Positions 1-39,486 of a DNA stretch of 39,486 nt are shown piece by piece; positions within the stretch are counted from its first letter, which is position 1; every line of letters starts with the position of its first letter. A program made the translations under genes and the position numbers. The stretch spans positions 1 through 39,486 of the forward strand of contig CANOTH010000008.1 in the NCBI GenBank assembly GCA_947570505.1, in the 5' to 3' direction. This stretch comes from an uncultured Candidatus Saccharibacteria bacterium. Its GTDB lineage: Bacteria > Patescibacteriota > Saccharimonadia > Saccharimonadales > Saccharimonadaceae. The notes beneath the pieces were generated by a model that ran no database searches, was not told the DNA's origin, and saw only the letters and a list, made by a program, of their open reading frames with translations.

Positions 1-74
1 GGGTGTGGCGCAGCTGGTAGCGCGCGCGGTTCGGGACTGCGAGGTCGTCGGTTCAAATCCGATCACCCAGACCA
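1..74 (+). tRNA. tRNA-Pro(CGG), 5' end cut by window edge
   Basis: A cloverleaf with encoded CCA. The anticodon loop TTCGGGA at 30-36 gives anticodon CGG at 32-34, closed by the stem 25-29/37-41 (one G-U pair). The acceptor 3' strand CACCCAG plus discriminator A and CCA ends at 74. Its partner needs two more bases before position 1, so the first two nucleotides of the tRNA lie outside the window. It is one of three proline tRNA genes here. Confidence 0.93.
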
Positions 75-109
75 TATAAAGACTACACGTTTGATACAAA
101 TTTAATTAT

Positions 110-140
110 AAAAGAACCCCGATTTATAGGGGTTCTTTTA
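110..140 (+). terminator. Rho-independent terminator after tRNA-Pro(CGG)
   Basis: The inverted repeat AAAGAACCCC/GGGGTTCTTT around a short ATTTATA loop is followed by TTTTAGGTTTTG. It lies 36 nt past the tRNA and would end its transcript. Confidence 0.8.
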
Positions 141-225
141 GGTTTTGTCTATGATTATTACCATACAATAAAGGATAAAGATGAGCATTATGCTTTACTC
201 TTGTAGCAAAATCTTCAGCCCACTT

Positions 226-510
226 TTACACGATGCACCCACTTGCACCCGTTGTATTTATGCCAATTAGTATTACCAAACAGCGGACGGGGAAACCACG
301 GTAATGATAGTAATAATCATTCGGTCGTGTTTCTTTGGCATTGAGATATAGATAGCCTGCTCTAGCATTAGTTGGTGAGGTATAGCTAAATGCTGTATTA
401 GACCAATCGTAGCCATGAAAACCAAAGCGCGTTAAAGAACCATAGGTCAGGTCAATATGCCCGCTACGGACGAAGGTAGGCTGTAAATAGGGCGGAAAAG
501 TGATTCTGAT
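226..510 (-). pseudogene. Remnant of a pilin-like protein: C-terminal FISUMP-type domain
   Basis: The minus strand reads in one frame for about 90 codons, without a start, as ...PTFVRSGHIDLTYGSL..., then GYDWSNTAF, GYLYLNAKE and RGFPVRCL. This order (WSNTA/WSST, YLYLN, YGFPVRC) is the signature of the C-terminal domain of many Saccharibacterial prepilin-like or major-paralogous surface proteins. Family knowledge says these normally carry an N-terminal type IV pilin segment of several hundred bases, and nothing of that is left here. The reading frame stops joining anything recognisable near 490-510, where an unrelated fragment on the other strand begins. The tail after VRCL (about 20 residues) looks like read-through into non-coding sequence. 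It is most likely a 5'-truncated relic; the domain name is by motif resemblance only. Confidence 0.55.
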
Positions 511-642
511 TCAGCACGAAATTTCCGAGCAAAACTTGCCGACCGTGGAGGCAGAGACGGTGGATTTGGTGACAGAAAGTGATTTTCGGCTTGGCGGTGA
601 ACTGGCAAACTTTATTCAAAATTTAATGTCTTCTGAGGGGTA
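481..642 (+). pseudogene. C-terminal remnant of an unidentified protein
   Basis: An open frame on the plus strand runs from a TAG just before GGCGGAAAA to the TAA at 640-642 (about 50 codons, including EISEQNLPTVEAETVDL and ELANFIQNLMSSEG). It has no ribosome binding site or promoter and is followed at once by a strong intrinsic terminator. It therefore looks like the tail of a longer gene whose 5' part was replaced by the pilin-like fragment on the opposite strand. I do not recognise the family. Confidence 0.3.
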
Positions 643-678
643 AAGGCAGGGCCCAAGCTCTGCCTTTTGGTTTTTTTT
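642..678 (+). terminator. Strong intrinsic terminator
   Basis: The stem AAAGGCAG/CTGCCTTT with a GGCCCAAGCT loop is followed by GG and eight T. It overlaps the stop codon of the preceding gene fragment and sits 27 nt before tRNA-Pro(GGG). Confidence 0.85.
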
Positions 679-704
679 GCCTAGCTGTGATAGAATTTAG
701 GTAT

Positions 705-779
705 CAGGGCTTAGCGCAGTGGTAGCGCGTACGTCTGGGGGACGTGAGGTCGCCAGTTCGATCCTGGTAGCCCTGACCA
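705..779 (+). tRNA. tRNA-Pro(GGG)
   Basis: A full cloverleaf: acceptor CAGGGCT/AGCCCTG, discriminator A, encoded CCA ending at 779, T-arm CCAG-TTCGATC-CTGG. The anticodon loop CTGGGGG (735-741) gives GGG. A -10 box TAGAAT with TGTG before it (about 686-696) lies upstream. It is the second proline isoacceptor. Confidence 0.93.
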
Positions 780-788
780 TTTTTGTGA

Positions 789-1050
789 TTAATTTAATAT
801 AGCAATCATAATATCGAGATAACCTGCAAACGTCACTCACAAGAGATAAGGTAGCAACACCCACATGACTGCGCGATGATTTTTTTGCGCCCCAGATTAC
901 TAGGCTCAAAATCATTGCCCACAGTGCAATGAGCCAGAAGAAGGCAAACAAGTGCCATCCGAGATTAAAAAAGAAAATCGACCAGAAAAAGTTAAAGACT
1001 AGCTGGATCCCGTACATGACGAAAAAGAAGGACTTTTCTTTAGCGGTCAC
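789..1050 (-). pseudogene. Decayed TspO/MBR-family membrane protein
   Basis: The minus strand encodes the second half of a TspO/MBR (tryptophan-rich sensory protein) homologue: YGIQLVFNFFWSIFFFNLGW, then FFWLIALWAMILSLVIWGAKK in one frame. After an A7 tract (near 880) it continues one frame over as HRAVMWVLLPYLL-stop-VTFAGYLDIMIAILN. The family motif is PYLLWVxFAxYLN, so the in-frame TGA replaces the conserved Trp codon. The N-terminal helices (roughly 60 residues, with the first WxPPGWVF-type motif) are missing, and the frame opens only at a GTG near the end of the upstream TfoX-like gene. Three lesions (5' truncation, frameshift, nonsense) make it a pseudogene. UGA recoding would not repair the frameshift. 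Confidence 0.65.
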
Positions 1051-1063
1051 TCGTTTGCTAAAT

Positions 1064-1390
1064 TTATGATTGGTGCCTAGTAACCTTTTTCTTGGGTAAA
1101 GGTATAACTTTTTCGGCCCTACTTACAGCTTCGCGCACAAAAACCGCGTCATCTAGATCCAAAATATAGTGTTCTTTGGCATTAGTATAAGGCAACCCAG
1201 TCTTAGCATTCTGCATTAAATCTGCCAGCTCATCAAACTTTTTAATATAAGCCGTATTGTTACAGACCGTTAATATCGGCTTATCGTTAACGTAAACTAG
1301 GTATTCACCAAACATTTTGCGATAGCGCACCGTGCCGACACCATTTAATTGCTCGCAAATATATTCGATAAAGTCTATGCTGGTTGCCAT
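1064..1390 (-). CDS. TfoX N-terminal domain protein
   Basis: 108 residues matching the stand-alone TfoX/Sxy N-terminal domain: an early YRKMFGEYLVYVNDKPILTV segment (MFGGxGxYxxGxxFA-type core), then a Tyr/Lys region (AYIKKFDELAD) and LPYTNAKEHYILDLDDA. The start at 1390 is supported by AGGAGA eight bases upstream. A TATAAT lies about 40 nt further out, so this gene has an ordinary leader, unlike many neighbours. In proteobacteria TfoX is a competence regulator; the function of stand-alone N-domains is not settled, so a DNA-uptake role is only a possibility. The gene's 3' end abuts the truncated TspO relic. Confidence 0.75.
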   Translation of the reverse strand: MATSIDFIEYICEQLNGVGTVRYRKMFGEYLVYVNDKPILTVCNNTAYIKKFDELADLMQNAKTGLPYTNAKEHYILDLDDAVFVREAVSRAEKVIPLPKKKVTRHQS

Positions 1391-1550
1391 GTTGTTCTCC
1401 TAAGCTATTTATCCATGCTGATTTTAGTAAATTATATCAAATTCTCAATTAAAATCTTGGTAACATAAAATTGTCACTAATACTTCGAAAAAATCTCCAC
1501 AAATGGGTTTGAGTGGCTTCGAGCTTCATTCCCTGTGATATAATTAGTCC

Positions 1551-2135
1551 ATGAGAAAATATGTGCCTGATTTTGCCCATTTGATTCCCCAAGAAGCAAA
1601 GTGCGTGTTTTCTGGGGTGATTTACGATGTGTATCAGTGGCAACAGAAGATGTATGATGATAGTTTCGAGACTTTTGAGATGCTGCGACGCGCGGATACA
1701 GCTAAAATCATCGCTATAAAAGATGGAAAAATTGTGGTAACCTATCAACAGCAGCCGGGCAAAAATTGGTTTTATGATTATCCGGGCGGCAGAATTGATA
1801 CAGATGATAACGATGAATTGGCTGGTGCTAAACGTGAGCTACTGGAAGAAACTGGCATGCGCTTTAGGAACTGGAAGTTAATCAAGGTATATCAGCCGTT
1901 TAACAAAATTGATTGGTTGGTTTATACTTTCCTGGCGACCGATTTTATTGATCAGGTCGATCAAAAGCTAGATGCGGGCGAAAAAATTCAGGTCGAACTG
2001 GCAACTCTAGATCAGATTCGTGAATATGCTAAACAGCCAGATTCACAATACTTGCGATTTCGAGGGATGGAAAAGATTCATAGTTTGGAGCAGCTATTGG
2101 AGTTGCCGGCATTATATGACGGCTACTGCAGGTAG
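1551..2135 (+). CDS. Nudix hydrolase, ADP-sugar pyrophosphatase type
   Basis: 194 residues. A small N-terminal beta region precedes the Nudix box at about residues 80-103 (GRIDTDDNDELAGAKRE then LLEETGM). The box is one residue longer than the GX5EX7REUXEEXGU consensus, with Asp near the first Glu position, while the metal-binding RELLEET core is intact. The long N-terminal part and the PGG before the box resemble ADP-ribose/nucleotide-sugar pyrophosphatases; the substrate is not provable here. TGTGATATAAT ends at 1544 and the ATG is at 1551, so the transcript should start at or next to the start codon (leaderless). No Shine-Dalgarno sequence is present. It is monocistronic with a terminator after it. 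Confidence 0.85.
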   Translation: MRKYVPDFAHLIPQEAKCVFSGVIYDVYQWQQKMYDDSFETFEMLRRADTAKIIAIKDGKIVVTYQQQPGKNWFYDYPGGRIDTDDNDELAGAKRELLEETGMRFRNWKLIKVYQPFNKIDWLVYTFLATDFIDQVDQKLDAGEKIQVELATLDQIREYAKQPDSQYLRFRGMEKIHSLEQLLELPALYDGYCR

Positions 2136-2150
2136 TAAAAATACAACACA

Positions 2151-2190
2151 AAACCTGGGCAGCAATACCCAGGTTTAAAGGTTTTAAAAT
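2151..2190 (+). terminator. Probable intrinsic terminator after the Nudix gene
   Basis: A 9-bp perfect stem AAACCTGGG/CCCAGGTTT with loop CAGCAATA, followed by AAAGGTTTTAAAA. The T tract is short, so it may be a weak terminator. The 230 bases from here to the phosphoketolase gene show no further gene. Confidence 0.6.
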
Positions 2191-2422
2191 AGATAATTAA
2201 TGTCGTTTAGGCGCATTATATTGTTGACACGCAACTAATCCATCAAAGGGCTTAATGCTTAGTCAAAGAGCAGTGCCCTAATTTAACATTAAGCTCAGCA
2301 ATGATAGATATACAAAATATTTGATGTACTGCGCCCAAAAACGCGCCATGATAACTGTTTAAGACATTTTCGTTGTAGCACACTTCGTGATAAAACACAA
2401 GCACTTTTTATACAACTTTTGG

Positions 2423-3595
2423 CTAAATCCCTACCTGATCCACTCCGTGTTCATGGGCATATTCGGTGTTTTCTTTCAGAATCCGCTGGTATTTTTCTAC
2501 AAGATCTTGACGTTTTTCCCTCTTAACCACGTCCAGAGCAAGGTGATACCTCGAAGCATGATTACAGCTCAGCATCTCGAATGGAGTAGTCGTACTACCA
2601 TGCTCCTCAAACCCGTGTACCGTAAACCGCCCCCGCTCCGCATAGCAGCCTAAGATCTGTTCTAGAACCGCCGGGTACCCATGAAAATTAGCGATAATAT
2701 ATTTGTCTTTGCTAAACATCTGATCAAATTCGCCCTGTTTGAGCTTACGTTCCCTAGTACCGATGGCATTATAAGACAGGGCCGCAATATTAACAAAGCG
2801 AAACTTTTTGCCGGGCAAATCTTGCTTTAGAATTTCAATCGCGCGGATTGCTTCACATGACACAATATCGCCCACACCAACTAGTATGTAATCCGGATTC
2901 TCATCCGAAATAAATTCAAAAATCCTAGCCCCGCCTTGGCTAAACTGCGAATCAGCTTGGTGAGAATCGAGCCACCTCGGTTGATCAGTTTTATTAAATG
3001 TTGTAAGGTTTACAACATTTTTTGACTTCATCATGTAAATAAAACTAGCTTCAGCTGCCACGTCGTCAACTGGGAACAGGCAGTTAACTTGGTCGCTAGG
3101 CAAACTCAGTAACAACGAAATCAGCGCCGGCGACTGGTGAGTGAATCCATTATGGTCTTGCCGCCAACAGGTACTAGTGGATAATAAGTTGGCTGCCGGA
3201 TAGGCCGGTCGCCACTTCACTTCGGACGATTGTTGCAAAAACTTCAAATGTTGCAGTAACTGTGCCGCAATAATTGTAAAGAAAGCTTCATAACTAGTCA
3301 TAGCAGCTGTGCCACCAGCAATTAAATGTCCTGCCATGCAAGCAAACAAAGTATTCTCCGAGAGCATTTCGACAATACGTCCATCTCCAGACTCCGGCAG
3401 ATCAAAATCCTTTTGCGGTAAATTCCAAGCTCGATCTGAAACATTATAGACTGCATCTAACTTATTGCTAGTAGTTTCATCGGGCGAATACAGATAAAAA
3501 TCTGGGTGCTTGGACATATAATCAGCCATTGCAGCACCAATGCTTTTGGCTGGTGAAAATTTTTCTTGTCCCGGATTGTCTATAGTATCAATCAT
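2423..3595 (-). CDS. Phosphoketolase, C-terminal half (split XFP subunit B)
   Basis: 390 residues covering the pyrimidine-binding and C-terminal domains of xylulose-5-phosphate/fructose-6-phosphate phosphoketolase: SPDETTSNKL near residue 40, LSEN with Glu80 (position of the Glu that contacts the thiamine aminopyrimidine in the family), TSYEAFFTII, then RQDHNGFTHQSP with His148 and His153. It ends in the Rossmann-like C-terminal region (DYILVGVGD, NFHGYP, HGFEEHGSTTTPF). Its ATG overlaps the stop of the N-terminal half by ATGA, giving translational coupling. Compared with one-piece enzymes, the roughly 45-residue linker that joins the halves is missing. Together with the neighbour it should convert xylulose 5-phosphate and phosphate to acetyl phosphate and glyceraldehyde 3-phosphate in the cytoplasm. 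SEH, usual in the family, is SEN here. Confidence 0.85.
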   Translation of the reverse strand: MIDTIDNPGQEKFSPAKSIGAAMADYMSKHPDFYLYSPDETTSNKLDAVYNVSDRAWNLPQKDFDLPESGDGRIVEMLSENTLFACMAGHLIAGGTAAMTSYEAFFTIIAAQLLQHLKFLQQSSEVKWRPAYPAANLLSTSTCWRQDHNGFTHQSPALISLLLSLPSDQVNCLFPVDDVAAEASFIYMMKSKNVVNLTTFNKTDQPRWLDSHQADSQFSQGGARIFEFISDENPDYILVGVGDIVSCEAIRAIEILKQDLPGKKFRFVNIAALSYNAIGTRERKLKQGEFDQMFSKDKYIIANFHGYPAVLEQILGCYAERGRFTVHGFEEHGSTTTPFEMLSCNHASRYHLALDVVKREKRQDLVEKYQRILKENTEYAHEHGVDQVGI

Positions 3596-4677
3596 ATACG
3601 AAATCCTTTCTCTACACTAAACAATTCTTCGAAATGATAGCTTCTAAGCCAATCTTCGAGAATTTTTAGCTCTTCATGATCAGTCTTAGCGGCCGGTAGC
3701 GGAATTTGGTGTGCTAGATAATTACCTGCAACCTTGTGCCCGTGGACGGTCTTTGGACCAGTAGCGCCTTTTTCGGTTTTCAAGATAAAGAAAGGATATT
3801 CATATTTTTCAGCTTTCTTTAGAGCGGTCTGAAATGCCTCGGCCTCATCGCCGTTAATCTCAATTGGCATATAGCCAAACCCGCGAATCATCTCGCCCAG
3901 CTCGCGTTCGGACTTACGACCATACAAAGTTGGGGCAGAAATCTTGTAGCCATTAAGATGCAAAACTGGCCAAACTTTGCCGTTAATGGTGTGATCACCA
4001 CAAACTTTAACTAAATTCAAAGAGGCTAGTGCCGCAGCCGTTTCTAGCTCGCCATCACCCAGCATGACTACAACCTTGCGTTCTGGATGGCCTTCAGCAT
4101 AACCGTAAGCCGCGCCTAACGCATAACCGAGCTCACCACCTTCGCAAATCACTCCAGGAGTAAAGGGACTCGCATGGGACGGGAAACCGCCTGGCCAGGA
4201 GAAGTTGCGACAGATGTAAGCAATACCATTTTGATCTAAAGTAGCTTTGGAATCTACCTTTAATAAATCGCCATCAATGAACAGATTTGCTTGTAAAGCT
4301 GGAAAACCATGCCCTGGGCCTAAGATAAAGGAATAGTGCGGATCTACTACAGATTTATCTGGCTCAAAATCATCAGTATCTTTCTGAAGTTTTTGATTTA
4401 GATCGAAAGGGTTAAACTTACTTAGCTCTGCGTCGCTATTTGCTGAGCCTTCTGATGTGGTTGGCTTGGAACTGAAATAGCTTCGGAAATTGGCATAAGC
4501 TACATTGATACCATGGCAGGTTCCCCAGTGACCCAACAAACGAGGCTTAATATCCTCTGGGGTTAATGACCGAGTGAGTAGAAAATCTTTTTGCAAAAAA
4601 AGCTGAGCGACTACTAAATAATCGCAAGCTCGTACACGACGGGCGATTCTCTGAAAATTAGGTTTATGGTTATCCAT
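3592..4677 (-). CDS. Phosphoketolase, N-terminal half (split XFP subunit A)
   Basis: 361 residues corresponding to the thiamine-pyrophosphate-binding domain of phosphoketolase: GHWGTCHG with His50, LGPGHGFPALQANLF with His123, GELGYALGAAYGYAEG, the GDGE diphosphate/Mg motif near residue 207, LNGYKISAPTLYGR, and AHQIPLP with His323. The C-terminus (LRSYHFEELF) is where one-piece enzymes continue into the linker; here a stop overlaps the start of the second half. The start is fixed by a -10 box TATAAT at 4684-4689 (minus strand, TGTGC before it) with only six bases before the ATG, so the mRNA is probably leaderless. It lies between grpE and its promoter-distal partner but has its own promoter. 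Both halves retain the family's catalytic residues, so I read this as a heteromeric enzyme, not a frameshift. Confidence 0.87.
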   Translation of the reverse strand: MDNHKPNFQRIARRVRACDYLVVAQLFLQKDFLLTRSLTPEDIKPRLLGHWGTCHGINVAYANFRSYFSSKPTTSEGSANSDAELSKFNPFDLNQKLQKDTDDFEPDKSVVDPHYSFILGPGHGFPALQANLFIDGDLLKVDSKATLDQNGIAYICRNFSWPGGFPSHASPFTPGVICEGGELGYALGAAYGYAEGHPERKVVVMLGDGELETAAALASLNLVKVCGDHTINGKVWPVLHLNGYKISAPTLYGRKSERELGEMIRGFGYMPIEINGDEAEAFQTALKKAEKYEYPFFILKTEKGATGPKTVHGHKVAGNYLAHQIPLPAAKTDHEELKILEDWLRSYHFEELFSVEKGFRI

Positions 4678-4701
4678 GTTTCCATTATAGCACAGGACTA
4701 G

Positions 4702-5214
4702 CTAGACGTGCTTGACTTTAACCATAGCCGCTCGAATCACATTGCCATCATAAATATAACCGGGACGCAGAGTTTCGGCGATCACCTCATGCTCACCTTC
4801 ATCATCTTCCACCGAAACTGCTTCGTGATAATCGGGATTAAAATCTGTTCCTGGCTCAGAATCAATTTTTGCCAAGTTCAAACTGTTCAAAGTCTTAGCA
4901 AAAGCCTTCTCGAGTGGAGCTAGCTGCTCGGAGTAAGTCGCGAGAGCACGTTCAAAGTCATCAATCAAGGGCAAAAACTGCACCACTGTAGCATATTTAG
5001 CTGCAGTAGTAGCCTGAGCGCGCTGTGTCTCAACTTGTTTGCGATAGTTCTCAAAATCCGCTCTAGTGCGTTGCAGATCATTGGTCAGCTCTGCAATTTG
5101 CGAAGCCATAGTATCAGCCGCAGAGCTCTCGGCGGTTTGAGCTGGGGTTTCTGGGGACTCAGCCATGGTAACTTCTTCGGTGTTATTCAACTTTGTTTGA
5201 TCTGATTTGGCCAT
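4702..5214 (-). CDS. grpE: GrpE, nucleotide exchange factor of DnaK
   Basis: 170 residues. A low-complexity acidic N-terminus is followed by the long helix (TNDLQRTRADFENYRKQVETQ), then LIDDFERALATY and the C-terminal beta domain (YHEAVSVEDDEGEHEVIAETLRPGYIYDGNVIRAAMVKV), all diagnostic for GrpE. It acts as a cytoplasmic dimer that releases ADP from DnaK. It follows hrcA by 18 nt with AAAGGA before its ATG, and is co-transcribed with it under CIRCE control. dnaK and dnaJ, often the next genes, are not here: phosphoketolase follows instead. Confidence 0.95.
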   Translation of the reverse strand: MAKSDQTKLNNTEEVTMAESPETPAQTAESSAADTMASQIAELTNDLQRTRADFENYRKQVETQRAQATTAAKYATVVQFLPLIDDFERALATYSEQLAPLEKAFAKTLNSLNLAKIDSEPGTDFNPDYHEAVSVEDDEGEHEVIAETLRPGYIYDGNVIRAAMVKVKHV

Positions 5215-5232
5215 TACTTATCCTTTCTTAGT

Positions 5233-5988
5233 TTATTTTAGCGCTAAAGCTTCTTCTAACATTTGACCGGCCCTGAGAACCAATGACATGACTTTGGCAT
5301 AATTTTGGCGGGTTGGACCTAGGACTCCGATATAACTCCGATCGGAATACGGTGAACGAAAACGGCTAATAATGAGCGAGACTTGTGAGGCCTTGCCAAT
5401 GGGGTTCTCTTGGCCGATAAAGATATTTAGTGGTTGTCCCGGAGCTGCTTCGCGTAGCCAGGGCTCCAGATTATCAAGTAATTTCGCCACGGCTTGTACC
5501 CGTTGATGGTCTAGAAATTCTGGCTGTGTAAATAACCGCGCGATCCCAGAAATATACAGTTGATCGCCGATAGTCGCTAGACCAAGATTACCAGTCAACT
5601 CCACTAGTGAATCTACTGCTCCCCGAATCGCAAAATCAGCTCGGGGCTGAGAGCTAATTCGTACCTCCAGTACTCGGTTGCCTCTATCCGTACCGTGTTC
5701 TTCATCAGGAGAATGAGCAATTTGATGAATTTTGTCGCTGTCCGAAGCTTGCTCAGCCAAAGTATTAACATAGTGGCGATAACCAGCATCAGTTGGTACC
5801 CGCCCAGCAGAAGTGTGTGGCTGAGCGATATAGCCAAAATCCTCTAATCTCGCCATTTCGGAGCGAATCGTAGCCGAAGAAACATTAAACAACTTAGCTA
5901 GAGTTACACTGCCAACCGGAGTGGCCAACTCAGCATATTCTTCAATAATAGCAAAAAGGATTTCTTCCTGGCGCTTAGTTAAATTCAT
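5233..5988 (-). CDS. hrcA: HrcA heat-shock repressor
   Basis: About 251 residues, a little shorter than the usual 330-350. Winged-helix N-terminus (LTKRQEEILFAIIEEY, SSATIRSEMARLEDFGYI, PHTSAGRVPTDAGYRHYV) and C-terminal IGxENP-type region (IFIGQENP, GVLGPTRQNYAKVMSLV) are clear. I choose the ATG at 5988, not the one at 5997, because the latter lies inside the -10 box (TATAAT at 5996-6001, minus strand). The mRNA then starts essentially at the ATG. A CIRCE-like operator at 6007-6033 sits just upstream, so HrcA should repress its own operon with grpE. The middle domain appears reduced. Confidence 0.94.
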   Translation of the reverse strand: MNLTKRQEEILFAIIEEYAELATPVGSVTLAKLFNVSSATIRSEMARLEDFGYIAQPHTSAGRVPTDAGYRHYVNTLAEQASDSDKIHQIAHSPDEEHGTDRGNRVLEVRISSQPRADFAIRGAVDSLVELTGNLGLATIGDQLYISGIARLFTQPEFLDHQRVQAVAKLLDNLEPWLREAAPGQPLNIFIGQENPIGKASQVSLIISRFRSPYSDRSYIGVLGPTRQNYAKVMSLVLRAGQMLEEALALK

Positions 5989-6006
5989 GTTTATCATTAT
6001 ACCAAA

Positions 6007-6033
6007 TTAGCACTCACTTGGCAAGAATGCCAA
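6007..6033. promoter_or_regulatory. CIRCE operator (HrcA binding site)
   Basis: TTAGCACTC, nine bases, GAATGCCAA. The consensus is TTAGCACTC-N9-GAGTGCTAA, so the left arm is perfect and the right arm matches 7 of 9. It lies just upstream of the hrcA -10 box, over its -35 region, and 27 bp from the divergent kinase-gene -10 box, so it could influence both directions. Confidence 0.85.
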
Positions 6034-6074
6034 GAAATTCCTTTAATTATAACATGTGTTATAATATTCGTATT

Positions 6075-6713
6075 ATGGAAGAGCAACTACAATATATTAA
6101 AAAATGGCTTGGCACGGGCTGTATTAATATCTTTGGCCTGCCAATGAGCGGCAAAGATACGGTAGGTGTGCGCCTAGCCGAATCGTTAGGGGCAAAGTTT
6201 TTGTCTTCGGGGATTATCATTCGCGCAATGGAACAATCTACACACCAAGACCTGACTGGTCAGGGTAGCTTGATTCCCTCAAACGTCTTTTATGAATGGG
6301 TCTTACCATATTTCGAGAAGCAAGAATTGTGGAACTATCCTCTTATTCTATCTTCGATTGGTCGCTGGGAGGGTGAGGAAGATCAGGTAATGAGTGTGGC
6401 TAAGGCTAGTGGTCACCCCATTCGCGCAGTGGTCATGTTGCAACTTTCCGAGCCGAATGCGATTGAACGTTGGGAAGCCGCTAAACTCTTAGATGATCGT
6501 GGCTTAAGAGCGGATGATGCTGATCCTCAAACTTTCCAAAAACGCATTATTGAATATCGTACTAAGACTCTTCCTGTCTTGCAGCATTACCAGGAATTAG
6601 GTCTTTTGGTTCCGGTGAATGCCGCGGCTCCGCGTGATCAAGTTTTTGCCAATGTGGTGGAGGCGCTGTCGAACTTTGCGCATCGTCCGGAGAATCTCGC
6701 GTCGGAATTGTAA
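6075..6713 (+). CDS. Adenylate-kinase-like nucleoside monophosphate kinase
   Basis: About 212 residues from the ATG at 6075. P-loop FGLPMSGKDTVG near residue 20, an NMP-binding region (SSGIIIRAMEQ), and the lid/core segment (RWEAAKLLDDRGLRADD, then RIIEYRTKTLPVLQHYQELGLL) typical of adenylate kinases, with RGLRADD in place of the canonical lid arginines. It should transfer phosphate between ATP and a nucleoside monophosphate, but the substrate base is uncertain. The longer frame from 6018 is rejected because a TATAAT at 6060-6065 lies inside it; that box puts the start of transcription 2-3 nt before 6075. Its last 117 bp overlap the convergent lamin-tail gene. Confidence 0.75.
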   Translation: MEEQLQYIKKWLGTGCINIFGLPMSGKDTVGVRLAESLGAKFLSSGIIIRAMEQSTHQDLTGQGSLIPSNVFYEWVLPYFEKQELWNYPLILSSIGRWEGEEDQVMSVAKASGHPIRAVVMLQLSEPNAIERWEAAKLLDDRGLRADDADPQTFQKRIIEYRTKTLPVLQHYQELGLLVPVNAAAPRDQVFANVVEALSNFAHRPENLASEL

Positions 6714-8189
6714 CACAATATATAATATACCTAGACCAACAATTAGCAGTACGATACCAAGAGCCGTGAAAGTTTTTTGACTACTATAGGTTTCTGGGAC
6801 TAGTGCATAGTCGGTGCCGTCGTTGGGACTGACTATTTTGCGGCACCGACCAGTCTGAGGATTACGTTCGTAGCCTTCAGCACATGGCTTTGGGTCACTA
6901 CTGGACTCAATCTTTTTGCAACGACCCGTGAGCGGATTGCGATATTGGCCTTCCGCACATTCTTGGACTGTCTTTGTGGCCGTTGTAGATTTAACACAAT
7001 TACCTGTAGCAGGATTAATCACTTTTCCCTCTGCACAGGTTCGAAACTCTTGATAGAGATTTTCGCGACCAGGTGTAGGCTGATAGGTGACTTGCCAATT
7101 CTCTGCGCCATCATGATCATAGAACTTGGCAAAGCTCGCAGATTTTTTCTGGCCGTGTGGATAGGACAGCACGTCTACTAGTTCGTCGCTGGAACTAATC
7201 AATTCAATCGTATTGGAAGATGAGGGATTTTTGGTCAGATTAAAATGGCCGTTTTGGCTAGGATAGAACACATAATACCCACTGGGTTCAATACTTCCTT
7301 CTAGCGGATAGATTTTATTTTTATAACGTACAGAACATCCTGACAACTGAATTTGATGATCCGTAGGATTATAAAACTCGATAAATTGCTCGGTTTGACT
7401 ATTAGTGTAATAGGAAAAAATTTCACTAAACTCTAGACCGGCACAAGTAGCTAAATTAGGAACCGAATCTGGTTCCGATCCAGGGTCATCAGGCAATTCT
7501 TCTTCTGGCGGCAATACGAGGGACGGCTGCTCAGGATCATAGGCTGGCTGATAATCTTCTGAATGACTAAATTCGCCCGAGTTTAGATCGCGTACTAGTG
7601 AAGTTGGCTTAGTGCCTTTGAAGGACGCGGCACATTCTTTGCCTCCCCAACAAATAGTATCAATGATTTCTGCTTGATAAACTAGGTTGATTCTGCCTGC
7701 GCTCATGGCCAAAGTGGTCATATAAGTTGCGTCCGCCCGATCACTATCTGGTGACCGAGCTAGACGCACGAGGAGAGTCTCGCCGACTAATGAGCTACCC
7801 TCTGCGAAATCTAGTAAGAGCGTCTCATTGCCACTGCTATTAACATACCAAATAGCATAGCCAGCGAGCGAAAGTGAAGTAGTGTCGGAAATTTTCTGCA
7901 ATTCGATAAACTCGCCGACATCTCGAGCTCCATCTACGGTATAGCCAGGATTAATCGCCTTAATGATCAAATCAGACTCAAACTGATATTCTGGCAGCGG
8001 CTCCTTAGGTAAATCAGGCAAATCTGGATCCAGAATTTCTGCCGGCGGTTGTGCTGTAGTTGTTTCGGGAGTTATCTCAGCATCGTGATGTGCTGAAAAA
8101 TTTTGTAATGAAATTGGTGCAGACAAAACCGCCAAAAAACTCAAGCCGATAATCGTCTGGATTCTAAAATGGTATAAAAATTTCTTCAT
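6597..8189 (-). CDS. Lamin-tail-domain surface protein with C-terminal membrane anchor
   Basis: 530 residues: a signal peptide (MKKFLYHFRIQ then a hydrophobic stretch), an acidic Pro/Glu linker, a first lamin-tail-like domain (about 50-190: IIKAINPG, GEFIELQKIS, LAGYAIWYV), a Pro/Asp linker, a second (about 245-385: LEFSEIFSYYTNSQTEQFIE, FYNP, LSGCSVRYKNKIYPL), then three short tandem cysteine repeats of form CAEGxxxNPxTGxC, and a membrane helix (LGIVLLIVGLGILYIVLQF) with a basic cytoplasmic tail. This is an exported protein anchored at its C-terminus. Lamin-tail domains on the surface of bacteria are linked to adhesion or DNA/enzyme tethering, but no activity is shown here. TATACT six bases before the ATG makes it another leaderless gene. 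Confidence 0.8.
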   Translation of the reverse strand: MKKFLYHFRIQTIIGLSFLAVLSAPISLQNFSAHHDAEITPETTTAQPPAEILDPDLPDLPKEPLPEYQFESDLIIKAINPGYTVDGARDVGEFIELQKISDTTSLSLAGYAIWYVNSSGNETLLLDFAEGSSLVGETLLVRLARSPDSDRADATYMTTLAMSAGRINLVYQAEIIDTICWGGKECAASFKGTKPTSLVRDLNSGEFSHSEDYQPAYDPEQPSLVLPPEEELPDDPGSEPDSVPNLATCAGLEFSEIFSYYTNSQTEQFIEFYNPTDHQIQLSGCSVRYKNKIYPLEGSIEPSGYYVFYPSQNGHFNLTKNPSSSNTIELISSSDELVDVLSYPHGQKKSASFAKFYDHDGAENWQVTYQPTPGRENLYQEFRTCAEGKVINPATGNCVKSTTATKTVQECAEGQYRNPLTGRCKKIESSSDPKPCAEGYERNPQTGRCRKIVSPNDGTDYALVPETYSSQKTFTALGIVLLIVGLGILYIVLQFRREILRTMRKVRQRLHHIGKNLITRSRGIHRNQKT

Positions 8190-8249
8190 GTGCGCAGTAT
8201 ATTACAAATTTGAAAAAATTAGCAAGCATAAGTGTGATATAATTTGAAT

Positions 8250-8939
8250 ATGGAGATGGTTGTTCCCTATAGTGAGGTAGTTTTGGCAGCCGCGATTCAG
8301 GCCACTTTGCAGTTGGGATTGGCTGCACTTTTGCTACTTTATCATGCTAGTTTGGGCAAACACGTACGCAAAAAGACCAAACGTTTAGTTAGTAGCTATA
8401 TTGCTGGCATGGGGTTTTTGGTGTTTTTGAGTTTGGGAACGATAATTTTTATTTTGGACCGTTATTTTAATAAAGCTTTGTATCCCGAAGAGTTGGTGAT
8501 TGTGATTAGTATGTTGGTAGCTTTGGCCATTGCTAGCTGGTTTTTCTATTATCGTCGAGGTAAAACTACGGAACTGTGGTTACCACGTAACGTAGCGAGG
8601 TATATTGATGGCCGCGCTAAACTGACTAATAGTAATGCGGAGGCTTTTTCCTTGGGCATGTTAACTACTTTTGCAGAAATGCCGTTTTCAATCATTTTAC
8701 TGGTGGTGGCCGCAAATAGCATTCTCAAATTGCCGTTACTACATCAGATTATAGCCGTGGCGGTTTATGCCTTGATTACGATGATTCCGTCGATTGTTTT
8801 GCGCTTGGTAATTCGTCGAGGCAAAAACGTAGTAGCTGTGCAACGTTGGCGAGTCAAAAACAAAATGTTCTTTCGGATTTTGACTGGTGCAGGATTTTTG
8901 GCTTTAGGATTCTTCTTGTTTGGATTTGAGGTATTGTAA
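8250..8939 (+). CDS. Polytopic membrane protein of unknown function
   Basis: 229 residues with about six hydrophobic segments (near 10-30, 48-70, 80-100, 135-160, 165-190, 205-225) separated by basic loops such as KHVRKKTKR and RRGKTT. I do not recognise a family. The start is set at the ATG 8250 and not the TTG at 8244: TGTGATATAAT ends at 8243, exactly six bases before 8250, the same geometry as in the other leaderless genes. It is the first gene of a run with the 103-residue protein (one base gap) and the flavoprotein. Confidence 0.7.
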   Translation: MEMVVPYSEVVLAAAIQATLQLGLAALLLLYHASLGKHVRKKTKRLVSSYIAGMGFLVFLSLGTIIFILDRYFNKALYPEELVIVISMLVALAIASWFFYYRRGKTTELWLPRNVARYIDGRAKLTNSNAEAFSLGMLTTFAEMPFSIILLVVAANSILKLPLLHQIIAVAVYALITMIPSIVLRLVIRRGKNVVAVQRWRVKNKMFFRILTGAGFLALGFFLFGFEVL

Positions 8940-8940
8940 T

Positions 8941-9249
8941 ATGACAGAAAAAACTATTAAGGCCAAGCAGAAGCATTTAAAATTTAAGCATAGGCCTAAA
9001 AAAAGTCAAGCACGAACGTTTAGCCAAGAAGAGTTAAAATTAGCTATTATGTGTGAAGCTCGAGCTCTCAGTTTTTCTTTGCCGATTGCCGAAGTAATTG
9101 CTGATAGTACTGCTAATTCCGTAGCGCAGTGGGTGATGAAACGACCAGCTATCACCGAAGACGATTTGAACAGACGTGTGGCTAAAGAGATCGCAAAATA
9201 TAATGACGATTTGGCTTATGTTTACCAAAATCGTGGTAAAATAATATAA
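8941..9249 (+). CDS. Small basic protein of unknown function
   Basis: About 103 residues from the ATG one base after the previous stop. A lysine-rich N-terminus (KAKQKHLKFKHRPKKSQ) precedes a helical region that ends AITEDDLNRRVAKEIAKYN and YVYQNRGKII. The tail faintly resembles the end of ATP-cone domains (pairs of short helices ending in a YxxYR motif), but the nucleotide-binding start of that domain is not visible. It is a DNA- or RNA-binding candidate only by charge. Coupled to the upstream membrane-protein gene. Confidence 0.65.
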   Translation: MTEKTIKAKQKHLKFKHRPKKSQARTFSQEELKLAIMCEARALSFSLPIAEVIADSTANSVAQWVMKRPAITEDDLNRRVAKEIAKYNDDLAYVYQNRGKII

Positions 9250-9273
9250 ATGAATAATGGTGGGAAATAAATA

Positions 9274-10635
9274 ATGGCCAGATTTGATTATCAGTATGTC
9301 GTGATTGGTAGCGGCGCGGCTGGTAGTGCAGCAGCTTTGATGGCGGCTGGTTTGGGGGCGCATACGGCGATTATTGAGGCCGATCGTTGGGGAGGAACCA
9401 CTTTAAATTATCGTGATGTTCCTTACAATGCTGCTCTAGGTTTTGCGCAGCGCTATGCAGAAGCGGTAGCGGGTTCTCGGTTTGGGATGTCGAGTTCGAC
9501 TTTGCGTTTTAACTATCCGACAGTATTAAATTGGCAGGCGGCAGCTGTGCGACGAGCAGGTGGCGGTAGCAAGAAAATCTTTGAAAATGCTGGCATTGAT
9601 TGTTATCATGGATTTGCGCAGTTTATTAACTCGCACGAGCTAGCAGTAAATGATAAACAGCTCAGCGGTGAGAAATTTTTGATTGCGACTGGTACGAATA
9701 TTGCAGTAAATGGAATTTCTGGGATCGATACTGTGAACTGCTGGTCGCCAGATAATGCTCTGCGGATGGCCAAATTGCCCAAGGTAGCTGTGATTGTGGG
9801 TGCTGGATCAACCGGTTGCGAGTTGGCTGAGTACTTTGGTGCTTTGGGTGTGAAGGTAATCTTAATTGAAGCACAAGATCGAGTGTTGCCGCGCGAAGAT
9901 CCAGAAGTGAGCGAGGTGATTGGTAAGCACTTGCGCGATCGTTTTGGTATCAAGTTACTAGAGAGTTCAAGAGTGGTGGCATTGCAGCAGGAGGCTAGTT
10001 GTCAAAAAGTAGTGTTCGTTCGTGGTGGTCAAGAGAAGTCTGTGCGGACCGAAGCAATTATCCTCGCCACTACTCCGGAACCTACGACGGATATTGGTCT
10101 GGAAAATGCCGGGGTAAAGTTCTCCTATCAAGGAATTCAGACCGATCAAAATCTGCGAACCTCTAATCGTCATATTTGGGCGGCGGGCGACGTGATTGGC
10201 GGCGAAAGTTCTACTGAAAAAGCGACTTACGAAGGCAAGCTGGCGACTTTGAATGCGATTAAAAATGCTGGAAATATCGTGAATTATACTGGTTTTGTAC
10301 GGATGACTAATACCATGCCTAGGGTGGCCAAGGTGGGACTGAACGAAATGGAGTGCCTCCAGCTAAAGCAAAAACAAAAGTCGGCGATTGTACCAATTGA
10401 TGCAATTAGTGCTTCTAATACTAATGATTTTCGCGAAGGTTTTGTGAAGCTGACGGTTAATGCCAAAGAGCAGATTATTGGCGCAACGGTAGTTGCACCA
10501 GAGGCAGATTTAGTAATACAAGAGATAGCTCTATGTATCCGTAGTGGTCTAAAAGCTGAGGAGCTGGCAGGTGCTCCCCATGTGGCAACCGGATGGGCCG
10601 AAGCAGTGCGTATGGCGGCTCGAGCCCTGTCTTAA
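9274..10635 (+). CDS. Lpd/MerA-family FAD oxidoreductase lacking the redox disulfide
   Basis: 453 residues. FAD-binding YVVIGSGAAGSAAALMAAGLG (7-29), a central NAD(P) site VIVGAGSTGCELAEYFGALG (about 172), FAD contact WAAGDVIGG, and a C-terminal dimerisation domain ending PHVATGWAEAVRMAARAL. Pyridine-nucleotide disulfide oxidoreductases of this group carry GGTCLNxGCxPSK; here residues 40-52 read GGTTLNYRDVPYN, so both cysteines are replaced (Thr43, Asp48). The C-terminal HPTxSE catalytic motif is also altered. The protein should bind FAD and NAD(P) but cannot do disulfide chemistry. Quinone, thiol-independent NAD(P)H oxidase or a sensing role are open options. Third gene of the 8250 operon; converges with carbamate kinase on a shared TTAA. 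Confidence 0.85.
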   Translation: MARFDYQYVVIGSGAAGSAAALMAAGLGAHTAIIEADRWGGTTLNYRDVPYNAALGFAQRYAEAVAGSRFGMSSSTLRFNYPTVLNWQAAAVRRAGGGSKKIFENAGIDCYHGFAQFINSHELAVNDKQLSGEKFLIATGTNIAVNGISGIDTVNCWSPDNALRMAKLPKVAVIVGAGSTGCELAEYFGALGVKVILIEAQDRVLPREDPEVSEVIGKHLRDRFGIKLLESSRVVALQQEASCQKVVFVRGGQEKSVRTEAIILATTPEPTTDIGLENAGVKFSYQGIQTDQNLRTSNRHIWAAGDVIGGESSTEKATYEGKLATLNAIKNAGNIVNYTGFVRMTNTMPRVAKVGLNEMECLQLKQKQKSAIVPIDAISASNTNDFREGFVKLTVNAKEQIIGATVVAPEADLVIQEIALCIRSGLKAEELAGAPHVATGWAEAVRMAARALS

Positions 10636-11573
10636 CCTTGGATAATAGTACCAGAGCGACGTTTGAGGCTGAGCTCTAAGTTTTCTGGTGTGGTAATAAT
10701 GCCAATGCGTTTTTTGTTGGCGAATCGAGTCACAGCTTGGATCTTCGGTAACATTGAGCCTTCGCCAAAATGCCCCGCATCAATATGAGTCTGAGCTTCA
10801 CGCGCTGTAATTAAACCCAGAGCGATTTGATCCGGCTGACCGAAATTTAAGTATGCATTCGGCACGGCGGTCACTGACACGAAAATATCCGCTTTCACGA
10901 GTTCAGCCAATTTCTCCGCCGCCAAATCTTTGTCAATCACTGCGTCGACACCTTTCAGAATTTTAAGAATCTTAGTACGGGTCACTGGGATTCCGCCCCC
11001 GCCCACCGCGATTACTACAGCACCAGACTCAACCAGTGATAAGATCTCTTTGCGCTCCACAATATCAATCGGCTGAGGCGACGGTACTACTCGGCGATAT
11101 CCCCGACCCGCATCTTCACGCATCTCCCAGCCTTTAGACTTAGTCAATTTGACAGCTTCTTGGGCAGTGTAAAATTCCCCAATGGGTTTAGAAGGGTGAC
11201 GGAAAGCTGGGTCATTACGATCTACTACTACTTGAGTGACCACACTAACGGCTTTTTTGCGTTGATGATTTTTGGTAAAGGCATTACCGATTGCCTGAGC
11301 TAACCAATAACCGATTTGACCTTGGCTCATGGCTACGGCAGTTTCCAGTGGCATGGCTGGGGCTTTATTAGTGCCAGCATTCTCTTCATGAATCAAAATA
11401 TTCCCGACTTGCGGTCCGTTGCCGTGGGCGACGATGATTTCATATTTTTCGGAAAGCTTCGCGATTACTTCGCCAACTTGCTCGGCGACTTTTTTCTGTG
11501 CTTCGGCTGTGACTTCACCGTTTTTTTGCAATGCATTACCGCCCAAGGCGATCACTACTCGTGGTTTACTCAT
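10632..11573 (-). CDS. arcC: Carbamate kinase
   Basis: 313 residues, the family's normal length. N-terminal VIALGGNALQ, IIVAHGNGPQVGN, the Gly-rich AVGGGGIPV, the VDAVIDKDLAAEKLA segment and C-terminal GSMLPKIQAV are diagnostic. It transfers phosphate from carbamoyl phosphate to ADP, making ATP with ammonia and CO2. Arginine deiminase and ornithine carbamoyltransferase, its usual partners, are not in the window. A TATACT six bases before the ATG (11580-11585) makes it leaderless. Its stop codon overlaps that of the convergent flavoprotein. Confidence 0.95.
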   Translation of the reverse strand: MSKPRVVIALGGNALQKNGEVTAEAQKKVAEQVGEVIAKLSEKYEIIVAHGNGPQVGNILIHEENAGTNKAPAMPLETAVAMSQGQIGYWLAQAIGNAFTKNHQRKKAVSVVTQVVVDRNDPAFRHPSKPIGEFYTAQEAVKLTKSKGWEMREDAGRGYRRVVPSPQPIDIVERKEILSLVESGAVVIAVGGGGIPVTRTKILKILKGVDAVIDKDLAAEKLAELVKADIFVSVTAVPNAYLNFGQPDQIALGLITAREAQTHIDAGHFGEGSMLPKIQAVTRFANKKRIGIITTPENLELSLKRRSGTIIQG

Positions 11574-11618
11574 ACAAAAAGTATATGCTAAAATCCCAAA
11601 AATATCAAACCGATATTG

Positions 11619-12011
11619 CTAATGTCGGCCTTTCTTGATATACGCATCTTCCTTTTCGAGGATAGTGCGCAGAGTATACTCTCGACATTGGTTTTGATCG
11701 TTGCAGTTTGCCACGTCATAGCTATAGTAACTGCCGTCAATGCCAACATTCGTCCCAAACGGATCAGTAAATAGCTCCGGGTCAATCACAGGCAAGACTT
11801 CTTCATTAATCTCTGCAGGATAGTAGCCATATTTCGGATAATAATACTCTTCCAATGCATAATACATAGCATTGATAGCTCGCTTGCGGTCGTCGTCCCG
11901 GTCCATCGCTTCAACATTAGCCTTTTGGATAAAGAAAATAATTACTAGCAGAGTCACAAAAACACCAACAATCATGACCTCAATTAATGTGAACCCCTTG
12001 CGCTCTTTCAT
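11619..12011 (-). CDS. Type IV pilin-like / pseudopilin protein
   Basis: About 130 residues from the ATG at 12011. It begins MKERKGFTLIEVMIVGVFV: a short basic leader, the prepilin peptidase site between Gly and Phe, and Glu at +5 of the mature chain inside a hydrophobic helix. A polar domain follows with YYPKYGYYPAEI and DPFGTNVGI, as in class III signal peptide pseudopilins (GspG-like YPxxxDP pattern), and one Cys pair (NCNDQNQC). It should be processed by a prepilin peptidase and assembled into a pilus, neither of which is encoded nearby. TGTGTTATAAT ends six bases before this ATG; the longer frame to 12029 would start upstream of the promoter. Confidence 0.85.
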   Translation of the reverse strand: MKERKGFTLIEVMIVGVFVTLLVIIFFIQKANVEAMDRDDDRKRAINAMYYALEEYYYPKYGYYPAEINEEVLPVIDPELFTDPFGTNVGIDGSYYSYDVANCNDQNQCREYTLRTILEKEDAYIKKGRH

Positions 12012-12097
12012 ATTTCTATTATAACACATCTTTGAGACTCTAAACTATAGTTTTAAACATTAATATTTTAGTTATCGGGCAAAATATACTGTATCTA

Positions 12098-12126
12098 TTG
12101 ACTTTTTAGATAAAGTGTGATACAAT
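12098..12126 (+). promoter_or_regulatory. Consensus promoter of the 12190 gene
   Basis: TTGACT at 12098-12103, 17 bases, TACAAT at 12121-12126, with TGTG before the -10 box. The leader that follows (about 57 nt) contains a small GGGG/CCCC hairpin and then AAGGAGG. Confidence 0.85.
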
Positions 12127-12189
12127 GAAAGTTTGGGGATACTATTACCCCTCACCCAGTAGCAAGAATTTTAAGAAGGAGGTTATTCT

Positions 12190-12666
12190 GTGAATAACAA
12201 AGTATATCAGGAAATGATGACATCAGTGGCAGAGGCAGGTGTCAACCATTACTTAACGATTAGCATGGCAAACTTCTATGGTTTTGATTTTCGGACTATT
12301 TACGAAATCATGTTGGCTCTGAAAATGCTGGAAAAAATCAAGCCCGACGAAACCACAGAAGAGCGGGATGTGCGGTATCAGCAGAAACAGAAATATGCTT
12401 TTAACTGTACGCGGCGCTGCCTGCGCGGGTTTGGTCGGTTGCCGTTAAATAAGGATTTGATTTATTTTAACGGTGCCCATATGGTCTGGCAGTTTATTGA
12501 GCAGAATATTGACCAGCCCGAATGGTTATTTGATTCCCTGTTCTTATCAGGCAAGACTAATATTTTGCAGCCGGAGCACCAGCAGGTGATTTACGAATGT
12601 CAGCGGTCCTATCGGAGCGACAGTTCGCTGTCCGAGGATTTGGACGAACCTTGGTACGCAGAATAG
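12190..12666 (+). CDS. Unknown protein, strongly promoted orphan
   Basis: 158 residues starting with GTG at 12190, seven bases after AAGGAGG. No membrane segment or signal peptide. It is rich in aromatic and acidic residues (MANFYGFDFRTIYEIMLALK, CTRRCLRGFGRLPLN, DLDEPWYAE). I do not recognise the family. It has its own consensus sigma70 promoter and a strong terminator, the architecture of an abundant single-gene transcript, and it contrasts with the leaderless genes around it. The 37618 gene has the same architecture. Confidence 0.7.
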   Translation: MNNKVYQEMMTSVAEAGVNHYLTISMANFYGFDFRTIYEIMLALKMLEKIKPDETTEERDVRYQQKQKYAFNCTRRCLRGFGRLPLNKDLIYFNGAHMVWQFIEQNIDQPEWLFDSLFLSGKTNILQPEHQQVIYECQRSYRSDSSLSEDLDEPWYAE

Positions 12667-12674
12667 AATGCCTC

Positions 12675-12717
12675 GCTAACACTGTGTTAGCCCACCTAGG
12701 AATCTAGGTGGGCTTTT
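12675..12717 (+). terminator. Intrinsic terminator with an overlapping upstream hairpin
   Basis: GCCCACCTAG/CTAGGTGGGC (690-699 with 704-713) followed by TTTTAACTTT ends the 12190 transcript. Just before it, GCTAACA/TGTTAGC (675-681 with 685-691) shares two bases with the terminator stem, so the two hairpins compete. Confidence 0.85.
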
Positions 12718-12738
12718 AACTTTCGCACATGCCTTAGC

Positions 12739-13440
12739 TTAAGCAGCATTTGTATGCACAGCCGTGACGTCGTCTAGATCGTCGAGCGCATCCAACAATT
12801 TCTCCAGCTTTTCCCCATCTTCGTCAGCTACTTCTACAGTCGTAGTAGGAATATACTTGAGCTCAGCATTCGTCACGGTCAAACCACCATCAATCAATGC
12901 CTGACGCACCTTCATTAAATCACTAGGAGCAGTGACAATTTCTAGGCCTTCCTCGCTTTCTTCAACATCTTCGGCGCCAGTATCCAACACCGTCATCATA
13001 GCATCCTCGCCCTTCTCTGAGACTTCAATCCAGCCTTTACGAGCAAACTGAAACATCACTGAGCCGGGATCAGCCATGCGGCCGCCATTCTTGGACAAAG
13101 TATTGCGAACTTCGGGCATGGTGCGGTTTTTATTATCCGTGGCAACTTCGATAATAATACCTACACCAGCCGGACCGTAGCCTTCGTAAACTTCTTCAAT
13201 CAAAGCTGCGGCACTTTTATCCGCTACTCGAGCGATGGCGCGCTCAATATTTACCTTAGGCATATTAGCTTGGCGGGCCTTTTCCAAGACCATGGCCAGT
13301 GATGGATTCATATTGGGATCAGTGCCACTACGGGCCGCAATGGCGATTTGGTTAGCAATCTTCGTAAACAAAGCACCGCGCTTGGCATCCACGACGGCTT
13401 TTTGACGTTTAGTAGTAGCCCATTTACTGTGTCCAGACAT
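12739..13440 (-). CDS. yebC: YebC/PmpR family protein (TACO1 homologue)
   Basis: 233 residues, normal for the family. MSGHSKWATTKRQKAVVDAKRG at the N-terminus, EVYEGYGPAGVGIIIEVATDN, RTMPEVRNTLSKNGG and MFQFARKGWI are YebC signatures. Recent family knowledge places YebC proteins at ribosomes stalled on proline-rich stretches, while older annotations call them transcription regulators. A leader with AGGGAGA supports the start. It lies alone between a terminator and the decayed membrane gene. A proline-rich protein is encoded at 35033, a possible client. Confidence 0.95.
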   Translation of the reverse strand: MSGHSKWATTKRQKAVVDAKRGALFTKIANQIAIAARSGTDPNMNPSLAMVLEKARQANMPKVNIERAIARVADKSAAALIEEVYEGYGPAGVGIIIEVATDNKNRTMPEVRNTLSKNGGRMADPGSVMFQFARKGWIEVSEKGEDAMMTVLDTGAEDVEESEEGLEIVTAPSDLMKVRQALIDGGLTVTNAELKYIPTTTVEVADEDGEKLEKLLDALDDLDDVTAVHTNAA

Positions 13441-13528
13441 GTAATTCTCCCTAAATTAATTCCTCAAAAACTTATCTATATTATACCTCTGTTTGCTAAT
13501 CTTGGCAACCGACATTCACCTGGCTAGT

Positions 13529-14302
13529 TTAAGCTTCTTGATTTTGACTTGGATCGAGTTCCTCTGCTGGCGGCTTTAAGTCTAGTCTATCAGTACCATT
13601 CTCTACTTCTTTCACTACGGTCTCTTCTTGGTAAGCAATAACTTTCGCTTCTTCATTAGTGCTTGATGAACTATTAGTCTCTAGATTTTGCTCAGCGGCA
13701 ATCTTAGCACGTAGTTCTGCTTCGATCTGTTGACGCAATGCGGCCTCTTTAGACACCTTACTGTTACGTTCCGAGCCAGAATCACTTGAGGACTGTTGCT
13801 GATTGTGCAGCAAAAATTTTCGATACCACAAACTGCAACAAAACTAAGATTAACTCTGCAAAAGCAAATTTAACTAAAAGGTCTAGGTTGTAAAATGCAT
13901 CCCAGATTAATAAGAGCAGGTCTATACAAATAAATGTGGAAAAAACTGTTGAGACACTACTGTACAGTTTAAGAATTGTTGACGGGGCATCTTGTTCGCC
14001 GAAGATGCCCCTCAAACTAGCAGAATACATGGCAGACCCCAGAAAACGTTTGAAATTAAAGTGATAACTGCGCAAACTTTTATGACTTTATCAGTTTCAT
14101 TGAGACGCATGATGTTGGTTGAGCTAAAAACAGTCATCAAATAAATAATCAGTACCGTACTGGCAACTTGCTACAAAGTAGTACTCTCTCCAACAAAAAT
14201 TGCGATAATTCCAATAAAAGCACAGAAACTTAATAAACCGACGGTTAAATATAGCAGGAACTTTTTAGCCTTATCATTGTTAAGATCGATAATTCCGTTC
14301 AT
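13529..14302 (-). pseudogene. Decayed multi-helix membrane protein gene
   Basis: Reading from the ATG at 14302: MNGIIDLNNDKAKKFLLYL, then a membrane helix and a TAG after GESTTL; the same frame continues with a second helix (VASTVLIIYLMTVF). It shifts near 14050 to the frame encoding SAMYSASLRGIFGEQDAP and two more helices (ICIDLLLLIWDAFY, FAELILVLLQF). It shifts again near 13810 into a charged, Ser/Glu-rich coiled tail ending SQNQEA. One nonsense and two frameshifts in what was a four-helix protein with a cytoplasmic tail mark a pseudogene. Its promoter survives: TAAAAT ends six bases before the ATG, the leaderless geometry. I do not recognise the family. Confidence 0.6.
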
Positions 14303-14337
14303 GATTATATTTTAACACATTTCTATTATTCGGGTTA

Positions 14338-14424
14338 TGGTGCCCGAGACAGGGGTTGAACCTGCACTCATTTGCATGAACTAGCACCTGAAGCTAGCGC
14401 GTCTGCCAATTCCGCCACTCGGGC
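14338..14424 (-). tRNA. tRNA-Leu(CAG)
   Basis: An 87-nt class II tRNA on the minus strand with acceptor GCCCGAG/CTCGGGC, long variable arm (TTCATGCAAATGAG), T-loop GGTTCAACCCC and encoded CCA. The anticodon loop CTTCAGG gives CAG. Confidence 0.93.
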
Positions 14425-14429
14425 TACGG

Positions 14430-14495
14430 GTACCTACATTGGGTATGGTAATGTAGGTACAGATTCATTATAACACGATAATAGAGGTGGGTTAA
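14430..14495 (-). promoter_or_regulatory. tRNA-Leu promoter and hairpin 5' leader
   Basis: On the minus strand a TTAACC -35 (14490-14495), 17 bases, TATAAT -10 (14467-14472). Transcription should start near 14460. From that base a perfect 11-bp inverted repeat GTACCTACATT/AATGTAGGTAC with a 9-base loop fills 14430-14460, leaving five bases to the tRNA. The precursor would thus carry a terminal hairpin as its 5' leader. Confidence 0.7.
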
Positions 14496-14498
14496 GTA

Positions 14499-14527
14499 TT
14501 GACTTTTTATGTAATCTATGATATAAT
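14499..14527 (+). promoter_or_regulatory. Near-consensus promoter reading against the 3' end of ftsH
   Basis: TTGACT (14499-14504), 17 bases, TATAAT (14522-14527). No gene follows on this strand. Just past the start site, GGGCTTAG/CTGGGCCC can form a hairpin (about 14538-14558). It is back to back with the tRNA-Leu promoter. Confidence 0.75.
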
Positions 14528-14569
14528 GGTAGTATGCGGGCTTAGAAATTCTGGGCCCCATCTGTTTGT

Positions 14570-16474
14570 CTAGTATAGCTTTGCATCTGGTGGCAACTTA
14601 GCATCCTTCAACAACGGTTCCAGCTCTTTCTCTTCTAGTGTTTCCTGCTTGAGTAGGGCCTCGGCAAGGCGGTCCAGCACTGGCTTGTTAGCCTTTAATA
14701 CTGCTTCGGCTCGCATAGCTGCCTCGTCAGAAAGAATCTTGATTTCTTGGTCAATCAACTCTGCAGTCTTCTCGGAGTATGGCTTACCAGTGGCAATCGT
14801 ATAATAACCCATGTCTCCTTCTGGATAAACGAGGTTGCGGGTTTGCTTACCCATGCCTTCTTCGACAATCATTTCTTTGCTCAGCTCTGCAACGTGTTTA
14901 AGATCGGAAGCAGCACCAGTTGTCACGGCATCCTCACCAAAAATCAACTTTTCAGCAATTCGACCGCCCATCGCCCGCGCAAGAATATCCTTGAGCTCGT
15001 AAATGCTCTTGTAGCTGCGATCCTCAGGAGGAAGGAACCACGTAACACCACCAGTGTGACCACGCGGAATAATCGTGACTTTGTGTACAGGGTCAGAATC
15101 CGGCAAAACATGACCGACAATCGCATGCCCAGCTTCATGATAAGCTGTAAGTTTGCGTTCACGATCATTCATGACCTTTGACTTACGTTCGGGGCCAATC
15201 GCAACTCGCTCGAAAGCTTCAGTGAGGTCTGTATTGGTAATTTCTTTGTGACCTTCCCTGGCAGCAGTAATAGCGGCTTCATTAGCAATGTTGGCTAGGT
15301 CCGCGCCAGAGCTACCAGCAGTCTTGGCGGCCAGCGCATCCAGATCAACGTCCTTAGCCACTGGCTTGTTCTTGAAATGAACATTTAAGATTTCTAAGCG
15401 GTCTTTGCGCTCCGGCAAAGTTACGTTAACATGACGGTCAAAACGTCCCGGACGCAGCAAAGCCTTATCCAGCATGTCAACCCGGTTAGTCGCAGCAATT
15501 ACAATCACACCAGAATCGTTATCAAAACCATCCATCTCTACAAGGATTTGGTTTAAAGTCTGCTCATCTTCACGACCAGCGCCGCCCCGAGCATCACGTT
15601 TGTGGGCCACCGCATCAATTTCGTCGATGAAGATAATAGACGGGGCATTTTTCTTAGCCTTGGCGAAAAGATCACGGACGCGAGAGGCACCTACACCAAC
15701 AAACATTTCGGCAAATTCTGAACCAGAAATGCTAAAGAAAGGCACAGAAGCTTCACCGGCCACCGCACGCGCCATTAAAGTTTTACCAGTACCTGGATCA
15801 CCAGCGAGCAAAACACCACGCGGAATCTTAGCACCGAGTTTCTCATACTTTTTAGGCTCCTTGAGAAAATCTACTACCTCTGCTAAATCTTGCTTAGCCG
15901 CTTCGTTACCAGCGACATCACTGAACAAAACTTTCTTTTTGTCCGGGCCGTATAATTTAGCCTTGGCCTTGCCAAAACCCATAGATTGATTATTCATGGA
16001 TTGAGCCTGGCGCATCATGGAGTTAAAGAGGAAGAAAATCGCTAGGACTGGGATCACGATAATAGCAATATTCAGTGCATAATCCCAAAAGTTAGACGGC
16101 TCGATGTATTCAATCGTGGGATATTTGGCTTGACAAGAAGTCAATTCTTCCCCGTTCAAACTGGCACATTGATCAATCAAGCCCTGCTCGTACAGAGTGC
16201 CCGCAGTATCTTTACGAGAAATCTGGGTGTATTGCTTTTCGCCCTTTAGAGTAATTTTAAGATTGCTACCCTCGACGGTGATTTTCTCAATATTGCCGTT
16301 CTCATCATTAGCTCGGCTAATCACGTCAGAAAGAGGAACTTCTTCAATTTGCGTGCCAGGTGTCAAAAGAGAGGCAATACCAGCACAACATAAAAACAAC
16401 AAAAAAGTAAACATAATCCAGCGGAAGAAATTGCTATTCTTCTGAGCCGGTTTTTTCTTGGCAGTTTGTGGCAC
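14570..16474 (-). CDS. ftsH: FtsH membrane-bound AAA+ zinc metalloprotease
   Basis: 634 residues. Two membrane helices (about 20-42 and 130-150) flank an extracytoplasmic domain. The AAA domain has Walker A GDPGTGKT at about 224, Walker [11 protein letters not shown], and the second region of homology ([14 protein letters not shown]). The protease motif is HEAGH at about 446-450. Family members are hexamers that extract and degrade membrane and short-lived cytoplasmic proteins. The start is GTG at 16474 preceded by AAGGAGG; no earlier in-frame start has a site. Walker A has Asp where Pro is usual (GPPGTGKT). The 95 bases after the stop contain a promoter on the opposite strand. Confidence 0.97.
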
Positions 16475-16508
16475 TGATCCTCCTTAAATACTCTCAATGT
16501 ATAGTATT

Positions 16509-17609
16509 TTAGCACAGAGAGTGCGGGATGGCAAATATGGAATGCGGGTTTAGTATTTGGAGTAGCTCTTGCCGAATTTCTGACCACTCATTACCTAGAT
16601 TAATAGTATGGACTTCTAGGCTGGCTTCCCTCGGCCCCGCACCGCCCATAATAGACATTCCGTATGATTCGTGAATTCCTGGCTCTTCGTAAGGTTGAGG
16701 ATAGAGTAGGATACCCCTAAGTGACTTAGTCTCGTCAATGCTTATATTATGAAGGTATGCGGCTATTTGATAAAGATGACTACTATGGAATTTCTTTGTT
16801 TCATGATATTCGACGAGATAACTCTTATAAAATTTCGTATCAATGATAGTAATTCCCTCTGGCTCCGTAATCTGAATGTCTAATCTCATGTTAGGTATGA
16901 GGCTTTGGTCTCCGCCTATGAGCTTCCACTTTAACTGGTCCTGGTAACAAACTTGATACTTTGGCGATAATTCTGAGCGATAAAAATTACAAACAAAACG
17001 TTCAAACAGCCGCTCCAATTCTTTTTCGTCTTGAAAAAGTTGATCAAAATCAAATTCGCCTTCCTTGCTAGATAGTATAATTGCCTTGATGATTAGCTCA
17101 CAAATTTTAATAATTAATTTATAGTGGATGTTCATTCTGTTAAAAGTTATGCGCCTCAAATCTTGCGCAGTAATTTCATGATAAGAAACATAGTTTAGTT
17201 GCAGTAAAACTTTACGCAGCATGCCGCGATGACGCAAATTTAGATCACGGCAATGATAAAGTTTGATGGCGATGTATTTGATAATTTGATTAAGTAAAAC
17301 ATCTTCAGTAAACTCATCAAATTCGCAGTGAAGACGGCCACTAGAGATTTTTAGCTTTGTCATTGTCTCAACAAAATCGATTCTTCCTCTTGCACAATTT
17401 AAATCAGCTGTATACTCAACATATTGATGCTGAAGGCCACGGTGTAAAACCTGATTCACATTAATCAAAAATAATTCAGCAAAAATATCCGTTGAAGTAA
17501 AATTATCGGTAGCGGCAAGTTGAATTAGGCGCTGAGCTGATACCATATCCCAGGCATAGCTATACATGTAGAGCAAATTCTTGATGGGGATCTTAAGCTG
17601 TTCAAACAC
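16509..17609 (-). CDS. mcrC: McrC-like subunit of a type IV (McrBC) restriction system
   Basis: 366 residues. The N-terminal half (IPIKNLLYMYSYAWDM, AELFLINVNQVLHRGLQHQYV) matches the McrC 5-methylcytosine restriction component. A PD-(D/E)XK-type nuclease core lies in the second half: MRLDIQI then TIIDTKFYKSYL, giving Asp...Asp-x-Lys. The GTG start overlaps the TAG of mcrB by one base, so translation is coupled. McrC stimulates the McrB GTPase and cuts DNA carrying modified cytosine. With the CRISPR-Cas9 locus 10 kb away it marks this part of the window as defence-rich. Confidence 0.88.
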   Translation of the reverse strand: MFEQLKIPIKNLLYMYSYAWDMVSAQRLIQLAATDNFTSTDIFAELFLINVNQVLHRGLQHQYVEYTADLNCARGRIDFVETMTKLKISSGRLHCEFDEFTEDVLLNQIIKYIAIKLYHCRDLNLRHRGMLRKVLLQLNYVSYHEITAQDLRRITFNRMNIHYKLIIKICELIIKAIILSSKEGEFDFDQLFQDEKELERLFERFVCNFYRSELSPKYQVCYQDQLKWKLIGGDQSLIPNMRLDIQITEPEGITIIDTKFYKSYLVEYHETKKFHSSHLYQIAAYLHNISIDETKSLRGILLYPQPYEEPGIHESYGMSIMGGAGPREASLEVHTINLGNEWSEIRQELLQILNPHSIFAIPHSLC

Positions 17610-19543
17610 TACGTGAGACTCTTCATCAGTTCTTGTACATCGTCAACCGCATCATAACAGTATTCTTCTAGTAACGGGCGAATTTCATATTTTAAGATGT
17701 TCTGATAATCTTCTTGGTAACTTTTGTCATTAAGCTGATCAACCAAATAGCTGTGACCAATCATGAAACCGGGTCCGAGCCGTTCGGAAATGTTTTTATT
17801 TAACTGGGTAAACTTTTGCAAAATTTCAGTAACAAAATCCGTGGGCAATTGTTTTTGTTGGAGCAAATATTGCTTTAGCCGGTCATTCTCAAAGGCTGGA
17901 CGCACATTGTAAAATGCGAATCGTCGACGCAAAGCATAATCCACCAAGGCCAACGAGCGATCGGCTGTGTTCATGGTACCAATAATATATAAATTTTGCG
18001 GTATGGTGAAATCTTGGCGCGAGTATGGCAGGGTGAGCGATTCGGTTCTTTTATCATGTTCAATCAACATCATTAGTTCACCAAAAATCTTGCTTAAATT
18101 GCCACGATTAATTTCGTCAATAATGCAATAGTACGGCGAGGTTGGATCTTGAGCGGCGCGCTGGCAAAATTCTTTAAAAATGCCGTCGCGAACCTCTAAT
18201 TGACCTGACACACTTGGTCGAATTCCTTCGATAAAATCTTCGTAAGAATAATTTTGGTGGAATTGCACCATGAGGAGCTTTGAGGAATCTTTGCAGCCAA
18301 GCAGAGAGTAAGCTAGCCTCTTCGCCAAAAAGGTTTTTCCTACTCCGGGCGGACCCTCCAGAATAAGATTCTGTTTACGTTCCAGTAAGTTTTTTAATAA
18401 GTCGTAGTCGACCTCCTCAAGAAAAACTTCGGCCAAAAAATCAGTTTTGGTGTAGGGTGCGGCCGCCAGATCTTGCGGTTGATTGTCTACTCGGTCCCGC
18501 GCTTGATCCTTTGGTTGATCCGCTACAAACTGCCAGAGTGTGGCACCGATGATCTGCGGATCATAATTTTGAAAAAGATCCGGTAAATCGCGACGTAAAT
18601 TCTGATTAAGTAAGAAGGACAATTCTTCTGCTTCCATATTATGATCAAAATCGTATCCAAAATTTGAAAGTAGCTTGATGAGTTTATTCTTGGAACAAAT
18701 GCTAATGAACTTCTCTGGGTAATATAAAAATAATAATTTCGTCAAAGGCATGCTCATACCTCGCAATAATTCGGAACTGCTAGAAGCACGCATGGGCCGA
18801 TCACTTTTGCCATAAAGCTTGAGGTAGTGAAACATAGCTTGACGTAGCTCCTGCCAAAAAGCTTCTGGATCTTCAAGTACGGCATTTTTAGGACCGTAGT
18901 ATTGACCATTACGTAGGTAAATACCGAATTTGGCCGCGGTAGATCCACCAATGCCCATACCGGTATCGCTATAATCTCCAAACTCCAAGCGGTAGCATAG
19001 AGAATTACTAGAAGGCCCCCGACCATCGCCGAGAACATATTCGTCTAGGGTCAGCTCGGCTAAACGTCCGAGAGGGTATTCTGCCAAAAATCGTTGACGC
19101 AAGGTAATAGCATCATGATATGTATCCTCCTGCAGGGCAGAGAGATGGTCAGAAAAATATTGACGGAAACGTGTTAATTGGCTATGGGAAAGAGGAGCCT
19201 GGATTATGGCCGATTCATCACCTTGCAGAATTTGGCCAACTCGGCGCAGAGCTGGATCGGTCTGACGTAGCAAAGCGGTGATGACTGTGTTTTTATCTGC
19301 GTTGGCGTACATATGTTTATTATGCTGCTCAGAATTTATGCCATAATAATCTAGGACTGCTTTAGCATAGAATCCGCGGGCTTCTTTAGCTGGACGTTCG
19401 GGAAAATATGCGCGCTCAATCTCTTGCATAGAAGTACCATGAAAGAGATATTGTTCGAGTGTGAAACGGCAGAAATCCAAGTTGAAGGGGTTCTTGTCAT
19501 GGTAGGAATGGTAAGAAATAATTGGTAGTTGTAACTCTGTCAT
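17609..19543 (-). CDS. mcrB: McrB-like AAA+ GTPase of a type IV restriction system
   Basis: 644 residues from the ATG at 19543. The N-terminal half has a recognition region with GPKNAVLEDPEAFWQELRQA, of the MrcB-N/DUF3578-like type. The AAA+ half has GPPGVGKT at about 397, VQFHQNYSYEDFIEGIRP, Walker B CIIDEINRGNLSKIFGEL at about 472 and the McrB signature IGTMNTADRS at about 522, with RRRF arginine fingers. It translocates on DNA with GTP and directs McrC. The N-terminus differs between family members and sets specificity, which cannot be read here. TATAAT lies seven bases before the ATG (19551-19556), which excludes the longer frame to 19678 that would run into the tRNA. Confidence 0.9.
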   Translation of the reverse strand: MTELQLPIISYHSYHDKNPFNLDFCRFTLEQYLFHGTSMQEIERAYFPERPAKEARGFYAKAVLDYYGINSEQHNKHMYANADKNTVITALLRQTDPALRRVGQILQGDESAIIQAPLSHSQLTRFRQYFSDHLSALQEDTYHDAITLRQRFLAEYPLGRLAELTLDEYVLGDGRGPSSNSLCYRLEFGDYSDTGMGIGGSTAAKFGIYLRNGQYYGPKNAVLEDPEAFWQELRQAMFHYLKLYGKSDRPMRASSSSELLRGMSMPLTKLLFLYYPEKFISICSKNKLIKLLSNFGYDFDHNMEAEELSFLLNQNLRRDLPDLFQNYDPQIIGATLWQFVADQPKDQARDRVDNQPQDLAAAPYTKTDFLAEVFLEEVDYDLLKNLLERKQNLILEGPPGVGKTFLAKRLAYSLLGCKDSSKLLMVQFHQNYSYEDFIEGIRPSVSGQLEVRDGIFKEFCQRAAQDPTSPYYCIIDEINRGNLSKIFGELMMLIEHDKRTESLTLPYSRQDFTIPQNLYIIGTMNTADRSLALVDYALRRRFAFYNVRPAFENDRLKQYLLQQKQLPTDFVTEILQKFTQLNKNISERLGPGFMIGHSYLVDQLNDKSYQEDYQNILKYEIRPLLEEYCYDAVDDVQELMKSLT

Positions 19544-19665
19544 ATTGGTTATTATACTACTTCTGGAGGCTTTAGGGTAATTTAGAGACCCGGCTATGGT
19601 ATTCAGGCCTGTAGGGGGATTTTCGCGCTTGGACTTTTTACAACTCTGTGATATAATACATGTAT

Positions 19666-19741
19666 CGGGGCGTAGCACAGTTGGTAGCGCGTACGGTTTG
19701 GGACCGTGAGGTCGCCTGTTCGAGTCAGGTCGCCCCGACCA
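19666..19741 (+). tRNA. tRNA-Pro(TGG)
   Basis: Acceptor CGGGGCG/CGCCCCG, discriminator A and encoded CCA ending at 19741. The anticodon loop TTTGGGA gives TGG; T-arm CCTG-TTCGAGT-CAGG. TGTGATATAAT upstream (about 19648-19658), with a TTGGAC/TTGACTTTTT-like -35, serves as promoter. The accessory genes begin immediately downstream. Confidence 0.94.
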
Positions 19742-19773
19742 CGATATTATTACGAATATATTTACAACGACTC

Positions 19774-19795
19774 ACGATCATCTGTGACTGATCGT
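19774..19795. repeat. Inverted repeat before the 19810 gene
   Basis: ACGATCA, eight bases, TGATCGT. It could be a weak terminator for the tRNA (TTTGG follows) or an operator; the sequence does not decide. Confidence 0.4.
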
Positions 19796-19809
19796 TTGGA
19801 GAAAACTAG

Positions 19810-20493
19810 ATGTCTCTTAGTGTAGCTAATCCTTGGCTTAAAATAGCAGAGCAGAAAAATCCACCCTATCTTGCTTCATGTGATCGAAACATTAAACTAG
19901 CCGATTTTTATAACCTTCATGTAGAGATTTTGCCACAACCGTATTTGGGTAATGTTATATCTGCTAAAGTTATTTGTTTGTTGCTTAATCCTGGATGCGC
20001 TAGAACCGAAGATAATGTAGAGCTAGATTGCCGCAGACTTCAGGAGGCACTACGTGACAATTTAGATCCCGCTGCTTCGCGGTTGGTTTACCTTGATGAT
20101 GAGTTCGATTGGACTAGCGGTGGTCGATGGCTTCGTCAGAAAGTCCTTAACCCACTCTCAAGTCATGGGGTAACACGTGACGATCTAGATCGCAATTTTG
20201 CTGTTGTTGAATACTTTCCGTATCACTCCAAAACTTTCGACGTCAAGCTTGACGAGCCTCTAGAGTCCCAACGATATGGTTTTGAATTAGTTCGTCAAGC
20301 TATAAATAATGGTGTCATTATTCTTTTGATGCGAGGAGGAGAATTATGGCATAAAGCCGTACCAGAACTTATCCCTTATCAAAATTCCGGCAACTGCATT
20401 ACGCCGCATAGCACACGCAATGTAATTTTGTCAGAAAAGAATCTTGGTGAGAAAAATTTTGCCAAGATCGTTGATGTTTTGAAAACTAGATAG
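19810..20493 (+). CDS. Unknown protein, possibly uracil-DNA-glycosylase fold
   Basis: 227 residues, start supported by GGAGAAAA nine bases upstream. The succession AKVICLLLNPGC, VVEYFPYHSKTF, IILLMRGGELWHKAV and TPHSTRN resembles the layout of uracil-DNA-glycosylase superfamily proteins (an NPG turn after the first strand, a central strand with Gly-Gly, and a terminal H-S loop), but I cannot identify the family and catalytic activity is not implied. It is the first gene after tRNA-Pro(TGG) and probably heads a short transcription unit with the next two genes, which follow with almost no gap. Confidence 0.6.
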   Translation: MSLSVANPWLKIAEQKNPPYLASCDRNIKLADFYNLHVEILPQPYLGNVISAKVICLLLNPGCARTEDNVELDCRRLQEALRDNLDPAASRLVYLDDEFDWTSGGRWLRQKVLNPLSSHGVTRDDLDRNFAVVEYFPYHSKTFDVKLDEPLESQRYGFELVRQAINNGVIILLMRGGELWHKAVPELIPYQNSGNCITPHSTRNVILSEKNLGEKNFAKIVDVLKTR

Positions 20494-20513
20494 TGTTTGT
20501 GATAAGGAATGAG

Positions 20514-20960
20514 ATGATAAAAAAGACGTCTAGCCAAATGAAGGAGCTTGAGCAAAACTTCCGCGAACTAATTATTGAGCGGTGTAGGTTTTGTGGCTTT
20601 GATAAATATTTAGCGGAAAATCCTGATTTTGAGTTTTCGAAGATTGATGAGGGCTTGCTAGGATGGGAGAATGGCCAGCATATCACTATTCCAGGAATGT
20701 TTGGCGGTTTTGATTACTTTTTAGGGAAAGTCGGCAATAGTCATAATCTCGTTTTATATACTGAGCAGTCTAGCCGTATGGATCATAATAGTAATAGCTC
20801 CTCTGTTTTTGAAGTTAGTATAGACGGAAGTAGGTTATTGAAGGGCGAGGAGCGAAGAATGGTTTGGGCAAAGTTTAGGCAACTAGGCGAGAAAAGATTG
20901 GAGGAACATAAACGGAAAATGGAGGAGAGGAGACAACATGAACCCAGCGAGCGAAAATAG
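20514..20960 (+). CDS. Unknown protein with charged C-terminal helix
   Basis: About 148 residues from the ATG at 20514, chosen because AAGGA lies six bases upstream; a GTG at 20493 overlapping the previous stop is the alternative. A compact region (CGFDKYLAENPDFEFSKI, MFGGFDYFLGKVGNSHNL, LYTEQSSRMD) is followed by a long basic/acidic helix (LGEKRLEEHKRKMEERRQHE). The family is not recognised. Its 3' end overlaps the next small gene. Confidence 0.5.
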   Translation: MIKKTSSQMKELEQNFRELIIERCRFCGFDKYLAENPDFEFSKIDEGLLGWENGQHITIPGMFGGFDYFLGKVGNSHNLVLYTEQSSRMDHNSNSSSVFEVSIDGSRLLKGEERRMVWAKFRQLGEKRLEEHKRKMEERRQHEPSERK

Positions 20961-21138
20961 CATTACGATTATGAAATATAAATCTCCGGACGGAGTGTAT
21001 GATTTTAAGTGCCTTGATAAATGGAATGTGGCGGACGAAGTGGAGCGACTAGACAAGATGATTGAGGAAAAGAAAAAGCTAGAGGCAGAGGGGTATGAAG
21101 TTCTATGGATCAAGACTCTGCCGATCTTTGATTTGTAG
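20938..21138 (+). CDS. Small unknown protein
   Basis: 66 residues, ATG preceded by GGAGAGGAGACAAC. It overlaps the preceding gene by 23 bp in another frame. It contains ITIMKYKSPDGVYDFK, then a charged helix and a hydrophobic end (GYEVLWIKTLPIFDL). No family recognised. The pattern of short, overlapping genes is phage- or island-like. Confidence 0.45.
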   Translation: MNPASENSITIMKYKSPDGVYDFKCLDKWNVADEVERLDKMIEEKKKLEAEGYEVLWIKTLPIFDL

Positions 21139-21297
21139 CAACGCCACCTCGGCTAAACGGCAAATGAGCGAATAGTTTTTGTAGGGTGTAACTACTAGTT
21201 GTAATACTGGGAGTTATATTTTGTGCTTTACATTTATGGCATTTCTGACGATAATTGCTTTATTATGAAATAATTATCTCCAAAGTAAATTACAGTT

Positions 21298-21477
21298 ATG
21301 AAATATCTAGGCACGGATGAAGAATATCACTTTGTCGAAGCGAACGATATTCAATTCCCAAGTCTTGAAGATAGATTAAACTACTTAAGCCGACTAGAAT
21401 ATAAACTTTGGGCTGATGGAGAAATTGTTGGGCATATATGGACTAAGACATCAGATCGTTGCGAGGCAGGACATTAG
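21298..21477 (+). CDS. Very small unknown protein
   Basis: 59 residues from the ATG at 21298 to TAG at 21475-21477 (MKYLGTDEEYHFVEAND to TSDRCEAGH). Acidic, no obvious Shine-Dalgarno sequence. The next small gene's ATG follows its stop directly, so they look coupled. Supported only by that junction and by sensible composition. Confidence 0.4.
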   Translation: MKYLGTDEEYHFVEANDIQFPSLEDRLNYLSRLEYKLWADGEIVGHIWTKTSDRCEAGH

Positions 21478-21690
21478 ATGACTTTGATAAATGAGAATTG
21501 GAAGCCTAACTTTTATAAGTACGAGAAAGTTCGTAGAAGTGGTAGATACAATATGATTATGGAAGCCGACCAAGCAATTAAGGTTTGCGGAATTACTAGT
21601 CGAGAGTATAGAGATATTTTATTAAACTACAATCACTATAAAAGGTACGTTGAAGCGAAATACGGGTCGGTTGATAAGTTCATGAGATAG
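21478..21690 (+). CDS. Small basic unknown protein
   Basis: 70 residues. Its ATG abuts the stop of the 59-residue gene. Tyr/Lys/Arg-rich (YKYEKVRRSGRYNMI, ITSREYRDILLNYNHYKRYV). No family recognised; the size and charge would suit a phage or plasmid accessory protein. Confidence 0.45.
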   Translation: MTLINENWKPNFYKYEKVRRSGRYNMIMEADQAIKVCGITSREYRDILLNYNHYKRYVEAKYGSVDKFMR

Positions 21691-21778
21691 TATAAGAAGT
21701 GCGACTGCTAGATTACAAGCATAGAACTACATTTTGGGAAGATTTAAACGACTCATATACTATACCGGCATACGCATT

Positions 21779-22765
21779 TTAGTTTTTAGGGCTCACTCTT
21801 TTGTTCTGCAGTGATCTTGCAAAGTCCTTACCTTCATTCAGCAATTTTCTGCGTATGATTTTACTACCTTCATCGACCCTATCTGTTTTGAACCATCTTT
21901 TCTCACGAGTAAATACACCCTCAACCTGCTTACGCGTCGCAGATTCTCCAAGCACATCGGTTAAAACACACAAAATATCTTCCACGGTAAACCACTCTCC
22001 TTTACTCTCATTAGTGACAACATACATTGCTAGAAGCATTTTTTCTTTAAAATTATTTAAATTTTTAATCTCAGGATAATTACTCAAATTCAGCTCATCG
22101 CAATTAAGGCCACTATACTTAGATTCCTCTTTAGGCCGCGACTTACGTGCTCTGTGCTGGCTTGTGCGAGAGCTGGCCTCCTTTGGTTGCATATTTTCGA
22201 CGGCAGTTTCTCCATCAATGGTTAATATATACTCCTTTGGAGTAATCCCCTTCTTCCTAGGGTTTTCCATAATTAACCCTTTTTTCACGAGCTCGCTGAG
22301 CGACATGCTCATATTATTTGGTTCCGGTTTCTTAGCATCGGAGTATAGTTCTTTAAGAGAGGATGAAGAAAACTCTTCGATATGATTTTTCTTTGCGTTA
22401 AAGTATGCTGCGCAAATTATAAAATCATAGTGCCTAATAGCTCCTTTTGACTTTGCAAAAGAAGCCAAACTCATTCGCGACCAATCGAAGTCAGCATTAG
22501 CCACGGTGACATTATCGCTTAGTAGGGCAGGATTTTCTGAATCGTCTATTACTGGCATTGCTTGTGTGATGGAATCTACATCAACGTTGGGCAATGTATT
22601 ACGAGTGCGAACAATGGTGTCAATAGCAGATGGTAATAAATTCTCTGTAAAAAAGCTCCGTTCCTTTTCTACAAGATCAGCAGCCCCCTCAGCCTCAAAC
22701 TTAATCTCTCCTATTTCGAATTTGATACGAATTTTAGATTTTTCTTCCATTAATTTTTCCTCCAT
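21779..22765 (-). CDS. Unknown protein with tandem winged-helix-like regions
   Basis: 328 residues. The N-terminus (IRIKFEIGEIKFEAEGAADL then VEKERSFF) is a short beta-hairpin plus helix seen at the start of several uncharacterised prokaryotic proteins. The middle (IRHYDFIICAAYFNA, LSELVKKGLIMENPRKKG, YILTIDGETAVE) and the end (MYVVTNESKGEWFTVEDIL, ATRKQVEGVFTREKRWF) each read as a winged-helix unit, joined by a Ser/Lys/Arg linker. The ATG overlaps the stop of the upstream gene (TAATG), so the two are a coupled pair. No enzyme motif seen. Located between McrBC and CRISPR-Cas9, so a defence or regulatory role is possible but only inferred from location. Confidence 0.6.
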   Translation of the reverse strand: MEEKLMEEKSKIRIKFEIGEIKFEAEGAADLVEKERSFFTENLLPSAIDTIVRTRNTLPNVDVDSITQAMPVIDDSENPALLSDNVTVANADFDWSRMSLASFAKSKGAIRHYDFIICAAYFNAKKNHIEEFSSSSLKELYSDAKKPEPNNMSMSLSELVKKGLIMENPRKKGITPKEYILTIDGETAVENMQPKEASSRTSQHRARKSRPKEESKYSGLNCDELNLSNYPEIKNLNNFKEKMLLAMYVVTNESKGEWFTVEDILCVLTDVLGESATRKQVEGVFTREKRWFKTDRVDEGSKIIRRKLLNEGKDFARSLQNKRVSPKN

Positions 22766-23493
22766 TATAATAATCCTGCTTTATTATACAGCTCCTCAAG
22801 CATAACTCGGTAATTCACTTTAATATCATCAATGTCCTTTTTTCCAGCAGTATATGTAATGTTGTGAGCAGAGAAATTTCCCACCATACGGAAGGTATCG
22901 AATTCACATTTTATGCGCGAAAGTTTAAGGGCTTGATTATTCTTGGCATCTTTCACCATGCTTTCCAGCATGATATAGCCATCACCAGTTTGATTCTTAA
23001 TTTGGTCGTCTATCCCTATGTTTTGATAAGATAAAATTAAGATTACTTCGAATAACCTTCTCATTAAAACCGCAGTAGCATCGTAGCAGTTGGCTGAATA
23101 TGTATGATTTATCTGATGTATGATACGGTCGAGATACCCCCTCTTACCGCAAAATTTTTCCTCGTCAATGAGCTCGCTGCTAGATATTATAGTAGTCTTG
23201 TCTTTCCAAAACTTGCCACAACATTTTTCTAATTCTTGTAATTTTACAGCGGCAAACTCAATATTACCGCCCCTAATGATAAAACCTCTATTTCTGCCAG
23301 TAGTTAAATTCTTTTTTAATCTAGAGATATTTGGTAAGCTAAAACCACATTGAGCGAACAAATCACCTATGATTGCGGTAGGAAAAACTTCATTGCCAGT
23401 CTCTTTATAATAAAAATAGCATAGTAGTTCGGCCTTCTCACATTCATTTCTGTCTTTCAGCTTTGTCTTCTCTATAAAATCAAGGATTTTCAT
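22765..23493 (-). CDS. Unknown protein with a HEPN/DUF4145-like C-terminal domain
   Basis: About 242 residues from the ATG at 23493. The N-terminal half is helical and cysteine-containing (ECEKAELLCYFYYKETGNE, AIIGDLFAQCGFSLPNISRL), possibly DNA-binding. The C-terminal half (YDATAVLMRRLFEVILILSY to FDTFRMVGNFSAHNITY) resembles DUF4145/HEPN domains, which carry a conserved Arg and His near a GNxxAH motif; some are RNases in toxin or defence systems. The spacing from Arg to His here is longer than RX4-6H, so nuclease activity is uncertain. It shares TAATG with the downstream gene, forming a two-gene operon. Confidence 0.55.
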   Translation of the reverse strand: MKILDFIEKTKLKDRNECEKAELLCYFYYKETGNEVFPTAIIGDLFAQCGFSLPNISRLKKNLTTGRNRGFIIRGGNIEFAAVKLQELEKCCGKFWKDKTTIISSSELIDEEKFCGKRGYLDRIIHQINHTYSANCYDATAVLMRRLFEVILILSYQNIGIDDQIKNQTGDGYIMLESMVKDAKNNQALKLSRIKCEFDTFRMVGNFSAHNITYTAGKKDIDDIKVNYRVMLEELYNKAGLL

Positions 23494-23792
23494 ACTAATA
23501 CTCTTATTGATTTGTTCCACCCTGATTAACACTATTGTAATACATTTCTTACGCATTCGACAACACAACATTTGTTTAGTTTTGTCGCTCTCCCTCTAGA
23601 AATTTTGTTAACACCGACCAAACCACGTCCGACCACAGTTTATATAAATGTAATTTTAGCCAATTCGGTCACTATCAAATGGGCGAATTTTTATTAATGC
23701 TCCAGAGTTAGTATTTTTAGCAAATTCTTGTCCCCCCTCCAAGCTTCTCGACATTTTTTGCAATTCTAAACTTTTTAATGTGTCATATACTC

Positions 23793-24281
23793 ATGGGTAA
23801 GGTCATAACCACCGATTACTACGGTAATAAACATGAAGCTAACCTCGACGATATGATGACCTCGATTCATGTTTATGGAATTGCAATTGAGGGTAACAAA
23901 GCACTGATTTCGCCACAATTCGATGGTTACGATTGGCCGGGCGGCACTTTCAAAATTGGCGAAGATACGATCCAAACTCTCAAACGCGAGTTCAAAGAAG
24001 AGACCGGCCTAGATGTTGAGCCCATAAAGTTGTTGGATGTCGAAACGAGCCTCTTTCATCATTATAAGCGCGGCACCGATCATCATTCTCTCTTAGTTTT
24101 TTATCTGGTGAAGGTTATAGGTGGAGAAATTTCGGATGCAGGGTTTGATGTGGACGAAAAAGAGTATGCCCAGTTAGCTAAGTGGATGCCAATATCAGAA
24201 ATCCGTAAAATGAAGCATGCTTGTAGTATTGACATTGCTGACAAGGTTTTAGACTTAGTAATTGCTGAGGCCAAGCAATAA
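23793..24281 (+). CDS. Nudix hydrolase
   Basis: 162 residues from the ATG at 23793 (the ATG at 23778 is five codons earlier and less likely). A perfect Nudix box GX5EX7REUXEEXGU lies at residues 50-72 (GGTFKIGEDTIQTLKRE then FKEETGL). FDGYDWPGG before the box and VFYLVKVIGGEIS after it are typical of small housecleaning Nudix enzymes acting on nucleoside di- or triphosphate derivatives; the substrate is unknown. It stands alone and converges with the broken DUF2075 gene. Confidence 0.85.
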   Translation: MGKVITTDYYGNKHEANLDDMMTSIHVYGIAIEGNKALISPQFDGYDWPGGTFKIGEDTIQTLKREFKEETGLDVEPIKLLDVETSLFHHYKRGTDHHSLLVFYLVKVIGGEISDAGFDVDEKEYAQLAKWMPISEIRKMKHACSIDIADKVLDLVIAEAKQ

Positions 24282-24302
24282 TTAAAGGCTCGTAGATATT
24301 CC

Positions 24303-25813
24303 TCACTCCGCCTTCGGAATAAACTTCTCGAGATATTCACGAAGATTTTTGTCGCAAGCATAAATATAAGTCCCACGCATACCGCGAGTACAGAGGACTT
24401 GGTATATATGCAAGATATATTGCAACAAATCCGCTTCAGCCACTCCGGCCTTACCTTTTTGGTCATAATATTCACTTGGATCAATGTAAAGTCGCTCAGC
24501 AATGGGATCATATCTCAGCTCATTACCAATAATCACTCCAGCATAATTTAAGTCAAAGCCTTGAATAGTATGAATACAGCCAATCTCGTTGATGGAATTT
24601 GGAGAGGTTAGCCAACCATCATATTTCACATTCCAAATATAGCGATGGCCATCAATCTCGATATCATACAAACCGCGATTAATATATTTAACCATCTTTG
24701 ATACATCGTCATACAAACGTAAATCGTAGGACGGAAAATCAGTGCGTCCGCTTGGGGGATTTTGGCTGAAAATCGCTTTGATGTAATCTAGATATTTTTG
24801 ACCACCTAAAATGCAACACACCTGAGTGACAAGATCAAAGATATGCAAACTATCGGTCCCGCTCAACAAGGCTTAGAATTTTTCTGCAGGAACATCCGTT
24901 GGTTTGACGGTTTGATCTTGATCATACAACAAAATGCAATGCTTGCTCCTCCGCAAAATCCAATCAAGTTCTGTACCATCTTGGCCTAGCCCCATCTTTG
25001 CATTGTTGTTGTCATGTTGACCATACTGCGTCAGGTTTTTACGTTGTCGCAGCCGATGCGCTTCGTCCACTACCAAAATGTCAAAATCTTCCTCAGCATT
25101 AGCGATCTGGCTTGGAGAAATAGACCATTTTTTCATCCAGACCGTAAGTTTGGCGAAAAGTATCTTTGACAATATTACGCAAATTTGTCATCGAAATCAC
25201 AGCGCCTAGCTTCAATGGCTCCTTCTTTTGGTGAATGCGCTGCAAATTCTCAATTAGCTCCTCGTCCTCCGAGCCAGAATCTTCATCAATATCCGATGAA
25301 AGCAATTTAAGCAAATAAATTCCTAAAACAGTTTTGCCGGTACCCGGACCGCCACGTACGACAAAGATGCTGTTTTCCTGCCCCGCAAAATCTTTTGCTA
25401 ACCAGCTAATAATCTGTCTGACTGCCAAATATTGGTCAGTAGTAAGAGATTTGTAGGGTGAATATTTGAACAGATTGGAATTCTCGATTTCTTGCCGTTT
25501 TGTAGCCTAAAATGCCCATCCGCCGACATATATGAAATCAAAAAAGCCTCAAGGTCTAAAGCAACAGACTTGTTAAAAGTATCGCTCGATAAAATTCTGA
25601 TTGAATCTAGTTTGTTTCGATGCGGATTTTCCAAATGCCGAGAAATACGTACTGGAACATTAGTAGTTTCTCCGATCTAAGCTTCGTGCTCGTTGTTAAT
25701 AATATAGACCGCTGGCCAACTATTACCAAAAGCCGTAAGCTGGATAATATTTGGCGCAGTATGATCAAAGTGTATGGGGGGCAGAAATCGAAATTTTCTT
25801 ATCTTCCATCATA
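24303..25813 (-). pseudogene. Broken GIY-YIG nuclease-DUF2075 ATPase gene
   Basis: Pieces in the right order but different frames match GIY-YIG/DUF2075 (Schlafen-like SF1 ATPase) proteins. After the ATG at 25813 the frame breaks at a C6 tract. GIY-YIG follows as WPAVYIINNEHEA-stop-IGETTNVPVRIS (TAG in place of the second motif's Tyr), then NKSVALDLEAFLISYM. The linker is partly deleted. The ATPase begins IFVVRGGPGTGKTVLGIYLL (Walker A), shifts frame after TYGLDEKMV into ANAEEDFDILVVDEAHRL (Walker B), hits TAA after VPAEKF, and resumes with LHIFDLVTQVCCILGG, NEIGCIHTIQGFDLNYAGVI and the closing RGTYIYACD. At least four lesions make it non-functional. It follows the intact MazG-like gene by five bases. 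Confidence 0.85.
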
Positions 25814-25818
25814 AATTC

Positions 25819-26133
25819 CTAGAGTTGAGTATATTTTAAACTATTACCTTTTGATTTTGCAACGGGGTATTTCTCCGCACTAATCTTAAGCTTTTCTAAA
25901 ATGATTTGCGATAAATCTACGTGGAGTTTATCCGCTAGCAATATGCAATAAGTCGCCACGTCAGCCAATTCCCCACAAACTGCCTTTTGATCAAAATTAT
26001 CGTTCCATTGAAAGCATTCTAGCAATTCACCAGCTTCAATGGCAATTGATTTAGCTAGATTCTCTGGAGAGTGAAACTGATCCCAGTCCCGCTGTGTATT
26101 AAAATCAAGAATAGCCTGCTTAGTTTGATCCAT
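25819..26133 (-). CDS. MazG-like nucleotide pyrophosphohydrolase
   Basis: 104 residues, one all-alpha NTP-PPase domain: FHSPENLAKSIAIEAGELLE (EExxE-like metal site EAGELLECFQW) and the second acidic motif ELADVATYCILLADKL (ExxD). Such proteins hydrolyse (d)NTPs to monophosphates. TATGAT ends six bases before the ATG, so it is probably leaderless. It heads a unit with the broken GIY-YIG/DUF2075 gene; that pairing recurs in accessory islands, to my knowledge, so this may be what remains of a two-gene module. Confidence 0.85.
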   Translation of the reverse strand: MDQTKQAILDFNTQRDWDQFHSPENLAKSIAIEAGELLECFQWNDNFDQKAVCGELADVATYCILLADKLHVDLSQIILEKLKISAEKYPVAKSKGNSLKYTQL

Positions 26134-26234
26134 GCCTATATCATAGCATAAAAAGGCAGTAAAAGCTACGAGCTGAGATTGGTTTTATGGTTAGACACGA
26201 AATTTACCGAATAGATTTATTTTCTATTTCTCAT

Positions 26235-28088
26235 AATTATGGTATAATCAAGCGACTGGCACTATGTCTGGTGACGATGTTATAGTCCCCTAGCAATTTG
26301 AATTATGGTATAATAACAAAGAATGAAAATGAATAGCACCTGATGTTATAGTCCCCTAGCAATTTGAATTATGGTATAATTATTAACTCGTCATATTAAG
26401 ACTGTTAGAGTTATAGTCCCCTAGCAATTTGAATTATGGTATAATTGTATTTGATTATGTGTATTTCTAATCAGGTTATAGTCCCCTAGCAATTTGAATT
26501 ATGGTATAATTCATATAAATTTTACAAGAATTAAGCTCTTGTTATAGTCCCCTAGCAATTTGAATTATGGTATAATGCACAATGTGTCTATATAATCAAG
26601 TAAGGGTTATAGTCCCCTAGCAATTTGAATTATGGTATAATATCGTTCCCTTATTGGTAAAAAACCTATTGGTTATAGTCCCCTAGCAATTTGAATTATG
26701 GTATAATTTTCCGAACGGCATTGGTGCGACGACTGGGTTATAGTCCCCTAGCAATTTGAATTATGGTATAATATACGTACCAGAGTTAACGACGGAGCTG
26801 GGTTATAGTCCCCTAGCAATTTGAATTATGGTATAATTCAGCTCTATGCGTACAAGAACAATACAAGGTTATAGTCCCCTAGCAATTTGAATTATGGTAT
26901 AATCTTTGTGATGCGGTGGCTTGGTGGCGGTCGGTTATAGTCCCCTAGCAATTTGAATTATGGTATAATATGGGAGATTTTTAATAGTGGCGGATGTACG
27001 TTATAGTCCCCTAGCAATTTGAATTATGGTATAATCGTCGAAGTCTTTTGCCATTTTAGTCCGTTGTTATAGTCCCCTAGCAATTTGAATTATGGTATAA
27101 TGAACGAAGGTAATGGTTTATTAGGTATTTTGTTATAGTCCCCTAGCAATTTGAATTATGGTATAATCCCAGATGAATGACAAAAGAGAGCCCGAAGGTT
27201 ATAGTCCCCTAGCAATTTGAATTATGGTATAATTATATCGTGCTTTCGTTATTTTTTGTGTGGTTATAGTCCCCTAGCAATTTGAATTATGGTATAATCA
27301 TCATCTGCGACGAAATGGGTCGCTGGTCGTTATAGTCCCCTAGCAATTTGAATTATGGTATAATATTCATTTCCATGCTTTGTTTAAGAACTATGTTATA
27401 GTCCCCTAGCAATTTGAATTATGGTATAATAAAACCGCCAGAGATAATGATATCCCCAGGTTATAGTCCCCTAGCAATTTGAATTATGGTATAATTTTTA
27501 TGGAAGAATTGATACAAATTACTATGTTATAGTCCCCTAGCAATTTGAATTATGGTATAATAACAGGTTGAGAAGCCAAAATGCCAGTGGGGTTATAGTC
27601 CCCTAGCAATTTGAATTATGGTATAATACCCATTTCGTCGCAGATGATGTCGTCCCCGTTATAGTCCCCTAGCAATTTGAATTATGGTATAATGAACAGG
27701 AACGTGAGGAGTCCGCCAAGAACGTTATAGTCCCCTAGCAATTTGAATTATGGTATAATATACTAAATTTAACAAAGGTTTAACTATGGTTATAGTCCCC
27801 TAGCAATTTGAATTATGGTATAATAAATCATGAGATAACCTGGAAAATTTATAGGTTATAGTCCCCTAGCAATTTGAATTATGGTATAATGGAAAATAAT
27901 TAGAGCCATCATCAGCACCAGTTATAGTCCCCTAGCAATTTGAATTATGGTATAATATTCTGATAATTTTAAAGCTGATTCTGATGGTTATAGTCCCCTA
28001 GCAATTTGAATTATGGTATAATTTTAACGGTCACAATACGACCGTCAACTCTGTTATAGTCCCCTAGCAATTTGAATTATGGTATAAT
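26235..28088 (+). CRISPR. Type II-C CRISPR array: 28 full repeats plus one truncated, 28 spacers
   Basis: The 36-base repeat starts GTTATAGTCCCCTAGC and ends TTGAATTATGGTATAAT. The first full copy is at 26279-26314 and the last at 28053-28088; all full copies I checked by eye are identical. Spacers are 29 or 30 bases. At 26235-26248 only the last 14 bases of a repeat remain, followed by a normal 30-base spacer. GTTNTAG at the repeat 5' end and complementarity to the tracrRNA fix crRNA transcription as left to right. Each repeat ends in an extended -10 box TGGTATAAT, so each can act as a promoter for the spacer that follows. Two spacers (27299-27328 and 27628-27657) share 22 bases on opposite strands. 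The last spacer contains ACGGTC/GACCGT and is self-complementary. Confidence 0.98.
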
Positions 28089-28105
28089 CTTGCACCAACA
28101 AGATT

Positions 28106-28154
28106 AACAAAATTACCCCTGTTTTAGGGGCAATTTTGTTAATTGCTTATTTTT
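28106..28154 (+). terminator. Terminator between the array and cas2
   Basis: AACAAAATT-A-CCCCT/AGGGG-C-AATTTTGTT with loop GTTTT, then AATTGCTTATTTTT. It ends array transcription before the convergent cas2 gene; the stem would also hinder read-through from cas2. Confidence 0.85.
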
Positions 28155-28479
28155 AGAAAAATGCTAGTTGTTGGCATGTATTCTTGAGTTCCTGTTCAGT
28201 TTTTTTTCCGGCTATAATATGCATGTTCGCGTACTGATGCTCTGTTACCATCAACAGTCTTATGGAGCCACCCTTTGGCGCTACCTTTTTAATTCTATCC
28301 AAATGTGTATTAGCATTATCCCGGTCGGGACATAATCGTGTGTAAACTGAGTATTGGAGCATTTCAAAACCATCATCTAATAGAAATCTACGAAAACATG
28401 TTGCCAACTTACGTTCTTTCTTATTACTAACTGGCAAGTCAAAAATCACTATTGCACGCATGTATCTATAAGGAATCAT
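28153..28479 (-). CDS. cas2: Cas2
   Basis: 108 residues with MRAIVIFDLPVSNKKERK at residues 7-24 (the conserved first-strand Asp in FDLP), a FLLDDGFEMLQYSVYTRLC ferredoxin-like core, and GSIRLLMVTEHQYANM. The first six residues may not be translated if the second Met is used. Cas2 forms the integration complex with Cas1. Start codon lies 39 bases past the cas1 stop, same strand. Convergent with the array, from which it is separated by a strong terminator. Confidence 0.95.
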   Translation of the reverse strand: MIPYRYMRAIVIFDLPVSNKKERKLATCFRRFLLDDGFEMLQYSVYTRLCPDRDNANTHLDRIKKVAPKGGSIRLLMVTEHQYANMHIIAGKKTEQELKNTCQQLAFF

Positions 28480-28518
28480 TTCTTTCCCACGTAGCCTACC
28501 TCCTTTAAGCCACTCTTG

Positions 28519-29415
28519 TTAGTTAATATGAGGCAACCTAAATAAATCAACTTCATCTTGAGAAATAGCATTAACAAAGCTTTCTACCACCATATCCGTC
28601 AAATGTTTTATGGTATATCTCTTATTTTCTATAATACCATATTCATTCAGAACATCAACTATATGCCTCCTATCATCTTTGTTAAGCATGGCATCATGTT
28701 CATCCCCTAAGTGGGCTGGTGCAACTTTTCCTAAGATATAATCATCTACTAGAGGCCGAAAGCTTTCAATTAAATCATCTACTAAATTATATTGGTTTAG
28801 TTCAGAGTGATGGTTGATACCAATTTCCGTAATTAAACCTCGAGCTGCAATTGTTTGCGCCAGAGAACTACGCACCAAGGCATAACCATAGTTTAATGCC
28901 GCATTATGCCAAAGTGGTTTGCGCCGAGTAGCATCACCCAATAAGGTATCGAAATACAGTCGAGCTGCTGTGGCTTCATTGTTACCTACGTCGCCAGACC
29001 TGACAGTTGCTGACAATTTGTCTAGACGTTTTGATAAATCTAGATAATTATTTTTGCGTAAGACTTCAGCTTGATTGGCGATTTTCTGCATAATATTTTT
29101 GCGCCAAAGCTGCTTACGCAAGGCTTCCCCTATACGTAATTGGTTGCGTGCATTCTTCGTACCGCGCGAAGCTTGACCATGCGGTAATATAATTGTGGCT
29201 GGTAAATGTTTATCATCGCAGATGATGGTATTAACACCAAATTCAGCCAGTGCCGCTAGAATACTTACTGTTGCCACTACTTGATGATTGTCAATTACTA
29301 AGCTATCGATATCTTCTAGAGGCAGAGCAACTTGCTCATCTTGAGTAATTACAAGTTTGTTATCCTTTAAGCTCAATTTAGCGGGATTCTCAATTATAAT
29401 TGTTCGCCAGGCCAT
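28519..29415 (-). CDS. cas1: Cas1 integrase (type II)
   Basis: 298 residues, normal for subtype II-C. N-terminal beta domain (WRTIIIENPAKLSLKDNKL, VIDNHQVVATV), helical domain with catalytic Glu147 (NNEATAARLYFD), His near 202-203 in GINHHSELNQYNLVDDLIE and the downstream acidic residue, followed by SFRPLVD. It integrates new spacers with Cas2. It begins ten bases after the cas9 stop, so it is co-transcribed with cas9. There is no csn2 or cas4, which fits II-C. Confidence 0.96.
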   Translation of the reverse strand: MAWRTIIIENPAKLSLKDNKLVITQDEQVALPLEDIDSLVIDNHQVVATVSILAALAEFGVNTIICDDKHLPATIILPHGQASRGTKNARNQLRIGEALRKQLWRKNIMQKIANQAEVLRKNNYLDLSKRLDKLSATVRSGDVGNNEATAARLYFDTLLGDATRRKPLWHNAALNYGYALVRSSLAQTIAARGLITEIGINHHSELNQYNLVDDLIESFRPLVDDYILGKVAPAHLGDEHDAMLNKDDRRHIVDVLNEYGIIENKRYTIKHLTDMVVESFVNAISQDEVDLFRLPHIN

Positions 29416-29425
29416 ATTTTATTTT

Positions 29426-32400
29426 CTACTCGAATTTATAGCTATCGCCAAGGACAGAGATTGGAATAAGCTCTACAACCGCAGCTGAGCCTAGAGCACA
29501 CGTGCTGGTATGATCTTTGTCTGGTTGGTTGTGGGCTAAAATTGTAATTTGTCCAGTTGCTACACCATATTTCACATAATATCCTTCTACAACTTTATCA
29601 GGATAAGTGATTTTAATATAATCATTAGGATAAACCTGAGTGGTCAGCTCAAAACCATTTAGTGGTGAAGCCATTATTAAACCGTCTGCATCGCATAATT
29701 TGTTAAACTCAGATTTCTCTTCTGCGCTGCGTCCAGTTGGTGTTGGCAAAATTGGAATTTCTTTTTTATTTAAGCTATGGGCATACAGTGGCGCAGCATA
29801 ATATTTATATTCGCCTTTAGTATTCTTGCGACGATAAACATTTAGGCAAATGGTTTTACCATTATCAGCAAATTGTTTATCATGATTTAGGTATACACCA
29901 GAGGTGTCCGGTTTCTTTTCGTAAACCTTTACGGTACGTACCGGAGAAATGGGATTACCATTCTTATCAACTTTTTTATTATTTTTATAAATTGGTTCAT
30001 CAAATGCGTTTTCGCCTTTTTCCTCTAATAATGTTTTAATTTGTTGATATAAAAATAAATCACTTTCTGGTAAAACAGAACAGTCTAGCCAATTTTTATT
30101 TTTGTCGTTTTTATATTTAAGATAGTTCTTGGCAAACTCCTTATTCAGCTTCTTTCTGGTTAGCCGTAAATCACCACCTTTCGTTTTAGGGCTTCGGTAT
30201 GTTTCTTCATGAGCCTGTCCTTTGAAGCTGTGTTTAGCCATGCGCGATATAAAAAGCGGATGAATTTTTTGGAGAAATTCTTCATCATAACTTTTGAATG
30301 CTCGGAGTTTGTCTCGAAAATCGTTCAATTTTTCTATTTTATCACTATCATGCGACATGCCGCTACGAATTCTGACTTCTTTAGTAAAATCCTCCCAAGG
30401 AGGCAACATACCTCGTAATTTCTCATACTCCACAGTGGTAATTTGTCTTGGTTCGTCATCACTATAGTCAATGGCTGTGTGGTATTTAGCACCTAGTTCT
30501 TTATACTTATTCCAGTTAGCAATTTTCTGAATCTGTCCTTGCGAAATTGTTGCAATAATGCACGCATCTACAGCATGGTGATAGTTATTATGTCCACGAT
30601 CCTTGCTACCAATACCATAGATTTTACGCAAATAATTAGTAATAAACCCGGTTGGTGCAATAACTTTTTGTTTGCCTTTGCTTTCGTTGGAAAACTTTAG
30701 ATTTTGTTTGATATATTTCGTCATGAAGCGAGTCATATAGCGAGTATCATTTAGAGCACGAATGTTCCATTCCTCTTTCGGAGGCTTTTCACACAATAAT
30801 CGGTCGCGTTTCTGATTAGGTATCTTGCAATTATTCGCTAAAGTAACAATAATATTCCATCGTTCGGGATCTGAGCCCCAAGTTTCAAACGGAGTGCGGT
30901 TTTTCTTTTCCTGATTGCATTTCGCGCATACCAAAACTTTATTATTAATATTATCGTTACCACACCTACTAAACGGTATTATATGATCAATTTCGGCAAT
31001 TCTATCGTCTGAAAAAACATCAGTACCTAAGGGTTGGCCACAATATACGCACTTACAATCTTGCTGCTCACGTAATTTATATTTAATAATTTGTTGACCG
31101 GTAGGATTTGGAATGCTTAGTTCAACTAACTTATTTTTAATTTGTTCATTATATTCAGCATTTTCCTTTTGTTGCTTTTCTATTTTTTTCCGATCACTAA
31201 AACTTTTTGCTAATTCATTGGCACATTCAAATTTAATTTGGCATGGTGCTCCATACTTTCTGATCACCGCGTTAATAACTTTATGAGTCTGAGAAATCGA
31301 TCTTTTTACAACTGGATTAGTTAATTGATCCAGTTGTTCTTTTGATAATTGCGGAAGCTCATTATAGTTACCAGAAAGCCGCTCAGTAGACTCTCCTGGA
31401 TAACATGATTCCACTGCTTGGATATACGTATTGCCATTTAGCAGGTGCGGTGTAAGCTTGCGTAAAGCCCTAATAGACAGATGTCCAAAGCCAGAAACAT
31501 TGATTTTCATCAACTCAGCAATAGCGCTAGGTGAGATATTGAGGCTCAAAAGAGCTCTTTCTAACTGTTCGTCGTCTTTGTTGATAGTTAAAGCTTCACC
31601 AATTCGATCAAATAGATCAATATCTTCTTCAATTCTTTTCCATTCTTCTGGTTTTTCTTTCAGAGCATCTTTAATTTGATGATAGAACCTAAAACTATCG
31701 ACTTTGTTGCTTTCGCTGCCTTTTTGCTTAGTTCTAGGATCGTCAAACTGAAAGCTTTGATCTTTGGTATGCCCTAGAGCTTTCCGAATGGTTGCATAGC
31801 TAGGACTTTTAACTTTTTTAAACTCTTTAACGCAGGTGTCGATTTCTTCTGGTGTTAATTTCTCACCTTGGTTATATTCTAGATGTGCGAGATTTTGAGC
31901 AATACGGAAAAGCTCAAAAGAGTATGAAGCTTTAGGTGCGCGCGGTTCGTCTTTTTCGTACCGACAATAGCCGCGCATCTTTTCCATTAATTCTCTAGTC
32001 ATGAAAGGTCGTTGATAGAAAATGCCCGACTTTTGTTTTGTGCATAAATCTTCGGGTTTTGAATATAACAATTCTTGGATCCATTCTTCACTCCAATCTT
32101 GAGTTTCTAATATCGTCAAGATTTCTTGTTCAAAGTTACTTCTAATAAAGGAGTTGCTATACTCACTGTCTTTATTACGTCTGTGAGCTTTAAATTCGTC
32201 CTCATTTAGCAATGTACATGCGACGGAATTATTATTTTTTACTAATAAAGGCTGATTAGTCTGAATTGCCGATAGTACCCTACCGCTTTCTTTGTCAGTT
32301 TCTTCCACTGCCTTGCGGTTACTTTTATAACCTCGGCGCTTAGCGATATGATATAAAGCGATAAATAATTCATAATTACTTATTTTTTCTTGGATTGCCT

Positions 32401-32716
32401 TAGCCCGTAGTAAATATGGATCTGGATGACTAAGACCTTCTTTATATGTAAAAATTCTAGTTATCTCTTCTTCGGACAGCAAGTCGTGTTTTATAAAGAA
32501 TTCTTTCAGAAAATTTAGGCGCTCGCGTCGCCGGTGCAATCGGCGCCGAGCCGAACGAGCATTTCGTCGCGGTGCGGCAAGAGATTCACCATTTTTAGGG
32601 TTTTCTGGTCGCTCAAAAATTCTTACACCTAGATCTTCAATTCGTTTCTTATCTTCATTTACTACTGCCCAACCGATACTTGACGTTCCTATATCTAATC
32701 CAAGAGAATATTTCAT
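29426..32716 (-). CDS. cas9: Cas9, type II-C RNA-guided endonuclease
   Basis: 1096 residues, in the compact II-C range. RuvC-I YSLGLDIGTSSIGWAVV with Asp8; arginine-rich bridge helix (RRNARSARRRLHRRRER, about 52-68); helical recognition lobe; RuvC-II IKFECANELAKS with Glu497; HNH with zinc ligands CVYCG and CAKC around EIDHIIPFSRCGNDNINNK, catalytic His578; RuvC-III HHAVDACIIAT with Asp717. The C-terminal PAM-interacting part contains VYRRKNTKGEYKYYAAPLY and TGQITILAHN. All catalytic residues are present, so both strands should be cut. A -10 TATAAT (32743-32748) and -35 TTGTTT (32765-32770), 16 bases apart, plus AGGA before the ATG give it its own promoter, overlapping the tracrRNA 3' end. 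Confidence 0.98.
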   Translation of the reverse strand: MKYSLGLDIGTSSIGWAVVNEDKKRIEDLGVRIFERPENPKNGESLAAPRRNARSARRRLHRRRERLNFLKEFFIKHDLLSEEEITRIFTYKEGLSHPDPYLLRAKAIQEKISNYELFIALYHIAKRRGYKSNRKAVEETDKESGRVLSAIQTNQPLLVKNNNSVACTLLNEDEFKAHRRNKDSEYSNSFIRSNFEQEILTILETQDWSEEWIQELLYSKPEDLCTKQKSGIFYQRPFMTRELMEKMRGYCRYEKDEPRAPKASYSFELFRIAQNLAHLEYNQGEKLTPEEIDTCVKEFKKVKSPSYATIRKALGHTKDQSFQFDDPRTKQKGSESNKVDSFRFYHQIKDALKEKPEEWKRIEEDIDLFDRIGEALTINKDDEQLERALLSLNISPSAIAELMKINVSGFGHLSIRALRKLTPHLLNGNTYIQAVESCYPGESTERLSGNYNELPQLSKEQLDQLTNPVVKRSISQTHKVINAVIRKYGAPCQIKFECANELAKSFSDRKKIEKQQKENAEYNEQIKNKLVELSIPNPTGQQIIKYKLREQQDCKCVYCGQPLGTDVFSDDRIAEIDHIIPFSRCGNDNINNKVLVCAKCNQEKKNRTPFETWGSDPERWNIIVTLANNCKIPNQKRDRLLCEKPPKEEWNIRALNDTRYMTRFMTKYIKQNLKFSNESKGKQKVIAPTGFITNYLRKIYGIGSKDRGHNNYHHAVDACIIATISQGQIQKIANWNKYKELGAKYHTAIDYSDDEPRQITTVEYEKLRGMLPPWEDFTKEVRIRSGMSHDSDKIEKLNDFRDKLRAFKSYDEEFLQKIHPLFISRMAKHSFKGQAHEETYRSPKTKGGDLRLTRKKLNKEFAKNYLKYKNDKNKNWLDCSVLPESDLFLYQQIKTLLEEKGENAFDEPIYKNNKKVDKNGNPISPVRTVKVYEKKPDTSGVYLNHDKQFADNGKTICLNVYRRKNTKGEYKYYAAPLYAHSLNKKEIPILPTPTGRSAEEKSEFNKLCDADGLIMASPLNGFELTTQVYPNDYIKITYPDKVVEGYYVKYGVATGQITILAHNQPDKDHTSTCALGSAAVVELIPISVLGDSYKFE

Positions 32717-32762
32717 AGTTTTCCTATCGTTATATTCTCTATATTATATCATTATTATCTAT

Positions 32763-32903
32763 AAAAACAACTATGTTATATAATCCTGAGACAGTTATAG
32801 CGCCCCGAGAGGCGCCTTTACTGTGCAGAATCCCTAATGAACAAGATTCCTTATTATAGAGACCCAGCAATTTGAATTATGGTATAAACTATAGTCTACA
32901 CCT
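32763..32903 (-). ncRNA. tracrRNA
   Basis: The minus strand from about 32903 begins with an anti-repeat at 32853-32888. On the plus strand this is a degenerate repeat copy: 21 identical bases (32867-32887), then mismatches over the TCC region and recovery at ATTATAG, giving the bulged duplex usual for crRNA:tracrRNA. After it come a GAATC/GATTC stem and a compound stem: outer CAGT/ACTG around AGGCGCC/GGCGCT (one bulged G, loop TCTCGG). A T5 tract (32763-32767) gives a weak 3' end. It lies directly upstream of cas9 on the same strand. The exact ends are estimated. Confidence 0.85.
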
Positions 32904-32909
32904 AGTCTC

Positions 32910-32937
32910 ATTATATATAATATTACCCATAAGTCAA
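32910..32937 (-). promoter_or_regulatory. tracrRNA promoter
   Basis: On the minus strand TTGACT (32932-32937), 16 bases, TATAAT (32910-32915). It places the start about 15 bases before the anti-repeat. Confidence 0.85.
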
Positions 32938-32941
32938 CACA

Positions 32942-34480
32942 TCACCCAATCTTCCCCATCTCCTCCAACATCGCTCGACGATTGCTGTAGCGCGCTTGCC
33001 AGTCCAGCAAAAGTTCTTTCGCAGCTTTCTCTCCACCTGGCAACCGTTTGACGCGGCGCACCAAATCCACTAATTTACGATAATGTGCGCGGCCCAAAGG
33101 ACGTTCAGCCTCCTCATTCAAAAAACTTTTATACAAATCTAGAATTTCGCTCGGATATTGCTGAGCTAACATGCGGTCGTAATTTTGTAGCAAACTCCGC
33201 GATTGGTCTTGTCTTACTTCATCGTAAAGTTCTTGGTACAGCTTTTCCTTACAATACAAAAATGCACGATCACATGCGTTCGGCACTTGCCGAATAATTT
33301 TGCGACAAACTTCAGACCAGACTTCCGCGTCATACATTTTTTTAATAGCGGAAAAATTTTCTACGACCTGATCGCCCATTTGAATCAACTCCATGAGACA
33401 ATTACGATACCTTAGATTATCGCCTCGCTCCGCATAAATTGACTTGAGGCAACCATAATAGTATATACGGTCGCGAGTATTGACATCATCAGCTTCCAGA
33501 ATTTGCCCAATGGCTTGCGTTGCTTCTTCATATTTTTTGCGCGCGATAAGCCAATTAACATACGATCGCTTCAGACAATCATACTGCCAATTTTCTAAAT
33601 AAAAATTCTCTAGCTCAGTATCCGAATCATGAAGCTTAATTAAATCAACTTTTAGTAGCAGCCACTTTTCTAGCTCGTATAATTTCAAAAAGTCATCACA
33701 ATGTGGTTCGAGCTCGGAAATCTGCGCATTCACCAAAGCTAATTTTGCAGCGCGAAATTCTGGCATGTCAAAATTTTGTCTGAAAAAATAAAATATCAGT
33801 TCCATTCGTGACTCAACATACTCAGATTTTGTGGAACTATGTTGCAATTCTTCTACAAACCAGTTAAACATTTCCTGACGAAACTCGGCATTACAGTTTT
33901 GGTAAATTTTTTCCCAAGTCGCAAAAATTTGCGTACAAAAATCTGCAACATCACCGTCATCGTCCATACTAACACCGAGAAATTTTTCTAGTAATAAATT
34001 AGTTAGCTTAAAAGCATCAGTAAACTGTTGGTGGCGCAAAAAGATTTCTGCATCATGATCCAAAAACCGTAACATTTCTTGAGCAAAAAGATAAACTTGT
34101 TCATACTCGACAAAATTATCTGGGCCGATATAATTCCAGCAGACGTTGGAAATTTCTTGGCGCAATTCCGGAATCGTGCGCAGACGATTCGAGCTTGAGC
34201 TATGCTGACCAGAATTATGCTGAGCATCTTCCCATTTTAGCAAAACGGCTGCGATATGTTTGCAGTTGTTGCCGTCTTGAAAATGAGGACAATCGCATTC
34301 AAAATCACGAAGTTTCTGCTGACTATCAAGATGCACCTGAACTTCATAATCATTATTGCCGTGGACTTGCGCTTGAAAATCACCCGCTAAGTCATAAGTT
34401 AACTCACTGACCATACCACTGCGAAAATAATCTTCCCCACGTTTAATTACTTCTGCTCGAAAACATTTCCGCCACTCCAT
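32942..34480 (-). CDS. SWIM zinc-finger protein
   Basis: 512 residues from the ATG at 34480. An N-terminal region (FRAEVIKRGEDYFRSGMVSE) leads to a SWIM finger near residues 63-80 (CDCPHFQDGNNCKH, pattern CxCx9-nCxH), followed by a long helical-repeat region with many Tyr/Trp/Leu pairs (YEQVYLFAQEMLRFLD, YYYGCLKSIYAERGDN) and a basic end. SWIM domains bind DNA or proteins; in many bacteria this architecture has no assigned role. A TAGAAT seven bases before the ATG suggests a leaderless transcript and excludes the longer frame to 34516. It lies next to the CRISPR locus but is not a known Cas component. Confidence 0.75.
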   Translation of the reverse strand: MEWRKCFRAEVIKRGEDYFRSGMVSELTYDLAGDFQAQVHGNNDYEVQVHLDSQQKLRDFECDCPHFQDGNNCKHIAAVLLKWEDAQHNSGQHSSSSNRLRTIPELRQEISNVCWNYIGPDNFVEYEQVYLFAQEMLRFLDHDAEIFLRHQQFTDAFKLTNLLLEKFLGVSMDDDGDVADFCTQIFATWEKIYQNCNAEFRQEMFNWFVEELQHSSTKSEYVESRMELIFYFFRQNFDMPEFRAAKLALVNAQISELEPHCDDFLKLYELEKWLLLKVDLIKLHDSDTELENFYLENWQYDCLKRSYVNWLIARKKYEEATQAIGQILEADDVNTRDRIYYYGCLKSIYAERGDNLRYRNCLMELIQMGDQVVENFSAIKKMYDAEVWSEVCRKIIRQVPNACDRAFLYCKEKLYQELYDEVRQDQSRSLLQNYDRMLAQQYPSEILDLYKSFLNEEAERPLGRAHYRKLVDLVRRVKRLPGGEKAAKELLLDWQARYSNRRAMLEEMGKIG

Positions 34481-34602
34481 ATATATTATTCTATAACGGC
34501 CCGACCCTAACCCCAAGCATAGCCGCTATGTCGTAAACTCTGTGTTATGCACTGGCTGGCGGGGCAACTTTGGTAATTGCGTTGGTCGGATTTAAGTCTT
34601 AG

Positions 34603-34824
34603 TTAGACTTCCCAAATCTGAAAGCTATCACCTTTAACTCGTACTAACTGGTTATCATTCAGGAAAATCATGGGCTGATCAACAGGATGCAAATTCCCTG
34701 CCGTTGTAATATAAGCCACTTTAATATCCGACGGTGACTTTTGCAATTGTTTTTCAATATCGTCCATAACTAGCTCGGCCACACCTGGATAACGAAAACT
34801 TGAAGTAAGGTAAAGATTATTCAT
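34603..34824 (-). pseudogene. Internally deleted peptidase E (S51) remnant, still in frame
   Basis: 73 residues. The start (NNLYLTSSFRYPGV, IKVAYITTAGN) matches the N-terminus of dipeptidase E/S51 proteins, and the end (PMIFLNDNQLVRVKGDSFQI) matches their C-terminal strand pair. Those ends are normally about 200 residues apart, and the catalytic Ser-His-Glu core is gone. The junction (LHP/VDQP) keeps the frame, and the promoter (TAAAAT six bases before the ATG) survives. So it may be a translated mini-protein, not a silent relic, but it cannot be a peptidase. Confidence 0.6.
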
Positions 34825-34880
34825 ACCTAAATTTTACCATACCAAACTCGGAAACTGTGTTATAATGAGTTTAGTATTTT

Positions 34881-34955
34881 GCGAGTGTAGTACAGCGGTT
34901 AGTATGCAAGTTTTCCAAACTTGAGATGAGGTTTCGACTACCTCCACTCGCACCA
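34881..34955 (+). tRNA. tRNA-Gly(TCC)
   Basis: Acceptor GCGAGTG/CACTCGC, discriminator A, encoded CCA. The anticodon loop TTTCCAA gives TCC; T-arm GAGGT-TTCGACT-ACCTC. Promoter TGTGTTATAAT ends about 15 bases before it. Confidence 0.92.
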
Positions 34956-34969
34956 GAGTTGAAATTTAG

Positions 34970-34990
34970 CCTCTTCGGAGGTATTTTTTA
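34970..34990 (+). terminator. Short terminator after tRNA-Gly
   Basis: CCTC-TTCG-GAGG (a stable tetraloop) followed by TATTTTTTA. Confidence 0.7.
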
Positions 34991-35032
34991 CCTGTTGTAA
35001 GTTGGTCCGAACCGAATTAATAAAAACTGACC

Positions 35033-36697
35033 CTACTGGAAAAAGCACAAATACACTGCACCGCCCACTGCGGCACCGAGCAAAATAGTCAAAACAATTA
35101 AGAAAAACAGCGGAGCCTTAGAACGGCGACTGGATGGCACAATGACTGTAGGGCGAGCGGGCAAATCTGGACTGGGATTAATCCGATTCTTCTTAACAGC
35201 TTTCTTATCATAACGGTTCTTGCGCCCAACTGGCACTTCTGCACTAGGGGCCTCGCGTCGGGCCGGCATAGTTGGCTCAGGTTTGTCACCCTTATGTTTG
35301 CGAGCAGCCTTCTCAGCCTTAGCTGCCGCTTTGCGATCCTTTTTACTCAGTTTATGATTTGCATCGCCTGGCATGACCGCATCGGCTTGTACCAAAGTCG
35401 CTCGTTCGTAACTAACTGAACGCAGAGGCGCATTCGGTGAAATATTATCCGATAGCGGACGCTTCTCGACACTGACGGATTTAATAAATGGCGATTGTCC
35501 ACCAAGGGTGTAACGATTATTATCTGGAGCATCTTTGGGCTGACTAAAACTGTAGTTCGAGGTATTCTCTGACTTAATCGTAAAGGTTGGCCTATTAGCC
35601 GCGCCACCGTGACCAGAAGCTACAGTCTGTTCTTTCACTCGACCAAGTGGAGCTTTGTCGCCAGCCACTTTGGCAGCATCTTCAGTATAATAATCTTCGA
35701 CTACCCCGAGCTCTGCTTCGGGCTTGGGTGCAGGATTTTCGTGGCGCTGAGCCCGAATCTTGGGTGGCTCGGTCATTACGTAGCTACTATCAGCAGGCAT
35801 AGCTGCGGGCTGATTGGCAGAGAAATCCTTTGGCTTCGTCCGGAAACGTTGATTTGCCGAAGTAGTAGCCGGAGCCGGACGGGCCGATTGAGGTGGCCTG
35901 GCGGTTCTCGGGGCCTGCCGCGCCGTAGGACGGACATCTACAGACACATCCTGATGCGCCGCTGTACTCTCGGTCAGCTTTCGCATCTTGGGTCGTGGAG
36001 CAGCCAACACATCTGGCTGAATCACTTGAGCATCAATGGCTTCACGCGGAGTCAAACGCGCAGCCGCTTTCCTAGAAAGCATAGACAAATCTTTACCCAC
36101 CGGTCGAGCGGCTTGGGCCATCTTGGCATTAGCTGGTAAAACCATCGGGGCTTGTTTGGGTCGGGCTGATGACCCAAGTTTGAGCGAAGTACGAACCACC
36201 GGCACCCCCGGATCTTGACGCACCGAACGCGCGGGAGCGGGCTGGCCAAAGTGCAACAATGGATCGCCAGAAACCAAAGCGCTAGTAGGAGACTTACGAT
36301 CGTCCTCAGCACGTTTAATCAAAGCTGAAGCCGAAGTACGAGTGGATTCCATATTGCGCTGAATTTTACCGTGGTGCAGATTAGCGGCTGGCTTAGAATT
36401 AGAGACCACTCCGGAGGCCGCATTCACTGCCTCACGCGCGGAGCTCACCAAAGGTGTAGGTACCGGTCGGGGCTGATTAGCATAGCGGGCATTAATTGCA
36501 GCCTGAGCCGATGTCACGGGCACTGGAGCCTGCTCCTTAGCGGGTGCGGTTTTTTGTAGCTCGGTGTTCGGAGCTTTAACTTCAGCTTCTGGTTTAGATT
36601 TATGATTTTGAGGATGCTTAGAGGGACCAAAATCAATCAAGCGACCTTTCGCTTTGTTCGGTACTGGCGCCGTAGATTGATTTTTGCCCTGATCCAT
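35033..36697 (-). CDS. Tail-anchored Pro/Ala/Lys-rich protein of unknown function
   Basis: 554 residues. Some 520 residues of low-complexity sequence rich in Pro, Ala, Lys, Arg and Ser (for example AARLTPREAIDAQVIQPDVL, KLSKKDRKAAAKAEKAARKH) end in one membrane helix (APLFFLIVLTILLGAAVGGA) and a four-residue tail. There is no signal peptide, so the long basic region should face the cytoplasm. No enzymatic domain is visible. Short related phrases recur (AINARYANQP, AREAVNAASG; ARPTVI, ARPPQSARPAP). Its ATG overlaps the tpiA stop (TAATG). The many proline clusters would make it a demanding substrate for translation. Confidence 0.7.
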   Translation of the reverse strand: MDQGKNQSTAPVPNKAKGRLIDFGPSKHPQNHKSKPEAEVKAPNTELQKTAPAKEQAPVPVTSAQAAINARYANQPRPVPTPLVSSAREAVNAASGVVSNSKPAANLHHGKIQRNMESTRTSASALIKRAEDDRKSPTSALVSGDPLLHFGQPAPARSVRQDPGVPVVRTSLKLGSSARPKQAPMVLPANAKMAQAARPVGKDLSMLSRKAAARLTPREAIDAQVIQPDVLAAPRPKMRKLTESTAAHQDVSVDVRPTARQAPRTARPPQSARPAPATTSANQRFRTKPKDFSANQPAAMPADSSYVMTEPPKIRAQRHENPAPKPEAELGVVEDYYTEDAAKVAGDKAPLGRVKEQTVASGHGGAANRPTFTIKSENTSNYSFSQPKDAPDNNRYTLGGQSPFIKSVSVEKRPLSDNISPNAPLRSVSYERATLVQADAVMPGDANHKLSKKDRKAAAKAEKAARKHKGDKPEPTMPARREAPSAEVPVGRKNRYDKKAVKKNRINPSPDLPARPTVIVPSSRRSKAPLFFLIVLTILLGAAVGGAVYLCFFQ

Positions 36698-37467
36698 TAA
36701 TCCTTTACCTTCTTTGCCGTTTCAATGATGTCGATAAACTGGTCACCAATTAAGCTAGCACCACCAATCAGAAGGCCATTAATACCTGGTACGGTCAGAT
36801 AGGCTCCAGCATTCGTGGGATTAACACTGCCGCCATAAAGCAGAGGTATGGCTTCTGCCGTGCTCTCGCCATAAGCATCTACTAAAGTGCGGCGAATAAA
36901 TTGGGCGATTTCACCAATTTCGTCGGGTGAAGCAATACGAGAATCAGTCGTGGTGCTGATGGCCCAAATTGGCTCGTAGGCGATAATTACTTTGGAGATA
37001 TCTTCGGCTGAGACTTCAGACAAACCACCAAGTAGCTGGTCGCGCAAGACATCATGAGTCTCACCGAAGGTATGTTCGGTCTCGGTCTCGCCAATACAAA
37101 GAATTGGAGTAATTTGATTACGCAGAGCCGCCGCTACAGATGCGCGAATGTCTTTGTCGCTTTCGTGAAAAAGCTGACGGCGCTCAGAATGTCCAATAAT
37201 ACCATAATCTACGATTCCTCGTAATTGAGTGTAGGACACCTCGCCAGTATATGCCCCAAAATCGTGCGGATTTGCACTCTGGGCAGCCAGACGAATTTTT
37301 TTGCGGTCTACTTGTAAGGACAGCGGTTGTAGAGCCACAAAAGATGGAGCTACAATCACTTCAATGTCACGGAAAGCCCGTGTTTTTTGCAATAGCTTAT
37401 GAAGATAGACAGAAGATTCACCGACCGAGAAGTTCATCTTCCAGTTGCCCACGATATATGATTTCAT
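36697..37467 (-). CDS. tpiA: Triosephosphate isomerase
   Basis: 256 residues, full length. GNWKMN with the catalytic Lys near residue 10, IIGHSERR with His near 95, the IIAYEPIWAI loop with Glu near 167, and the phosphate-binding LLYGGSVNPTNA and GLLIGGASL. It interconverts dihydroxyacetone phosphate and glyceraldehyde 3-phosphate, the latter being a product of the phosphoketolase encoded at 2.4-4.7 kb. TGTGCTATAAT ends six bases before the ATG (37474-37479), so the mRNA is probably leaderless. Confidence 0.97.
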   Translation of the reverse strand: MKSYIVGNWKMNFSVGESSVYLHKLLQKTRAFRDIEVIVAPSFVALQPLSLQVDRKKIRLAAQSANPHDFGAYTGEVSYTQLRGIVDYGIIGHSERRQLFHESDKDIRASVAAALRNQITPILCIGETETEHTFGETHDVLRDQLLGGLSEVSAEDISKVIIAYEPIWAISTTTDSRIASPDEIGEIAQFIRRTLVDAYGESTAEAIPLLYGGSVNPTNAGAYLTVPGINGLLIGGASLIGDQFIDIIETAKKVKD

Positions 37468-37520
37468 ATGTTAATTATAGCACAATTCAGAACTTTTATA
37501 AGCATTTTGCTAGCGTCAAC

Positions 37521-37549
37521 TTGACAGTTCTACTCGTCTGTGATACAAT
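37521..37549 (+). promoter_or_regulatory. Consensus promoter of the 37618 gene
   Basis: TTGACA (37521-37526), 17 bases, TACAAT (37544-37549) with TGTG before it. The leader is about 60 nt and ends in AGGAGGGG. Confidence 0.85.
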
Positions 37550-37617
37550 GATAGTGAGGGTTGGATTTTGATGGCCTTTTGTTCTTTTTATTAATCGTTC
37601 TATAGGAGGGGTAAAAC

Positions 37618-38208
37618 ATGATTTTAAAGCAAATCTATTTGACCGATGATATTTTTACGCAAAGCCCAATTTCACAGAGGCTGCATTACGTACGTGATAG
37701 TCAGGATTTAGTCTTTACCTACAAAGATCCTTGCAAGCGGCCCCGAATGTGGTTCCGCTATCCTGAAGCTTATTTGCGGGTGACATCTTGGGATGGCGGT
37801 GTGGTGATCTGCGATCCAATTGACGGCCTGGATATACCAGAGTTAACTGATTGCATTGCAAATTTTACGGATTACCAGACGCAGATTCTTTTGGCTTCGG
37901 ATATGAGTTATGCTCCATGTCAGGGTGAAGGTGTCGATATGACAATCACCTTTAAAGTAGAATCGGCCCAGTGGATGATTTTGTCGATTTTCAAAACGAA
38001 AATGTCCACTAGGCCAGCTTGTGCTGACGATGTCGAGAAACTTGAGCGGCTAAAACGCGATGCAGAATACATTGACGAGTACAAGCCAGGCAGTGGCGCA
38101 AAGTCCGTAACCCGTCTGGTTTTACCTTTTGGGTATTGCCTTGACCCGAACGTAGATTACCAGCAGACAATAGGTTGCTATACGTTTGAAACAAGGGCAG
38201 CTCTATAG
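37618..38208 (+). CDS. Unknown protein, strongly promoted orphan
   Basis: 196 residues; ATG preceded by AGGAGGGG. No membrane segment. Mixed alpha/beta composition with several Tyr/Asp-rich strands (DLVFTYKDPCKRPRMWFRY, WDGGVVICDPIDGLDIPEL, VTRLVLPFGYC). Family not recognised. Like the 12190 gene it has a near-consensus TTGACA-17-TACAAT promoter, a strong Shine-Dalgarno sequence and its own terminator, suggesting high single-gene expression. Confidence 0.7.
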   Translation: MILKQIYLTDDIFTQSPISQRLHYVRDSQDLVFTYKDPCKRPRMWFRYPEAYLRVTSWDGGVVICDPIDGLDIPELTDCIANFTDYQTQILLASDMSYAPCQGEGVDMTITFKVESAQWMILSIFKTKMSTRPACADDVEKLERLKRDAEYIDEYKPGSGAKSVTRLVLPFGYCLDPNVDYQQTIGCYTFETRAAL

Positions 38209-38253
38209 TCTGTAGTGTTCAAGCTCAGATAAAAAGCAAAAATGATTTATCTA

Positions 38254-38283
38254 TGCTCCCAGAAATACCTGGGAGCACTTTTG
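38254..38283 (+). terminator. Intrinsic terminator
   Basis: A 9-bp perfect stem TGCTCCCAG/CTGGGAGCA with loop AAATAC, then CTTTTGT. It ends the 37618 transcript just before the convergent HAD gene. Confidence 0.85.
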
Positions 38284-38292
38284 TATCGTAAA

Positions 38293-39105
38293 TTAACTAA
38301 TTACTCCCAATATTCCCCTCAGTGCATAAGCTGTATCTTCGTGCGAACGCACCGTAATCGTTTCGATACCCATCTGTATGACCGGATAATCGTTCCCTCC
38401 TGGCTGAGTCATGTCGCCAAAATATAGAATTTCTGCTTTGTCGACCCGCAGCTCTTCTAGGAGGTGAGTCATGCCGAATTCTTTGTTCATGCCAGGTGCC
38501 GCCACGTTAATAGAAGTAGTACCACCAATTTCATAGAGAAAATCGGGTAGCTTCTCGCGACATTTCTCTACAATCGCCGTGCGCTTCTGACAATCTGGAT
38601 CCCAGTCATATTTTTCTGAAGTACCCATGGCTTGGCCGAGAGCAGAAAAAGTCACTTGGGAAAGGCGATTCTCGATAATTTGGTCTCCGGGTAGCAGTTT
38701 ATCTGCTTCCCAATAGCCTAGTTCCCTGGCGGATTCTTCGAGGACGGCTGTGATTTTCGCCACATCTTCAGGTTTGAGTGGATAATTATAAGCCTGCTCC
38801 CAGTCGTGCTGCTCGAGATTATAACGATAATATTGAGTACCCTGAGCGGCAAAAAGGTGCAGATGTGTGAGCTGCACCTCGGTCACACCGACCTTCTGTA
38901 GCTCGTCAACAATTTGAATCAGAAATTGCTCGAATTTTTGACCAGAAATCGGACAGATCTCAAAATAATCTAGACAATGCACCAGTAGCTCAGCAATCTC
39001 GGGCGGAATTGGAGTCTTAGCGATGTTTAATGTTTGATCAATGTCAAATGCTAAGACCCGTTTAGCGATCTGTCCTGGATCGTGTTTTACCTTATTTGCA
39101 ACCAT
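38293..39105 (-). CDS. HAD-IIB phosphatase / phosphomannomutase-like protein
   Basis: 270 residues. HAD motif I FDIDQTL near residue 20 (both Asp present), a cap domain with ENRLSQVTFSALGQ, then GGTTSINVAAPGMNKEFGM and the acidic motif IV FGDMTQPGGNDYPV. The cap and the GGxxSxxVxPxGxxK and PGGND motifs are those of eukaryotic-type phosphomannomutases (PMM2 family) and related HAD-IIB sugar phosphatases. It may interconvert mannose 6- and 1-phosphate for glycan synthesis, or simply hydrolyse a sugar phosphate. GGAGG before the ATG supports the start. Confidence 0.85.
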   Translation of the reverse strand: MVANKVKHDPGQIAKRVLAFDIDQTLNIAKTPIPPEIAELLVHCLDYFEICPISGQKFEQFLIQIVDELQKVGVTEVQLTHLHLFAAQGTQYYRYNLEQHDWEQAYNYPLKPEDVAKITAVLEESARELGYWEADKLLPGDQIIENRLSQVTFSALGQAMGTSEKYDWDPDCQKRTAIVEKCREKLPDFLYEIGGTTSINVAAPGMNKEFGMTHLLEELRVDKAEILYFGDMTQPGGNDYPVIQMGIETITVRSHEDTAYALRGILGVIS

Positions 39106-39142
39106 TTTACCTCCAAAATGTTATCAATAATGATGGGTCAGC

Positions 39143-39228
39143 TTGACTTTTTGAAATAAAACTGTTAAACTGGAATTATTAAGTTTAGTTATTGTCTTCA
39201 GTTTTACGACTGAGGGCAATTTTTATTT
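39143..39228 (+). ncRNA. Candidate small RNA: promoter followed at once by a terminator
   Basis: TTGACT (39143-39148), 17 bases, TAAACT (39166-39171). About 13 bases after the expected start, a 12-bp stem with two G-U pairs (39191-39202/39209-39220, loop TTTACG) is followed by TTTTTATTT. The transcript would be about 50 nt. It could instead be the terminated leader of a gene beyond the window edge, but none is visible up to 39486. Confidence 0.4.
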
Positions 39229-39274
39229 CGGAATTCCCGGATTGGAGCTCCAAAGTAAATTTGACTCTACTCAT
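39185..39274 (-). CDS. Possible 29-residue peptide
   Basis: ATG at 39274 preceded by GGAAAGG, reading MSRVKFTLELQSGNSEIK to EDNN. It overlaps the candidate small RNA on the other strand. Composition is protein-like but the evidence is only the frame and the ribosome binding site. Confidence 0.25.
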   Translation of the reverse strand: MSRVKFTLELQSGNSEIKIALSRKTEDNN

Positions 39275-39486
39275 AATTACCTTTCCACAATTTTAATCTA
39301 CTAAAATCTGTCGACTTTAGATTAGCCAAGTCCTCCTTGACCTTGATACTAACAAAGTAGCACAGAAAAGTAAACCCCTAGGGTAAAAACACCCGTCAGA
39401 CGAGTGGATTATTGAGGTTGAACCCCGTTTACTACATACACCCCTCACAACCTTTGCAACATTTCTGAGGGAGTTCTATAACTTAT
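39275..39486. other. No gene seen at the window end
   Basis: About 210 bases without a supported open frame, RNA gene or repeat on either strand. A gene starting beyond the window edge could use part of it. Confidence 0.5.

Follow-up and report, generated by a model that had tools for sequence, protein, structure and literature searches.

In Neisseria meningitidis, as Zhang et al. are said to have described in 2013, each CRISPR repeat contains a promoter with the box TGCTACAAT, and crRNAs arise independently of processing. In Campylobacter jejuni the type II-C crRNAs are primary transcripts that start at spacer position five, and the repeat ends in GGTAAAAT (Dugar et al. 2013, PMC3656092). 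A further study describes the same repeat-borne arrangement for N. meningitidis and probably also for Clostridium cellulolyticum (PMC7038990). The Saccharibacteria array studied here would share a promoter in each repeat with N. meningitidis, which belongs to a different phylum and whose NmeCas9 uses guides of 24 nt (PMC6282386). Compared to C. jejuni, where position five behind GGTAAAAT was mapped by dRNA-seq, our start at spacer base 7 behind a perfect TGGTATAAT is a prediction from sequence only; the C. jejuni value shows that the start distance varies between hosts. C. cellulolyticum resembles our locus in that the terminal nine nucleotides of its repeat look like an extended -10 box and in that array and cas genes are transcribed in opposite directions, whereas its crRNAs carry 23-26 nt of spacer with less uniform 5' ends (PMC7038990). 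Repeat-borne extended -10 promoters are already established for type II-C, as an earlier note on this DNA had assumed for Neisseria and Campylobacter and as is also published for Clostridium cellulolyticum, and the Saccharibacteria array is an extension to a new group. Type II-C1 systems are already on record for Saccharibacteria (PMC10746230); our literature search found no paper joining Saccharibacteria, type II-C, Cas9 and tracrRNA. New in this study are the host-specific calibration of the start distance, a direct test of whether decayed repeats retain the box, the observation that the box is broken in anti-repeats, and a weak bias at spacer base 7.

The window, i.e. the whole stretch of 39,486 nucleotides that was analysed, contains a type II-C CRISPR-Cas locus of Candidatus Saccharibacteria (cas9-cas1-cas2 and a tracrRNA) with the following features:

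26213..26248, + strand: decayed upstream-most (extra) repeat with TGGTATAAT at 26240-26248, the putative promoter for spacer 1
26249..28052, + strand: 28 spacers, spacer 1 being 26249-26278
26279..28088, + strand: 28 identical, perfect 36-nt repeats of the sequence GTTATAGTCCCCTAGCAATTTGAATTATGGTATAAT, each ending in the extended -10 box TGGTATAAT, with 27 spacers in between
within the spacers, + strand: crRNA starts predicted from leaderless genes at base 7 (or 8) of the spacer, which would give guides of 22-24 nt
28095, + strand: predicted start site of a short transcript driven by the last repeat, behind which no spacer follows
28103..28143, unstranded: terminator-like 18-bp hairpin at the array/cas2 boundary; relatives have a similar hairpin
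28153..28479, - strand: cas2 (TIGR01573, 7.5e-23)
28519..29415, - strand: cas1, type II (TIGR03639, 5e-79)
29426..32716, - strand: cas9, type II-C, 1096 aa (TIGR01865)
32763..32903, - strand: predicted tracrRNA of ~140 nt with putative ends and a T-run near 32764
32853..32888, - strand: tracrRNA anti-repeat; the opposite strand reads TGGTATAAA
32910..32937, - strand: strong predicted tracrRNA promoter TTGACT-16-TATAAT (11/12 matches)

The genes csn2 and cas4 are absent from the locus, and between array and tracrRNA there are only the three cas genes (28153-32716). Among named genomes, those of Candidatus Saccharibacteria encode the most similar Cas9 proteins (57-66% identical), and outside this group the nearest relatives are compact Cas9 proteins of Clostridia with an identity of 32%. 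With its 1096 aa, the TIGR01865 match and these relatives, the protein fits the compact II-C group of Cas9. In one relative (L057, genome G013, contig 1) Cas9 is split into three matches next to an intact array and may be frameshifted or misassembled. Upstream of the array, three ORFs (24303-25428) share a single Schlafen group 3-type DNA/RNA helicase domain, which looks like a broken gene. The hairpin at 28103-28143 likely stops transcription from both sides, that of the array (+) and that of the cas genes (-). Since the anti-repeat matches the + strand repeat, the crRNA strand is the + strand, with the TATAAT end of each repeat facing the next spacer.

The earlier note had stated that each repeat ends in the extended -10 box TGGTATAAT and that spacers measure 29-30 bases. 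Both were confirmed: the box forms the 3' end of 29/29 repeats, the 28 perfect ones and the decayed copy at the upstream end, and there are 20 spacers of 30 nt and 8 of 29 nt. In the decayed copy bases 1-22 are random-like, and the intact part is the last 14 nt, AATTATGGTATAAT. Given the local base composition, the 9-mer has a chance of ~7e-6 to occur at one given site. Because the repeats all reproduce one sequence, the real test of the box is the comparison across relatives. Within the array, the spacers at 27299-27328 and 27628-27657 have 22 bp in common, inverted relative to each other; both were therefore acquired from a single 38-bp region of one element.

How far behind such a box transcription might start was calibrated on the own genome of the bacterium, represented by 20 stretches (L033-L052) with 419 kb and considering boxes outside the array. 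Here 34 of 125 TGnTATAAT boxes are followed by an ATG at a gap of exactly 6 nt; other gaps gave 0-8 ATGs (8 at gap 7, 0-1 at gaps 3-5). TATAAT-N6-ATG opened a frame of at least 60 aa in 37/45 cases, compared to 0/24 at gaps 4 and 5. Relatives show the gap-6 peak as well (15/109). In the window, a gap-6 box precedes the ATG starts at 1551, 8250, 12011, 4677 and 37467, and a gap-7 box lies ahead of the HrcA-like gene start near 5988. This pattern is what would be expected of leaderless mRNAs if the polymerase starts 7 nt past the box, and we infer from it that the A of the ATG is the first transcribed base. The predicted start of the tracrRNA, too, is an A 7 nt past its own -10 box. Leaderless genes look common in this genome, as about one quarter of the TGnTATAAT boxes are followed by an ATG with a spacing of exactly 6 nt, and some starts set by the longest ORF are therefore probably wrong. 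Applied to the array, the calibration would place +1 at the seventh spacer base or, where this is a pyrimidine, at base 8. The best prediction for guide length is 23-24 nt, as a fixed start would give, with 22 nt where the start slips (22-24 nt by the purine rule). The 7-nt distance, which had first been drawn from a few genes, thus turned out to be a genome-wide feature that is also seen in relatives, and sequence evidence supports the further proposals of a promoter in the repeat, of a start at spacer base 7 (sometimes base 8) and of guides of 23-24 nt that need no 5' trimming.

In a comparison of 14 distinct II-C repeats from Saccharibacteria, TATAAT was present in 14/14 and TGn in 11/14. 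The n of TGn is free (G or A), and repeat bases 26-27 vary freely. Four repeats from arrays with a large Cas9 in the same genus, probably type II-A, have no TATAAT end on either strand. Some findings count against the promoter reading: TGn is not at the right place in three of the 14 repeats, and the best -35 match in the repeat is 2/6, although most leaderless promoters of this genome are also weak there. Conservation of TATAAT alone does not settle a promoter role either, since repeat bases 1-8 are invariant too. It could partly be due to the near-palindromic repeat ends (GTTATA...TATAAT) or to recognition by Cas1-Cas2. A different explanation would indeed be that TATAAT is kept for pairing with the tracrRNA or for Cas1-Cas2 recognition of these ends, and resembles a promoter by chance. 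It fits with bases 1-8 being about as invariant as bases 31-36, with the ends being near inverted copies of each other, and with the pairing of repeat and anti-repeat nearly end to end (-42.9 kcal/mol). However, the TG at bases 28-29 is not part of the palindrome, most repeats retain it with a free n, and the box stands at the same distance that the host uses for its leaderless genes.

The anti-repeats of the tracrRNAs also speak against pairing as the reason why TATAAT is kept. TATAAT was kept in 1/11 anti-repeats and hence lost from ten, with a change that often leaves a G-U pair, and they are more diverged at TATAAT than at bases 16-30 (p=0.005). Anti-repeats pair with the same bases and yet lose TATAAT; therefore pairing does not demand it. 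In our locus, the opposite strand of the anti-repeat reads TGGTATAAA, so that the -10 box of the repeat is broken there at the last T. Decayed first repeats, which retain the box and lose the rest, are a further argument. It has been noted before that the extra repeat of II-C arrays decays mainly in its first 15 nt, and the authors suggested that promoter function must stay (PMC12080349). Here the sparing of the box was tested directly in seven arrays, five from Saccharibacteria and two from the family of an Oscillospiraceae genome: outside the box 39/189 sites were changed, compared to 0/56 in TG and TATAAT (p=2e-5; 0.003 leaving out the array of this window). One of these arrays (L190, genome G634, positions 1362-1932) is decayed at either end: TATAAT persists in its upstream decayed repeats, whereas the downstream one, next to which there is no recognised spacer that it could serve, no longer has the box. 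Taken with the calibration, we consider pairing or Cas1-Cas2 recognition improbable as the sole reason for the box. Very probably, this is a type II-C array that carries an extended -10 promoter in each repeat, starts transcription in the following spacer and has no leader promoter.

In such an array, TGnTATAAT at the 3' end of a repeat would let RNA polymerase start 7 (sometimes 8) bases into the next spacer, and the primary transcript would consist of the last 22-24 nt of this spacer and the next repeat. Pairing with the tracrRNA would extend over almost the entire repeat, and the 3' end could be made by RNase III of the host. The 5' end would need no trimming, and guide length would thus be set by promoter geometry. 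Transcripts could continue as far as the hairpin (28103-28143), towards which both transcription units are directed. Spacer acquisition would probably take place at the downstream (cas2/terminator) end, with each new repeat acting as promoter for its neighbour. The transcription-upstream end appears to be the old one, because decayed repeats lie there, here and in relatives; they were seen at this end in several arrays. In other II-C systems new spacers are added at the downstream end (PMC8092290, PMC12080349). The newest spacer would then have the greatest distance to a leader promoter, a problem that a repeat-borne promoter would avoid. Alternatively, a leader promoter upstream of the array might produce one long precursor that RNase III cuts and that is then trimmed, like in type II-A. 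The genome does have an RNase III gene, and some long precursors must come from read-through of upstream repeats. However, a search of the + strand from 25700 to 26213 gave no sigma-70-like promoter, the upstream MazG-like gene points away from the array, and the decayed old end is the transcription-upstream one, with the conserved hairpin flanking the other end, as has been reported for II-C (PMC8092290, PMC12080349). We give this leader-driven precursor hardly any credence compared to promoters in the repeats.

If each spacer has to supply its own start site, and if this lies at base 7, a purine would be expected to be preferred there. In 174 pooled spacers, base 7, which had been predicted beforehand, was the most purine-rich of 29 positions (63% vs 52% overall, binomial p=0.004; 0.002 one-sided in a random-position test). 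The purine lean at base 7 was found in 11/13 arrays (Wilcoxon p=0.011). Base 8 gave no purine signal in the pooled spacers, and in the array of the window alone the bias at base 7 was not significant (16/28). The excess is a small, suggestive effect that preferences of Cas1-Cas2 could cause as well. It might be possible that promoter function selects spacer content, favouring a purine at base 7 since each spacer supplies its own start site, and that it also presses the anti-repeat to break the -10 box via G-U wobbles, because the repeat-like sequence would otherwise carry a -10 box on the opposite strand. We regard this idea as tentative and on balance rather doubtful.

The earlier note had further claimed that the first 6-7 bases of each spacer never serve targeting. 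This is too strong, because read-through precursors from upstream repeats contain whole spacers and because the II-C crRNAs of C. cellulolyticum carry 23-26 nt of spacer (PMC7038990). To compare bases 1-6 with the remaining spacer bases, the concatenated spacers were searched against a phage collection and 174 genomes of the genus, which gave no credible protospacers. Six pattern scans of viral contigs found no credible target either; two matches differ from the spacers at 11-12 positions. In the array of another relative (L170, genome G508), two spacers differ at several scattered positions and are identical in the last 12 bases, as if they came from homologous sites of related phages, and another spacer is present twice.

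In conclusion, our analysis extends repeat-borne crRNA promoters to Saccharibacteria. Leaderless genes can calibrate the start distance of a host, and crRNA ends and guide length may thereby become predictable in organisms that are hard to grow. For this Cas9, the calibration suggests guides of 23-24 nt as the first choice for tests. The purine bias at spacer base 7 and the broken -10 box in anti-repeats might serve as modest predictions that could be tested in any type II-C system.
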